From positions 1 through 64,000 of the forward strand of contig QKAV01000113.1 of NCBI GenBank assembly GCA_003247185.1: a stretch of 64,000 bases of DNA, written 5' to 3'. Shown in pieces: positions 1-64,000 of the stretch; within the stretch, counting starts at the first letter, position 1, and each line of letters opens with the position of its first letter. Below the pieces are notes generated by a model, which saw nothing but the letters and a program-made list of their open reading frames with translations, made no database searches and was not told the origin of the DNA. Source of the stretch: Crocinitomicaceae bacterium. GTDB lineage: Bacteria; Bacteroidota; Bacteroidia; Flavobacteriales_D; Crocinitomicaceae. A program made the translations under genes and the position numbers.

Positions 1-1
1 A

Positions 2-379
2 CGAAGAGAAATTAATAATAGTGTTACAAGTGAGATGATTTCAATGCAGGTTTACAATGAACCTTTAAGATTAGGTGATTTAAATCAAGAATTTGAAAAA
101 TGGGCTGCTATTGAGGTTTATAATTTTGATAATATACCTGAAAAAATGGATACTTTTACGTTGAACGAAGGACTTTATGCAGTTTTTCCTTATAAAGGAC
201 TAAGTACAGACAACAGTATATTTATTTATATTTTTGGGACTTGGCTACCAAATTCAAACTATTTATTAGATGACAGACCGCACTTTGAAATATTGGGAGA
301 CAAATACAAAAATGGAGATCCTGATTCAGAGGAAGAAATATGGATACCAATTAAACAGAAAAATAACACCAGCACCTGA
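2..379 (+). CDS. GyrI-like / AraC-type effector-binding domain protein, 5' truncated by window edge
   Basis: Frame is open to the window start (RREINNSVTSEMISMQVYNEP...). The pattern FEKWAAIEV...IPEKMDTF.L.EGLYAVF.YKG...IYIFGTWLPNSNYLLDDRPHFEILGDKYKN.DPDSEEEIWIPIK is typical of GyrI-like domains. Confidence 0.8.
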   Translation, partial: RREINNSVTSEMISMQVYNEPLRLGDLNQEFEKWAAIEVYNFDNIPEKMDTFTLNEGLYAVFPYKGLSTDNSIFIYIFGTWLPNSNYLLDDRPHFEILGDKYKNGDPDSEEEIWIPIKQKNNTST

Positions 380-534
380 CAACGGCTTATAAACAATGGC
401 GGGGGCTATAGCATATTTAACGTCTCGTCTCGAAGCGTAGATCTGTAACGTGGGATACGAATGCAGCTACGGAGCCTGCCACTGTTTATAGCCGCTAACG
501 TTATATACCATGCAAAAAACTTAGGTGATAAGAT
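380..534 (+). repeat. Structured cassette-like spacer with terminal inverted repeat
   Basis: Left arm ggcttataaacaatggc (384-400) pairs with right arm gccactgtttatagcc (478-493), with one bulge and one mismatch. It lies between two single-gene + strand ORFs. Confidence 0.6.
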
Positions 535-1035
535 ATGCCGACAATTGAAATAGTAAGTATAGGAGCTGATAAATTGGGATTAAACCAATATGACTTTGAT
601 ATTGCTATAATTGAAGAGGATAAATTGATTAGTCACCGCGGATTATTCAATGACTTTTTGAAAAAGGAAAATGGAATCATTGTTCACATCGGCAATCCTG
701 ATTTTAAAAATGATAAAGAATTTGTTTTTTTTGCGGGACTTATTGTTGATTGGGATTTTGAGCCAGGAAACATTATGATTCCTAATTTTGATAAGGGAGA
801 GAATGGTTCAAATCAAAATTTTAGATTTAAATTCTTGCTTGATTATCAAATTGAAATTGCAAAAATCATTAAAATTGGATTTCTTAAATCGCCGACAAAG
901 AATTTGTTTTTCTTGACTGATTATCAATTTGGGCCAGAGAATGCAGCGGTTAAAGAAATAAAGCTTAAGGATTTTTGGGTGCAACATGATAAAGAAGGAC
1001 TAGAATTGAATGTTTTATATAAATTGACAGAGTAA
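535..1035 (+). CDS. hypothetical protein
   Basis: 166-aa ORF, ATG start, flanked by structured spacers. Confidence 0.7.
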   Translation: MPTIEIVSIGADKLGLNQYDFDIAIIEEDKLISHRGLFNDFLKKENGIIVHIGNPDFKNDKEFVFFAGLIVDWDFEPGNIMIPNFDKGENGSNQNFRFKFLLDYQIEIAKIIKIGFLKSPTKNLFFLTDYQFGPENAAVKEIKLKDFWVQHDKEGLELNVLYKLTE

Positions 1036-1185
1036 AAATGCACGGCATACAATACATGGTAAAGTGCATGCGGGTTTCAGAGGTTTTCGTGTGGTATCAT
1101 CCGTACCAATTCTGGGTGGTAACTTGATAGTTTTGAAGCCTGAAATCCCTTACTGTCCATATCACCACCGTTGTGGTACATTAAA
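1036..1185 (+). repeat. Structured cassette-like spacer
   Basis: Contains aaagtgcatgcgggtttc (1061-1078), identical to 55477-55494. gggtttcag / ctgaaatccc form an imperfect inverted pair. Confidence 0.6.
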
Positions 1186-2004
1186 ATGAAGATACGATAC
1201 TACATAGTAAGCATTTTGATTCTGATTATTTCATGCAAAGCATCAGATAAATCAAGAAATTATGATTTCGTAGATTATGACTACGAGATACGGAGTTATT
1301 ATTCAAATTCTAATGATCCTGATAATTTCAGATATTCAGAATTCTATCGCAATGATACCTTGATTCGAAAAATTGGACGGGAAGGCGATTGCACTACCTT
1401 TCTATATGATTCACTCGGTAGATTGGTTGAAACTATTTGGGGTAGAAATTGCAATTATGGTCGCCGAAACATTTGGATTTTTGATTCACTCGGTAATCAT
1501 ATTGGCTATTATAGTACTATGAACTCTGTTGTAGATTTAGATTCTGTAAAATTTGAGCAAGTTTTCTTTTATGATTCGAATAATCGTTTGATTAAAGAGA
1601 GAACGGACAAGAGAAAAAACATGAACGGTGAAGAATTTGAAATATGGAAACATTACTCATATCTGAACAATAAGATTGACACAGAGATAACTTTACAGAA
1701 TCAAGATACAGTATGGATTGGGCGGTATTATTATGATACTTTTGGTAATGTAATAAAAATTTATCGAGTAAGAAAAAAAGTATATGAAACAGAATTGTTT
1801 AAATACAATAAGGACAATGTTATGATTGAGAAAGAAATTATTAGTACAGCGAATCCAATTACTCCTGAAGTTACTTTTAGTGCAGGAAACAATGTGAGAA
1901 AATATGATTACGATTCAACTGGTTTTAAAACCTCTGAGATAATTTATAATCATAACGGAAAAGCAGAAGTGAAAACAATATATTTAAAGATTGATAAAAA
2001 TTAG
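1186..2004 (+). CDS. lipoprotein with YD-repeat-like (YDSLGRLVE) motifs
   Basis: ATG at 1186 (the track used TTG at 1171). Lipobox LIISC. Motifs FLYDSLGRLVE, IFDSLGNHIGYY and YYDTFGNVIKIY. Confidence 0.75.
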   Translation: MKIRYYIVSILILIISCKASDKSRNYDFVDYDYEIRSYYSNSNDPDNFRYSEFYRNDTLIRKIGREGDCTTFLYDSLGRLVETIWGRNCNYGRRNIWIFDSLGNHIGYYSTMNSVVDLDSVKFEQVFFYDSNNRLIKERTDKRKNMNGEEFEIWKHYSYLNNKIDTEITLQNQDTVWIGRYYYDTFGNVIKIYRVRKKVYETELFKYNKDNVMIEKEIISTANPITPEVTFSAGNNVRKYDYDSTGFKTSEIIYNHNGKAEVKTIYLKIDKN

Positions 2005-2112
2005 CGCACCGCAACACGCGGTATAGTTAATTGCCTGTGCAGTGGCTAATCTTGTAAAAGGCTGCTTTTTTGACAGGTTGCAAATGCTTGGCCTGGTATG
2101 TTAAATTATTGG

Positions 2113-2661
2113 CTATTCTTTATAAAGGTATTTTTTTGTGGTAGTTACCACGGCATAGAAATAGTTTAAAGCTGCGAGGAAACCTTTATGAACTTCTTCC
2201 GCTTTAATTATTTGCCCCTCGTATTCCAGGTTGGTGGTGGCACAGGCATCACCGATCAGGGTAATATTAAATCCTAAGTCTTTTGCTGCCCGGGTTGTTG
2301 CATCGATACACATATGGGTCATCATACCACAGATTACCAGTTCTGTAATTTCATTATCGTGCAGGAAGCTGAGCAGTTGGGTTTCTCTGAAACTATTTGG
2401 AAAATGTTTGGTAATGATCTTTTCGGTTTCAAGAGGCAAAACAGAGGCATGTATTTCAGATCCTTCTGTTTCAGGGACGAAAAAGGTTGCGCCAGGCTGC
2501 AATGCAATATGTCGTACATGAACGATGGTTTCATCCCCCGCCCTGAATTTCTCAAGAATTCTGCTTGCATTTTCACCTGCTTCACCTGATCCGTAAAGGG
2601 GCATTTTGCCGTTGTCGAAATAATCATTCTGTATGTCGACGAGAATTAGTGCTGTCTTCAT
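2113..2661 (-). CDS. isochorismatase-family cysteine hydrolase
   Basis: MKTALILVDIQNDYF ... VICGMMTHMCIDATTRAAKDLGF. Confidence 0.9.
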   Translation of the reverse strand: MKTALILVDIQNDYFDNGKMPLYGSGEAGENASRILEKFRAGDETIVHVRHIALQPGATFFVPETEGSEIHASVLPLETEKIITKHFPNSFRETQLLSFLHDNEITELVICGMMTHMCIDATTRAAKDLGFNITLIGDACATTNLEYEGQIIKAEEVHKGFLAALNYFYAVVTTTKKYLYKE

Positions 2662-2945
2662 TTTTAATACGATTACGATGTTTTGATTTTGTACTGATGC
2701 AATGAATCTTTAGAAGTTGACAGGCAAAGTTAAAGATTTGAGATATTGGAAAGATTGTTCCCCGGATATAGTTTAGATGGAATTTTTCTGTTGGGTTAAT
2801 TGTAATATGTTGATAAGGTAAGCTATACCCCGGTGTTAATAATGGTTTTATGATTTCCCGTCCGGTTAATTATTCTCAGGAGATTGATTATTTAGCAAGA
2901 TTTGCTGATGTTATCAGGTTCCGGGTAGTTATACATTAAAGAATA

Positions 2946-2978
2946 ACAGGCAACCCCGACAGTAGTCGAGTTGCCTGT
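2946..2978 (-). terminator. probable intrinsic terminator downstream of the 3014-4249 gene
   Basis: acaggcaac...gttgcctgt 9-bp outer stem plus an inner cgac/gtcg stem, just beyond the stop codon of the minus-strand gene. Confidence 0.55.
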
Positions 2979-3013
2979 TTATTAACCGACATTTATTTTG
3001 AAGAGGGGGGCTG

Positions 3014-4249
3014 TTATTCCAGCACCAGTTTATCAACGCACGTCGCGCCGGAGACAGATGTTGAACGAATTATGTAAAGCCCCGGGTGCAATGATTGAAG
3101 GTGAAGCGTTGTTTCGCATTGATCCTTTTGAATGAGTTGTGAGAATACAACCCTGCCTTCGGTCGATATAACCTCTATGCGACAGGCATTCCCGTTGGTT
3201 TTGATTATACAGGCTTCTTTTGCAGGGTTTGGGTACAAATTGAATGCTACAGCCGATCCGGGATGGTTGATGCCGGTGGTGAGATCGTGTTTGAGCAAAG
3301 TCCCATCATCCCCTACAGCATAGGCCACGGCATTGTTGACGAATTGCATTTTCCAGAGCATCGAGGCACCCGAATAATCTGTTTCCCAGGTTGAGCCACC
3401 GGTGGTTGTTTTGTAAATAGAGCCATTCTCTCCGCAGGCATATCCTTCCCGTGTATTGAGAAAGAAAACAGAATTCATGTAATCAGGAATAGTTTCGTTT
3501 ATAATCTCTGATTGAAATGCCCACATCAGGCCACCAAACGGATCGGATACAAGTTCAAACCCTGTAAGCCTCACGAACTGATTTTTGTCTGACGGAACCC
3601 AGTGGTTGAATTGATTCATAAAGAGATAGGCTGTGTCGGGGTTTGGGAAATGTACACTGACCCATGCATTGGAGTTTGGAAATGAAAACGAATCGAAACT
3701 ATACCAGGCTCCACCTTCGCTACGTACAGCAGCCGCAGAATAAGTTATAAATCCGCCCACATTCCCCATGGCTATGGCTGTTTGTCCAAAGTCAGCAGAG
3801 GATTCATAAACAGTAGTTCCTCCATTAACTACCTTATTCCATGATTCCCCGCCATCAGTGGTTTGATAGACACCTGATATGCCTGTACATGTGCCGTTCA
3901 GGTTATCAACAAAACTAAAGCTTTTGGGTGACTGGATACCCGGGGTAGTCCATGTCTGCCCGCCATCACTGCTGCGATAGAGGTTATCACCTCCCAGAAA
4001 AAGAAGTTGCGGGTTTACCATGCAGACACTACGAAAGTCCTCCGAGTAGCCTGTTAACTGCGTCCAGGTAAGGCCACCATCATTGGTTATGATTACAGTC
4101 CCTGATGCCCCCGCGGCAATTCCATTTATTGGGTCGCAAAATGAGACTGCATAAAGCGGATCCGTTACCGGAGTTGTCATATTTACCCATTGACATGTAC
4201 CGGCAATGGACAGGATAAAAAAGCAAATTGTAAAAATCAGGTTCTTCAT
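3014..4249 (-). CDS. YCF48/BNR-like repeat protein with T9SS type A sorting domain
   Basis: Signal peptide; repeated GG.TWTQ/SSDGGQTWT motifs; C-terminal NLYPNPAKEACIIK...GLYIIRSTS...DKLVLE. Confidence 0.85.
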   Translation of the reverse strand: MKNLIFTICFFILSIAGTCQWVNMTTPVTDPLYAVSFCDPINGIAAGASGTVIITNDGGLTWTQLTGYSEDFRSVCMVNPQLLFLGGDNLYRSSDGGQTWTTPGIQSPKSFSFVDNLNGTCTGISGVYQTTDGGESWNKVVNGGTTVYESSADFGQTAIAMGNVGGFITYSAAAVRSEGGAWYSFDSFSFPNSNAWVSVHFPNPDTAYLFMNQFNHWVPSDKNQFVRLTGFELVSDPFGGLMWAFQSEIINETIPDYMNSVFFLNTREGYACGENGSIYKTTTGGSTWETDYSGASMLWKMQFVNNAVAYAVGDDGTLLKHDLTTGINHPGSAVAFNLYPNPAKEACIIKTNGNACRIEVISTEGRVVFSQLIQKDQCETTLHLQSLHPGLYIIRSTSVSGATCVDKLVLE

Positions 4250-4528
4250 GATATTGATAAAATTAATAAGATTGAGTGTTATATCTCCTTTAGATCATCA
4301 TTCGATTGATTCGAATAACTGAAACAGGATCGATATGCCAAAGGAAATACACGCAGCCTGTTTGTCCAAATAATCAGGTAGGACAATTGGTAGGATAATC
4401 GGGGTTAAATTAGGCTCTTTGTTGTTTTTAAGTATTTGTTTTTAAGTGTGTTTCGTGAAATAATTGCAGAATTATTGCACTACCATTTACAGTTTACTAC
4501 TGATAAGCGAAACGGATAGAAACGGGAC

Positions 4529-6472
4529 TTAAACACTACATAAAAAAGTATATATATCACCTTCGGGAGGCAGGTTTAGCCTTTTTCTGAGTCTTTGCCG
4601 GTTTTTATTAACCGACGACAGAGAGATATTCATGATTTGGGCAATCTCTTTGGAAGAAAGGTTGATATATAGATAAGCACAGAGTTTTTGTTCATTTGGA
4701 GTAAGCTCCGGGACAAGATCATTTAGTTTGTCGAAAAAGCCGGGATAGGTTTCATCGAAGGAGTAGCGGAATTTTTTCCAGTTGAGGTCGTAATCCAGGT
4801 TACTGTTGATAATGGAGAGGAGTTCATTAAGCGCATCAGGAGCCCCGTCTTTAAAATACCGCCTGAGCGTAATGAGTGCTTTGCGGATGCGTCCAAGTGT
4901 TTCATTTTTGTTGATGAAATGAGCCGACAGGGAGGTAAGCTCTTTGTTTTTTAGCTCAATCCTGGCATTCAGGTTCTCACTTTCCAGCTTCCTGATCTCT
5001 TTTTCTGTCTCCAGTTTTTGCAGGAGCATTGTTTTTTCGGCTTCCTCCTGCCGTTTTTCAGCCTCAATGCGTCTGAAATCATTTTCAACAGCTGCCAGTT
5101 CAAGTTCTTTAAGTCTGTATTCCTGATCGTAGAGGCGCTTCGTCTTCCGCATTGAAAGGATTTTCATTCTCAGCAGGATGAAAAGGAGCAAGAGTACAGC
5201 AGTAGTGGCAATAGCAACGAAAGTCAGGAACCGGAAAGAATCACGTTGTTTGATTTCTCTGGCTTTTTGAAGCGAGATTTGCTGCCGGAGTATCTCATTG
5301 TCCTGTTCCTTTTGTTTTACCTCATACCTGGCCTGCATTTCCGACAGTTGTTCGCTTACGGTCTGACTGTATATACTATCCTTGAGAGAAATTGTCTGAA
5401 GCAGGTGTTTGAATGCCTCAGCATCACGTCCCTGTTGATGGTAGATGTCAGCCATTTGCTTGTGGGCTAATGCTTCAACAACTTTATAATTGCCTTCTGA
5501 TGCCATCTGAAGAGCTTTTTTAGCGACAGGTTCTGCTTCATTGAATCTTCTCATATTAATTAAGATATCTGCCATGAGACTGTATGAGTTGGCAGTCCCT
5601 TCACGATTCCCGGTTGCCAGTTTAAGTTCAAGTGATTTTTTTTGGTTATCAAGCGCTTTCTTATACTCATGCCGGTCGCTGTATATCATGGCCATATTGT
5701 GATAAATATTCGCCATGCCGCTTTTATTGCCCTGTTTCATTTGAATTTCAAGGGCTTTTGAATACCATTCAAGGGCTTTATCCTTCTGGTTCCTGACGTC
5801 GCAAACTACCCCGAGGTTGTTATAGATTGATCCAAGGCTTACTGTAACATTATATTTCAGCGAAATAGAAAGCGCTTTCTCGAGGTACTCATTGGCCTCT
5901 GTGTATTTTTTCTGACGCGAGAAAAGGCATCCTATGTTGAGGTTAGAATTTGCAATTCCCAGATGATTGTTTTGTTTTTTATAGATTTCAAAGGCCCTCT
6001 GATAATTGGAAAGTGCCTGATCAGTTTGCCCGGAGTTTTCATAAGCGATACCTAACGCTGTATATAATCTTGCCAGATGATGAGATTCAAGTGGCCATTG
6101 GTAGCTTTTCAGCGCATGGTTTAACACCTGGATGGAACTATCGTAACTTGCCAGGTTATTGTAGGCAAGTCCTTGCTGTATTAGGCAGAGCGCAGCATTT
6201 TCAATATTATTTTGAGTACTGGCAATACCATAACCCGTGATGGAATAATCTAACGCCCTTCGTGCATCTGAGTTAATGAAGCAGGTTGAAAGTTTAAGAA
6301 GTGTTTTTACTTTCTCGGAATCTTTGGTTTCAGATAACCTGTTAATGAGAGAATCGACCTTAGAGTCTGCCTGTGCATAAGTTACCTGCGACCAGGCTAA
6401 GCATGGTATTAGTATTAGGAACAGCAGTTTTTTGAGTATCAACCTGAATGTACTATTATACTTAAGATACAT
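4529..6472 (-). CDS. tetratricopeptide-repeat protein with TM segment, coiled coil and C-terminal LuxR/GerE-like HTH
   Basis: Multiple TPRs (ALSNYQRAFEIYKKQNNHLGIA and others), TM FLTFVAIATTAVLLLLFILLRM, and HTH LTPNEQKLCAYLYINLSSKEIAQIMNISLSSVNKNRQRLRKRL. Confidence 0.85.
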   Translation of the reverse strand: MYLKYNSTFRLILKKLLFLILIPCLAWSQVTYAQADSKVDSLINRLSETKDSEKVKTLLKLSTCFINSDARRALDYSITGYGIASTQNNIENAALCLIQQGLAYNNLASYDSSIQVLNHALKSYQWPLESHHLARLYTALGIAYENSGQTDQALSNYQRAFEIYKKQNNHLGIANSNLNIGCLFSRQKKYTEANEYLEKALSISLKYNVTVSLGSIYNNLGVVCDVRNQKDKALEWYSKALEIQMKQGNKSGMANIYHNMAMIYSDRHEYKKALDNQKKSLELKLATGNREGTANSYSLMADILINMRRFNEAEPVAKKALQMASEGNYKVVEALAHKQMADIYHQQGRDAEAFKHLLQTISLKDSIYSQTVSEQLSEMQARYEVKQKEQDNEILRQQISLQKAREIKQRDSFRFLTFVAIATTAVLLLLFILLRMKILSMRKTKRLYDQEYRLKELELAAVENDFRRIEAEKRQEEAEKTMLLQKLETEKEIRKLESENLNARIELKNKELTSLSAHFINKNETLGRIRKALITLRRYFKDGAPDALNELLSIINSNLDYDLNWKKFRYSFDETYPGFFDKLNDLVPELTPNEQKLCAYLYINLSSKEIAQIMNISLSSVNKNRQRLRKRLNLPPEGDIYTFLCSV

Positions 6473-6576
6473 GGCAATGATTGTGGCAGAAGAACTGAGG
6501 ATAATTAATCAGACATCGTGAACATCATTGTATGAGATACATTTAAGGTTGAAATGTTACATTATTCATCCGGTTT

Positions 6577-7566
6577 TTAGTCTGCCGGATTAATATAAAC
6601 TTCCAATACCTTCGCGGAGCGATCGGGGTAAATGCGCACCCATTCGTTGATTGCCGGCACTAATATAGCCTGGCCGGGAGTGAGTATTTCTTTGCCCCCT
6701 TCATATTCAATGTTGACAATACCCTCGGTGTTGAGAAGAACGACGAAAGAGTCAAGCGCACTATAGTCTCTGGCAAGCGGAATATTTAAGTCCAACAGAT
6801 TCGAGGTGAAAAAGGGACAATCGATAAGTGGTTGGGCAGCATTTTTCACTCTGGGGTAATCTGTCCGGTAGTTTTTTTGAACTGTGAAATCGATAGCATC
6901 GAGAGCCTGTTCAACATGCATTTCACGGGGTTGTCCCGAAGCATCTAAGCGGTCCCAGTCATAAATCCGATACGTATTATCTGAAGTTTGTTGTATTTCA
7001 GCAAGCATCACCCCTGGGCCGAGGGCATGCACTCTTCCCGATGGCATGAAAAATACATCTCCTTTCTGAACTGTTTCAAAGTTAAGTACATCTTTTAATG
7101 TCTTGTTTCTGATGAGTTTTCTATAGGTGTCTTTTCCAACGGGTTGGTTGAATCCACTAATAAGCTGGGCTCCCGGCATAGCATCCATAACATACCACAT
7201 CTCGGTTTTGCCTTTACCGATACCCCTGATTTTTGCCAGCTCATCATCTGGATGAACCTGTATTGATAGCCAGTCATTTGAATCGAGAATCTTTATGAGA
7301 AGGGGGAATTCATTGCCAAACCGGTCATAATTTGCTTCGCCAACCAGTTCACCCATATAAACTTCGATCAGTTCATTCAGTTCGTTGCCTGCAAGGAATC
7401 CATTTTCAACAATACCGGGGTCGGTTTTGTATCCTGAGATTATCCATGCTTCCCCGCAATTTGGCAGAGGTGAAAAATCCATACCCAGAACAGAATGAAT
7501 GCGTTGGCCGCCCCATACTTTATCTTTAAAAATGGGGGAGAATTTAAGCGGATAGAGATCGTACAT
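6577..7566 (-). CDS. manA: mannose-6-phosphate isomerase, class I
   Basis: MYDLYPLKFSPIFKDKVWGGQRI ... LLIKILDSNDWLSIQVHPDDELA ... KTEMWYVMDA ... DVFFMPSGRVHALGPG. ATG at 7566 is preferred over track start 7611. Confidence 0.9.
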   Translation of the reverse strand: MYDLYPLKFSPIFKDKVWGGQRIHSVLGMDFSPLPNCGEAWIISGYKTDPGIVENGFLAGNELNELIEVYMGELVGEANYDRFGNEFPLLIKILDSNDWLSIQVHPDDELAKIRGIGKGKTEMWYVMDAMPGAQLISGFNQPVGKDTYRKLIRNKTLKDVLNFETVQKGDVFFMPSGRVHALGPGVMLAEIQQTSDNTYRIYDWDRLDASGQPREMHVEQALDAIDFTVQKNYRTDYPRVKNAAQPLIDCPFFTSNLLDLNIPLARDYSALDSFVVLLNTEGIVNIEYEGGKEILTPGQAILVPAINEWVRIYPDRSAKVLEVYINPAD

Positions 7567-7572
7567 TATTTC

Positions 7573-7601
7573 TACTTTTGAAGTCGTAAAGTGCAAAAGT
7601 A
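7573..7601. promoter_or_regulatory. candidate divergent, overlapping promoter boxes for manA and the M20 peptidase
   Basis: TACTTTTG (+, 7573-7580) and CAAAAGTA (7594-7601, TACTTTTG on minus) match the Bacteroidetes -7 consensus TAnnTTTG. No clear -33 box was seen. Confidence 0.4.
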
Positions 7602-7614
7602 ATAAATACAATTC

Positions 7615-8775
7615 ATGTTAATCTCCGACTCATTTGGAAGTGACGGCTGGCTGGACAGGGTAATGGAATTCAGGCATAGGCTTCATGCAAGTCCTTGCCT
7701 TTCGGGTGAAGAAGCTGAGGCAGTTGCCCTTATTTCTGATTTCCTTATGCCCACAGAACCCGACAGGGTCGTTCAACTGGTTAATGGTACAGGTATTGCA
7801 TTTGTCTATGAAGGGAGCCGGCCGGGGAGCCGCTTTTTGTTAAGGGCCGATACAGATGCTCTTCCTATCCAGGAGGTGAATGTATTCGAATATAAGTCGA
7901 GGAAACATGCAGTCAGCCATAAATGCGGGCATGATGGGCATACAGCTATGCTGGCGGGTATAGTGCCATTTCTTAAAAAAAAGGAATTTCCGGGGGAGGT
8001 GGTTTTGTTGTTTCAACCTGCCGAAGAGGTGGGTTTGGGGGCCTCCTCAGTTATCGCAGATCCGGCGTTTCAGTCAATAGTTCCTGATTTCGTAGCTGGT
8101 CTTCACAATCTTCCGGGATACCCAATGGGTAACATACTCGTGCGTGAAGGTGCATTTGCCGCAGCATCTGAAGGAATTACAATACATCTTGAAGGGAAAA
8201 CTGCTCATGCAGCTTATCCTGAGACCGGATTATCTCCTGCGCTGGCTTTGGCGCAACTTCTGACGGGTTTCGAGAGTATGAAGAATCCTGTAACTGATGC
8301 CAATGAGTTTCATCTTGTTACTGTAATATATGCAAGGCTTGGATCACCGGCATTTGGCACAGCGCCTGGTGATGCGATTGTAGCCGCGACGCTTCGTACG
8401 TACAGTAACCAGGGGATAGATTCATTGAAGAACAGATTGTTGTCTCTCGCGTATGAAGTGGCCGGGCGACATGGACTTAAAGCAGGTGTATCGTTTAGTG
8501 ATCCTTTCAGGGCCACTATGAGCAATCCCGAGATGGTGAATGCAGCAATAATGGCGGCAAAAGCTGCCGGATGCGAGGTTATCAATGTGCAGGAGCCATT
8601 CAGATGGTCAGAGGATTTCGGACAGTTTACCGATCGTTGGCCAGGTGTATTTGTCGGTCTGGGTGCCGGGCAAAATCATTCAGCACTGCATAACCCCGAT
8701 TATGATTTTCCTGATGAATTGATTCCTGTTGGAATTACCTTCTGGGAAAATTTGGTCAGGCAGGTGCTGGTTTAA
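7615..8775 (+). CDS. M20 family metallopeptidase / amidohydrolase
   Basis: RADTDALPIQE, HKCGHDGHTAMLAG, LLFQPAEEVGLGA, KTAHAAYP. Confidence 0.9.
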   Translation: MLISDSFGSDGWLDRVMEFRHRLHASPCLSGEEAEAVALISDFLMPTEPDRVVQLVNGTGIAFVYEGSRPGSRFLLRADTDALPIQEVNVFEYKSRKHAVSHKCGHDGHTAMLAGIVPFLKKKEFPGEVVLLFQPAEEVGLGASSVIADPAFQSIVPDFVAGLHNLPGYPMGNILVREGAFAAASEGITIHLEGKTAHAAYPETGLSPALALAQLLTGFESMKNPVTDANEFHLVTVIYARLGSPAFGTAPGDAIVAATLRTYSNQGIDSLKNRLLSLAYEVAGRHGLKAGVSFSDPFRATMSNPEMVNAAIMAAKAAGCEVINVQEPFRWSEDFGQFTDRWPGVFVGLGAGQNHSALHNPDYDFPDELIPVGITFWENLVRQVLV

Positions 8776-9199
8776 TTTAGGCATTTCTATATGAGGTGTC
8801 TGAATTATCCGGGTGTTGTGTTTGGAGGTTAAAAGTGATAATTGTCAGGTATTTATGGATTGCTTTTTTCCGGGGGGCATCCTTAATTAATGAATCTGCT
8901 GATCTTTGTACAGCCCTTTAAACAGCAATGGTATTCTGGTCATGATTTCTGATAGTCAGTATAGAAGAATGATGCTGGAAAAGATAATGAATTGAAGAAA
9001 TGAATGTTTCTGATTAGGTTGATGCTTATATTTACGGTTAAATGAATACATTGAATTATTAGTTCATTAAGATTAATTTTAAGCCGGAAGCGATAAATTT
9101 TCGTTACTTTGTGCCCCTTTTATCCGGAAATCAAGGGTAAGAACAAACCATCCATACTCTTTATTATCTATTAGAAGGGATAGAATTTAAGTTAAAAAT

Positions 9200-11911
9200 A
9201 TGATAAGGAAAATTATTTCTACACTCACACTGATGATAGTCGTAGTGATGGTTTCTGCTCAGACAGGAACCCTGCGCGGGACGATTACCGATCAGTCGTC
9301 AGGACGTCCGGTATCGCAGGTTACTGTGATAGCAGGGTTAGTTCAGACAACCACCGATGGTGGGGGCAACTATGAAATCAAGGGGCTTACCCCGGGTAAG
9401 CTCTATGTAACGGCAAACGGTCAGGGAATAGAGACCCTGTCGAAAGAAATTGAGATTAAAGAAGGAGACAATGTCTGGTCGCCAATAGTTACGGTAACTA
9501 ATTCATCTTCAGGTGATGTTCAGGGGATTACTGAAGTTTCGGCTTCTCAGCTTGATCTTGAGGATGAAGGACGGGTGCAGTCGGTTGGTGGACTTCTGCA
9601 ATCCACAGGTGACGTTTTTACTTCCACAGCGGGATATGTTTTAAGTGCTGCTTACTTCAAGACCCGAGGGTTTGATTCGGAGAACTTCGCAGTTTACATG
9701 AACGGGGTGAAAGTTAATGATGCTGAAACAGGTTGGCCTGCCTGGAGTGAATGGGGTGGGCTGAATGATGTTACTCGAAACAAGGAAGTTTCCATTGGTT
9801 TGAATTCTTCATCCTTTTCTTTTGGGTATCCCGGAGGATCAACCAACATCATTACACGTGCTTCAGAACAACGTCAGCAAACGAAATTTACCTATTCCCT
9901 TGGTAATCGTTCTTATACCCATCGATGGATGTTTACCCATTCAACAGGCATGATGGAAAATGGATGGGCTTTTAGTGTTAGCGCATCGAAACGTTATGGA
10001 ACAGAGGGAGCAATTGACGGGTTATTCTACGATTCATACAGCTACTTTGCTGCCGCTGAAAAGAAAATTAGCGAGAAACATTCACTTGCTTTCAGTGTTA
10101 TGGGAACCCCAACCAAGCGTGCTCAGCGTTCTGGGTCAACCCAGGAAGTTTATGACCTTCTGGGAGATAATCTATACAATGCTAACTGGGGATATCAGAA
10201 TGGAGAGAAAAGGGCTTCCCGTATCAAGCATTTCCATGAACCCATCTTTACCCTGAACCATTATTGGCAGATAAAAGAAAATACCCGCCTTACTACCAGT
10301 GCGTTTTTTCAAAGCGGATATAGTGGATCAAAGGCGCTTAATTGGTATAATGCTGCTGATCCCCGTCCTGATTATTATCGTAATCTTCCAAGTTATTATT
10401 ATCTCAAGGGTGATATAGCAGGTGGAGATGCTGCAACAGAGTATTGGAAGACGAATCCCGAAGCAGGACTGATAGACTGGAATTCATTGTATCAGGCCAA
10501 TTACGGACAGAATGCTTTGGGTAAGCAGGCAGCCTACATAATGGAAGATCGCCGTATAGATCAAACCAGTATGGGATTGAGCTTTTTGCTTAATTCACAG
10601 ATTACAGATTACATGAAAATAAATGCCGGGATTGAAGCACGTAAATATAAAGGGCATCATTTCAAGCTGATCGATGATATGCTTGGCGGAACCTACTGGA
10701 TCGATGTCGACCAGTTTGCTGAACGTGATCTTGCCGGTGATACTGTTGCTGCCCAGAATGATCTTCAAAATCCCAACCGCAGGGTGAGTGAAGGAGATAC
10801 TTATGGCTATAATTACAATCTCTATCAGGATGAACTCAATCTTTGGGCCAACGCCGAATTCACTTACATGAAAGGAGACTTTTATATAGGAGCGATGGGT
10901 AATTACACGCGTATGTGGCGAGACGGCTTATACCAGAATGGACGATTCCCCGATAATTCGCTGGGAGAGTCTGAAAAGAAAGATTTTCTTTCTCCGGGTG
11001 TAAAGGCAGGATTTACATATGAGATTAATGGTCGTAATTTTATTCAGGGTAACGCGATGTGGATGGAAAGAGCACCTACTCTTCGTGATGCCTTCATTTC
11101 ACAACGTATCCGTAACGATTTTGTCGGTGGCCTCACTAATGAAAAAATACTTGGAGGCGATATTAGTTATATCATCCGAAGCCCATATGTTAAAGCACGT
11201 CTGACTGCTTTTCAGACCATGTTCTATGATCAGACTGAGTTACGCAGCTTTTATCACGACGACCTGAATACATTTGTTCATCTGGTATTAACTGGTATTG
11301 ATAAAATTCATCAGGGTTTTGAATTTGGAACGGAGGTGAAACTTACTACTGCAATTTCTATGACCGCTGTGGCATCTGTTGGAAATTACCGTATTACTTC
11401 ACGTCCGCAGGGAACCATTACAGCTGAGAATGGAACCCTTAAAGAGACTACTCAGACTATATATTTGAAGAATTTCTATGTTCCTGGTGTTCAGAACGCC
11501 GGGAGTATCGGTTTTAATTATCGTCATCCGGCTTACTGGTTTTTTAATGCCAATGTAAACTATTTTGGTAAGAACTACCTTGATTATAACCCGCTTCGCC
11601 GTACTGCCAATGCTATCGATGGCCTGTATACTGCCGATGATGTTGATAAGGTATCTGCTATTACTGAGCAAACCAAACTCGATGATGCCGTTACACTGGA
11701 TGCTTCCATTGGGAAGTCGGTTAAAATGGGGAAATATTACCTGAACATCAACTTCAGTGTATCAAATATTCTCGATAACAAAGATCTTGTGACCGGAGGC
11801 TATGAGCAATACCGCTATGAGTCGGACACCCAGTTGTATGAGAAATTCCCGGCTAAGTATTTTTATGGACTTGGCCGTACCTATTATCTCAATATTGGTT
11901 TCAGATTTTAA
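9200..11911 (+). CDS. TonB-dependent outer membrane receptor with N-terminal carboxypeptidase-like domain
   Basis: Signal peptide, GTLRGTITDQSSGRPVSQVTVIAG, plug region with MNGVKVNDAETGWPAWSEWGG, long beta-barrel ending in YYLNIGFRF. Confidence 0.9.
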   Translation: MIRKIISTLTLMIVVVMVSAQTGTLRGTITDQSSGRPVSQVTVIAGLVQTTTDGGGNYEIKGLTPGKLYVTANGQGIETLSKEIEIKEGDNVWSPIVTVTNSSSGDVQGITEVSASQLDLEDEGRVQSVGGLLQSTGDVFTSTAGYVLSAAYFKTRGFDSENFAVYMNGVKVNDAETGWPAWSEWGGLNDVTRNKEVSIGLNSSSFSFGYPGGSTNIITRASEQRQQTKFTYSLGNRSYTHRWMFTHSTGMMENGWAFSVSASKRYGTEGAIDGLFYDSYSYFAAAEKKISEKHSLAFSVMGTPTKRAQRSGSTQEVYDLLGDNLYNANWGYQNGEKRASRIKHFHEPIFTLNHYWQIKENTRLTTSAFFQSGYSGSKALNWYNAADPRPDYYRNLPSYYYLKGDIAGGDAATEYWKTNPEAGLIDWNSLYQANYGQNALGKQAAYIMEDRRIDQTSMGLSFLLNSQITDYMKINAGIEARKYKGHHFKLIDDMLGGTYWIDVDQFAERDLAGDTVAAQNDLQNPNRRVSEGDTYGYNYNLYQDELNLWANAEFTYMKGDFYIGAMGNYTRMWRDGLYQNGRFPDNSLGESEKKDFLSPGVKAGFTYEINGRNFIQGNAMWMERAPTLRDAFISQRIRNDFVGGLTNEKILGGDISYIIRSPYVKARLTAFQTMFYDQTELRSFYHDDLNTFVHLVLTGIDKIHQGFEFGTEVKLTTAISMTAVASVGNYRITSRPQGTITAENGTLKETTQTIYLKNFYVPGVQNAGSIGFNYRHPAYWFFNANVNYFGKNYLDYNPLRRTANAIDGLYTADDVDKVSAITEQTKLDDAVTLDASIGKSVKMGKYYLNINFSVSNILDNKDLVTGGYEQYRYESDTQLYEKFPAKYFYGLGRTYYLNIGFRF

Positions 11912-11937
11912 CACGATAAATAATAAACTAAAATATC

Positions 11938-13215
11938 ATGAAAAAACAATTTAAGTTTTTCTACATCCTGGTTGCCATTGCTGCAACTACCTTTCTTGGT
12001 GGGTGTGTTAAAGAGGATTTTGATACTCCTCCGACAGATGTCCCTTCTTACGATCCTTCTTCCGACTCATTAGTTTCAATTGCTCAGTTGAAGACTTTGT
12101 ATACCGGTGTAATCGAGAATGATTCAATTGTTGACGATATAACTATTAAAGGAGTTGTTGTTTCCAGCGACGAGGAAGGTAATTTCTATCAGGTTCTTGC
12201 CATTCAGGATGAAACCGGTGGTATTCAGATTCTGCTTGAGCCACGAAGCCTTTATCTGCATTATCGTATCGGGCAAACTGTATATGTAAAATGCAAAGGA
12301 TTACATCTAAGTGCTTATGGTAGCCTTATACAGCTTGGTGTTCGCAACATTGCAAAACTGTCTGAGATCACTTCATCAGAGGTGTCTAAATATCTCTATC
12401 GTGATGGTTTACCTGAGAAGATTGTTCCTGTAACCCATTCTTCTGCTAGCACCATCACTATTGGTTCTGATGATAATACTTATGTGCGTTTGACTGGTGT
12501 GAAATTTAGAAATGCAGGTAGCAAAGTTGTGCCTTCCTCTGATGATTCTGACCAGGCAATTGAATTTTTAGACGGCACAGAGATTATCATGCGTACCAGC
12601 AGTTACACTAAATTTGCTAAGAATATTCTTCCTGAAGATACTGGTACCATCTATGGAGTTATAACCCGTTACAATTCAAAAATACAACTTATTTTAAACC
12701 ATTGGGGAGATTTGGATCACTTCTCATTTAAACAGCCACTATTTATAGAAACATTCTCCACTGGGCTGGGTGTTTTTAAATCATATAATGTACTCGGAGC
12801 GCAGGAATGGACCACAGCCACCTATGACGATGGATGTGCCCTTATGTCGGGATATGCTTCTCCTTCCCGTTTCCCCAATGAAGACTGGTTGATTTCTCCT
12901 CAGATTGATCTCGCAGGCCGGACAGATGCAGTAATGAATGTATATCAGGCAGTGAAATATGTTGAAGGAAAATGGGAGTTCATTCAAGTTATGATTTCTA
13001 CTGATTATGATGGTACCAGTGATCCTTCAGTTCAGGGCACCTGGACAGAACTCACCATCCCTAATCGTCCTACAGGCACAACTTGGGATTTCATCAATTC
13101 TGGTGATATCAGCCTTGCTGCCTTTGCCAACCAGAAAGTTTACATCGCTTTCAAGTACAGGTCGACAAGCAGTATTGCCTCCTCATGGGAGATTGGTTCT
13201 GTTACCGTGAAATAA
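11938..13215 (+). CDS. DUF5689-domain lipoprotein with C-terminal choice-of-anchor-like domain
   Basis: Lipobox FLGGC; SIAQLKTLYTGVIENDSIVDDITIKGVVVSSDEEGNFYQVLAIQDETGGIQI; directly follows the TonB receptor. Confidence 0.8.
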   Translation: MKKQFKFFYILVAIAATTFLGGCVKEDFDTPPTDVPSYDPSSDSLVSIAQLKTLYTGVIENDSIVDDITIKGVVVSSDEEGNFYQVLAIQDETGGIQILLEPRSLYLHYRIGQTVYVKCKGLHLSAYGSLIQLGVRNIAKLSEITSSEVSKYLYRDGLPEKIVPVTHSSASTITIGSDDNTYVRLTGVKFRNAGSKVVPSSDDSDQAIEFLDGTEIIMRTSSYTKFAKNILPEDTGTIYGVITRYNSKIQLILNHWGDLDHFSFKQPLFIETFSTGLGVFKSYNVLGAQEWTTATYDDGCALMSGYASPSRFPNEDWLISPQIDLAGRTDAVMNVYQAVKYVEGKWEFIQVMISTDYDGTSDPSVQGTWTELTIPNRPTGTTWDFINSGDISLAAFANQKVYIAFKYRSTSSIASSWEIGSVTVK

Positions 13216-13229
13216 TACATATATGTTTT

Positions 13230-13263
13230 AAAAAAGGGCATCCCTTCAGGGTGCCCTTTTTTT
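13230..13263. terminator. bidirectional intrinsic terminator between convergent genes
   Basis: aaaaaagggcatccc ttca gggtgcccttttttt between the DUF5689 gene (+) and mfd (-). Confidence 0.8.
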
Positions 13264-13280
13264 ATTCCCGATCTTCTGGG

Positions 13281-16200
13281 TTATATCTGATTGAGGATAT
13301 ATATTGCGCTTACCACATCCTGTATGCCATCGAAACTCAGTGTTAGTTTGCCACTGATTTCTTTCATCCGGCACATTTTCCCATTCGACTGAACGAACTT
13401 TAGTACTTTTCCGAAGAGCTCAGACTGGTAGTAAGAAGATTGAGGGTCAGGTGGGAAATATCCTGTCAGCCGGTTGTTTTTCAACAGAATTCTTTCAAAT
13501 CCTATTGAAGCAGCAAGCCATCTTAATCTTACTGTATTTACAAGTTCAAGTGCCGGTTTTGGAAGTGAACCAAAGCGGTCGGTAAGCCGTGTACTGAAAG
13601 CAGTCAGTTCATCGTCGCGGGTAATCCCGTCGAGCTCTTTATAAAGGGCAATCCTTTCGGGCATGTTGGCAACATAGTCAACAGGAAGCATGATTTCAAG
13701 GTCTGATTCAAACACACAATCGCTGTTTTTCGGTGTTGTTGTCTCCTCATAAAGCCCTGCGAATTCCTTTTCTTTTAATTCTGTCACAGCCTCATCCAGA
13801 ATTTTCTGATACATCTCATACCCAATGTCGGCTATGAACCCACTTTGTTCTCCGCCCAACAGGTTCCCAGCCCCCCGGATATCAAGGTCACGCATAGCGA
13901 TATTAAAGCCTGATCCCAGATCGGAGAATTCTTCAAGCGATTTAAGCCTTCTGCGAGCTTCATCTGTTAAGGCTGATAGGGGAGGGGACAGGAGGTAGCA
14001 GAATGCCTTTTTATTGCTTCTTCCTACTCGTCCCCTTAACTGGTGTAGTTCGCTAAGCCCGTAATGATGAGCGTCGTTGATGATGATAGTATTCACGTTG
14101 GGGATATCCAGCCCTGATTCAATGATTGTTGTTGCTACCAGAACATCTGAGTCGCCTTCTATGAAATCAAGCATTACCTGTTCGAGCTTTTTTCCCTCCA
14201 TCTGGCCATGCCCGATGGTTACTGTTGCATCGGGGACAAAACGCTTGATCATACCTGCAACATCCATAATATTCTGAACACGGTTATGGACAAAGAAAAC
14301 CTGGCCTCCCCGGCCTATTTCATACCTGATGGCATCTCTGATTACCGCTTCCGAAAATGTCCTTATTTCTGTCTGAACCGGTTGCCTGTTAGGCGGGGCT
14401 GTGTTAATGACAGAAAGGTCGCGGGCACCCAGGAGAGAGAATTGTAGCGTACGCGGTATAGGCGTCGCGGTAAGGGTTAGCGTATCAACATTAACCCTTA
14501 ATTGCTTAAGTTTCTCTTTCGAGCTTACTCCAAACTTCTGTTCCTCGTCGACAATCAATAATCCAAGGTCGTTGAAAACTACATCTTTGCTGAGCAGACG
14601 GTGTGTCCCGATGATGATATCGGTTTTCCCCTCTGATAGTTCTTTGAGAGCACCTCTGAGCTGCTGAGTGGAACGAAAGCGGTTGATGTAATCAACCCTG
14701 CAGGGAAAATCATGCAAACGGTCGCGGAAAGTCTTGTAATGCTGTAGCGCAAGAATGGTTGTAGGTACGAGTATTGCCACCTGTTTATTGTCGGCCACAG
14801 CCTTAAAAGCTGCACGTAAGGCTACTTCGGTCTTTCCAAACCCTACATCACCACATATCAGCCTGTCCATCGGCATTAACTGTTCCATGTCGGCTTTTAC
14901 ATCCTGTGTAGCTTTTAGTTGATCTGGTGTATCCTCGTAAAGAAACGATGCTTCCAGTTCGTGCTGCATGTACGTATCAGGGCTATAAGCAAAACCATTG
15001 CTTGCCTTGCGGGCAGCATATAATTGAATAAGCTCACGTGCAATATCCTTGACTTTTTGTTTAGTTCGGCTCTTTTGCGTTGCCCATGCTGTCCCTCCTA
15101 ATTTGTGAAGTGAAGGGGCTGTCCCTTCTTTCCCGGTGAACCTCGCGATTCTGTGTAAAGAGTGGATGCTGACGTATAGTACATCATCGTTCTGATAGAT
15201 CAGCCGAATAACTTCCTGTTGCCTGCCATTGTTTTCGATAATCTCCATCCCATCAAAGCGGCCTATGCCATGATCGATATGGGTTACATAATCACCAGGT
15301 TTAAGGTTGTATAGCTCCTTTAGTGTGATGGCTTCCTTTCCTGCAAATCCTTCCCTGATCCGGTACCTGTGGTATCGTTCAAAGATTTGATGGTCAGTAT
15401 AACAGGCCACTTGAATATCTTCATCAACAAATCCTTCGTGAAGACCTATGTTAAGCGATTTATATGCAATTCGCTGTAACGCCGGAATATTCCGTTCCAG
15501 ATCGTTGAAGATGGTTTCCAGCCTGGTCAGCTGACGTTGGTTCTCTGCACAGAGAATGTTGATATAGTTTTTCTCAGTATGGTTCCTGAGATCAGTCAGC
15601 AACAGGTCGAAATTGCGGTTGAAGGTTGGCTGAATCTTTATATTAAAAGCTATGACTTTGCTCTCGAAAGCAGGCTTTGCGCCATACTGTATAAGTTTAC
15701 GATCGGTAAGCTGTCTTAACAGGAGTTTCCCTGAGGTAAGTAATTCTCCGGGAGCCAAATGTTTGATGTCGCGGCTCAGGTCTTCATAAACTTCACGTGC
15801 CTTGTCCATCTCAAGATCCAGCCGTTCGGAAATGTATGTTATATCATCAAGCCAGAAAACCGAGGTCTCTGGTAGGTATTCGATAAGAGTTTCCCGGGCT
15901 TCCTGCGAAAATCTGTCCTGAATATCGGGCATGATGGCGATACGGGTCAACTTTTGCAGCGAAAGCTGTGTTACAGGATCGAATGTTCGTATGGATTCGG
16001 CTTCATCACCCGAGAATTCTATTCTGTAAGGGTATTCATCACTGAAACTGAACAGGTCAACGATCCCTCCTCTGATAGCAAACTGTCCTGGTTCAACTAC
16101 AAAATCTACCCGGTCAAAGCCGTACTCGATTAAAACATCGGTCAGAAAATCGAGACTTACCTCTTCTCCTTCGCGAAGTTGAAATGTATTCTTCTTGAGT

Positions 16201-16652
16201 ACTTTCTTGGTTACTACTTTTTCGCTAAGTGCTTCAGGATATGTTACGATTACCAGGTTTCTCCCGACATTATTCACCTTGTTGAGCACTTCTGTCCGGG
16301 ACAGGACATTCGCGTTGTCCGTGTGTTCAATTTCGTACGGACGGCGGTAGGCAGTCGGGAAAAACAATATTCTCCGTTTGTCGAAAGGCAGTTCGCGTTC
16401 TTCGAAGAGTTGTTCCAGATCGTTAAATGTATAGGCTGCCTTCTCTTTGTCATCAATAATCAGAACATGTATCCCCTGGGTGATCGAATGAATGGCGGCG
16501 GCTGTCATAGGAAGAGCTGATCCCTTTAGCCCGGTTACATGCAACCTGGATATTGATCCGGATTGCAAACCTGCAATGATATCTTTTACACGAATGTCAT
16601 TGCGGTATATGTCGATGAATTCCTTTGCGTTCAAACCATGAAATTTTGACAA
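13281..16652 (-). CDS. mfd: transcription-repair coupling factor Mfd
   Basis: 1123 aa; LKPGDYVTHIDHGIGRF, MDRLICGDVGFGKTEVALRAAFKA, IVDEEQKFGV, TLTATPIPRTLQFSLLGARDLSVI, DIRGAGNLLGGEQSG. The exact start codon is uncertain. Confidence 0.95.
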   Translation of the reverse strand: MSKFHGLNAKEFIDIYRNDIRVKDIIAGLQSGSISRLHVTGLKGSALPMTAAAIHSITQGIHVLIIDDKEKAAYTFNDLEQLFEERELPFDKRRILFFPTAYRRPYEIEHTDNANVLSRTEVLNKVNNVGRNLVIVTYPEALSEKVVTKKVLKKNTFQLREGEEVSLDFLTDVLIEYGFDRVDFVVEPGQFAIRGGIVDLFSFSDEYPYRIEFSGDEAESIRTFDPVTQLSLQKLTRIAIMPDIQDRFSQEARETLIEYLPETSVFWLDDITYISERLDLEMDKAREVYEDLSRDIKHLAPGELLTSGKLLLRQLTDRKLIQYGAKPAFESKVIAFNIKIQPTFNRNFDLLLTDLRNHTEKNYINILCAENQRQLTRLETIFNDLERNIPALQRIAYKSLNIGLHEGFVDEDIQVACYTDHQIFERYHRYRIREGFAGKEAITLKELYNLKPGDYVTHIDHGIGRFDGMEIIENNGRQQEVIRLIYQNDDVLYVSIHSLHRIARFTGKEGTAPSLHKLGGTAWATQKSRTKQKVKDIARELIQLYAARKASNGFAYSPDTYMQHELEASFLYEDTPDQLKATQDVKADMEQLMPMDRLICGDVGFGKTEVALRAAFKAVADNKQVAILVPTTILALQHYKTFRDRLHDFPCRVDYINRFRSTQQLRGALKELSEGKTDIIIGTHRLLSKDVVFNDLGLLIVDEEQKFGVSSKEKLKQLRVNVDTLTLTATPIPRTLQFSLLGARDLSVINTAPPNRQPVQTEIRTFSEAVIRDAIRYEIGRGGQVFFVHNRVQNIMDVAGMIKRFVPDATVTIGHGQMEGKKLEQVMLDFIEGDSDVLVATTIIESGLDIPNVNTIIINDAHHYGLSELHQLRGRVGRSNKKAFCYLLSPPLSALTDEARRRLKSLEEFSDLGSGFNIAMRDLDIRGAGNLLGGEQSGFIADIGYEMYQKILDEAVTELKEKEFAGLYEETTTPKNSDCVFESDLEIMLPVDYVANMPERIALYKELDGITRDDELTAFSTRLTDRFGSLPKPALELVNTVRLRWLAASIGFERILLKNNRLTGYFPPDPQSSYYQSELFGKVLKFVQSNGKMCRMKEISGKLTLSFDGIQDVVSAIYILNQI

Positions 16653-16903
16653 AGGTAAGGGTTTGTTCTTTGTCTGGAAACGTGGAATGTTCTTGTTTCC
16701 GCAGGTTTATACTGAATTGTCCAAGCCTCTGTTTTTATCGGATGAACATGTTTCGTGTTTAATTTGCTGGCGTTTATGTAATTGAAATGCGTGGTGTGAT
16801 TCATCTCTTGTTGTTTTACTCGTTCAGATACTGTATTGTTCAACAATAGTGCATGATCTGTCATTGCTCAGTTCAGTCGCGGTCATGTCGATTCAGGCGA
16901 CAA

Positions 16904-16939
16904 TAAAAAAACCCCTTCGCGCCTCCCGGGGCAAAGGGG
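16904..16939 (-). terminator. intrinsic terminator for the ABC permease gene
   Basis: On minus: CCCCTTTGCCCCGGGAGGCGCGAAGGGGTTTTTTT. Confidence 0.65.
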
Positions 16940-16974
16940 TACCTTTACACACAAATATATCTGATATGAAAAAA

Positions 16975-19392
16975 CTATTCGTACTTAATCGCGTCCACAG
17001 GATTGGATCGTGTTGCTTTCAATATGTGAAACGAAGTGGTCGCAAGTGCTACTGCGAGTGATACTACCGCTGCTTCCGCATATATTAACCACCCAACTGT
17101 TGTATGAAACGCGAAGTTTGTTAGCCATAAACCTGTCAAATACCATGCCAGAGGAGCTGCCAGGATGAACGCAATTGCAACAAGAATTACAAATTCTTTA
17201 TTAAGAAGAATAATTAAACTTGCAACAGGAGCTCCAAGTACTTTCCTTATTCCAATCTCTTTTGTCCTCCGGCGTATGATAAATGAGGCGAGACCAAGCA
17301 ACCCGAGTAAGGCGATAAAAATGGATAATGCTGAAGCCACTGTAAAGATGGTTCCCAGCTTGATCTCCGCCGTATACATTTTGTTCATTGTCTGGTCAAG
17401 GAACTGATAATCCAAAGGAACTACCGCGCCAGCTTTCTGGTACGTGTTGCGAATGAAATCTATTATCTGCTGCTGATCTCCGCCGCTGGTTCTTATCGAC
17501 AGATAATACGACGGTCGTTCATTCAGGAAAAGAACAATAGGCTCAACCGGATTATGGAGCGACAGGTAATTAAAATCTTTAATTACGCCAATCACCTTGG
17601 TATGTCGTTGTACTGAGCCGTCGATGTCGACGCCGAAATCAATCTTTCTTCCAATGGCATTGTCTCCCCATCCTAACCTTTTGGCAGCGGTTTCGTTGAT
17701 GATTACCCCTTCCTTCAGGTCGGTCGACATTGTTCTGGAAAAGTTTCTTCCGGCAATGAGCCTGAATTGCATCAGGTTGAGGTATGCTGTATCGATCATC
17801 ATGAAGTTCAGGGTCTGTTCTGTCATTGTTCCGTCAGGTTTCTCGACTCTCATGACAACAATAGAACCCTGGTTGCCGGGAGTACCACTCGAGGTAGCTA
17901 CCTGTTTAATATTTGGATTCTCGAGCAGGGCATTCCGTAAGATGTCGACCTTGCGACGCATGGCAGTATCGGTTATGGGAGCCACGACCACGTTGTCTTT
18001 TTCAAATCCCAGATCGGTCTTTTGAAGGTAACTTAGCTGGCTGCCTACAGTCAGGGTGGCAATGATCATGATGATTGAAACCAGAAACTGCAACACTACC
18101 AGAATTCTTCTCAGGTTTCCTTTTCCTTTTACAACAGCTCCTTTAAGTACCATAGCCGGTTCAAAGGAAGAGAGGTAGAATGCCGGATAGGAACCGGAAG
18201 CAATCCCTATGATCAGCGTAATGGCCAGCCCGCCCAGTATGATTATCGGTTGTGAAAGCTTCCCGTAATCCATCTGCTTCCCGGCCAATTCGTTGAAGAA
18301 GGGCAGGAGCAGGATGACAAGGGCGATCGATATAAGGAATGAAACAAAGGAAAGAAGCAGCGATTCACTGATAAATTGCCGGATCAACTGGTGGCGATGC
18401 GCTCCGGCAACCTTCCTGATGCCTATTTCACGCGAACGTTCAGCACCTCTGGCAGTAGCCATATTCATATAGTTGATGCCAGCAAGTATCAGAATGAATA
18501 TGCCAACAGCCCCAAAAATGTACACATAGGCCATGTTTCCGACCGGTTGGTCAGCACCAAGTTTTGAAGTGTGATGTATCTTGTCAAGGCGGGTCGTCAG
18601 AAGTTCATAGCTCGCATTTATCTTTTCGCCCACAGGAGCCATGTATTTATCGTAGAATGGTTTGAATTTGCTATGTATTACATCGATGTTGGTATTGGGC
18701 TTCATCAATACGTATGCATAAACACCAATATTCCAGAAGGCTTCCGGCTTTAGGCTGTTGAACCTTTCAGCTCCAATAATCTGAACTATAGATGAGGCTG
18801 AAAGGAGGCAATCGTATTTCAGATGACTGTTTTCAGGCAGGTCTTCAATAACTGCCGTTACCTTGAAACTTCTACCCCTGGAGCTTTCAAGCATCTTACC
18901 CACGGGGTTCTCTGAACCAAAATATTTTTTCGCAAAAGACTCTGTTATAACGCAGGTGAAAGGTTCGGTCAGCGCCCTTTCAGGAGTTCCTGAAACAAAA
19001 TGATGTGTGAAGATGTCGAAAATTGTGCTGTCGGTATAACAGATATGTTCCTCTGCAAATTCGTTTTCACCGTATCGCATCCTGATGTCCTGTTCAGGGG
19101 CAAACCTGACGAAATTCTCTATTTCCGGAAATTCTGTTTTCAGAGCAGGTGCCATAGGGATTGGAACAACAGCGAATAAATCCTGTTTGCCGGCAATGTC
19201 AAAATGTGACTCCAACCGGTATATCCGTTCGTAATTCTCGTTGTGTTTGTCGTATGTCAGCTCATCCTGAACGAATAACAACAGGAAAAGTGCTGTCAGA
19301 ATGCCGATTGACAAACCGGCTATGTTGATAATAGCATAGAACTTGTTGCGGGTCAGGTTCCTCCAGGTGGTTTTCAGGTAGTTTTTAAGCAT
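16975..19392 (-). CDS. MacB-like ABC transporter permease (FtsX family)
   Basis: MLKNYLKTTWRNLTRNKFYAIINIAGLSIGI; GAERSREIGIRKVAGAHRHQLIRQF; RRRTKEIGIRKVLGAPVASLIILLNKEF. Start at 19392 is preferred over 19428. Confidence 0.9.
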   Translation of the reverse strand: MLKNYLKTTWRNLTRNKFYAIINIAGLSIGILTALFLLLFVQDELTYDKHNENYERIYRLESHFDIAGKQDLFAVVPIPMAPALKTEFPEIENFVRFAPEQDIRMRYGENEFAEEHICYTDSTIFDIFTHHFVSGTPERALTEPFTCVITESFAKKYFGSENPVGKMLESSRGRSFKVTAVIEDLPENSHLKYDCLLSASSIVQIIGAERFNSLKPEAFWNIGVYAYVLMKPNTNIDVIHSKFKPFYDKYMAPVGEKINASYELLTTRLDKIHHTSKLGADQPVGNMAYVYIFGAVGIFILILAGINYMNMATARGAERSREIGIRKVAGAHRHQLIRQFISESLLLSFVSFLISIALVILLLPFFNELAGKQMDYGKLSQPIIILGGLAITLIIGIASGSYPAFYLSSFEPAMVLKGAVVKGKGNLRRILVVLQFLVSIIMIIATLTVGSQLSYLQKTDLGFEKDNVVVAPITDTAMRRKVDILRNALLENPNIKQVATSSGTPGNQGSIVVMRVEKPDGTMTEQTLNFMMIDTAYLNLMQFRLIAGRNFSRTMSTDLKEGVIINETAAKRLGWGDNAIGRKIDFGVDIDGSVQRHTKVIGVIKDFNYLSLHNPVEPIVLFLNERPSYYLSIRTSGGDQQQIIDFIRNTYQKAGAVVPLDYQFLDQTMNKMYTAEIKLGTIFTVASALSIFIALLGLLGLASFIIRRRTKEIGIRKVLGAPVASLIILLNKEFVILVAIAFILAAPLAWYLTGLWLTNFAFHTTVGWLIYAEAAVVSLAVALATTSFHILKATRSNPVDAIKYE

Positions 19393-19417
19393 AATTGAAA
19401 GTTGTCTTGTTTGTGGT

Positions 19418-20107
19418 TCAGAGGGCAAACTTTCTGTTGATATTCTCGTTGATTATCTGGCCATCAAATAACCTTATGATGCGTTGCGCGTATTCTGCAT
19501 CGCGCTGGGAGTGAGTTACCATGATGATTGTTGTGCCAGCCTGGTTCAGGGTATTTAGTAAATCCATGACTTCTTCTCCATGAGCTGAATCAAGATTTCC
19601 TGTAGGTTCGTCTGCCAGAATCAGTTTTGGGCTGGCCACTACTGCTCTTGCAACTGCCACTCGTTGTTGCTGCCCTCCCGACAATTGAAGCGGGAAATGT
19701 TTCTTACGGTGCGAAATATTCATTTTTTCTAATACTGTCTCAACCCGTTGCTTTCGTTCGCGGGCACTCATACCCAAATAGATAAGTGGAAGTTCTACGT
19801 TTTCAAAAACGTTTAGTTCATCTATCAGGTTGAAATTCTGGAATACAAACCCAATATTTTCTTTCCTCGTCGAAGCTCTCCGGCGTTCATTGAAGCCACT
19901 GACATCTGTTCCAAGAAAGAAATATTGCCCTCCCGACGGGTTGTCGAGCAAGCCAAGAATATTTAACAGGGTAGATTTGCCGCACCCTGAAGGGCCCATT
20001 ATGGCAACAAATTCTCCTTGCGAGATTTCCATTGAAACTTCATTCAGCGCTGTGGTTTCAACCTCATCAGTCCGAAAGATTTTAGTGAGCGAAAGGGTCT
20101 TAATCAT
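19418..20107 (-). CDS. ABC transporter ATP-binding protein (LolD/MacB type)
   Basis: [24 protein letters not shown] (Walker A), [32 protein letters not shown]. Confidence 0.92.
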
Positions 20108-20252
20108 AGGAGTCAGGATTGGAAGTTTACACAAGGATTGACGCATTCAAGGCCTCAAAGTTACATCATGCTCAGCTGAATGGGGGCAGATTAACTATAA
20201 TTTGATGCTTTTTAACCTTTTGCCAACGTTTCGTTGTCGTGCTAAAATGGTG

Positions 20253-20260
20253 TAGCTTTG
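20253..20260 (+). promoter_or_regulatory. Bacteroidetes-type -7 box upstream of the aspartokinase
   Basis: TAGCTTTG matches TAnnTTTG. A TTG at 20234-20236 sits at plausible -33 spacing. The box is 27 nt before ATG 20287. Confidence 0.5.
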
Positions 20261-20286
20261 CAGGAGTAATAAATGTAAACCCGGTT

Positions 20287-21570
20287 ATGAGTGGTGCTGT
20301 CAGGGTCTTTAAGTTTGGTGGAGCTTCGGTAAAGGATGCTGATGCAATCCGGAATCTGGCATCTGTCGTTCAACAGTTTAATAAAGATAATCTTGTGGTC
20401 GTGATCAGTGCAATGGGCAAAACAACCAATGCACTGGAACTTGTTGCTGAAGCCTGTTTTCGTAAGGATGAATCCCTTAGTGGGTATCTCGATGCGGTGA
20501 TTGATTATCACCGGGCAATTTTGTCAGACCTGTATGGTGACGAAGCCGGCAACTACATGGACGAAGCCAGTCTGTTGTTTGATGAGCTGATAACGGTAAC
20601 CAGGCAACCGGGCAACCTGCCTTTCGACAGGTTATATGATCAGATAGTCCCATACGGGGAGCTGATCTCCACCACTATTATCAGCCGTTATCTGAATCAG
20701 CATAATATACCTAACAGATGGCTGGATGCCCGTCAGTTAATAGTTACCGATGACAGCTGGCGCAATGCCCATGTAGTTTGGGACGATACCAGATCGGCAG
20801 TCAAAAGAGCCGTCAACCTAAACAGTGAGGCAACTGGTAAGGGATTTTTATTCATAACGCAGGGATTCATAGGTTCTGATCCTTCGGGGGCAGTTACTAC
20901 ACTCGGTCGCGAAGGTTCTGACTTTACCGCGGCAGTGCTTGCCTGGTCGCTCGATGCCGGTGATGTCACAATCTGGAAAGACGTCCCGGGTGTGTTGAAT
21001 GCCGATCCCAAATATTTTTCCGATACGATAAAATTAGACCAGATCTCGTACGAGGAAGCCATTGAATTATCTTATTACGGGGCTACTGTTATTCACCCTA
21101 AGACGATCAAGCCACTCCAGAACCGGAAGATTCCTTTGTATGTACGCTCCTTTCTCGACCCTTCAGCATCGGGCAGCGTCATTGGTGATTTCGCCGAATC
21201 CATCCCGGATGTGCCCTCTTTTATTTTTAAATCCAATCAGGTGCTGATCAGCATTGCTCCCCGCGATTTTTCATTCATCGCCGAGAAAAATCTTCAGATC
21301 ATCTTTGGTGTGTTCAGTAATGCCGGTGTCAGGATTAACCTCATGCAGAACTCTGCTATCAGTTTCTCGGTGTGTGTAGATGGCGATCCCCGTAGAATTC
21401 CCCAGGTGATTTTGCAACTAAATGCCTCCTTTAAGGTTCGTTACAACGAAGGATTGCAACTGATAACCATCCGCAGGTATAATCAGGGGGTAATTGATCA
21501 GGTGGTCGCCGGACGAAAGATTCTGGTTGAACAGCGTAGCCGGCTCACTGCCCAGTTGGTGGTGTTGTAA
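20287..21570 (+). CDS. lysC: aspartate kinase
   Basis: VRVFKFGGASVKDADAIRN; TLGREGSDFTAAVLAWSLDAGDVTIWKDVPGVLNADPK; YYGATVIHPKTIKPLQ. Confidence 0.9.
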   Translation: MSGAVRVFKFGGASVKDADAIRNLASVVQQFNKDNLVVVISAMGKTTNALELVAEACFRKDESLSGYLDAVIDYHRAILSDLYGDEAGNYMDEASLLFDELITVTRQPGNLPFDRLYDQIVPYGELISTTIISRYLNQHNIPNRWLDARQLIVTDDSWRNAHVVWDDTRSAVKRAVNLNSEATGKGFLFITQGFIGSDPSGAVTTLGREGSDFTAAVLAWSLDAGDVTIWKDVPGVLNADPKYFSDTIKLDQISYEEAIELSYYGATVIHPKTIKPLQNRKIPLYVRSFLDPSASGSVIGDFAESIPDVPSFIFKSNQVLISIAPRDFSFIAEKNLQIIFGVFSNAGVRINLMQNSAISFSVCVDGDPRRIPQVILQLNASFKVRYNEGLQLITIRRYNQGVIDQVVAGRKILVEQRSRLTAQLVVL

Positions 21571-21969
21571 GTCCAACAATAAGTTTTAAGCAGAAAATTT
21601 TTTGATTGTCAACCAGTTGAAGATGCTGAAAGATGATCAACCGGTTTCTTATGCCCTGCTGAATTTCTTCCGCGATGATATTTGTAAGAAGGGCAATTTT
21701 GCAGGCCGCGGGGATTAGGTCGGCAAAACCTGCACCAACACCGCGTACCAGGTGCCAGCCTGATGGGATAGAATTTCTGTTCCGGGAAAATCAACCGACG
21801 AATACAATTTTTGGGAAAGCGTAATAACTATACCGACAGTTTACCCCTATCAGCTTTCTCTTCGAGTCGTGAAGACCGGATTCCGGTTTTCAACCCTTGC
21901 ATTTCAGAAATGCAATTCAAAAAATAATGCCGTTGAATATCTATGAAATGGGATACCATTTTAATTCTT

Positions 21970-22013
21970 CAACCGTAGCTCAACCGTAGATAAAGCGTAG
22001 ATCAAGCGTAGGT
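21970..22013. repeat. four imperfect 11-bp tandem repeats (CAAscGTAGaT)
   Basis: caaccgtagct / caaccgtagat / aaagcgtagat / caagcgtaggt in an otherwise non-coding gap. Confidence 0.75.
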
Positions 22014-22700
22014 CCTGCGCGTGGACAGGGTTGGTTTATGATTGATCCCCGCATGGTTTCCGCTGTATGTTCTTTTAATTGCCATACCGTGTTAATGCAA
22101 TTATTGTACCATTGCAGTTTTTTATAACGCGATGGCGTATTGTTTACAGAAAGTCCGTGGATCGTAATCTGGTCTTAAAAAAGCCTTTGACCTGCATTCG
22201 TAAGGTTTTTACAACGAATTGACCTGCAGTAGGTCTGGTATTCATCTGCAGCGAATAGTCGTCTGTTATGGTGATTGATGCAGGATGTTTAGTGGATAGG
22301 GGAAGCAACCTTTTATTTGAAAGTAAAAAGGTATCTTATTGGCTAACAGAAATTTTTACGTTATTGCTTTACCGGCCATCCCTTCTGCTTTTCTCCGGGG
22401 GAAGACTGAAAGTTTAATGTGAGAGTCTCTCTTGAATTGCAATGAACTCCAGATTATATACCAAAAGGCCTGAAAAGATAATAATCAATGAAATATTTAT
22501 ACAATCAGGCATATTGAGCAAGTTTGCTATTTACGTTGAATGAAATTATGACTAATGGTTGAACGATCTTATTTGCAGTCAGTTAAATTTCGTAATTTCT
22601 GACGGGCAATAGAAAACCGTAAGACAGGTTATCACCTAATGGCTTTGGCCTGTCAGACCGGCTTAATATGAATCAGGAAGGATTATCCGATACGAAGGGT

Positions 22701-23660
22701 TTACAGGAATTCTATTTTGAGAAAATCTTCGAGCTTCAACAGATCAACAGTGAATTTGCGAATTCCTTCAGCCAGTTTTTCCGTAGCCATGGCATCCTCA
22801 TTCATGAGCCAGCGAAATGCCTTTTCGTCGGATGGTATCCTGTTCATTGTAAGCTTCAGTGCTTCTTCCCAGTTGAGCTTCAGTGGAACGGGTTCGTCAG
22901 AGGCTTCAAGTTCTTTCAGTAGTGAAGGGGCAATGGTCAGTAAATCGCATCCGGCCAGAGCTGTTATCTCTCCCTTGTTGCGAAAACTGGCACCCATCAC
23001 CTCGGTCTTGTAACCAAAATGCTTGTAATAATTGAATATTTCGGTCACCGACATCACCCCCGGGTCTTTGTCAGGACTTTCAACAACGAGGTTTTCTTCT
23101 TTTTTATACCAGTCAAGAATCCGCCCCACGAAAGGTGAAATGAGGGTAACCCCGGCTTCGGCACAAGCGATGGCCTGTATCGTTGAGAACAACAGGGTGA
23201 GGTTACAGTGGATGCCTTCTTGTTCAAGTACCCTGGCTGCACAGATACCTTCCCAGGTGGAGGCTATTTTGATCAGAATACGCTCGCGGCCAATACCCTC
23301 TGCTTCATACAGTCTTATGAGTTCTCTCGCTTTGTTGATTGTACCCTCTGTATCGAACGACAACCGGGCATCTACTTCTGTACTGACCCTGCCTGGTACG
23401 ATCTTCAGAATTTCAAGTCCAAAGTTGACTGCCACACGATCGAGGCAATAGGTCAGCTGTAAGGCTTTATCATTGCTGAGGGCTTTTGCTTCGGTTGCGG
23501 CCTTGGCAGCCAGATGATGATATTTCTCCTGACGGGCAGCGGCAAAAATAAGTGATGGATTGGTTGTGGCGTCCACAGGCCTGTAGGCGGTCATCGATTC
23601 AAAATCACCGGTATCGGCTACCACCCGGGTATGTTTCTTCAACTGTTCAAGTGCATTCAT
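22701..23660 (-). CDS. tal: transaldolase
   Basis: [81 protein letters not shown] box on minus at 23686-23679 fits start 23660. Confidence 0.93.
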
Positions 23661-23823
23661 GGTCATTCAATTTGGAGGCAAAGATACAAAGGGTTGGGAG
23701 GTTGAACAAGGGTGTCCTGGTAAACCGGCTGCCTGTGTGTTTCTGAAAAGCTTACTTTTGCAGAAGGTTTACGGCATGATTACTGTTTGTCATTGACCGG
23801 ATATATTTTAAGAACAATAGTTT

Positions 23824-25380
23824 ATGATCAGTCGATTGGTACCTGTTCACCTCATCCGTTTATTCATGATGGCCCTGATGCTGGTTGCCTCTTTTCATAT
23901 CTCTGCGCAACAGCAAAACCCGCCACCCTCTGACCGAAAGCTTATCCTTGTACGACAGGCTGACCTTGGAATCAGTGAAAAGGTAAACGGAGTGGAGATA
24001 ACCCGCTTCGTTGGAAATTGCATTTTCGAACATGAGGGAGCTCTGATGTTCTGCGATTCTGCCTGGATCGACAATGCAACCAATGTGCTCGATGCACTTG
24101 GACATGTTTACATGAATATTGGTGACACAATAGATATCTGGAGCGATTCTCTTTACTACGACGGCAATATAAAAATGGCCACTCTGTACGATAATGTGAA
24201 ATTAGTCGACCGCACAACAGAACTTACTACCGATATACTTTTTTACGACCGGCTTATCGAAAGGGCACATTACCCCCATTATGGCTTTATCGTTAACGAG
24301 GAAGACCATCTTACCAGTTTAGAAGGATATTACTACTCAAAACCCAAGGTGTTTTATTTCCATCAGGAAGTAGTGTTGACCAACCCCGACTATGTACTTA
24401 AAAGCGACACGCTGGTATACGAGTCGCGGGATAAGACTTCGCGCATCTTCGGACCTACTACTATAACCGGGAAAGATCGTTTTGTTTATTGTGAGAGGGG
24501 CTGGTATAATTCGAAGACCGGTAACTCCCATCTGCACGAGAAGGTGTTTATCAGGGATAAGGATCAAACCCTTAGTGCCGATAGTGTCTATTACTATAAA
24601 GAGACCGATTTCGGTAAAGCATTTGGCAATGTAGTTATGCACGATACGACTAATGATGCTTATGCATTCGGGCAAAGGGCCGTTTATGCCGGAAAGGCTG
24701 GTTTTGCATGGATTACAGATAGGCCGGAAGCAAGGTTTATTGATAATGGAGATACGCTCTTTATGCATGCCGATACCTTGAGGATTACCTTCGATACGGC
24801 CAGAAATGTTCAACAACTGTGGGCTTTTAAACATGTGAAATTTTACCGTTCCGATATGCAAGGCGTATGCGATTCATTGGCTTATACACAGTCAGACTCT
24901 CTCATCACCTTGTATGGATTACCGGTGTTATGGAGTGATCAAAACCAGCTTACCTCCGATACGATCAGGATGTGGGTGAGCAACCGTCAGATCGATTCAG
25001 CCTATTTTGTCAGCGATGCATTTATTACCCAGCTCGACGATTCTGTTACACTAACCTATAACCAGATCAAGGGAAGGAACATGCAAAGTTATTTTGACGG
25101 GAAAAAGCTCAAGCTGGTGTATGTACTCGGGAATGCGGAGTCGGTATATTATGCCCGTGAGGAAGACCACTCCATCATAGGTATCAACTTCGCGGTATCG
25201 AGCTGGATGAAAATCAGGGTAAAGGACAACGAAATCAACGATATTCTCTACATCGATGCTCCTGATGGCGTATTTTATCCTGAGAAGGACTTCCCGTCGG
25301 AGAAGAAACAGTTGAAAAATTTTAAATGGCACGGTACCGACCGGCCAATGAAACCGGAGGATATTTTCATTCACAGGTAG
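23824..25380 (+). CDS. OstA-like (LptA/OstA N-domain) protein
   Basis: Signal peptide then GNCIFEHEGALMFCDSAWIDNATNVLDALGHVYMNIGDTIDIWSDSLYYDGN and YESRDKTSRIFGPTTITG, typical of OstA-like repeats. Confidence 0.8.
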   Translation: MISRLVPVHLIRLFMMALMLVASFHISAQQQNPPPSDRKLILVRQADLGISEKVNGVEITRFVGNCIFEHEGALMFCDSAWIDNATNVLDALGHVYMNIGDTIDIWSDSLYYDGNIKMATLYDNVKLVDRTTELTTDILFYDRLIERAHYPHYGFIVNEEDHLTSLEGYYYSKPKVFYFHQEVVLTNPDYVLKSDTLVYESRDKTSRIFGPTTITGKDRFVYCERGWYNSKTGNSHLHEKVFIRDKDQTLSADSVYYYKETDFGKAFGNVVMHDTTNDAYAFGQRAVYAGKAGFAWITDRPEARFIDNGDTLFMHADTLRITFDTARNVQQLWAFKHVKFYRSDMQGVCDSLAYTQSDSLITLYGLPVLWSDQNQLTSDTIRMWVSNRQIDSAYFVSDAFITQLDDSVTLTYNQIKGRNMQSYFDGKKLKLVYVLGNAESVYYAREEDHSIIGINFAVSSWMKIRVKDNEINDILYIDAPDGVFYPEKDFPSEKKQLKNFKWHGTDRPMKPEDIFIHR

Positions 25381-26111
25381 GCGGGTTAAATCAAACTGTG
25401 TAGATGATTTTAAGGGATCAATGGGGGGAGAAGAGATCATTATTGAAAAAGGTAAAGATACTTTAACCGGTTCATGATTGTTATTTATAATGACTCAATT
25501 GGTTGCCGTAAAAGCGGAAAACTAATGTATTTTTTTATGAGGGAGGTGCCATTGTATGAAAAATGAAACAGGCTTAATTAAAAGAGTCTGTCTCTCATTT
25601 TTTGTCTTGCGTATTTTGTCTTTGTTTATTGTGCAAACGAGTAATTCACACCGTTTAAGCCATAGGTAGCTACTCAAAGATAAATTGATTTGAAAATATT
25701 TTTCTTATCAGGGGCAACTATTGCATAATAAAGGTAGTCTGTATACTTGGTTACAATATGAGTTTTTGTAACCAACCGTTCTACCCTGCTTACAGAAAAT
25801 AGATTTTATCACCTAAGGCAATAGCAAACCAACTCTAATTATGAGATGTAATGAATACATCGAAGTAAAACGTATATACGTTGGGAGAAGTAATAAGTGT
25901 AGCTACTTGAGATTGATTTCAGGAGTATTTTTCACTGTATTGCTTTTGCCAGAGTCAATAACTGGCAATGGGCATAAATTGCCTTTATGTTTTGCAATTA
26001 ATGAGATACTGAATTATCCGTTGAAGTTGCGATTCAATTCTTATTTATGTTTCAATGGCAAATTGATAGTTAGAAGAATATTAAAAATTATATTGGTTTT
26101 AAATAACATTG

Positions 26112-26161
26112 GATTCTCCTGCTGCCCGCCGGAAGTAATTCCGGCGGGCAGCAGGAGAATC
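26112..26161. repeat. GC-rich perfect palindrome: 23-bp stem, 4-nt loop
   Basis: GATTCTCCTGCTGCCCGCCGGAA gtaa TTCCGGCGGGCAGCAGGAGAATC inside an AT-rich gap. Confidence 0.95.
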
Positions 26162-26579
26162 ATCTCAATTCAGCCTTTTTTTTAACATACACGAACAAAC
26201 TGATATTAAATTATCGGACATGTTTATCTCTTAAGTTTTCAGTTTTAAAACAACTTGAAATTGTCAGCATCAATCAAATACGTAATCTTAGCTTTTTTGC
26301 TTTCCAATACCTCTTAGGGGCAAATGTATATTCTGTTTCCTGAAAATAACGGTATATGGAGCGAATTATCCTAAATCAGCAACAGCTCGAAATATATTAA
26401 TAGAGGTTATTAGGCAATTCGTTGATTGATAATCTATTATTCTTATATTTTATTTATTAGAGAAAACTCTATATCCTCTGACTCCATGATAATCTCGCGG
26501 AGCCGCCATGGAAGTAGTTAAAAATTATGTAATTGGTTGTAATACTGCATTCCCCTGGTTCAGGGAACTCTGAAGTTCT

Positions 26580-27158
26580 ATTATACAATTTTTCAAAGAA
26601 AACAGTTGATAAAGCTTATGTAGGACGAGGAGGAATTAACCCAGGAGGAATGTTTGAGATTAGATCATTTTGATTCTATATTAATAGATAATAATTATCG
26701 TAATACGTTCCAATTTAGCACTACGAATGACAATTATTGGGTTGAAGGTAATGGAAATCACCGCGTGTTATTTTCACCAAGTAGGGCGCATTCCACTAGC
26801 TCCCAAGATTAGTATTTGATTTGTTCAATAAGAACGTGGGCGTTAAATATATACTTCCGGATTTCAATATCTGTGGTCAGATTATGAATGGAGTGAATAA
26901 TATTTCAAAAACTGATTTTTTATACGAATTACTCCGAATCCGGAGATGGATCAAAGTGTATTGAGATTTAATAATCTAAATAATAGCTTAAACTATTTCG
27001 AAATCTATAATCTTTTCGGACATTTTATTAGGAGAAAGAATATCACTAATTGGAGCATGATTGATTTTGATTCCGTTGATTACTAGGTTAGTATCTGTTT
27101 GTATTATGTCAGCGGTAATGGTCATGATCCTTTCACCGACAAGATTATTCCCAAATAA
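26580..27158 (+). pseudogene. decayed secreted protein gene ending in a T9SS type A sorting domain
   Basis: Frame ending at 27158 reads ITPNPEMDQSVLRFNNLNNSLNYFEIYNLFGHFIRRKNITNWSMIDFDSVDY*VSICLYYVSGNGHDPFTDKIIPK*, a recognisable T9SS C-terminus with an in-frame TAG at 27084. Upstream fragments (YNFSKKTVDKAYVGRGGINPGGMFEIRSF*) are in broken frames. Confidence 0.65.
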
Positions 27159-27177
27159 TATAAAAAATTCTTATCTT

Positions 27178-30100
27178 ATGAAATCAATTAAAATTTTCTT
27201 ATTTTTCACATTCTCTGTATTGCCACTATTTTTGTTTTCACAAATTTCAAGTACAGAGACATTCAGTGTTAATAATTTATCACTCACGGCCTTAAGTGCC
27301 TCTGATAATAATAACTATACATTAGTAGAATTAGAAGATGCAAATCATCTTAATGAAGCTGGAACACCAGATTTACCAATAAGGTATGTTAGTTTTATAA
27401 TCCCTAACGGTCAAATGGTTGATTATATTACTATAACAAATTCTGTAAGCCAGTCATTTACTTTAACAAATTTTGTATATCCAGTTCAGCAACCAACATA
27501 TACTTGTTCTGGATGTCCTCCTCCTGTTTTTGCGACACCCAGTATGCCTATCTACAGTTCTGCGAACCCATGGCCCTCAGATATGGTCAACCTTATAAGT
27601 CAAGGTTATTTTGACGGAAGTAATAATGTAATTACAATTGCGATCTGCCCATTTCAATATTATCCAAATGATAGCAGATTGGATTTTTTTACAAGTATTT
27701 CTGTAAATATAACGCTGAAGTCATCGACCAATACTGGAATCACGAGAAAGCGTTTGTCGAAAGATCAACAATTGTATAATGATATTTTGGCGAAGTTGGT
27801 TAAAAATACACAGGACATTAGCAGTTTTATGGTATCTCCTATACTTGAAACAGAAATAGAAGGTACGGCGTCATTGCCATGTTATGAATATGTTATAATT
27901 ACTCCAAATGCCTTTTCATCCTCTTTTAACCCTTTTATCGAATGGAAGAAAAAAAAGGGGATAAATATCGGTATAGTTACGATTGAAGATATTTTAAGCA
28001 ATTATACCGGTGATATGCTTTTTCCCGGAGACGAAATACTTGATGATGCCGGTAAATTGCGACAGTATCTGTCAGAGGCTTATCAAAATGGAACAGTTTA
28101 TGCTCTTTTGGCAGGTGATGCAACTTATGTCCCCATAAGATTTGGATGGTCATCACCATCATCAATTCCCACTGACCTCTATTTTGCTGATTTTAATGGT
28201 AACTGGAATGTAGATCATGATAACCTTTATGGCGAATTTGGGAATGATAGCCCTGATTATATACCTGAAATTTTTGTCGGTCGTTTATTGTGCTCATCAG
28301 CCCAAGACGTTACTAATTGGGTGCAAAAGTTACTTGTTTATGAAAAAAATCCCGGGAATGGGGATTTGTCATATCTTACAGAGTCTTTTATGTTCCAGGC
28401 AGACCACCTGCAACAGGGAGATCAGGCAACTAAGGTGTCTCAGCATTTGACAATGTTTAACCATACTATTTGGGGAGAATTGCCTTCTGCAATCAGTCCT
28501 GATCCGACATTTCCCAAAGGAGCTGATATCATTGCAGAAGTAAATACCAATCATTATGGTTTAATGAGTTGGTTTGGACACGGGGGATCCGGAGGCCAAA
28601 ATAGCGGGGTTACGACATTAAGTTCTGGTTTGAATTCGCAACCATATTGGAAATTAGATGCAGAGGATGCATATGAATTTTGGGATGTTCAACCTGAGAC
28701 TGGCGATGGGCTTGATAATCTTACAAATACCAACTTTCCTTTTATAATTTATGCTATTAGTTGTGATATAAACCCTTTCGATATTACAAAATCTCAGGGA
28801 AATAGTGGCGCACGAAATTGCGGAGAAAGTTTCACTGTTAATAATCTTGGTGGTGGAATTGCTTTTCTCGGAAATACTCGCTTCGGATGGGTATCTTCCT
28901 CTTATTTGCTTTTCGAAAAGTTTTGCGACTTGGTAAGCCAAAGCAGTACATTACCTTCATTTTCACATTTGGGGGTAGCTGAATTGACTGCTCAGGCACA
29001 ATTTCATCATACTTATTTAAGCTATTCTCACAATCTTATTGGCGATCCTGAAAATACCATATGGACAGCTACACCTCAAACTCTAACAGTTGAAATAAAT
29101 CCGAATACATCTATTGTAAATACTAATAACTATGTTGAGATAGCAATTAGTAATCTTGGATATAATAAACTGGCAACTGTATGTTTGTATAAGGAAAATG
29201 AAGTGTTTGCTACTTTACAGGTTACAGGCGATCAGAATAATAAGGCAGTTGCATTTTTTGAAAATATTTTACCTCTTACCACAGGCAATATTGCTGTTAC
29301 CGTTACCTCTCATAATTACTTACCATATGAGGGTCTAATTCCTGTTGAAGAGAATTGTACTATTACAATTAGTTCCAACACTCTTTGGAATACAAAAAAA
29401 ATCATTAGTTGTAAAGTGGTTGTTGAAGAAGGGGCACAGTTGACTATCACTAGTCAGATTTTGCTATATCCATCGGTTAAAATTGTGGTTGAACGGGGTG
29501 CTAAATTGATTATAAATGAAGGAACCCTTGATTGTATATCTAAAAATGAATTATGGCTCGGTATTGAAATCCATGGTAACACTGATGAGATTCAGGCCAA
29601 TGTGTATCAGGGTTTGCTCGAAATCAACGGGGGTACCATTGAAAATGCCAATTGTGCTGTAAAGACCTATAAACCCGATCCTTCAATGGAAGCCGATCCT
29701 CTTGATCCTGAGTACTCAGGCATGGAGGGTTGGACCGGTGGGATCGTTGTGGCCACCAATGCTACGTTCAGGAACAACAGGAATGCAGTAGTGTTCGCTC
29801 TGTACCAGAACGGAAGCATGAGTTTCTTTGACAGGTGTACGTTTGAAACTACAGGTGACCTAAACGATGGTTCACTTCCCAATTATTTTGTGACGATGAA
29901 CAGTATCACAGGTGTAAATTTTTATGGTTGCACATTCCAAAATTCCAATAAAGATGCCGGGTTATTGCCTGAGAACCGTGGTAGTGGAATTTATTCCTAT
30001 AATTCAACATTGTTTCTGAATGAAAATTCAACCACCATGACTATGGGGACTTTCAGAAATTTGTATTATGGTGTCAGAGACCTGGCAGCCGGAGTGAACT

Positions 30101-31899
30101 GGTCATCAGTTGTTGATAAGCAAAATTTCTTCGATAATTTCAGAGGGATTTACTTGAGTGGAAGAAGTTATACAGAGTTTACCCAGAATTATTTAAGACC
30201 ATACGATGAACCAGACAATCCAGACCCGCAATCCTATGGTGCCTATTTCGACCAATGCACTGGTTATCACATCGAGGCTAACACCTTTGACTCTGAGAAT
30301 ACCAGTCGTACTGGAATCGGTTTGATTATTAATAAATCGGGTTCTGTCGCCAATGAAGTATACCGTAATGTTTTCAGTAACCTTCGCTATGCAACCCTGG
30401 CCCAGAGTTTCAACAGGGGAACGAATAATGTTGGATTATGTTATAAATGCAATGATTTTAGCAATAACATGTATGATATAAAAATAACTCCACAAGCCAG
30501 CCCTGTAGTTAGCCCACAGGATGGAATAGCTGCATACCAGGGGTATTATGCTGTTGGTAACAATCTGGCACCTGCCGGAAATCTATTCTCCGACCTCCCG
30601 AATAATGGAAGTGTCTCCTTTCATAATACAGCCAATAGTATCACGTATTTTAAACATCAGAATCCAACGCAGTTATATCGGCTATACCCCGAAAACTGTC
30701 AGGGGACAGGAAGTATTAGTGTGACTCCGGTGCCTTTAACAACTCGTAATAGTTCTGCTTGTCCTTCAAAGCTTGATCTGGGCGATAGTTCGCCCGATTA
30801 TTTAGAGAAGGTTGTTGAGGCTGACGAGGCAGCAGACGCCCTTTCATCTGATTTGGCAGCACTGAATGACGGAGGGAATACTGAAGCCCTTACCCTCAAG
30901 GTTGAAACAAGTATTCCCGATCAGTCGCTTGAACTGCGTGATGAATTATTGGCTGTTTCTCCATATCTGACAGATACCGTGCTCGACGCTTCCATTGAAC
31001 AGGAAGAGGCTCTTCCCGGTGCCCTGCTTCGCGACGTGATGGTTGCCAACCCGCAATCAGCAAAGAATGATATTCTACTCCAAAAACTTGAAGACCGCCA
31101 GAATCCGCTTTCAAACGAAATGTGGAATGAGATCATGGCGGGAACCTCTGTTACAGGAGCCAAAGAGAACAAGGAAGCCGAATATGGATATTGGAAGAAT
31201 GAAGCGTATTACCGTTGGAGCCGGATTAATCGCCGGATGCTGATCAACCAGGTAATAGCCGACAGTATGATAGATGTCTGGAGCAATTCCAATCTGGCAG
31301 AAGCGCGTTCAAATCTTGCACTTTATTATCTTGCAACAGGTAACGTGAACCAGGGTATTTCAGTGCTTGATTCTGCCCTTATTCATATTCCTGAAGGAAC
31401 CAAAGAATGGAATGAGATGATCTCTTTGCGTGGCTATATCCAAACCATTGCCAATGCCTATCCTGCTACTGATTCTACTATGATTGCGTCACTTGAAACC
31501 CTGATGAGTGAATCTGACGGGCTTGCTGAAGCACTCAGCCGCAATGCCCTCATCCAGTGTGGTGCCATCAGCTTCAATGAACCAATCCTGATTGATGAAG
31601 GATTAAAATCGGAGAGGAGTCATGCATTTGGATTGAAGCCGGTTAATGAGAACAACACTGAATTGCTTTCAGTCTATCCTAATCCGGCAAAGGGCTATTT
31701 CGTGGCAAAGGCAATACTTGCCGGGCAGAGTGGAGTCCTGACGCTTATCTCATCCACTGGTGTAACGGTGATGGAGAAACAGATTGATCATTCTTCATCG
31801 GTTACAATTCCTGTAAGTCATCTTCCGGCAGGTGTTTATGCGATCCGCCTGACTGAAAATGGTGCCTTGAAGGCTGTTATAAAGGTTACATTACAGTAA
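27178..31899 (+). CDS. gingipain-like C25 family cysteine protease with T9SS sorting domain
   Basis: Start ATG 27178 (MKSIKIFLFFTFSVLPLFLFSQ). YEYVIITPNAF...FIEWKKKKGINIGIVTIEDI, MSWFGHGGSGG (His), IIYAISCDIN (Cys), NLIGDPENTIW. C-terminus LSVYPNPAKGYFVAK...LPAGVYAIRLTENG. Confidence 0.88.
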   Translation: MKSIKIFLFFTFSVLPLFLFSQISSTETFSVNNLSLTALSASDNNNYTLVELEDANHLNEAGTPDLPIRYVSFIIPNGQMVDYITITNSVSQSFTLTNFVYPVQQPTYTCSGCPPPVFATPSMPIYSSANPWPSDMVNLISQGYFDGSNNVITIAICPFQYYPNDSRLDFFTSISVNITLKSSTNTGITRKRLSKDQQLYNDILAKLVKNTQDISSFMVSPILETEIEGTASLPCYEYVIITPNAFSSSFNPFIEWKKKKGINIGIVTIEDILSNYTGDMLFPGDEILDDAGKLRQYLSEAYQNGTVYALLAGDATYVPIRFGWSSPSSIPTDLYFADFNGNWNVDHDNLYGEFGNDSPDYIPEIFVGRLLCSSAQDVTNWVQKLLVYEKNPGNGDLSYLTESFMFQADHLQQGDQATKVSQHLTMFNHTIWGELPSAISPDPTFPKGADIIAEVNTNHYGLMSWFGHGGSGGQNSGVTTLSSGLNSQPYWKLDAEDAYEFWDVQPETGDGLDNLTNTNFPFIIYAISCDINPFDITKSQGNSGARNCGESFTVNNLGGGIAFLGNTRFGWVSSSYLLFEKFCDLVSQSSTLPSFSHLGVAELTAQAQFHHTYLSYSHNLIGDPENTIWTATPQTLTVEINPNTSIVNTNNYVEIAISNLGYNKLATVCLYKENEVFATLQVTGDQNNKAVAFFENILPLTTGNIAVTVTSHNYLPYEGLIPVEENCTITISSNTLWNTKKIISCKVVVEEGAQLTITSQILLYPSVKIVVERGAKLIINEGTLDCISKNELWLGIEIHGNTDEIQANVYQGLLEINGGTIENANCAVKTYKPDPSMEADPLDPEYSGMEGWTGGIVVATNATFRNNRNAVVFALYQNGSMSFFDRCTFETTGDLNDGSLPNYFVTMNSITGVNFYGCTFQNSNKDAGLLPENRGSGIYSYNSTLFLNENSTTMTMGTFRNLYYGVRDLAAGVNWSSVVDKQNFFDNFRGIYLSGRSYTEFTQNYLRPYDEPDNPDPQSYGAYFDQCTGYHIEANTFDSENTSRTGIGLIINKSGSVANEVYRNVFSNLRYATLAQSFNRGTNNVGLCYKCNDFSNNMYDIKITPQASPVVSPQDGIAAYQGYYAVGNNLAPAGNLFSDLPNNGSVSFHNTANSITYFKHQNPTQLYRLYPENCQGTGSISVTPVPLTTRNSSACPSKLDLGDSSPDYLEKVVEADEAADALSSDLAALNDGGNTEALTLKVETSIPDQSLELRDELLAVSPYLTDTVLDASIEQEEALPGALLRDVMVANPQSAKNDILLQKLEDRQNPLSNEMWNEIMAGTSVTGAKENKEAEYGYWKNEAYYRWSRINRRMLINQVIADSMIDVWSNSNLAEARSNLALYYLATGNVNQGISVLDSALIHIPEGTKEWNEMISLRGYIQTIANAYPATDSTMIASLETLMSESDGLAEALSRNALIQCGAISFNEPILIDEGLKSERSHAFGLKPVNENNTELLSVYPNPAKGYFVAKAILAGQSGVLTLISSTGVTVMEKQIDHSSSVTIPVSHLPAGVYAIRLTENGALKAVIKVTLQ

Positions 31900-31914
31900 T
31901 TATTGTGTATCTTA

Positions 31915-31950
31915 GGGGGAAAATGGCGTTGAGCTGTTTCCCCCCCTTTT
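31915..31950 (+). terminator. probable intrinsic terminator
   Basis: GGGGGAAA ... TTTCCCCCCC followed by TTTT, just after the C25 stop codon. Confidence 0.6.
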
Positions 31951-31964
31951 AATTTACCAACTAC

Positions 31965-33719
31965 ATGAAACGTATCGAATATTGTTTGTTAACCTGTCTT
32001 CTTACCCTGTCCGGTATATCTGAAGCTCAGAAACTACCATCATTACCCGGCATTGAGAAAACATTCAGTCGGGGAGAGGCCGGTACCTCTGTTCCGGGGC
32101 ATGAAATCGCAAAAGATTCATGGCCCAAAATCTATTCATTTAACAGCCATGCCGGAGGAACAGAAGTTTACGAAACTTATGACTCGGGATATATGATTCT
32201 GGGCGATCTGGTGGATAATGACATGGTAAACAGGATGAGTTTTATTCTTAAAACCGATGTAAACGGGAATCCACTTTGGAGAAGATTTATTGGTGACCAG
32301 ACAAACCAGGGAGCCTTTAGCCATATTACGCCTACCCAGGATGGTGGTTGCGTGTTGATAGGCAGTACAACGACTGTTGATCAATGTGCGGACTACTACT
32401 GTTATGATGCGTGGATCATGAAATTGGATGCCTGTGGCAATAAGGAGTGGTGTAAGATATACTCGGTGCCAATGGATATTGATGGAGGCAGCGACATCGT
32501 GCAGTTGAGCAATGGGAACTATGTAGCATTAGTGAATTATTTCGGATACGATATAGACGAGGAGCGCATCTGGCTGTTTTGCCTGTCGCCCGATGGTGAG
32601 ACGATCTGGCAGAAGGTGTATCTCACCTCCGAACACCCCCAATGGGCCACCAACGGGTACGGTTTCGAGTTATTGAAAGATGATGACGAGAACCTGTTGT
32701 TCACCGGCGAGTGTGTATTGTATGACAATTATATCAACCCCAATTCATGGAGCTTTCAGATGCTTCATATCAAATTCACTGCCGAGGGGGAAGAGATTTG
32801 GGGAAAGCCCTGGTACATGAATTATGATTCAACAAAGTATGCAGGGCAAGTCTCTGTTCTGGATTTTAATGGGAATTATAGTACCGGTGGAGGACATGGC
32901 ACAGGATGGTCAGGATGCAATTGCCATCCCCCGGTGCTGTTCCGGCAGACAAAAGATGGGGTAAACAAAGCGGAAATAAGATACACGCAGGGGTTACCAC
33001 CCTATATAGGGTCCGGAGGTATTTCGGGTTTGACCTATCTTGAGCCAAACAAACTGGCACTGGCCACAACCTACCGGGATGAGCCTGGTTTTGTCCCGGG
33101 GCACAATGTTATCCGCATATCCGATACACTGGGTAATATACTCAATGAGACAGAGCAGTATTATGATTGGAATGAAATCTTTGGGATTATTATGACCACG
33201 GATAATCATATTCTTACGACTTCTGGTTACTGGATTACCCCCGACTCCCTGAAGCTATTCTTTTATAAGTATACTCTCGATCTTGAATATCCTCCCACAG
33301 ACACCCGCCCCTTGGTATACGACTACCTCTGCTCCGGGACTCCACAGGCGAATGACACCATCTTTCCCGATTGTGACATCATTGTTGGGATGGCAGAGCC
33401 GATGCAACAGGTGGAGCGCTATTCACTGCTGGCTACACCTAACCCGGTATCAGAGCAGCTTACCCTAACCATCCCCGACCGGATGATGAAGGAGTGGGAG
33501 AGCAATGGGCTGAGCAGCCGCACACTCTATTATACCCTGCCCGATAACCTTCAGTTGCAGTTTACCGATGCCCTTGGACGGATGTGCGAGACCGTTCCGG
33601 TAAGCAAAGGAACCCGGCAGGTAACAGTAGATGTGAGCAGGTGGCCGGCAGGTATCTATCTGGTCAGGCTGACCGGAGACAATAGTGTGGTGGCAGAGGC
33701 AAAGGTGGTGGTGAGGTAG
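31965..33719 (+). CDS. secreted protein with T9SS type A sorting domain
   Basis: Signal peptide; TQDGGCVLIGSTTT repeat-like blades; C-terminus LLATPNPVSEQLTLTIP...WPAGIYLVRLTGDNSVVAEAKVVVR. Confidence 0.8.
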   Translation: MKRIEYCLLTCLLTLSGISEAQKLPSLPGIEKTFSRGEAGTSVPGHEIAKDSWPKIYSFNSHAGGTEVYETYDSGYMILGDLVDNDMVNRMSFILKTDVNGNPLWRRFIGDQTNQGAFSHITPTQDGGCVLIGSTTTVDQCADYYCYDAWIMKLDACGNKEWCKIYSVPMDIDGGSDIVQLSNGNYVALVNYFGYDIDEERIWLFCLSPDGETIWQKVYLTSEHPQWATNGYGFELLKDDDENLLFTGECVLYDNYINPNSWSFQMLHIKFTAEGEEIWGKPWYMNYDSTKYAGQVSVLDFNGNYSTGGGHGTGWSGCNCHPPVLFRQTKDGVNKAEIRYTQGLPPYIGSGGISGLTYLEPNKLALATTYRDEPGFVPGHNVIRISDTLGNILNETEQYYDWNEIFGIIMTTDNHILTTSGYWITPDSLKLFFYKYTLDLEYPPTDTRPLVYDYLCSGTPQANDTIFPDCDIIVGMAEPMQQVERYSLLATPNPVSEQLTLTIPDRMMKEWESNGLSSRTLYYTLPDNLQLQFTDALGRMCETVPVSKGTRQVTVDVSRWPAGIYLVRLTGDNSVVAEAKVVVR

Positions 33720-34111
33720 AGGAAAGAGAAAGAAAACGGAGCGTAACAAGTAGCCCCGCCTCCTCATTGTTACTTAAAATGTAATTAGTCGGGGAACATT
33801 TAAAATGTTACATCATATTATAATGCGGGCAGGCGGTAATGCAAGACAGGAAGTGATGATGCCATTAATGTGATATGGCTAATATGTATTTACATCGTTT
33901 GTATAGATAGAAAAATTACCGGATTATTTTTTGAAATACTTTACAATGATTACTATAGACTGACAGGAATCTTTACAGTAATTTAATGAAGTCGAGATAA
34001 ATTGCCGATGGTTGTATTTGAAATTGCTTTGTGATTTCCCCTGATTTCTAAGAACAATTTGTATTGCCGGAGTGTTAATGTGTTCTAGAATTAAAATAAC
34101 AGAGCTTTCAT

Positions 34112-34921
34112 ATGAATATTAAAAAGTTGACCGCTTTGGCAATGGCATTTGTGTTGTTGTATAATCTCAATGCACAAAACAGCTTTGATCCGGCAAAATT
34201 CTCGAACGATGGTCAGGTGGGAATTTTTGAACATCTCGATCAGTTTATTCCAGACGACATAATGCTGGTTGACCAGGATTCAAATATTGTAAACCTGAAG
34301 TCTCTTATTGATAAACCTACAGTACTGTCGTTTGTATATTACAACTGTCCGGGTTTATGCAGCCCTCTGCTTGACGGGCTGGCTGAAGTGATTGATCGTT
34401 CAGACATGGTCCTTGGAAAGGATTTTCAGGTTATTACAATTAGTTTTAATCCGGCAGATGGTCCTACCCTGGGGCGTAAAAAGAAGATTAATTATGTTCA
34501 GCAAATCCACAAGCCGGTAGATACAAGGCAATGGATGTGGTTCACAGCCGATAGTTTAAACATCGCCAAAGCCACAGCAACCGCGGGATTCCGTTACCTG
34601 AAGAGTGGCAAAGACTTCACACATGCTGCAGCTATCCTTGTTATCAGCCCGCATGGCAAGATAACCCGTTACCTGCATGGCACCTATTTTCTCCCGTTTG
34701 ATCTGAAAATGGCAGTTACTGAAGCCAAAGCCGAAAGGAGCGGACCTACAATCAGTAAGGTTCTGAAATTCTGTTTCAGCTATGATGCCGAAGGGAAAAA
34801 GTACGTTTTTAACATCACGAAGGTAACCGGCACATTTATCCTCTCGGGGGCAGCAATTCTTTTCATGGTGCTTTCATTAAAACCAAGGCGGAAAAAGAAA
34901 TCTGAAAACCAAAATGCTTAA
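34112..34921 (+). CDS. SCO1/SenC family copper chaperone
   Basis: PTVLSFVYYNCPGLCSPLLDGLAEVI (CxxxC), C-terminal TM, first gene of the oxidase cluster. Confidence 0.9.
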   Translation: MNIKKLTALAMAFVLLYNLNAQNSFDPAKFSNDGQVGIFEHLDQFIPDDIMLVDQDSNIVNLKSLIDKPTVLSFVYYNCPGLCSPLLDGLAEVIDRSDMVLGKDFQVITISFNPADGPTLGRKKKINYVQQIHKPVDTRQWMWFTADSLNIAKATATAGFRYLKSGKDFTHAAAILVISPHGKITRYLHGTYFLPFDLKMAVTEAKAERSGPTISKVLKFCFSYDAEGKKYVFNITKVTGTFILSGAAILFMVLSLKPRRKKKSENQNA

Positions 34922-34927
34922 AACTAT

Positions 34928-36526
34928 ATGACAAACACATTAAAGCATACAGACTTTTATGACAATGAAGGAAAGCCGGCCTGGAAAGCATGGCTGACCA
35001 CTACTGATCATAAGCGGATAGGATTGCTCTATTTCTACAGCCTTACTGTTTTTTTTCTGGTAGGTGTTTTGCTTGGATTAATGATGCGATTTGAGCTGAT
35101 CAGCCCGGGAAAAGATCTTGTTGAGGCGCAGACCTATAATGGCTTGTTTACGCTACATGGTGTAATAATGATTTTTTTGTTCGTAATCCCGGGTATCCCT
35201 GCTGTCTTTGGTAATCTTACGCTGCCGCTGTTGTTAGGCGCACGTGATGTAGCTTTCCCCAAACTGAACCTGCTTTCATGGTATTTGTATATTGGAGGTG
35301 CTGTTCTTGCCTTAAGCACCCTGCTCGTTGGAGACGGACCGCCGGATACAGGCTGGACCTTTTACGCTCCATACAGTGTTAAGACCGGGACCAATGTTTC
35401 GATGGCAGTATTGGCTGCATTTATTCTTGGTTTTTCATCCATTCTGACCGGATTAAATTTCCTGACTACCATTCACAGGATGCGTTGTCACGGAATGACA
35501 TGGTTTCGTATGCCTTTGTTCGCCTGGGCGCTGTATGCCACTTCCTGGATTCAGTTACTGGCAACACCTGTCGTTGGTATAACTCTGCTAATGATTGTCG
35601 TTGAGCGCTGGCTTGGAATAGGTCTTTTTGATCCGGTTCTTGGAGGCGATCCTGTTCTTTATCAGCATTTGTTCTGGATATATTCTCATCCGGCTGTCTA
35701 CATCATGATTCTGCCTGGTATGGGAGTTATCTCAGAAATTATCCCGACTTTTTCACGCAGGCGTATCTTCGGATACAAGGCTATAGCCTATGCAAGTCTG
35801 GCTATCGCTTTCATCGGATATTTCGTTTGGGGACACCACATGTTCACTTCCGGTATGAGTGGCCCGGCACGTATTATCTTCAGCATCCTGACATTTCTAG
35901 TTGCTATCCCTAGCGCTATAAAGGTGTTTAACTGGTTGGCAACCATGTATAACGGTTCAATAGACCACAAGCCCCCTATGCTCTATGCGCTTGGTTTTAT
36001 CTTTCTGTTTCTCGTGGGGGGGCTAAGCGGACTTGTTGTCGGGGCACTGGCAACCGATGTACATCTTCACGACACTTACTTCGTTGTAGGTCACTTTCAT
36101 TATGTAATGTTTGGCGGAACAGGATTTGCATTTTTTGCAGCCCTGCATTACTGGTTCCCAAAGATTTTCGGAAAGATGTATAACCTCAAACATGCCACAA
36201 GGGCATTCTGGCTGCTCTTCACGGGTTTTAATATACTGTATTTCCCTATGCTCGTTGTAGGGATAATGGGAATGCCACGCCGGTATTATGACTATCTGCC
36301 CCAGTTCCAGGTCCCGAATGTAATCTCAACCATAGGCTCCTGGATTACAACAGCCGGTCTGATCTATATGATTGTTGTAATTGTTAAAGGGATTCGCCAT
36401 GGTGAGAAGGCCTCTTCAAACCCATGGAATGGACTTACACTTGACTGGCAAACCGACAGTCCGCCGACCAAGGAGAATTTTGATGCTATTCCAACTGTAA
36501 CAGAACGTCCTTATGAGTACAAATAA
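34928..36526 (+). CDS. ctaD: cytochrome c oxidase subunit I
   Basis: WLTTTDHKRIGLLYFYSLTVFFL; IYSHPAVYIMILPGMGVISEI; VWGHHMFTSGM; HLHDTYFVVGHFHYVMFGG. Confidence 0.97.
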   Translation: MTNTLKHTDFYDNEGKPAWKAWLTTTDHKRIGLLYFYSLTVFFLVGVLLGLMMRFELISPGKDLVEAQTYNGLFTLHGVIMIFLFVIPGIPAVFGNLTLPLLLGARDVAFPKLNLLSWYLYIGGAVLALSTLLVGDGPPDTGWTFYAPYSVKTGTNVSMAVLAAFILGFSSILTGLNFLTTIHRMRCHGMTWFRMPLFAWALYATSWIQLLATPVVGITLLMIVVERWLGIGLFDPVLGGDPVLYQHLFWIYSHPAVYIMILPGMGVISEIIPTFSRRRIFGYKAIAYASLAIAFIGYFVWGHHMFTSGMSGPARIIFSILTFLVAIPSAIKVFNWLATMYNGSIDHKPPMLYALGFIFLFLVGGLSGLVVGALATDVHLHDTYFVVGHFHYVMFGGTGFAFFAALHYWFPKIFGKMYNLKHATRAFWLLFTGFNILYFPMLVVGIMGMPRRYYDYLPQFQVPNVISTIGSWITTAGLIYMIVVIVKGIRHGEKASSNPWNGLTLDWQTDSPPTKENFDAIPTVTERPYEYK

Positions 36527-37154
36527 TACAGTTTCAGAAAATCATAGTACGGCTGTGAATCATGAACATCGTGATGATGCAGGCCGCAAGATGGGGATGT
36601 GGTTGTTTCTGTTTACCGAGCTACTTCTTTTTGGTGGGTTGTTTCTGGTGTATTCAATTTACCGTTTCATGAATCCGGCTGACTTCAGTAATGGCTCCCA
36701 TCATCTTGATGTATTTATGGGTGCCCTTAACACTATGGTGCTTATAACCAGTAGTCTGACGGTAGCTTTGAGTATCACTGCCATCCAGAAAGGAAACGCT
36801 AAACTGGCCCTGCGTATGTTGGCAGTAACCATCCTGCTGGCAATCTTTTTTCTCGTGAATAAATATTTTGAATGGGGACACAAGATACATTATGATCTTT
36901 ATCCGGGAACCGATCTTTTCAAGGCATTACCCTCAGGTGAAGGACTGTTCTATGTCCTCTATTATTTCATGACAGGATTGCATATGATCCATGTAATTGT
37001 TGGTGCAGTGATCCTTGTTTTCATGGGGAAATACATCAGTGATGGTTCAATTAACAGCAGTAATTATACATTGCTTGAAAACGGAGGCCTCTACTGGCAT
37101 CTTGTCGATCTGATCTGGATTTTCCTGTTCCCTTTACTATACCTTATTCATTAA
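36513..37154 (+). CDS. ctaE: cytochrome c oxidase subunit III
   Basis: KMGMWLFLFTELLLFGGLFLVYSIYR; LLENGGLYWHLVDLIWIFLFPLLYL. Confidence 0.92.
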   Translation: MSTNNTVSENHSTAVNHEHRDDAGRKMGMWLFLFTELLLFGGLFLVYSIYRFMNPADFSNGSHHLDVFMGALNTMVLITSSLTVALSITAIQKGNAKLALRMLAVTILLAIFFLVNKYFEWGHKIHYDLYPGTDLFKALPSGEGLFYVLYYFMTGLHMIHVIVGAVILVFMGKYISDGSINSSNYTLLENGGLYWHLVDLIWIFLFPLLYLIH

Positions 37155-37167
37155 TAGCGAAGCAATC

Positions 37168-37455
37168 ATGGAAGAGCATAAACCTCATATTGTTGAATAT
37201 CTGACAAATATATACGTCTGGATTGCCCTGGCAGTGCTGACAGTCATTACTATCTGGGTGTCTGAATTTGATCTGAAATTACTGACGGTTGCCGTTGCTT
37301 TAGGCGTTGCTTCCATCAAGGCCACTCTTGTACTGATGTACTTTATGCATCTGCGTTTTGATAGCAAAATACTTACATTCATGGTACTGATTACGATGAT
37401 CGTATTTCTCAGCTTAATCGTTTTTACATTTATCGACTACTCTTACAGAGCCTAA
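37168..37455 (+). CDS. cytochrome c oxidase subunit IV family protein
   Basis: 95-aa, three-TM protein between COX3 and COX2; IKATLVLMYFMHLRFDSK. Confidence 0.85.
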   Translation: MEEHKPHIVEYLTNIYVWIALAVLTVITIWVSEFDLKLLTVAVALGVASIKATLVLMYFMHLRFDSKILTFMVLITMIVFLSLIVFTFIDYSYRA

Positions 37456-37459
37456 AACA

Positions 37460-38389
37460 ATGAACACAGGAGCGTCAACATTTACTCAGGGTGTCGATAT
37501 GGCATTTATCGTCATTCTGTCCATTTCGGTTCTATTTCTGGTTGGAATCACTACTGCCATGATTTGGTTTGTGATTAAATATAATCGAAAAAGAAACCCT
37601 AAGCCCAAAGATGTGAAGGATAATACCCGCCTGGAAGTTATCTGGACTGTTATTCCTACGCTATTGGTACTTGTCATGTTTTATTTTGGCTGGATTGGAT
37701 ATACTCCCATGCGAAATGTGCCCAATGGGGCTCTTGAAGTGAAGGCTACCGGGCGAATGTGGAGCTGGCAGTTCGATTACCAGAATGGAAAACAGAGCAA
37801 TATACTGGTAGTTCCGTTGGGAAAGCCGGTGAAGCTTGAATTGTATTCGCCCGATGTGCTTCATAGTTTATATATCCCTGCATTTCGTATCAAGGAAGAT
37901 GTGGTGCCCGGACTCAGTAACTATATGTGGTTTCAGGCAGAACGTGAAGGGGAGTTCGATATACTTTGTGCCGAATATTGTGGTGTTCAGCACTCCTATA
38001 TGTTGAGCAAGGTTAAGGTGGTCCCAGAAGAGGATTTTCTGGAATGGTTTAATACGAAAGAAGTTGTTGCTGATACACTTGAATCGTTAGGACTTCAGAT
38101 ATTAAAAAAGAATGGCTGTGTGGCCTGTCATTCACAGGATGGTTCTAAAATTGTCGGCCCGACTTTCAAGGGGTTGTTTGGTTCTCAACGTAAAGTAACC
38201 GATTCGCAGGGAAATGAAAAGACCATAACAGCTGATGAATCCTATATTGAAAGGAGCATCTATGATCCCAATTCGGAGATTGTTGAGGGTTATAGCAAAA
38301 ACCTTATGGTTTCCTACAAGGAGCAGATAACCCCCGATGAAATAAAAGAGATTGTAAATTATCTGAAGAGCCTCAATGAGAAAAAATAA
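37460..38389 (+). CDS. ctaC: cytochrome c oxidase subunit II fused to cytochrome c domain (caa3 type)
   Basis: CuA motif CAEYCGVQHSYM; haem c motif CVACH with following Met region. Confidence 0.93.
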   Translation: MNTGASTFTQGVDMAFIVILSISVLFLVGITTAMIWFVIKYNRKRNPKPKDVKDNTRLEVIWTVIPTLLVLVMFYFGWIGYTPMRNVPNGALEVKATGRMWSWQFDYQNGKQSNILVVPLGKPVKLELYSPDVLHSLYIPAFRIKEDVVPGLSNYMWFQAEREGEFDILCAEYCGVQHSYMLSKVKVVPEEDFLEWFNTKEVVADTLESLGLQILKKNGCVACHSQDGSKIVGPTFKGLFGSQRKVTDSQGNEKTITADESYIERSIYDPNSEIVEGYSKNLMVSYKEQITPDEIKEIVNYLKSLNEKK

Positions 38390-39254
38390 ATTGCTCAATG
38401 CAATAGGAATAGTCGCCGAACTTGGCAAGGTTCGCATTACTATTGCTGTTTCACTCAGTACTATTCTTGGCTATGTTTTATTCCGTGGTGGATTTGATAC
38501 CGGAATCTGGCTCCCTACAACCGGTATTTTCTTCCTCGCCATGGCCTCATCAGCAATTAATCATTTTCAGGAACGTAAATGGGATGCTATGATGGATCGT
38601 ACAAGGAACAGGCCGATTCCATCGGGACGTATATCTCCTCAGGGAGCTCTTTTGGTGGCTTTTGTACTGGCAGCCTCAGGTTCGGTTTTGTTACTGATAA
38701 CATCAGGTTTTTTAGCCATGCAGCTTGGATTGCTGGCCCTGTTGTGGTATAATGTTATCTATACCCCACTGAAGAGAAAAACGCCATTTGCTGTAGTCCC
38801 TGGTTCAGTAATCGGGGCAATACCTCCTCTGGTAGGGTGGGTTGCTGCGGGTGGAAGCCTGAATGACACCGGAATCCTGATGGTAGCTTTCTTCTTCTTT
38901 ATCTGGCAGATACCCCATTTTTGGCTTTTGTTGCTAAAACTGGGGCCGCAATATCAACAGGCTGGCTTCCCGACACTCACTTCCCTGTATACATCGCGTC
39001 AGTTGCGCCGGATAACTTTTGTCTGGACCGTTACCATGGTCATTTCATGTCTGTTTATCCCAGTGTTTGGAGAAATGCATACCAATATCGGCCGTATTCT
39101 TTTACTTATCGGTTCGGTTGCATTAATGCTGTTGTTTGTCAGGCTTCTTCGGCTGAAGACCGAACAGACATACGATAAGCGGTATTTTATTTATATCAAC
39201 TCCTATCTGTTATTGGTGATGGTAATATTGGCTGTCGATGCAGTTGTAATATGA
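38376..39254 (+). CDS. ctaB: protohaem IX farnesyltransferase
   Basis: SSAINHFQERKWDAMMDRTRNRPIPSGRISP; YNVIYTPLKRKTPFAVVPGSVIGAIPPLVGW. Confidence 0.95.
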   Translation: MRKNKLLNAIGIVAELGKVRITIAVSLSTILGYVLFRGGFDTGIWLPTTGIFFLAMASSAINHFQERKWDAMMDRTRNRPIPSGRISPQGALLVAFVLAASGSVLLLITSGFLAMQLGLLALLWYNVIYTPLKRKTPFAVVPGSVIGAIPPLVGWVAAGGSLNDTGILMVAFFFFIWQIPHFWLLLLKLGPQYQQAGFPTLTSLYTSRQLRRITFVWTVTMVISCLFIPVFGEMHTNIGRILLLIGSVALMLLFVRLLRLKTEQTYDKRYFIYINSYLLLVMVILAVDAVVI

Positions 39255-39389
39255 GTCACGACTATGCTGTTGCTCCGACCCGAAAGTATTATCCTGCAAT
39301 AGTATTGCTCAGTTGAGAGGTTGAACGAACCTGATGCCGGGAAAGTCACATTTTTTTACCTGGTAAAGCCCGACGATTATCGATTTCAG

Positions 39390-40274
39390 TTATCGGGTAA
39401 AGTTTTTCCCTATAAACTGTAATGCCGGAATGATTCCTTCGCGCCAGTATTCCCATGTATGTGCCCCATTTCTGATGCGGTATTCATGGGCTATCTTGCG
39501 TTCACGTAAGATCATGCAAAGCAGGGCACTACCATCAGCCAGGTAGTCATCATCACCACAATCGATATACCAGTGAACGGTGGAGAGGCTGTCTTTGTCT
39601 GTTACCGTGGCTAATTTTAGCACACTGTATTGATCCCACCACTCAGGCAATGAATCGTTTTCGGGAGTCCCGAATATTGTATTGTAGCACCATACATCGT
39701 TCTGAAGGCGCTTCTTCATTTCTGTGTCCGATACTATTGCAGGGCTTAAGGCGGCAGCCGAAGAGAACAGGCCGGGATGCCTCATGGCGAGCGTAAGTGT
39801 GCCGTAGCCGCCCATTGATAATCCCGCAATGGCCCTGAATTCTTTGTCTCGTCTGATATGGTATTCTTTCTCGATGGTTGGGAAAAATTCATTAACCAGC
39901 ATGTCTTCATAGCGGGCTTTCCCTTTAAAATCGTTTATATACCAGGAACTGTCGCCATCGGGCATCACAATAATCATCGGGGGAATCAGCCCGTCGCGTA
40001 TTGCTTTATCTGCAAGTTTGTCGATCTGTCCGTATTGTACCCAGTCGGTCTCATTTCCTGTAAAACCATGCAGCAGGTACACCACCGGGTAAAAACGGGA
40101 AGATGTATGATAACCGGGCGGTAGATAAACATTGTACTTCACCTGGTGACTGAGTATCTTGCTTTCTATGGCCTGACCTTCTTTTACTTCTCCGGATATC
40201 TGCGCTGATGCAGGAAGAGTGAAACCCAAAAAGAGCAGTACGATTGGAATAACTCTGTTAAGCATACGTAGCAT
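39390..40274 (-). CDS. esterase D/feruloyl-esterase-like alpha/beta hydrolase, secreted
   Basis: YNVYLPPGYHTSSRFYPVVYLLHGFTGNETDW; IAGLSMGGYGTLTLAMRHPGLF; signal peptide from M at 40274. Confidence 0.88.
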   Translation of the reverse strand: MLRMLNRVIPIVLLFLGFTLPASAQISGEVKEGQAIESKILSHQVKYNVYLPPGYHTSSRFYPVVYLLHGFTGNETDWVQYGQIDKLADKAIRDGLIPPMIIVMPDGDSSWYINDFKGKARYEDMLVNEFFPTIEKEYHIRRDKEFRAIAGLSMGGYGTLTLAMRHPGLFSSAAALSPAIVSDTEMKKRLQNDVWCYNTIFGTPENDSLPEWWDQYSVLKLATVTDKDSLSTVHWYIDCGDDDYLADGSALLCMILRERKIAHEYRIRNGAHTWEYWREGIIPALQFIGKNFTR

Positions 40275-40782
40275 ACAATTGTGAATGGATAATAAAACCC
40301 GGTCTGTACCGGTTAACTGTTTCTTCGCGATGAAGATAGTCAAAATGTAATAATATCCTTTATGAAAAAGGGTAATCTGCTGGACAGACAGAAAAAACCG
40401 ACGGCGATTAGGGTGGTTAATGTACAGGGTACCGGGCTGCCAGGGATGTATTCTGGTAACATGTAAAATCATAGAAATGAATGAGTTTGCGGTGCATAAT
40501 AACCCACCCGGCTTTGTGTTACCAACTGATATCGCCTGTCATGTTTAATCAGATTGCAGTACTGGTTACCCTTTGCTATCTTTGTCGGTTAATACATATG
40601 TGGTCAGGTAAGGAATTCTGAGCATCCTGTCCGATACCGAACGTTATGGAAAACATACCGGACACCTTAATTTATAAATTTGCCTGTAAGGTGCTGTGGA
40701 ATAGTGATATGTATTCATGGCATGCGGTTTGAGAAGTATTGAGCTTCCGTTAACCTGTTATATATGACAAATCATTCAATCC

Positions 40783-43700
40783 ATGATTAAAGAATTATCG
40801 TCCCATCTTCCGGTAATCAAGTCTGCCGGTTTGTTGCTGTTGCTGATCCCTGTAATGGCATTTAATTCAATTAACAGCTTCGCGCAGGAGAATATCCATG
40901 GCTTCAGGCTGATTGAAAAGCGGTTCGTAAAGGAGGTAAACGCCAACTGTCTCTATTACGAGCATATCAAAAGCGGTGCGCGCCTGATGAAAATTGAAGC
41001 CGATGATGAAAACAAGACATTCGGCATCACTTTTAAAACAGTTCCTTCTTCCGACAATGGCGTTGCCCATATTATGGAACATTCTGTGTTAAACGGTTCG
41101 GTTAATTTCCCCGCCAAGAGCCCTTTTGATATCCTCTCAAAGGGTTCGCTTAAGACATTTCTGAATGCCATGACGGGCCGCGATGCCACTGCTTATCCTG
41201 TGGCCAGCATGAATGAGAAAGACTATTTCAACCTCATGAATGTCTATCTCGATGCCGTGTTTTTCCCGATGCTGTATACCGACCCCCGTATCCTGAAACA
41301 GGAGGGGTGGCATTACGAGCTTACCGATAAGGACGCGCCTGTTGTGTGCAAGGGTGTAGTGTTTAATGAAATGAAAGGGGCTTACTCAAATCCGCAACGG
41401 GAAGTTCGTTACCAGCTACTGAAAAACCTGTTTCCCGACAATGTTTATGGCTGGGAATCGGGTGGATTGCCTTCTGCAATTCCTACACTTACCCAGGAAG
41501 AGTTTGTAGCCTTCCATAAGAAGTTTTATCACCCTGAAAACAGCTATATTTTCCTTTATGGCAATGCCCCAACCGATAAAGAGCTGGAGTTTATTGATAA
41601 AAGCTATCTCTCGAAATTTACCCGTGGAGGATTCAGAGCTAAAATTGAAGATCAGGCTGCTTTTACTGCTCCCAAGGAGGTAACCTCGACTTACCCTGTA
41701 TTAGAGGGTGAAACCAAAGGCAAGACCTTTCTTTCAAAGTCGTTTGTTATTGGCCATAATACCGATTATACACTATCGATGGCGCTTGATATCCTGGCTG
41801 AAGTGCTGGTAAACCAGGAGTCTGCACCGTTAAGGCTTGCATTCCAGAAGGCTGGTATCGGAAAAGATGTATACGCCAGCGTGAGCAATTATAAGCAGAA
41901 TGTATTTACGATTACTGTTTTGAATGCTGAACCTTCCGATAAGGAGAAGTTTGCTTCCATCGTGATGGACGGGCTTAAGTCGCAGGTTGCCGGTGGTGTT
42001 GATAAATCTGAAGTGGAAGGGGTATTGAGCCGCCTCGAGTTTTATTTACGCGAAGGCAACAGCGCCCAGAAGGGGATCAATTACATGAACCAGAACATCA
42101 GCGGGTGGTTCTTTGACGATGATCCATTCTCCGGTCTTGAATATGAAAAGATGCTTTCGTCGCTCAAAGATGCCCTCAAAACGAATTATCTGGAGAAGAT
42201 TATACAAGACGGGATGCTGGCCAACCCGCATGCATTACTCCTGGTTGTGGAACCTCAGGAAGGATTGGATGCCGAAAGAAACGCGGCTAATGTAAAGGCT
42301 CTGGCCGAATACAAGGCTTCTCTTTCTCCCGGAGAAATCGACAAGATGATTGCCGATACCAAAAGCCTTATCGAATACCAGAATGCTGACGACTCTCCCG
42401 AAGCCGTCGCAACCATACCCATGCTCTCTTTAAGCGATATCAGCCCGAAAGCAGCTTTCTACGATTGCGAGGTTATGGATGTTAAGAAGACTCCCGTGCT
42501 TTACAGAAAGGAATTTACCAACGGCATTCTCTATACACGCCTTCAGTTTGATATGCGTACACTGACAGAGCAGCAACTACCTTATGCCGCCTTACTGTCC
42601 GACCTGCTCGGTGCTATGAGTACTGAAAATTATTCGTACGGAAAGCTGAACCATGCCTTCAATGTAAATACCGGTGGATTCTTTACTTCCATCCAGACCT
42701 ACACCCCCGATTTTGACGATAACAACCTGATGCCTAAATTTTGCATCACCACCAAGGTAATGAAGGAAAAGGCTCCTGCAATGTTTGAACTGGCCGGTGA
42801 GGTGTTGCTGAAAAGCCTGATGGATGATACTGCCCGGTTACACGAACTCATAAGCCGTCGTTGTTCACAGTTACAGTCGTCCATGAATCAGGATGGTTTT
42901 AATGTTGCAGCTTCGAGATTACCTTCTTATTTCAGCAGGGAAGGGGTTTTCAATCAAATTACTTCCGGGCTGGATTACTATTGGTTTATCACGAAACTCA
43001 ATGATAATTTCAATGCAGGTGTAAGCGACATTACCATGAACCTGAAAGCTGTAGCCGACCAGTTGTTCACACTTGATAACCTGATGGTCAACATTACCTG
43101 CGAAGAGAAAGATCTGCCGGAGTTCAACAACCGGATGTCTGAATTTGCACAAAAGCTGCCACAGCGTAAGGTTGAATACCAGACATGGAACCTGAAACCT
43201 GAAGTGAAGAACGAAGGAATTCTTGCTGCTTCAAAAGTTCAGTACGTGATAGCCGGTTTTAACTTCCGGCAACTGGGGTATAAATGGAATGGAAACATGC
43301 GGGTTCTGAGCCAGGTAATCTCTTCCGAATGGTTACATAACCAGATCAGGGTAATTGGCGGAGCGTATGGTGGATACTGTCGCCTGGGCGCAGACGGGAC
43401 CGTTACATTTAATTCCTATCGCGATCCGGGGCTGAACAAGACCATCGAAACCTATCAGAAGACAGGTGATTTCCTGAAGAACCTGAAAGTGGACGACCTT
43501 CGTTTTACGCGTTATATCATCGGTACCATTGCTTCTCTTGATATGCCTCTCACCGCTTCTCAACGTGGTACCAAATCGTTCGATATGTACCTGTTTAACA
43601 GGAAACAATCAGATGTTCAGGAAGAACGGAATGCAATCCTTCGTACTACTGTTGCCGATATTGTTCCTTATGCCGATATGATTGACAAAATCATGGAGCA

Positions 43701-43785
43701 GGGAGCCGTCTGTGTATTTGGAAATACCCAGAAAGTAACAGCAGAACAGGAACATCTTAAGAACCTTATCAAAGTCGATATGTAA
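40783..43785 (+). CDS. M16 family metalloprotease (presequence-protease-like)
   Basis: GVAHIMEHSVLNGSVNFPAKSPFDILSKGSLKTFLNAMTGRDATAYPVAS; VVFNEMKGAYSNP; about 1000 aa. Confidence 0.92.
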   Translation: MIKELSSHLPVIKSAGLLLLLIPVMAFNSINSFAQENIHGFRLIEKRFVKEVNANCLYYEHIKSGARLMKIEADDENKTFGITFKTVPSSDNGVAHIMEHSVLNGSVNFPAKSPFDILSKGSLKTFLNAMTGRDATAYPVASMNEKDYFNLMNVYLDAVFFPMLYTDPRILKQEGWHYELTDKDAPVVCKGVVFNEMKGAYSNPQREVRYQLLKNLFPDNVYGWESGGLPSAIPTLTQEEFVAFHKKFYHPENSYIFLYGNAPTDKELEFIDKSYLSKFTRGGFRAKIEDQAAFTAPKEVTSTYPVLEGETKGKTFLSKSFVIGHNTDYTLSMALDILAEVLVNQESAPLRLAFQKAGIGKDVYASVSNYKQNVFTITVLNAEPSDKEKFASIVMDGLKSQVAGGVDKSEVEGVLSRLEFYLREGNSAQKGINYMNQNISGWFFDDDPFSGLEYEKMLSSLKDALKTNYLEKIIQDGMLANPHALLLVVEPQEGLDAERNAANVKALAEYKASLSPGEIDKMIADTKSLIEYQNADDSPEAVATIPMLSLSDISPKAAFYDCEVMDVKKTPVLYRKEFTNGILYTRLQFDMRTLTEQQLPYAALLSDLLGAMSTENYSYGKLNHAFNVNTGGFFTSIQTYTPDFDDNNLMPKFCITTKVMKEKAPAMFELAGEVLLKSLMDDTARLHELISRRCSQLQSSMNQDGFNVAASRLPSYFSREGVFNQITSGLDYYWFITKLNDNFNAGVSDITMNLKAVADQLFTLDNLMVNITCEEKDLPEFNNRMSEFAQKLPQRKVEYQTWNLKPEVKNEGILAASKVQYVIAGFNFRQLGYKWNGNMRVLSQVISSEWLHNQIRVIGGAYGGYCRLGADGTVTFNSYRDPGLNKTIETYQKTGDFLKNLKVDDLRFTRYIIGTIASLDMPLTASQRGTKSFDMYLFNRKQSDVQEERNAILRTTVADIVPYADMIDKIMEQGAVCVFGNTQKVTAEQEHLKNLIKVDM

Positions 43786-43809
43786 ATATCTGCTTAACCT
43801 AGCTTGAAA

Positions 43810-43847
43810 AGAATAGCCGTAGTCTGACGATTACGGCTATTCTTTTT
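43810..43847 (+). terminator. intrinsic terminator after the M16 gene
   Basis: GAATAGCCGTA gtctgacgat TACGGCTATTC TTTTT. Confidence 0.85.
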
Positions 43848-43872
43848 ATGTTTTTCCGCCACGATTCAGGCT

Positions 43873-44196
43873 TTAGCCCGGAACATCCGGAATTTCTATT
43901 TTCAGATTACCCGTGCTTCTTGTGAAGGTTATGTTGAGCATAATCAGCCGCTCTGTTGTTGCCTGAGTACCGTTATCGGTGTATTTCCCGGTTTCCATGT
44001 ACTCATTTAAGGCCTCATACAGCCTGATAATTTTGTTTTCCGCGATTTCAATTTTCAGATTGATCTCCATGTCAGAGAACATGTGGAAATCTGTAATAAA
44101 CCCGTATTGGTTAACGATGTTTTCTATTTGGTGGATAGCAACATGCCTCTCCTTATTACAGTATGCTTTCCAGTAAAAATGTGGTTTGTCTTTCAT
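43873..44196 (-). CDS. hypothetical protein
   Basis: MKDKPHFYWKAYCNKERHVAIHQIENIVNQYG...; ATG at 44196 is preferred over track start 44325. Confidence 0.6.
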   Translation of the reverse strand: MKDKPHFYWKAYCNKERHVAIHQIENIVNQYGFITDFHMFSDMEINLKIEIAENKIIRLYEALNEYMETGKYTDNGTQATTERLIMLNITFTRSTGNLKIEIPDVPG

Positions 44197-44851
44197 GTTG
44201 TATCTATAACGGCCTGATAGCCGTAAATTGTGTACTGTTGTAACCCGGTTTTTATCCTGTTTATTGTCGTTACCCTGCCACAACCTGGAACGCCTGAAAA
44301 CACGAGCCGCCCTGCCGGGAATCACAAGGCAGAAGAGTGCGACGTTACGGTAAGCCGGGAGGATTACAGGGAAAGGTTAGGAAGCGTTGGCGGGATAATT
44401 CCCCTCTCTTGATATCATGGAATAGATAGATCGCGCGGCCTAACAAAAAATGTGCCAAAGATTACACATAGTTAGGTCTCTTACATATTTAGAATACACC
44501 ATACTTGCAGCAAACATAGGCTTTCTATAGGAAAAATTCGAATTTGCTCCGAGTTTGGTGTGAATTTGCTGTAACTGAGGTGTACATAAGACCCACAAAC
44601 AACTTTTAATCAGTTGATTAAAAAAGCAGGGTTATGTGCCGATTATCACTTATAAATTAGAAAAAAATTAACAGTGCCTAGGCGAAGAGGGGAATTTATG
44701 TGAAATAATGCACCCATATTTTGGAAAGTAGTTCTATTATTTGGAAACTAAAAACAGGGGGCTGATTAAGCCAGAATGGATTAAGGGGAAAGGGGAGAAA
44801 AACCTTCACGACCATTTAATGATTCTATGATGCTCATTTTGAATGTATTTA

Positions 44852-44918
44852 CAGTGATTAGTAATTAGTGATTAGTGATTCGTGAATAGTGATTAGTGAT
44901 TAGTGAATAGTGAGTAGA
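44852..44918. repeat. degenerate heptamer tandem repeat (TAGTGAT/TAGTGAA)
   Basis: agtgattagtaattagtgattagtgattcgtgaatagtgattagtgattagtgaatagtgag. Confidence 0.8.
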
Positions 44919-45303
44919 GAGAGGTGAGATGTAAAAGTTGGGAAATGGTGTAATTGTTAAATAATTTCCGAAGACGACTATTTCCGGCAATCCTTAACTG
45001 TACAGCAAAAAGACTTTTGAGTTTTTATGCCCTATGAAAATATTTATTAACAGAGTGGGGCTGAAATGGATAAAAGATTATTTTTGCTTTAAAGGTTAAT
45101 TTTTAATCTTTTGTAAAAAAGTCGATATGAATTACCGCACAGCGAACGTCGGAACCTCTTCTGGATATTTTCGGGAAAGGGCAGGAGATAGAACTAGCAT
45201 GACGACCGGGGTTTATCCTCTCGTGAGCGAAAAGAGCATACAACGAATTATTGCACCGTATGACACTTTGTAATTTATTGATTGAGGAAATAAGCCACCA
45301 TAG

Positions 45304-45344
45304 AGGTGTTGTTGTAAGCCCGATCTGGGCATATAACAACACCT
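45304..45344. repeat. long imperfect hairpin
   Basis: AGGTGTTGTT gtaa GCCC gatct GGGC atat AACAACACCT: 10-bp perfect outer stem plus 4-bp inner stem. Confidence 0.8.
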
Positions 45345-45498
45345 TTGGTGAATATGTAAGCGAGTTACCGCCAAGCATAACACACAGCAACTAAGACAGT
45401 GCAATCGTTTTGAAAAGGATAGTTTTTCAAAATTTAATTACAGAAAAGGTTTAAATTTGTTTTCAGAATTTAAACAGTATTTATGTGAATAATTTAGA

Positions 45499-46602
45499 AT
45501 GTCAGATATAAAATTAAAAAATTTTACCATTAAGGGGTATAAAAGCATAAAGACAATTGAAAACTTTGAGCCTCGTTCCATTAATATTTTAATTGGACCT
45601 AATGGTGCAGGTAAAAGTAACTTTATTTCATTTTTCAAGTTTTTGAGTTGGATGCTAAACTCAGATGGAAAACTTCAAGAGTATGTCGCATATTTAGGTG
45701 GAGCTAATGACATATTACATGATGGAGCTGACGTGACAAAAAGTATAGATGCTCATATCGAAATTCAAACCTCATCTGGAATAAATGAATACTTGTTTAG
45801 TTTAATGTTTGCTAAACCTGATAAACTTGTATTTAGAGAAGAGAAATATCGTTTTACTCCTCTTCGCATTCAAGGAGAGCCTCGTTGGAGATCATGTGGC
45901 GTTGGACATGAGGAAGCTCATTTACCGGAAGTATCTAACCAAACAGCAAGTGCAATTTTAAATCTTTTAAAAAAACTAATAGTTTATCAGTTCCATAATA
46001 CTAGTGATACTGCGCCAATGCGTTTGAAATGGTCTGTGTCTGATGGTAGATGGTTAAAACAAAATGGAGAAAATTTAGGAAGTTTTCTTTTTCGATTACA
46101 GAATGAGGAGAAACCTTATTATATACGAATTGTAAAATATATTCGTTTGGTATTGCCTTTTTTTGATGATTTTGAGTTATATAATGAATTTGGACAAATT
46201 CTTTTACGGTGGAAAGAAAAAGGGACAAATAAAGTTTTTAATGCGGGTCAAGCTTCGGATGGAATGCTAAGGACTATTGCATTAATAAGTTTACTAGCTC
46301 AGAATCCAAGAGACTTACCAACAGTTTTATTTTTAGATGAACCTGAATTGGGATTACATCCAAGTGCAATTGATGCAGTTGCTGGTTTAATAAAGGCTGC
46401 CTCTTCAAATTGTCAAGTATTTATTGCGACACAGTCTATAAGCTTAGTGAATAACTTTGAACTTGATGATTTGGTTGTAATCGACAGAAAGAAAAGAAGT
46501 TCTGAATATAAACGTCCCGATAGTGATCGTTTACAAGTTTATCTTGAAGAATTTTCAACAGGTCAAATTTGGGAAAAAAATATCATAGGAGGTCGTCCAT
46601 GA
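45499..46602 (+). CDS. AAA-family (AAA_21/SMC-like) ATPase, probable defence-type
   Basis: LKNFTIKGYKSIKTIENF, Walker A GPNGAGKSN, FLDEPELGLHPSAIDAVAGLI, FIATQSISLVNNFELDDLVVIDR. Confidence 0.88.
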   Translation: MSDIKLKNFTIKGYKSIKTIENFEPRSINILIGPNGAGKSNFISFFKFLSWMLNSDGKLQEYVAYLGGANDILHDGADVTKSIDAHIEIQTSSGINEYLFSLMFAKPDKLVFREEKYRFTPLRIQGEPRWRSCGVGHEEAHLPEVSNQTASAILNLLKKLIVYQFHNTSDTAPMRLKWSVSDGRWLKQNGENLGSFLFRLQNEEKPYYIRIVKYIRLVLPFFDDFELYNEFGQILLRWKEKGTNKVFNAGQASDGMLRTIALISLLAQNPRDLPTVLFLDEPELGLHPSAIDAVAGLIKAASSNCQVFIATQSISLVNNFELDDLVVIDRKKRSSEYKRPDSDRLQVYLEEFSTGQIWEKNIIGGRP

Positions 46603-47285
46603 AATATTTAAATATAATTGTGGAAGGTAACTCCGAGGAAGCTTTTGTTAACGATGTTTTAGTAAAACATTTTGCATCACTTAATATTTTTATTTCTGCA
46701 CGTAAAATTAAGACTGGATGGGATAAACTTAATAATAAGCCTGCAAAAGGAGGATTACTGAAATATATTAAATTTCGAAATGATGTATTGCGATGGATTG
46801 AATCAGATAGGAATCAACCTCAATTTTGGTATACTAGCATGCTTGATTTATATGCATTCCCAAAAGATGATTTGAGTCCATACAAAGATAACATTCAATT
46901 AATTAGCGATCCGTATACAAAAATTGTAAGTCTCGAAACCGCAATTGCTCAAGACATAAATCATCCTAAGTTTATCCCATATGTTCAATTACATGAATTT
47001 GAGGCTTTTTTATTGGTTAATCCAGACAAATTGATTACTATGTATCCAAATGAACAAACTGGAATAAATCGTTTAAAAGGGGAAATAGAGAATAAAAAGC
47101 CAGAGGAAATAAACGAATCTATACAGACGGCTCCATCAAAAAGGATTATTAAATATTTGCCTGATTACGAAGGACAAAAAGCACAAGTAGGGCCATTAGT
47201 TGCTGAAGAAATAGGTTTAACTGCGTTACGGCTTAATTGTCCTCATTTTAATGATTGGATAACAAAACTTGAAAATGTAACTTAA
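46599..47285 (+). CDS. DUF4276 family protein
   Basis: MKYLNIIVEGNSEEAFVNDVL...; FWYTSMLDLYAFPKD; YVQLHEFEAFLL. ATG overlaps the ATPase stop (ATGA), which fixes the start at 46599. Confidence 0.8.
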   Translation: MKYLNIIVEGNSEEAFVNDVLVKHFASLNIFISARKIKTGWDKLNNKPAKGGLLKYIKFRNDVLRWIESDRNQPQFWYTSMLDLYAFPKDDLSPYKDNIQLISDPYTKIVSLETAIAQDINHPKFIPYVQLHEFEAFLLVNPDKLITMYPNEQTGINRLKGEIENKKPEEINESIQTAPSKRIIKYLPDYEGQKAQVGPLVAEEIGLTALRLNCPHFNDWITKLENVT

Positions 47286-47473
47286 AAACGATAGCTGGTA
47301 ATACACGGTTATAAAACATTGATGATTAAGTGATTAGACTGGTGCGCTACCTAGCATCAAGGTTCTGTGTCGGGGGATATGTTCGTAGCTCCAAAAGCTC
47401 CATCGTTTCACACCGTCAATCGTTTGCATTAATTCAAAATAGAAGACACAATTATTAACATAGACAATAAATT
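47286..47473 (+). repeat. cassette-like non-coding spacer
   Basis: 188-bp gap between single-orientation ORFs; the left end tggtaatacacggttataaaa resembles other spacer left ends. Confidence 0.4.
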
Positions 47474-48214
47474 ATGGCAAAATTTTTAAACACAACAGGA
47501 GTTTCATACCACTTAGAAGAACTTATCAAAGGGACAAAGGACAGATTAATATTAATAAGTCCATATTTGCAGTTTACTGACAGAATAAAGGAACACCTTA
47601 GCAATTTAAACATTCAAAAACGCGACATTCGGATTGTTTACAGGGAAAACAAGTTACAACTTGAAGAAAACAACTGGTTGGAGAGTCAAATAGGTATTCG
47701 GACCAGTATTTGTAAAAACCTGCACGCCAAATGTTACTTGAATGAAAATGAAGCAATTATTACTTCAATGAATTTGTATGAGTTTTCTCAACAAAACAAT
47801 AACGAAATGGGAATTTACTTTACCAAAGCCCAAGACCCAGATCTATACAATTCAACTTTTGAAGAAGTTCAGCGACTGTTGACAATAAGTGATGAAATTA
47901 GAGTTTCTGTGAAGAAAGTTACCTCGGATACACCTCCGAAAACTGAAAAGAAAAGTGTGGATACAAAATATCCAAATACAAAATCAACGGGCGTACAATC
48001 AGGTTTTTGCATAAGGACAGGAATCCCTATTCCATTTAACGTGGAAAAACCGTTGAGTTATGACGCCTTCAAAAAATGGAGTGAGTTTGGCGATCCTGAC
48101 TATCCCGAAAGGTTCTGTCATTTTTCAGGTGAACCGTCAAATGGAGAAACAAGTGTGAGCAGACCAATACTAAAAAAGAACTGGAAAAAAGCAAAAGAAA
48201 TATTTAACCTATGA
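47474..48214 (+). CDS. phospholipase-D-like family protein
   Basis: LEELIKGTKDRLILISPYLQFTDRI; single HAKCYLNENEAIITSMNLYEFSQQNNNEMGIYF (HxK...N) motif. Confidence 0.8.
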   Translation: MAKFLNTTGVSYHLEELIKGTKDRLILISPYLQFTDRIKEHLSNLNIQKRDIRIVYRENKLQLEENNWLESQIGIRTSICKNLHAKCYLNENEAIITSMNLYEFSQQNNNEMGIYFTKAQDPDLYNSTFEEVQRLLTISDEIRVSVKKVTSDTPPKTEKKSVDTKYPNTKSTGVQSGFCIRTGIPIPFNVEKPLSYDAFKKWSEFGDPDYPERFCHFSGEPSNGETSVSRPILKKNWKKAKEIFNL

Positions 48215-48282
48215 GACGAGAGAAAGGAAGGACTACTGCGAATATCAGCTAACCGGTAAATTCGGCATCTGTGGTTTTCGGT

Positions 48283-48395
48283 GGGTATCTTTCCACTCAG
48301 GCATCTTTTCGGAAAGAAAGGAAATCGCCTAGATATCTTGAGACACAGCCGAATAATTTGCCCCTGCGTATGGTTTCCTGCGTAGGCATAATTTG
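48283..48395 (+). repeat. spacer copy A, homologous to 50711-50826
   Basis: gtatctttccactcaggcatctttt...gaaatcgcctagatatcttgaga... aligns along its length to copy B. Confidence 0.8.
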
Positions 48396-48406
48396 AAAAA
48401 ACAATC

Positions 48407-48973
48407 TTGATTGAAATAATAAATACATATGACAAGGTTATTCAAACTACCTCTAATCTAGTTAGGGCTTATAAAATATATCCAAAAGTCTTTGAAAAAG
48501 AAGAATATAAATGGTTACATAAGTTTCTGGACAAAGCACTTTTTACAGTTTTAAATCACTTAGATTTAGCAATTGGCCTTAAATATGTTCAAGTAAGTCT
48601 GGCTGTTGGCAATAAATTAGAAGCGAACTATTTTTCTAGAGTATTAGTATTAACTTCTCATGAAATCCTAAATGATTTGAATAAAATGCTCGGAAAGGAT
48701 ATCAGATTAGAAATACAAGAAAGAATTGGTATCGAAGGATTAAAGGAAATTGACGAGTTGACAAAAGAAATGAATTGTCTGAGGAAGAAGCATTTAGAAA
48801 AATTAAAACGCTTGAGAAATAAAGTTATAGGACATAAATATGAATACGCCTACCAACAAGCAGAAATGATTACAGATATTGATATCAAAGATATCTATCA
48901 TGTTGGAAAGGATATTTTTAATGTTCAAATGAAATTTATCCAGATTTACAAGAAAATGCTTGAAAGAATTTAA
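48407..48973 (+). CDS. hypothetical protein, possible HEPN-like fold
   Basis: All-helical; LKRLRNKVIGHKYEYA contains an R-x5-H motif. Apparent TTG start. Confidence 0.5.
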   Translation: MIEIINTYDKVIQTTSNLVRAYKIYPKVFEKEEYKWLHKFLDKALFTVLNHLDLAIGLKYVQVSLAVGNKLEANYFSRVLVLTSHEILNDLNKMLGKDIRLEIQERIGIEGLKEIDELTKEMNCLRKKHLEKLKRLRNKVIGHKYEYAYQQAEMITDIDIKDIYHVGKDIFNVQMKFIQIYKKMLERI

Positions 48974-49550
48974 TAAAGCTATTAATAGTAAATAGGACTC
49001 TGAGCAGTCTGCAAAACCCGGCGAAGCGTACAGGTTGAACCACATCCCTTAACAGGCTATGTACTTAAGGGCAGTTATTGGAATAGTTCAGAGGGAAATG
49101 GGCTGTTGTGGTTGAAGGTATTACTGAATTTAAAGTAACCAAAGCTATCTGATTCTGATAGATTAATGCTGTAAATGATTGCGTTTGACCTTTGTTAGTG
49201 AGCTGAAAGGATAGTTATCCCTCTCCATACAAAGCAGGCGACATCTTGGAAAAGGATTAAGCAATTGTAAGGCCTGTTCAGCAATCGTAAAACCCGATTT
49301 CTTTTTTTTATCAGTATTTTTTTTGTGAATAATTCCTGAATTATTGAAAGAATCCGGTATTTTTGAAAAAGTTATCCTGGCTGGCGGGATTTAGTTTAAC
49401 ATACAGTATAAAAAGATGTCGAGATAGTATGTTATATATGAGATTTAGTCCGTTTAAACTTCTCAACGGTTTGAAAGGTTTGAGCGCGCAATCGTCAGGT
49501 TTAACTATACTAAAAGATAGCAGTAAGCTAAAAAGAAACATGTATGCACA

Positions 49551-50051
49551 ATGAGAAAGGCACTAACACAAAGTGACATAAAAGAGATAAGGTATCAATG
49601 TCGAATGGGATATGTCCTGCCAACTTTGCTTTTCATTATTGGGACTATTTTAACCGGAGCAATTTATATTATATACTTTGGTGCTGACGAACACGATAAT
49701 GAGATGTTATTAGTTATTACATCACTATTTATTGGATTGGCATTATATACAGGTTACAGAATGAATTGGAAGTATATTTCGGACATTAGATTTAACGAAA
49801 AGGAAATTGAAACAAAAATAATTCAACGGAAAGAGTCTAAAAGAGATTATGAAGCGGGTAGTGGAACCTTATATATTGGTCAGGAGATGAAGGGGTTTAA
49901 CTCATATAGCATTGTTGTTGAAAATATTAGGTACAGAATTGATGAAGAGATGTTCTCGGCTTGTACTGTTGGAGACGAAGTGTTATTCAATTATGCACCT
50001 AAGAGCAGATATTTGATAAATATTGAACTAAAGAAAAAAGACAGGCTATAA
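49551..50051 (+). CDS. hypothetical membrane protein
   Basis: Two TM segments (VLPTLLFIIGTILTGAIYIIYF, MLLVITSLFIGLALYTGY) followed by a soluble beta-rich domain. Confidence 0.65.
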   Translation: MRKALTQSDIKEIRYQCRMGYVLPTLLFIIGTILTGAIYIIYFGADEHDNEMLLVITSLFIGLALYTGYRMNWKYISDIRFNEKEIETKIIQRKESKRDYEAGSGTLYIGQEMKGFNSYSIVVENIRYRIDEEMFSACTVGDEVLFNYAPKSRYLINIELKKKDRL

Positions 50052-50089
50052 CAGCGGTTCGTCACCATACCCACAAACCGTTATAAGCC
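50044..50089 (+). repeat. compact cassette-like spacer with terminal inverted repeat
   Basis: ggctataacagcggtt (50044-50059) versus aaaccgttataagcc (50075-50089). Confidence 0.65.
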
Positions 50090-50099
50090 AATTTAATAA

Positions 50100-50672
50100 T
50101 TGGAAATGACAGAATTTTATCCGCCAATAGAGACACGCGAGACATTAGAACTCATAGCAATTGCTAATGGGACACTTGATGACTGGCAGCAGGAAGCAAT
50201 AGATCAGGCAAAGGTTGAGCTAAAAAATCGTGGTATAACGGAGGATTATCAAAAAAGGTTTATTGACAAATGGATTGAGGAAAGAAAAGAGTCGGAAATT
50301 ACTTATCAAAAGCAGTTGGAACTAAACAAGACAGCAAGTTATTCGAATAGCGAAATGATCTGTATTTTGCTATTAGCACCTTTCATTCTTATGGGTAAGT
50401 GGACTTTTGGCCTTTCTTTGAGTGAATTGAAACGAGAAAACTACTCAAAAAAGATTAAGCAGAGACTATTGCTGCTTATTGGAGGAATAGGATTTTGGAT
50501 TTCAATTATAGTTCTAGGTTCTAATTTCTCGGAGAATAAGAGATTAGAGGATATTGAAAAAGTGGATATTTCTGCATGGGAGAAAAATCGTTACAGGACA
50601 GACGAGTTGACCAATGACAACAATTCAAAAGACACGTTGAAAAATGAAAAAATAAAGGAAAACGGGTTATAA
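50100..50672 (+). CDS. hypothetical membrane protein
   Basis: N-terminal helical module IETRETLELIAIANGTLDDWQQEAIDQAKVELKNRGI, then two TM segments. Confidence 0.65.
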   Translation: MEMTEFYPPIETRETLELIAIANGTLDDWQQEAIDQAKVELKNRGITEDYQKRFIDKWIEERKESEITYQKQLELNKTASYSNSEMICILLLAPFILMGKWTFGLSLSELKRENYSKKIKQRLLLLIGGIGFWISIIVLGSNFSENKRLEDIEKVDISAWEKNRYRTDELTNDNNSKDTLKNEKIKENGL

Positions 50673-50710
50673 CATCAACTACCTGTCGAGTTCGGTAGTG
50701 ATAGTTCCCG

Positions 50711-50826
50711 GAGTATATCTTTCCGCTCAGGCGTCTTTTGGCAAGAAATGAAATTGCCTGGATATCTTGAGGCGCCGCCTAATATTCCGTCTATGCATAA
50801 AGCTTCCTACGTTCTGAAGCATAATA
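50711..50826 (+). repeat. spacer copy B, homologous to 48283-48395
   Basis: gagtatatctttccgctcaggcgtcttttggcaagaaatgaaattgcctggatatcttgagg... Confidence 0.8.
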
Positions 50827-50883
50827 TGACGCAGTGTGGATACATATAAATCTTTCAATATTTAACCATTAAATTGACTAATT

Positions 50884-51546
50884 ATGTTCGAGGGAATTGA
50901 AATTGCAGCAACAATAATAGGGATAATTGGAGCAATTTGGGCTTTTGTAAAATTCGTTTTCAATCCATTTTTTAAAAAACGGGAAGAGTATAAAAACATA
51001 TGCAATGTGGTTAATGACAGTTACGAAAGATGGAAAGAACTTGGATACACTGTGCGAGGAGGTTCGATGGTTTCACACGACGACTTTTTGATTGTCAATA
51101 AATACCGTTCTAAATTCAAAAATAGGTCTCCCGAAATTAAAGCCTATCTTTTAAGAAACGCGATTCAAAATGGACTGGGAGGTAATTGGGGATTTTGGAT
51201 TAATATGAACAAAGATAATAAGTTGATACTTCTTCATCTTTTTTTATCATTGGATAAATCAGGTGGTTTAAGACCTGCCTGGCGTTCTGCCTATATTTTA
51301 GAAAAGATTTACGCAAATAAAAGTGCTGAGATAGATAAATTTGTCGCTGAAAATGAAAAATTTCACTTAACTCAAAAATATTTTTTGGATATTATAAAAA
51401 GTAATTCAGTAGAGAAAGAATTACAAAAATTATCAAGAAAAGGGACAAAAGAAGAAAAGGAAAAATTGAAGTTTATTGAAGAAGAGATTTTAAGATTTTC
51501 AAAACAGGTAAACGACTTTGTTAAATATCAGACAATTGTAATATGA
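50884..51546 (+). CDS. hypothetical membrane-anchored protein
   Basis: N-terminal TM IEIAATIIGIIGAIWAFVKFVF followed by a soluble charged domain. Confidence 0.65.
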   Translation: MFEGIEIAATIIGIIGAIWAFVKFVFNPFFKKREEYKNICNVVNDSYERWKELGYTVRGGSMVSHDDFLIVNKYRSKFKNRSPEIKAYLLRNAIQNGLGGNWGFWINMNKDNKLILLHLFLSLDKSGGLRPAWRSAYILEKIYANKSAEIDKFVAENEKFHLTQKYFLDIIKSNSVEKELQKLSRKGTKEEKEKLKFIEEEILRFSKQVNDFVKYQTIVI

Positions 51547-51738
51547 CATAAAATTGAACTGCATTACAAAGTATAGCGGGCAATATGGGTTTCCATGGTT
51601 TTAGGGGCATAGTAGTCCGCTCAAACTGCATTGCGGTTTGATAGTGAACTACCACGCAATATGGCACTACTCATACAATTAATTGTTATGGGGTATTTGA
51701 AAAGAAAAAATGAGCAACCTGAGAAAACTTAAAATACT
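51547..51738 (+). repeat. cassette-like structured spacer
   Basis: Contains hairpin tcaaactgcattgcggtttga (51621-51641) and gcaatatgg repeated near both ends. Confidence 0.5.
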
Positions 51739-52131
51739 TTGACAATATTTGAAATCATATTCATTCTTTTGGCAATTTCATTTGCAGTTTTTGTCACAGT
51801 TGGACAAATAAAAGTTCTTTATCAGAGACACTTAAAATCTTATCAGACAGAAATTGAAGATTTTCTAAAAGGTCAAGGTCTAACTATGCAGACTATCAAT
51901 TCTCCAACAAAGAATGACTGGAAAAATAGTCCATTTAAAAAACCGGAAAGATGTGGTATTGGCTTCGGATACATCCAAATTAATGGTGCAATTGTAACTT
52001 GGAATGACCAGAAATATAAAATAATTCAAACAAATAAAGGGAAAATAATTTGGTTGGAAATTGACACGACCTATTTTAAGAAGCCTGTACTTACATTCAA
52101 AGCAGGAAAAATGAAAAACCAAAGAAGATAA
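51739..52131 (+). CDS. hypothetical membrane-anchored protein
   Basis: N-terminal TM IFEIIFILLAISFAVFVTVG; the assigned start is non-ATG. Confidence 0.55.
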   Translation: MTIFEIIFILLAISFAVFVTVGQIKVLYQRHLKSYQTEIEDFLKGQGLTMQTINSPTKNDWKNSPFKKPERCGIGFGYIQINGAIVTWNDQKYKIIQTNKGKIIWLEIDTTYFKKPVLTFKAGKMKNQRR

Positions 52132-52163
52132 AAGAGAGACATAAAAATGAGAATATTAAAAAC

Positions 52164-52244
52164 TTGACGGAGACTTGCCCTGCCTGTGGGTTTAGGCAAA
52201 ATGAGAATGATTTTGAATGTCCAGATTGTGGACTAAATTGTTGA
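52164..52244 (+). CDS. possible zinc-ribbon microprotein or orphan zinc-ribbon fragment
   Basis: TTG-initiated 26-aa frame: (M)TETCPACGFRQNENDFECPDCGLNC*, with two CxxC knuckles; below the ORF-track length cutoff. Confidence 0.35.
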   Translation: MTETCPACGFRQNENDFECPDCGLNC

Positions 52245-52412
52245 TGAAATGATAAAAAAATGCCCCATAACAAATTGTAAATTGCATCGCGGATACACTG
52301 CGGTTTCTTGTCATTGCTTCATTCCTGACCGTCATGTCCTATCAGGCACTGACGTTCTTCAATATTCGCAACGACAGCATGTACCAACCTTTATAAGCCA
52401 ATTTTAAAAAGA
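52245..52412 (+). repeat. cassette-like structured spacer
   Basis: Right end ttataagccaattt (52391-52404) is identical to the right end of the 50052-50099 spacer; contains actgcggtttc. Confidence 0.55.
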
Positions 52413-52856
52413 ATGAAAAAAATAATATTCACCTTGCTTTTAATAGGTATTGTTTCGACAATACATGCACAAAAAATGAATTTTGACTTTTCTAACTCAA
52501 GTGGCAGAAAATATAACTCAGAAACATTTAGCGAACAACTCGAAAAGGAGTACAATGCTAGCTTTAAAGTGAAAATTATTCTTCTTTTAACGTCAAGCAA
52601 AAATGATTCGACTTATTTAAGACAAGAAAAAATCTTAACGAAAATTGATGCAGAAAGATTTCAAATAATTTATGTCGTTGCTTGTAAAAATGAAGAATTA
52701 ACTGACAGATATTATACAAGTAGAGAAACGGCCAAGAAATTAATGGGAGAAACAGACAGTTTTAGAGTTTATATAGTTGACGCAGTAGGAAAATTAAAAT
52801 ATAAATCTGACAGAGTTATTTCACAAAATAAAATCAAAGAATTGGTAAATGAATAA
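52413..52856 (+). CDS. secreted hypothetical protein, DUF4174-like
   Basis: Signal peptide MKKIIFTLLLIGIVSTIHAQ; LLLTSSKNDSTYLRQEKILTKIDAERFQIIYVV...FRVYIVDAVGKLKYKSDRVIS. Confidence 0.6.
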   Translation: MKKIIFTLLLIGIVSTIHAQKMNFDFSNSSGRKYNSETFSEQLEKEYNASFKVKIILLLTSSKNDSTYLRQEKILTKIDAERFQIIYVVACKNEELTDRYYTSRETAKKLMGETDSFRVYIVDAVGKLKYKSDRVISQNKIKELVNE

Positions 52857-53003
52857 AAGCTGGCTATAACCATCTTTATATAGCAGGCGGGGAGCATTGC
52901 AGTCTGATATGTCAGACTTTTTGCGCACTTTCCTGCGGGTCTGACAGTATTTCTGTTGGAAATCCCGCATGACCACATACAATTGACCATTAATTGCAAG
53001 CAA
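52857..53003 (+). repeat. cassette-like structured spacer
   Basis: Perfect hairpin agtctga tatg tcagact (52901-52918); right arm ggaaatcccgcatgaccacatac resembles right arms at 1140 and 55557. Confidence 0.6.
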
Positions 53004-53723
53004 ATGGAACGATATTACAACGCAGGATATTATTTGATTAAGAAACATCCGATTGATTTCGGGATTGATAATGGAAAGATTGTTGCTACTTGTAGTGGAT
53101 GCATTAACATTACCGCCTTTGATTTTTGGGCTTTATGTTGGACAATGCAACTTGATAATAAAGACAAATCGGAGCTAGGATTAAATGACCAATCTATTAA
53201 ACAAATTCAAGAATGGACAGAAAAAAGGTTTTATGACGGTAGGATTGGATATGGAAACGTTTTTCCTGACTTGAAAATGGCGTTAGAGTTTAAGGATTTA
53301 TTTTATAAGGATAGACCTGAAATTGAAATTTTAGCCATTGATTTTTCCGAGACTGAAACAAATAACCTGATTGAAGATTTTGCCCCAGGAGAAAACGCTG
53401 GATTTAATTTTAATAATGGTGTTTTTGGATTAAGAGATAATCTATTAAAAAAGAACTATGAAACTGCTGACACAATATCTGACTTTTTAGGATTTGATTT
53501 TATTGGCGTTGAATGTGATGGTACATTTCATTCATTTTACTGCCATGATATTACTAAAGAATTAATAGATAAGTTCGGATTGACGCTTAATGAACATGGA
53601 TTATTTGAAAGTATCCCAGACTCTGATTTAATTCGAGATTATTTAAATAGCCAAGAAACTGGTTTAGAACCTGTACCCTGGTATATAGTAAAAGTAAAAA
53701 AGATAAGGAATGCCAGCAACTGA
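53004..53723 (+). CDS. hypothetical protein
   Basis: ATG at 53004 (MERYYNAGYYLIKKHPIDFGIDNGKIVATCSGC...); the track start lies inside the spacer. Confidence 0.7.
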   Translation: MERYYNAGYYLIKKHPIDFGIDNGKIVATCSGCINITAFDFWALCWTMQLDNKDKSELGLNDQSIKQIQEWTEKRFYDGRIGYGNVFPDLKMALEFKDLFYKDRPEIEILAIDFSETETNNLIEDFAPGENAGFNFNNGVFGLRDNLLKKNYETADTISDFLGFDFIGVECDGTFHSFYCHDITKELIDKFGLTLNEHGLFESIPDSDLIRDYLNSQETGLEPVPWYIVKVKKIRNASN

Positions 53724-53870
53724 CAATGTGTATAGTTCATGAAGGTTTCAGTACTTTGCGAAGCATTGACTCTCACTTCAACTTCGGTAACGGAGGATAG
53801 GAACGCGGCATGCAATCGCCAGTTCTGCATATACTAACCGATATCACTAATTTAAAAAGCGACTGCAGAA
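53724..53870 (+). repeat. cassette-like non-coding spacer
   Basis: 147-bp gap; right end tgcatatactaaccgatatcactaatttaaaaa. Confidence 0.45.
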
Positions 53871-54215
53871 ATGACAGAGAGACCAAATATTCTTGTGGTT
53901 TGTGGACGAAATAAAAAACGGAGTAGAACAGCCGAATCGATTTTTAAGAATGATAATCGATTTAGTATTCGTTCTGCTGGATTGAGTCCAAAGAGTGACA
54001 GGAAAATTTCGGAAAAAGACTTGAATTGGGCTGACCTGATATTTGTAATGGAAACAGGACAAAGAGCACATCTTTGGGGATTATACAGACATATGGAACT
54101 ACCGCCTATTGAGATTTTGGACATTCCTGATGATTACGAATTTATGGATGAAGAATTGATTGAATTGCTTACCAGCAGGATAAATGATACTTTAAAGTTC
54201 GTTTATAAATTATGA
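53871..54215 (+). CDS. low-molecular-weight protein tyrosine phosphatase-like protein
   Basis: ILVVCGRNKKRSRTAESIF (CX5R), FSIRSAGLSP, WADLIFVMETGQRAHL. Confidence 0.85.
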   Translation: MTERPNILVVCGRNKKRSRTAESIFKNDNRFSIRSAGLSPKSDRKISEKDLNWADLIFVMETGQRAHLWGLYRHMELPPIEILDIPDDYEFMDEELIELLTSRINDTLKFVYKL

Positions 54216-54219
54216 TTTC

Positions 54220-54702
54220 ATGAAACGACACAGAGGATTAAAGCGATACTATAAGAACTTATCAATTCAAAATGATTTCGATAAAATGACCTGGCTGGAT
54301 TTTGAAAAACCAGATATTTGGTCTAAAAATTGGCACGTTCATTTTGATAGGTATAGCTATGGAAATAATAGTTTTAAGAGAAGAAAACCTCACCTGGATA
54401 AGTTATTTCGTCATTTTGAGATACTGGTAGATAAAACACAAAGATTAGAATCTGGTTTTCAATTATATACTATTTTGCTTGATTTTAATAGTTATAGTGA
54501 TGCTCTGTTTTTACATACACCCAATCCAGACAATTCTCAATTTCTATTCAAGATAGAGGATTTAAAAAATGAACCAACATTGAAAAACAAACAATTGAAA
54601 GATTACATTGAGCAGTTAAATGGATTTGAAAAGCTATATGGACAGTCTGATGAAGCATTTTGTCTATTGTATAAAAGAGGGATTGGACTGGATTTCAAAT
54701 AA
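54220..54702 (+). CDS. hypothetical protein
   Basis: Starts 4 nt after the phosphatase stop; probable two-gene unit. Confidence 0.7.
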   Translation: MKRHRGLKRYYKNLSIQNDFDKMTWLDFEKPDIWSKNWHVHFDRYSYGNNSFKRRKPHLDKLFRHFEILVDKTQRLESGFQLYTILLDFNSYSDALFLHTPNPDNSQFLFKIEDLKNEPTLKNKQLKDYIEQLNGFEKLYGQSDEAFCLLYKRGIGLDFK

Positions 54703-54861
54703 AAAGCTGGTGCAGACATGTATATACAAAATAGGCGAGATAGTAGTAAAATAGATGGTTGTAGCCTGCTTCAATATTGTAACGATTTGAGGAAATTGAA
54801 GTCCGAAGTTGCCAGCTTTGCATTTACTCACCGATGACCGCAATTTAAATAAACATACTAT
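54703..54861 (+). repeat. cassette-like non-coding spacer
   Basis: 159-bp gap beginning aaaagctggtgcagacatgtatata, similar to aaagctggctataacc at 52856. Confidence 0.45.
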
Positions 54862-55458
54862 ATGAATGAATTTCAGGAACGAATAGATTTATTATCAAAT
54901 GACGAACTTTTAAAAGTGATTCGCTTAAAAGATGATTATCAGGAACAATTCTGGCTTTTAGCAGTTGATAACGCGAAGAGAAGAGGATTAAGTAATGAGA
55001 TTGAGAATATTGTGGCAGAAATTCAAAAAGTAGAAATTGAGAAGGAGCAGGAAAGACAAGAGAAGATAAGAAAAGATACTTCGTTGGTTGAGCTTTTTTC
55101 TGAACGGGCTATTATCTCTTTTTCAATACTTTTTACGTCAATAGCAGGTTCTATTCTGTTTGTCTATAATTTGAAAAAATTAAACAGAGAAGGAAGTGAT
55201 ACTGTTTTAATGTTTGGATTTTTATATACAATTGGATTAATATTTTTGATTTACGTTTTGCCTTTTCAAACATTTAATTCGATAGGTTACCTTTTGAATA
55301 TTTTTGGAGGTTTTATATTAAATATTCATTTTGGAAGTAAATATTATCCTGAAGATTTAGAGTATAAAAGGAAAAAGATTTGGAAAGCACTTTTAATTGC
55401 TGCATTGATTAGCGTATTTATTGGATTTATTTATTACGCGATTTCAAAAATCAATTAA
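54862..55458 (+). CDS. hypothetical membrane protein
   Basis: N-terminal helical module RIDLLSNDELLKVIRLKDDYQEQFWLLAVDNAKRRGL, coiled coil, then about four TM segments. Confidence 0.7.
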   Translation: MNEFQERIDLLSNDELLKVIRLKDDYQEQFWLLAVDNAKRRGLSNEIENIVAEIQKVEIEKEQERQEKIRKDTSLVELFSERAIISFSILFTSIAGSILFVYNLKKLNREGSDTVLMFGFLYTIGLIFLIYVLPFQTFNSIGYLLNIFGGFILNIHFGSKYYPEDLEYKRKKIWKALLIAALISVFIGFIYYAISKIN

Positions 55459-55636
55459 CTACTGCCGGTATATGGGAAAGTGCATGCGGGTTTCTGATTT
55501 ATTCGGGCGTATGTGGCTCGTAGAAAAGTCATGTATCAGGATCGGCCCCCGCCTTGTAATCCCGCACGACACTATACTATGAAATGATAGAACCAATAAT
55601 ACCAGAAACACAACATGTATTCAAAAAAAGATAAAA
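55459..55636 (+). repeat. cassette-like structured spacer
   Basis: Left arm gtgcatgcgggtttc pairs with right arm aatcccgcacgacac; the left 18-mer is identical to 1061-1078. Confidence 0.65.
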
Positions 55637-56290
55637 ATGAAAAAGACTGGATTATTACTAATCGGATTGACAATTGCAATCCTCTCAAATGGACAAACCA
55701 TTAAAATTCAGGGAGGAACATCAGTCTCCAAACTCGATTGGCAGATGAAGGGAATGATTACTAATCCTCTATACAATGAAACAATGATTGGGTATTCAAT
55801 CTTTGCCGGGTTAGATTACCTTGATAAGCAATATTATAACTTATCAACAAACATTGGGATGATCAGAAAAGGGGGGCAGGATGAGTTTGCGCTCATTGAT
55901 CAGAATGGAGAGTTAACCGGCCAGACAATTACTGAAATACCGACGTTGGACTATTTATCAATTAATACCATGGTCGAGTTGAAATACAGGATTAAAGAGA
56001 CGGTTACACCATTTATAAGTTTTGGCCCTCGTTTTGATTATTTAGTGAGTCATAGCAGGCATTTCGACAGCATTGAAGATATGGATGAATTAAAAAGTAT
56101 TTCGGTTGGATTAATACTTGGTGGAGGATTGAAATACGACATTTCAAATCTTCAATTCGGATTACGGGCTGATTACTATTTAGATTTCACAAAAGTTGCA
56201 GATTGGTCGATCGAAAATACAGGAAACAGTGGAGAGGTGACAGTAAATACTTTTACATTAAATTTGGCAATTGGATATAGATTAAAATAA
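55637..56290 (+). CDS. outer-membrane beta-barrel (PorT-like) protein
   Basis: Signal peptide MKKTGLLLIGLTIAILSNGQ; barrel pattern ending in NLAIGYRLK. Confidence 0.75.
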   Translation: MKKTGLLLIGLTIAILSNGQTIKIQGGTSVSKLDWQMKGMITNPLYNETMIGYSIFAGLDYLDKQYYNLSTNIGMIRKGGQDEFALIDQNGELTGQTITEIPTLDYLSINTMVELKYRIKETVTPFISFGPRFDYLVSHSRHFDSIEDMDELKSISVGLILGGGLKYDISNLQFGLRADYYLDFTKVADWSIENTGNSGEVTVNTFTLNLAIGYRLK

Positions 56291-56422
56291 TTACAGGTGC
56301 CAACGCACAATATAGCCAATAAGGGTTTTTGTGGTATACGAAACTCATGACCGACTTCAATCTTAGCATTTCATGATAGTGTCGTTCTCCGCAATCATTC
56401 TCAGGCTATATAGCCACCATTA
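56291..56422 (+). repeat. cassette-like structured spacer
   Basis: atatagcc (56310-56317) is inverted relative to ggctatat (56404-56411); contains aagggttttt. Confidence 0.5.
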
Positions 56423-56917
56423 ATGATAATTTTAAAATACATTAAATCAATGGAATACAACTGGACGGAAATATTTAAAAACAAGACAGACAGAGAACTG
56501 TATAATATTTATCTTGGACGAACTTCATTAAATTCAGAGCAAAAAGACTTTGCCCGAATAGAACTTGAAAAGAGAAACTTTGACTTTATAAACCTCGACA
56601 GACAGAGAAAAAAATGGGAACTCGAGAATTTGATTGAAGAAGAGAAATCTTACAGCAAGCTGCTATTTAGAAGTCGTCGTTCATCGGAATATCTGATTAT
56701 TGGTATTGTCGGGTTGGTTATTGCTATTATTTCTCTTTTTTTCATCATTGACCAATACTTTGTTGACCACAAACCGATTGCAGATATTACAAATTTGTTT
56801 TTGCTATTTATAGTGAGTTTTATTTTATCAGCTAATGGGTTTTTACAATATAAATTGAAAAGTTCGAAAGAAAAGTCCCGTGAGGAAAGACTTAAAGAAT
56901 TGATCAACGAATTATAG
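56423..56917 (+). CDS. hypothetical membrane protein
   Basis: N-terminal helical module (EIFKNKTDRELYNIYLGRTSLNSEQKDFARIELEKRNF) and two TM segments; an internal ATG gives MEYNWTEIF. Confidence 0.65.
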   Translation: MIILKYIKSMEYNWTEIFKNKTDRELYNIYLGRTSLNSEQKDFARIELEKRNFDFINLDRQRKKWELENLIEEEKSYSKLLFRSRRSSEYLIIGIVGLVIAIISLFFIIDQYFVDHKPIADITNLFLLFIVSFILSANGFLQYKLKSSKEKSREERLKELINEL

Positions 56918-56984
56918 AAATTACTGCTAATTACCAGATTGTGCAATCCTCTTAGTAAAATCATTGCACTGACTGCCTTAAACC

Positions 56985-58079
56985 CTACCTGTTTTCAGAT
57001 ACAGTACATAGTTTTTCAATATCCTTTACCAGATATTCCAATGGCGTTCTCTCAGTTTTAGGTATGTTCCTGTTATCGGCATTGATCACGATTACCAGAT
57101 TCAATGCAGGAATAATGTCGATAATCTGCCCACCATTACCCGGAATGAACCAGGAATTATAACCTGAATCTGTTTTGACCATTTGCCATTGGTAACAACT
57201 GTAAAAGGGGTGCCTGATTTCTATGTAGGGATCGAATGTCTGTTCAATCCAATCAGCCGGTACAATCTCGGCTCCGTTCCATTTACCTTTATTGAGATGC
57301 AACAATCCGAATTTGGCAATATCCCGGGGTTTCAGTTTAAGTCCTCCTCCTGTATCATAGATACCGTTTTTAGAGAACCATTCATACTTATCTATATTTA
57401 GAGGTTTAAACAGGTTCTCTTCTGCGTATTGCGCGATGTCCTGTCCTGTTGATCTTTTGATGATCTCGCCTAGTATTATACTGTTAGGGCCGCAATAGAC
57501 GTATTCCGTACCTGGCATGGTGTCCATATTAAGCGACAGGGAAGATTTGAGCCAATTGTCTGATTGGTCAATCCTGACTCCCATGTTATCCGGATCATCA
57601 AGGGGGAGCGACAATTCATCCCATTTAAACCCTGATGTCATGGTTAATAGGTGCTGAATGGTGATAAGTCGTTTCAGGGAATCTTTCTCGATATCTTCAA
57701 ATTCCGGAAAGAAGTCAGACATCCTTTGGTCGACATTTTTGATTTTTCCCTGAGCGATGGCAATACCTGTCAGAACGGCGTTGAAGCTTTTGGTATTTGA
57801 TGCAAGAAAATGTAATTGATCTCTATCCCTGCCATTGTAGTATTGCTCAACTACAAGATCGTTATCTGCAATAATCAGCAAATCATGAATGTTCCCGTAT
57901 TTCCCTTCGCAAATGTCCTTATTTATGCTGTTGAACAGAGAAACATTTAAGTGATGTGCTTCCAGGGTTGATACAGTCAATCCATCAGACAGGTCAACAG
58001 GGGCCTGGTAGGAACAGTCATGGCTGGTTTGGCAACTGAGAATACTGATCAATGAGAATAATAATAGTAGCCTTTTCAT
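56985..58079 (-). CDS. beta-lactamase-fold serine hydrolase, lipoprotein
   Basis: Lipobox ISILSC; LASNTKSFNAVLTGIAIAQG (SxxK-like); YVYCGPNSIILGEIIKRSTG. Confidence 0.88.
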   Translation of the reverse strand: MKRLLLLFSLISILSCQTSHDCSYQAPVDLSDGLTVSTLEAHHLNVSLFNSINKDICEGKYGNIHDLLIIADNDLVVEQYYNGRDRDQLHFLASNTKSFNAVLTGIAIAQGKIKNVDQRMSDFFPEFEDIEKDSLKRLITIQHLLTMTSGFKWDELSLPLDDPDNMGVRIDQSDNWLKSSLSLNMDTMPGTEYVYCGPNSIILGEIIKRSTGQDIAQYAEENLFKPLNIDKYEWFSKNGIYDTGGGLKLKPRDIAKFGLLHLNKGKWNGAEIVPADWIEQTFDPYIEIRHPFYSCYQWQMVKTDSGYNSWFIPGNGGQIIDIIPALNLVIVINADNRNIPKTERTPLEYLVKDIEKLCTVSENR

Positions 58080-58326
58080 CGGTTCTTATGAAGTATGGAG
58101 GTTAGTCAATGGGGTAGCTTTAATATCAGCCTTCATGGTTATTTACACAATTCCTGAATCAGAGGAGGTGATAATCTAAACAAAAGGGAAGAGTTGATTT
58201 TTGTCTGGTTGAAATATTCCGGTATCTACACAACTTTATCAGGTATAGAGGCAAAGTTAAGATATTTTCAATTTTATCAGTAATGTATCGATGTTGTTTT
58301 GATAATTGAGGATCAATATGAAAAGA

Positions 58327-58357
58327 AACGCCCTTGCTCATAATGAGCAAGGGCGTT
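58327..58357 (-). terminator. intrinsic terminator for the rubrerythrin gene
   Basis: AACGCCCTTGCTCAT/ATGAGCAAGGGCGTT 15-bp perfect stem with a T-rich tail on the minus strand. Confidence 0.85.
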
Positions 58358-58388
58358 AATATTGAGGACAAATGATTGTTTTGCCTGC

Positions 58389-59012
58389 TTAGTTAAAAAT
58401 GATAAACTTTTCTTTATCTGTCTGGCAGAAAGCGCATTTTGCATCAACACCGGCAATGTCGTAGGTATTGCCGCAGGTAGGGCAAACAGCATATCCGGCT
58501 GGCAATTCTTTTTCCGATCCTGAATTTATGGCAGCTAAAGCAGCAGTATAGAAAGTGTTGTGTTTTTTCTCAGTATCAAATGCCCATGTAAATGATTTTA
58601 CAGCTTTTTCTACATTCTCTGTTTTCGCCTCGTCCAGAAATTTAGGATACATTGTTGATACTTCATACGACTCGCCCATTATGGCTGCCTGTAAGTTCTC
58701 GGCGGTGGTAAATACTTCGAATTCCGGTGTGAAGTCTTCCATGGATTCACCTAATTCGTCAAGTACCTTTTTGTGATTTGCCGCATGAATGGCTTCAGCC
58801 TTTGAGGCTGCATCGAAAAGTCTGGCAATGGTGTCATAGCCTTCTTCTCTTGCTTTGGTCGCGAAAGCTTCATACTTTTTACTGGCTGTTGTTTCACCGA
58901 TAATCCCGTCTTTCAGGTTCTGGATGGTTTTAATCGGTTTCGGCCGATCACAACCTGAGAAAGCTATCAAACTTGCGATAGCTAATACAAAGATTAATTT
59001 TACTGATTTCAT
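58389..59012 (-). CDS. rubrerythrin-family protein with lipoprotein signal
   Basis: Lipobox LIAFSGC; ferritin-like helices with ETTASKKYEAFA and EAIHAANHKKVL; C-terminal rubredoxin-like CPTCGNTY...CAFCQTDKEKF. Confidence 0.9.
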   Translation of the reverse strand: MKSVKLIFVLAIASLIAFSGCDRPKPIKTIQNLKDGIIGETTASKKYEAFATKAREEGYDTIARLFDAASKAEAIHAANHKKVLDELGESMEDFTPEFEVFTTAENLQAAIMGESYEVSTMYPKFLDEAKTENVEKAVKSFTWAFDTEKKHNTFYTAALAAINSGSEKELPAGYAVCPTCGNTYDIAGVDAKCAFCQTDKEKFIIFN

Positions 59013-59027
59013 GTCTATTTTGTTTTA

Positions 59028-59456
59028 TTAAAGTGGCATCATGTAGTTGTACACCAAAGTACCTCCATAGTAGCCGGTTATGCTTACAGAAATTGCTGCA
59101 AGTGCATAAAGAACAAATGCAAACCATTTTAAGTTCGAATTATCACTTTTTTTAATTACTAAAATCAATCGCAGGATAGAAGTGATTACGAGTAAGCTAA
59201 TGGTTACCCAGGCAAATAGCTCGTGGGTTTCCTGAATGGTTTCGGCAGAACCTGACATCTCTGAAGTAAAAAACAAACCTGTAAGTATTGCTGACAGGGT
59301 TGAAAGAGTACCGGCAATGAGCAGGTAGAATCCTGTTTTTGATAAGCAGGTCTCTTGTTTGAAGATTAAAGCAGCAAAATCGGCAACAAATCCCAATACA
59401 ATTAAGGCAATCGGGAAATGTACTAACATGGGGTGAAGGTGGGTTAAGGAAATCAT
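59028..59456 (-). CDS. DUF2231 family membrane protein
   Basis: LTHLHPMLVHFPIALIVLGFVADF; four TM segments. Confidence 0.85.
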   Translation of the reverse strand: MISLTHLHPMLVHFPIALIVLGFVADFAALIFKQETCLSKTGFYLLIAGTLSTLSAILTGLFFTSEMSGSAETIQETHELFAWVTISLLVITSILRLILVIKKSDNSNLKWFAFVLYALAAISVSITGYYGGTLVYNYMMPL

Positions 59457-59802
59457 GGATTTAAGGTTGTTTTATAGAAATACCTGAATTATGTGTATGG
59501 AGGTTAGATTATGTGAACTAGTTAAATTGTTGGACAAGAGTAACTGTATGGTGGGCTTAACTGACAGTTGATTATATAGTTGACAGATAATATGATAGTC
59601 TGGCTGATAACCTGAAACACAAAGATAACATGTATTCGATGGAAATCTGTCTTTTAATAAAAAAAAGTAATGCAATTCTCCTATGATCTTCCGGGCTAAC
59701 AATAAACCGGATTGTTGTTTTACCGGTTTTGATGACAAATGGAGGTATAAAGTTGTTGATACGGGTCTGTTTCTGTCAGCGCCCGAGGCATTATAATCTT
59801 TT

Positions 59803-60507
59803 TTAGGGATTAACTCCAAAAAGTGTCCCGACCAGGGCAGTCAGTCCCATAGCCACAGTTCCCCAGAAGGTAATTCTGATGACTCCTTTTTTTATGTCCG
59901 AACCGCCCGTTTTGGCAGCCAGGGCACCAAGCAGGGCCAGAAAGAGTATCGACAAACCATAGAGATAATATTCCATGAAGTTCATAGGCAGGAAAATTAC
60001 CACTAAAACCGGAAGTAGCCCTCCGGCAGTGAATGATGCCCCTGATGAAAGTGCAGCCTGTACTGGCTTTGCCTGTGTTATTTCGTTAATTCCCAGTTCA
60101 TCTCTCATATGAGAACCTAAAGCGTCATATTCGGTCAGCTCTTTTGCAACTGCTAACGCTGTTTGTTTCCTGAGCCCTCTTTTTTCATAAATCGCAGCAA
60201 GCCTTTCCAGTTCCAGTTCAGGCATCTCTTTCAGCTCGTCTCTTTCGCGTTCTATGTCAGCTTTTTCTACATCAGACTGAGAACTGACAGAGACATATTC
60301 TCCGGCAGCCATAGATAAAGCTCCTGCCACCAGTCCGGCTACCGAGGCAATTATAACCGGCTCTCTCAGGTTACTGGCTGCTGCAACACCAATAGCAAGG
60401 CTTGCTGTTGATAAAATACCATCGTTTGCACCCAGTACTGCTGCCCGGAGCCAATTGCTGCGTTGAACATAATGAGGTGCCAGGTATTCATCCAAATTAT
60501 CTTTCAT
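59803..60507 (-). CDS. VIT1/CCC1 family transporter
   Basis: WLRAAVLGANDGILSTASLAIGVAAAS; MAAGEYVSVSSQSDVEKADIERE. Confidence 0.92.
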   Translation of the reverse strand: MKDNLDEYLAPHYVQRSNWLRAAVLGANDGILSTASLAIGVAAASNLREPVIIASVAGLVAGALSMAAGEYVSVSSQSDVEKADIERERDELKEMPELELERLAAIYEKRGLRKQTALAVAKELTEYDALGSHMRDELGINEITQAKPVQAALSSGASFTAGGLLPVLVVIFLPMNFMEYYLYGLSILFLALLGALAAKTGGSDIKKGVIRITFWGTVAMGLTALVGTLFGVNP

Positions 60508-61798
60508 TGTTATTGCCTTTTATATGAAGCGGTTCAAATAGTCTTATAAGAAAACGTTTGTTCGCGGTTATAATTTCCGCTGTCCCTTCCATATTTTGGG
60601 CTAAAGGTATCTGTTTATTGTAATTCGTCGTTAGTCCGTCAGGCAAATCTATTTCCAGAAGAAAGTTGCCCTGATGTGAAATATTTGATATATAACTAAT
60701 TTTACCTGTTAAAACTCCAAAATCCGGATAGGGAAAGTTGTACAACTTAATCATTACTTTTTGGTTGACTTTAATATCCTCTTTATTTTTTATTGTTATT
60801 GGCACCATTCCAATAATTCGTTCATTTTTATCCGGTTTAATAAACATGATTACTTCCCCGGATTCAATCAATTGATTTGGTTTCAGGTTTTTCCAAAACA
60901 GAACAGTTCCTGATTCTGGGCTTTTAACTACATATGAATTCTCCCAGGCAGTTAATTGATTTTTTAAGGAATATACTATCTCGCAGGCTTTGTCGATAAA
61001 AACCTGTTTTTCTTTGTTCTCTGTTATCCTGCAATTTCTTTTTTGAGTTTCAAGATTATCTTTTTTTAACCTGATTAATGATAAATCAGCTTCATAATCA
61101 ATTGATGATTGGTTGTTATTCAATATCGGTTCTGTTTCTTTGGCTAAAATTCCGGAGGCCTTTTCTTCCGCGGTATGAAGAAAGGAATCATAATCATCGT
61201 TGATAAGATTGGCTTTCACTGTATCAATGGGTACTTCGTTTTCTGGGGTTTTTAGCTGATAATCAATAATGTTGAATTGTTGCAGGTGATCTACTTCCAT
61301 ATCTTTATCTTCGAAGGAAGAACAAAAAAGATGGTACATATTAAGCGTGTGAATCAGGTCATGATAAGGTAATTCCAATAATCCAAGATCGGGAATGCTG
61401 GCGTCGTACGAAACAGGTATTATCCGGGAATATAATGAAGAATCAAGTAAATGAATTAATGAGCGAAGTCGATTTATTGAACGAGGGTTTGCCTGGTTTT
61501 CCAAAATGGCCAGATATTCACCGGTTTCAACAATTTGTTTGTTTTTTACCAGAAGTGACTGAATCCTGCCACATGACGGGGATAAGACCTCAATCGGCGG
61601 GTTAGTGCTTGTGATGGAAACAGGTACGGTAATAGTATCAGGATATTTTATAAACCAGCTCAAAATCAGTAAAGCAAATATGACCAGGCAAAACACAGTT
61701 ATTCCTCTTCGGAGAATCCATGAAGGTTCTTTCCCCATTATGTCATCTATGCTTTCACTATAGATTTCAATGTTTATTTCATCAACTTTATCGGACAT
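60497..61798 (-). CDS. HlyD-family periplasmic adaptor
   Basis: N-terminal TM, LSPSCGRIQSLLVKNKQIVETGEYLAILEN, VKSPESGTVLFWKNLKPNQLIESGEVIMFI. Confidence 0.9.
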   Translation of the reverse strand: MSDKVDEINIEIYSESIDDIMGKEPSWILRRGITVFCLVIFALLILSWFIKYPDTITVPVSITSTNPPIEVLSPSCGRIQSLLVKNKQIVETGEYLAILENQANPRSINRLRSLIHLLDSSLYSRIIPVSYDASIPDLGLLELPYHDLIHTLNMYHLFCSSFEDKDMEVDHLQQFNIIDYQLKTPENEVPIDTVKANLINDDYDSFLHTAEEKASGILAKETEPILNNNQSSIDYEADLSLIRLKKDNLETQKRNCRITENKEKQVFIDKACEIVYSLKNQLTAWENSYVVKSPESGTVLFWKNLKPNQLIESGEVIMFIKPDKNERIIGMVPITIKNKEDIKVNQKVMIKLYNFPYPDFGVLTGKISYISNISHQGNFLLEIDLPDGLTTNYNKQIPLAQNMEGTAEIITANKRFLIRLFEPLHIKGNNNER

Positions 61799-64000
61799 TA
61801 GATTCCAAGTTCCAATTGATTTTTTACCAACTCATAATAATAGCTTTTATTCATAGTCAGTTCTTCATGCGTCCCGATTTCTACTATTTCCCCCTTTTCG
61901 AGTACAACAATCTGATCTGCTTTTTTTACAGTACTAAGACGATGAGCTACTATAACAACGGTTTTAGGTTCTCCCTGCCTGAAGTAATCTTCAAGGTTTT
62001 TCATTATTATCCGTTCATTTTTTGCATCGAGTGAATTTGTAGCCTCATCGAAAAAGATATATTCGGGATTTTTATAAACAGCTCTTGCGATAAGTAGTCT
62101 TTGCCGTTGTCCCTGACTTATTCCTGAGCCTTCCTGGCCGATTATGGTATTGAATCCTAACGGAAGTTCATTAATAAAGTCGTAAATATTAGCTACCTGA
62201 ACTGCTTTCAGTAGTTTTGCTTTACCGATGTTTTCATCGCCGGGAGCTATATTCTCTGTAATAGTATCTGAAAAGATGAACCCATCCTGCATCACAGCAC
62301 CGCATTTTGACCGCCAGAAATTGCAATTGAAGTCGTTTAAATGTACTCCTCCTGCTTTTATTTCTCCTTTTGAAGGATTATAGAAACCCAGAAGAAGTTT
62401 AATAAGGGTGGTTTTGCCACTACCACTTGTCCCTACAATTGCTGTTGTTTTTCCCTGTGGTATGGTAAGGTTGATTTCTTTAAGGACCATTTCACTATCC
62501 GGGCCTTCATACTGAAACCATAGGTTATTTATCTGAATGTCTTTATTGGGTGGTAAGTATGCTAATTTGTCTGCTTCAGCAGAGTTTTCATCTTTTTTAT
62601 TGTGAATTTCGCCCAATCGTTCTACACTTATTTTAGCATCCTGAGCCGCCTGCATAAAACCAATCATCTGCTCTATGGGTGCATTTAACTGCCCTATGAT
62701 GTATTGTACGCTCATAAGCATTCCAAGCGTCATATCACCTTTTATAACAGCTGATGCGGCGAAGAATGTAATAATTATGTTTTTGGTTTCATTGAAAAAC
62801 ATAGCACCTGCCTGCTGCCATTGATTTAATGCAAGGCCCTGAATGTTGATCTTAAATAGTCTTGCCTGAATACGTTCCCATTTCCATCTTTTTTGCCTTT
62901 CACAGTTGTTAAGTTTGATTTCCTGCATCCCGGTGATTAACTGATAAAGGTTGCTCTGGTTGCTGGCCATTTGCGCGAACCTTTTGAAATCTATTTCTCT
63001 TCGTTTTTTTAGGAATGCCCATACCCATATAAAATAGATAGTGCTTCCAACTAAAAAAATGACCGTGATCTTCAGGCTGTAAATACAGAGTACTAGACCG
63101 AAAATGATCAGATTGACCATCGAAAAAAGAATATTTACCGAAGACCCTGTCAGAAAGTTTTGAATACGTGTATGATCATCAATGCGTTGCATGATGTCGC
63201 CTATCATCTTTGAGTCGAAAAATCCGATTGGCAGCTTCATAAGTTTAATCAGGAAGTCTGATATCAATGACACATTGATACGGGTACTAATATGAAGTAA
63301 TAACCACGACCTGATGAAATCTACTGAGGTGCGGCTTATCATCAGTACCAGTTGAGCAATAAGAATTAATGTTACGAAATTAAGGTCCTGATTACCGATC
63401 CCATTATCTACTACTGACTGGGTCAGGAAAGGGGCGAGAAGCAGTAACAAGCTTCCCAGTAACATCGCTGCGAATACCTGTACTAAAAATTTGCCATGAG
63501 GGTGAAGGTATTTAAACATGAAACGGATTGAAGATTTGTCCTGTTTTTCATCCTCCCGTTTAAAGAATTCTGGTGAAGGTTCCAGTAATAAGGCAATCCC
63601 TTGAGATTCCCCATCATTTTGGTGACTGATCCAGTTCTTTGTAAATTCAATCAGCGTGTATTTGATCAACCCTTGGGCGGGATCAGCCACCCAAACAAAT
63701 GTTTTTGTTCTTTTTACAGTTATTTTATACACAATCACGAAGTGGTTCTGTCTCCAGTGGACTATACACGGCAGTATTGCCTCCAATGACAATTGCTCCC
63801 AACTCAATCTTGCACCCATGGTGCGAAATCCTAATTGCTCGGCTGCCTCACTTATTCCCAGAAGTGATACACCACTGCGGTTAATGAAGCACATTTCACG
63901 TAGTTTTTGCAGGCTGTAATTCTTCCCATAATAACTTGCTATCATTCGCAGACAGGCAGGTCCGCAATCACGCGAATCAAGCTGACGATATAGGGGAAAA
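61798..64000 (-). CDS. C39-peptidase-containing ABC transporter, 5' end beyond window
   Basis: Frame stays open to the window end: FPLYRQLDSRDCGPACLRMIASYYGK (C39 Cys motif). ABC core GTSGSGKTTLIKLLLGF, ISQGQRQRLLIARAVYKNPEYIFFDEATNSLD. Confidence 0.93.
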   Translation of the reverse strand, partial: FPLYRQLDSRDCGPACLRMIASYYGKNYSLQKLREMCFINRSGVSLLGISEAAEQLGFRTMGARLSWEQLSLEAILPCIVHWRQNHFVIVYKITVKRTKTFVWVADPAQGLIKYTLIEFTKNWISHQNDGESQGIALLLEPSPEFFKREDEKQDKSSIRFMFKYLHPHGKFLVQVFAAMLLGSLLLLLAPFLTQSVVDNGIGNQDLNFVTLILIAQLVLMISRTSVDFIRSWLLLHISTRINVSLISDFLIKLMKLPIGFFDSKMIGDIMQRIDDHTRIQNFLTGSSVNILFSMVNLIIFGLVLCIYSLKITVIFLVGSTIYFIWVWAFLKKRREIDFKRFAQMASNQSNLYQLITGMQEIKLNNCERQKRWKWERIQARLFKINIQGLALNQWQQAGAMFFNETKNIIITFFAASAVIKGDMTLGMLMSVQYIIGQLNAPIEQMIGFMQAAQDAKISVERLGEIHNKKDENSAEADKLAYLPPNKDIQINNLWFQYEGPDSEMVLKEINLTIPQGKTTAIVGTSGSGKTTLIKLLLGFYNPSKGEIKAGGVHLNDFNCNFWRSKCGAVMQDGFIFSDTITENIAPGDENIGKAKLLKAVQVANIYDFINELPLGFNTIIGQEGSGISQGQRQRLLIARAVYKNPEYIFFDEATNSLDAKNERIIMKNLEDYFRQGEPKTVVIVAHRLSTVKKADQIVVLEKGEIVEIGTHEELTMNKSYYYELVKNQLELGI

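Follow-up and report, generated by a model that had tools for sequence, protein, structure and literature searches.

Integrons with IntI (class 1, class 2, Vibrio superintegron) and CALINs have tandem single-ORF cassettes in one orientation, with a hairpin recombination site after each ORF. The crossover is at GTT, the start of a cassette is complementary to its own end, attI is next to the integrase gene, and the bottom strand of the site is the more stable fold. The canonical definition requires a tyrosine recombinase IntI with the additional I2-containing domain, an attC site with two outer core boxes and inner boxes, an R' core of GTTRRRY, and an intI gene divergent from the cassettes. The I2 helix has been described as the acquisition that turned a double-strand recombinase into a single-strand one (PMC7790495). 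A survey of tyrosine recombinases noted that the integron-specific insertion is not fully conserved in its 'integron-like' subgroup, although the parts consulted describe no sites or arrays for members without the insertion (PMC8138268). XerA and XerD, the chromosome dimer resolution recombinases, generally act on short double-stranded dif sites and have no cassette arrays or attI. Integrons are a major engine of gene exchange in Gram-negative bacteria, yet a survey with the standard tool reports almost none in Bacteroidetes (IntegronFinder 2.0, PMC9024848: earlier only In0, then one complete integron in Salinibacter).

We analyzed a 64,000-nt stretch of a Crocinitomicaceae bacterium (GCA_003247185.1, contig QKAV01000113.1, positions 1 to 64,000), hereafter the window. 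The original prediction of small same-strand ORFs with structured spacers and no visible integrase was confirmed, and its reading as an integron-like cassette array was supported. Fifteen ORFs (45499-56917) run on the + strand between two minus-strand genes (43873-44196 and 56985-58079), and they are separated by structured spacers. The spacers are more than chance. With a covariance model (R1) built from 26 sites of other genomes only, four spacers in this region scored 37.1, 27.0, 23.9 and 20.1 bits, whereas the best background in the window is about 11 bits. Two further hits revealed a second array piece at the left end of the window (1 to about 2050), which the original prediction had missed. 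All six hits are on the + strand. A BLAST search of one spacer in 60 relatives gave only one trivial hit, indicating that the covariance model was needed. A search of a phage collection gave no match. An ordinary run of co-directional accessory genes, with terminators, RNA genes or REP-like repeats as spacers, would also produce structured spacers, and several spacers fold with only modest z-scores. However, there was no Rfam match in the window or in three intact arrays of other genomes. Together with the cassette and integrase data described below, this refutes the explanation for the family as a whole. For the window alone it would need the model hits to be chance, and we consider it very unlikely.

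In the left piece, an attC-like site (378-505, +; 42.6 bits, E 1.3e-7) is followed by a cassette (500-1053, +) with ORF 535-1035, whose start GTTATATACC and end GGCATACAAT match at 5/7 positions beyond the core. A second attC-like site (1048-1175, +; 33.4 bits) precedes a cassette (1170-2015, +) with ORF 1180-2004, start GTTGTGGTAC and end GCACCGCAAC (5/7). Only the left half of a truncated attC-like site (GCACCGCAACACGCGGTATAGTTAATTGCC) remains at 2006-2050 (+), and its right half was not found. The main array begins with a unit (45499-47285, +) encoding an AAA ATPase (HEC-01A) and a DUF4276 protein (HEC-01B), a candidate defence pair. It is followed by attC-like site S1 (47297-47427, +; 27.0 bits), whose right half aligns by eye with a Persicobacter site. 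The next cassette (47422-48243, +) carries the PLD-like ORF 47474-48214, with start GTTTGCATTA and end TACTGCGAAT (5/7). Degenerate spacer S2 (48215-48406, +) shares a 77-nt stretch (74%) with spacer S5. An ORF of 188 aa without a Pfam match (48407-48973, +), a long degenerate spacer S3 (48974-49550, +), and an ORF of 166 aa, likely a membrane protein (49551-50051, +), come next. A short site with a shortened loop (50047-50085, +; GGCTATAAC...GTTATAAGCC) scored 12.1 bits, with a bottom-strand fold z of about -4. The cassette after it (50080-50673, +) contains ORF 50106-50672, start GTTATAAGCC and end GGGTTATAAC (6/7). Spacer S5 (50673-50883, +) is a degenerate site and precedes an ORF of 220 aa (50884-51546, +).

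Interestingly, part of site S6 (51560-51687, +), at 51617-51680, is 86% identical (E 2e-10) to non-coding DNA in a Persicobacter plasmid array. The cassette after S6 (51685-52271, +) has ORF 51739-52131, start GTTATGGGGT and end GCCCCATAAC (6/7). Site S7 (52262-52399, +) scored only 7.1 bits and has a decayed right end, TTTATAAGCC. The next cassette (52390-52870, +; ORF 52413-52856) has start TTTATAAGCC and end TGGCTATAAC (4/7 ungapped). It is followed by decayed site S8 (52861-52998, +; fold z -2.7) and a cassette (52989-53724, +) with ORF 53004-53723, start ATTAATTGCA and end AGCAACTGAC (5/7). After attC-like site S9 (53722-53845, +; 20.1 bits) comes a two-gene cassette (53840-54717, +; LMW phosphatase-like 53871-54215 and 54220-54702) whose start and end match at 4/7. 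The attC-like site S11 (54715-54838, +; 37.1 bits), an ORF of 198 aa, likely a membrane protein (54862-55458, +), and degenerate spacer S12 with GCATGCGGGTTTC and CCCGCACGACACTATAC (55459-55636, +) follow. The array ends with an ORF for an outer-membrane beta-barrel protein (55637-56290, +), attC-like site S13 (56299-56424, +; 23.9 bits, fold z -4.7) and a last ORF of 164 aa (56423-56917, +). Spacers S2, S3, S5, S8 and S12 resemble sites only in part or are too decayed to score, and several sites are unrecognisable. With hand-set anchors, the starts and ends of eight window cassettes matched at 40 of 56 positions, against 20.6 +/- 4.6 for permuted pairs (p = 2e-4). An unanchored version of this test was not significant, so in the window itself the signal is decayed. 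The suggestion that the array content fits a defence pool is only partly supported: one cassette is the HEC-01A/HEC-01B candidate, but most cassette proteins match nothing.

The intact arrays of other genomes bear out the prediction of attC-like sites with a non-canonical core and possibly a different recombinase. The Persicobacter array is about 100 kb long, has 122 sites, and is headed by a tyrosine recombinase. A first crude site finder gave an ambiguous start/end test there, which a cleaner site definition resolved. The start of each cassette (GTT+7) complements its own end at 5.23/7 positions, compared with 2.34 for the two ends of one site and 2.39 (sd 0.12) for shuffled pairs. Of the ends and starts of repeated segments, 84% and 53%, respectively, lie within 12 bp of a GTT point, against 3.7% for random positions. 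These results indicate that units move and duplicate as ORF plus site with edges at GTT. Forward ORFs were present in 76 of 78 cassettes, and the bottom strand was the more stable in 54 of 60 sites. The site model is a 20-pair hairpin with outer AAC/GTT boxes, asymmetric spacers and inner TATA boxes. In this model 91% of cells are paired, and the covariation score is 0.626 against 0.154 +/- 0.018 shuffled. Compared with integrons, the core is GTTR with the next bases free, and the inner box is TATA-type with 3 against 5-6 nt spacers.

The array of the window could represent a canonical integron remnant (CALIN) whose cassettes came from an ordinary IntI integron and whose sites simply decayed. 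The overall architecture is the same and CALINs are common (PMC9668308). However, intact relatives have the same non-canonical sites: only 6 of the 122 Persicobacter sites match GTTRRRY, although 118 have GTTR. The Persicobacter integrase scores 198 bits against the TIGR02249 cut-off of 265, whereas it passes the cut-off of NCBIfam NF040815 (226 against 220 bits; 'site-specific tyrosine recombinase/integron integrase', recomb_XerA_Arch), an annotation label that says nothing about cassette arrays or sites. The spacing from KDR to HxLRH is 69-74 residues in 29 array-type integrases and 111-112 in IntI1, IntI2 and Vibrio IntI, and 2a3v aligns in two stretches with the insert missing. The integrases thus lack the about 40-residue I2-containing insert that defines IntI. 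They appear to branch as sister to IntI. In the window's own genome, of which the assembly is only 77% complete, TIGR02249 found no IntI over cut-off and hit an Xer-like protein. We therefore consider a canonical remnant unlikely.

Homologous integrases head the arrays in other Bacteroidota. In 80 named loci, 192 of 192 site hits are on the integrase strand, unlike the divergent intI of canonical integrons, and 188 are downstream. In these relatives, an attI-like palindrome ending in AATT^GTT or TAC^GTT lies about 35-85 bp after the integrase stop codon. The first cassette, matching its own end, lay 35-85 bp after the stop in 27 of 39 loci, against 5 of 126 controls. No such attI is present in the window. 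Winogradskyella pacifica and W. psychrotolerans are about 94% identical and colinear through integrase and attI, diverge exactly at GTT, and share a cassette at other positions. The site model hits 112 of 248 Bacteroidota genomes, and 63 of the 248 have both site and integrase (odds ratio 8.4, p 4e-13, not corrected for shared ancestry). However, the co-occurrence is not significant among the 60 nearest relatives (33/13/7/7, p 0.2), so related integrases may serve other site types or arrays may outlive their integrase.

The integrase has a XerA-like core and an N-terminal domain of about 80-100 residues. The nearest solved sequences are XerA/XerD structures (PDB 4a8e, 5hxy and 1a0p; 217.9, 216.8 and 153 bits), which have the same spacing between the KDR and HxLRH motifs. 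In a fold search of the predicted integrase, only the recombinase core matched (XerA, IntI), and the N-terminal domain was not identified. Given this core, and since bacteria generally have Xer proteins, the units might be moved by the host Xer machinery (pdif-type modules), or alternatively by an IS200/IS605-like single-strand transposase. However, the sites are hairpins of about 130 bp and not 28-bp dif sites. Full-length array-type integrases in relatives mostly score 375-545 bits with one of our search models (A2), while Xer-like proteins score below about 175, and the array position and attI sit with this integrase. Movement by other machinery is thus very unlikely.

We consider it highly likely that the region is a decayed, integrase-less cassette array of an integron-like system that is widespread in Bacteroidota. 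In intact copies, the integrase and attI-like site are followed by head-to-tail cassettes, each with one ORF (or a tight pair) and a site of mostly 120-200 bp that folds into a long imperfect hairpin. We infer, from comparative and not biochemical evidence, that the integrase recognises the folded site and cuts next to G of the GTT core. It would excise a cassette as a circle with a whole site and insert it at attI or another site, so that each integrated cassette carries matching sequences at its two ends. The sites of the window are mutated, and three searches found no such integrase in its genome, which is only 77% complete, so the array is probably a relic. We found no publication describing this system in the literature searched, from which preprints and most subscription journals were absent. 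Intact copies appear to have been missed because neither the enzyme nor its DNA sites fit the standard definition.

It is somewhat more likely than not that Bacteroidota carry their own phylum-wide class of integrons, whose integrases form a sister clade to IntI and recombine folded sites without the I2 helix. That would mean single-strand cassette recombination either predates I2 or arose a second time, with the N-terminal domain as a possible substitute. Sister enzymes without I2 that serve hairpin sites make the proposed role of this helix directly testable. If these arrays are active, a large part of the phylum has an unrecognised cassette pool, including candidate defence genes.

Between the minus-strand genes at 43873-44196 and 56985-58079, we found 15 ORFs, all on the + strand. 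Most of them match no family. The exceptions are an AAA ATPase/DUF4276 pair, a PLD-like protein, a phosphatase-like protein, and a beta-barrel protein. The AAA ATPase/DUF4276 pair (45499-47285) is the first unit and corresponds to HEC-01A/HEC-01B in PADLOC, a candidate anti-phage defence system. An Rfam scan gave no match. Interestingly, an 18-bp inverted repeat (AGGTGTTGTTGTAAGCCC/GGGCATATAACAACACCT) at 45304-45344, just upstream of the first ORF, carries GTTGTAAGCC and TATAACAAC, as if a cassette start and a cassette end had been brought together by loss of the ORF. Short tandem repeats of the GTGATTA/GTGAATA type are located near the left border of the array (44853-44930). Within the array, spacers S2 and S5 share 77 nt at 74% (48307-48383 and 50736-50812), although their flanking ORFs are unrelated.

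We searched the spacer DNA against plasmids by BLAST and obtained one hit, 64 nt at 86% identity in non-coding DNA of Persicobacter psychrovividus plasmid pPP2. This plasmid has an array of about 100 kb of small ORFs, nearly all on one strand, and its spacers read YYYAAC-AAYRGSTATAA ... TCATAGCC-nnnACC-GTTR. A tyrosine recombinase of about 380 aa is at the upstream end of the array, on the cassette strand. The gene crosses the origin of the pPP2 record and is therefore missing from the distributed gene table. In the 122 sites of this array, the seven bases after GTT at a cassette's start match the complement of the seven bases before AAC at the same cassette's end at 5.23 positions on average. 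In contrast, the two ends of one site match at 2.34 positions and shuffled ends at 2.39 (sd 0.12). This is what integron-type recombination at GTT leaves behind. Repeated segments inside the array end within 12 bp of a GTT point in 84% of cases and start there in 53%, against 3.7% for random positions. However, only 6 of 122 sites fit the classical GTTRRRY.

We aligned 26 sites from three genomes, and the alignment supports a 20-pair hairpin. In this alignment, 91% of cells are paired (96% in the inner helix), and the covariation score is 0.626 against 0.154 +/- 0.018 for shuffles. The covariance model built from these sites, R1, finds six sites in the window at 20-43 bits, all on the + strand. 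Four of these are in the region of the original prediction and two are near the left end (378-505 and 1048-1175). The latter are the two clear sites of a second, decayed array piece of three cassettes (1-2050), which begins at the contig edge, about 43 kb from the main array. R1 finds sites in 46 of 60 relatives and in 112 of 248 genomes across the phylum. In the window's own genome it found three matches, equal in number to the three strongest window hits, so there is no sign of a better-preserved array elsewhere in the assembly.

Integrase homologues occur in 93 of 297 phylum genomes at 1e-40. In four genomes (G176, G192, G075, and G134), a cassette array begins directly downstream of the integrase. 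In 80 named loci from Flavobacteriia, Cytophagales, Bacteroidales and others, all 192 site hits are on the integrase strand and 188 are downstream, although most loci have more upstream than downstream sequence. R1 was trained on sites from Persicobacter, G176, and G192, and G176 or G192 may be among these organisms. In 27 of 39 loci, against 5 of 126 control positions, the first cassette starts 35-85 bp after the integrase stop, behind a palindrome such as GGATATA(n)TATATCC-AATT^GTT. Across 248 genomes, sites and integrase co-occur (63 both, 49 sites only, 18 integrase only, 118 neither; odds ratio 8.4, p 4e-13), without correction for ancestry. Among the 60 nearest relatives, the association is not significant (p 0.2). 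A second site type, GCTAACAGCGGTTTGGC...GCCAAGCCGCAAAACGTTAGC, follows related integrases in the G075 and G134 loci. R1 was not built for this type, and the true prevalence is probably higher. One genome (G256) carries several integrase homologues (6 matches) and at least two separate site clusters.

We also compared the loci of two Winogradskyella species. W. pacifica and W. psychrotolerans are about 94% identical through the integrase and the attI-like palindrome up to GTTGT, and then carry unrelated first cassettes. Interestingly, one cassette with its flanking sites occurs at a different position and twice in the second species at 92%. This is the unit-wise strain comparison that the original prediction had asked for, though not in the window's own species.

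The nearest solved proteins to the array-head enzyme are archaeal XerA (218 and 217 bits). VchIntIA (2a3v) aligns in two stretches because the I2-containing insert is absent. The spacing from KDR to HxLRH is 69-74 residues in these enzymes, 71-77 in XerA/XerD, and 111-112 in IntI. In a maximum-likelihood tree rooted on XerD, IntI (support 100) and the Bacteroidota enzymes (90) are sister groups (94), although the sampling is small and the inner nodes are weak. The N-terminal domain, which is unmatched in Pfam, is predicted by AlphaFold with fair confidence to be a small beta-alpha fold.

Integrons were reported as nearly absent from Bacteroidetes with IntegronFinder 2.0 (PMC9024848). An integron survey selected on the additional domain (PMC2426708), and the published attC models cover 11 taxa without Bacteroidetes (PMC8352920). 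One survey of tyrosine recombinases noted that the insertion is not fully conserved in its integron-like subgroup (PMC8138268). We found no paper describing this system in the literature searched, which did not include preprints.

The window copy is a decayed array. Its sites have lost pairs, its cassette ends match at 40 of 56 positions rather than nearly all, and no such integrase was found in the assembly, which is incomplete. We infer that the array-head enzyme is the catalyst in this system and that it acts on folded single strands. The system works like an integron, but it is not an integron as usually defined, since two defining features, the I2-bearing IntI and the GTTRRRY core, were tested and did not hold.
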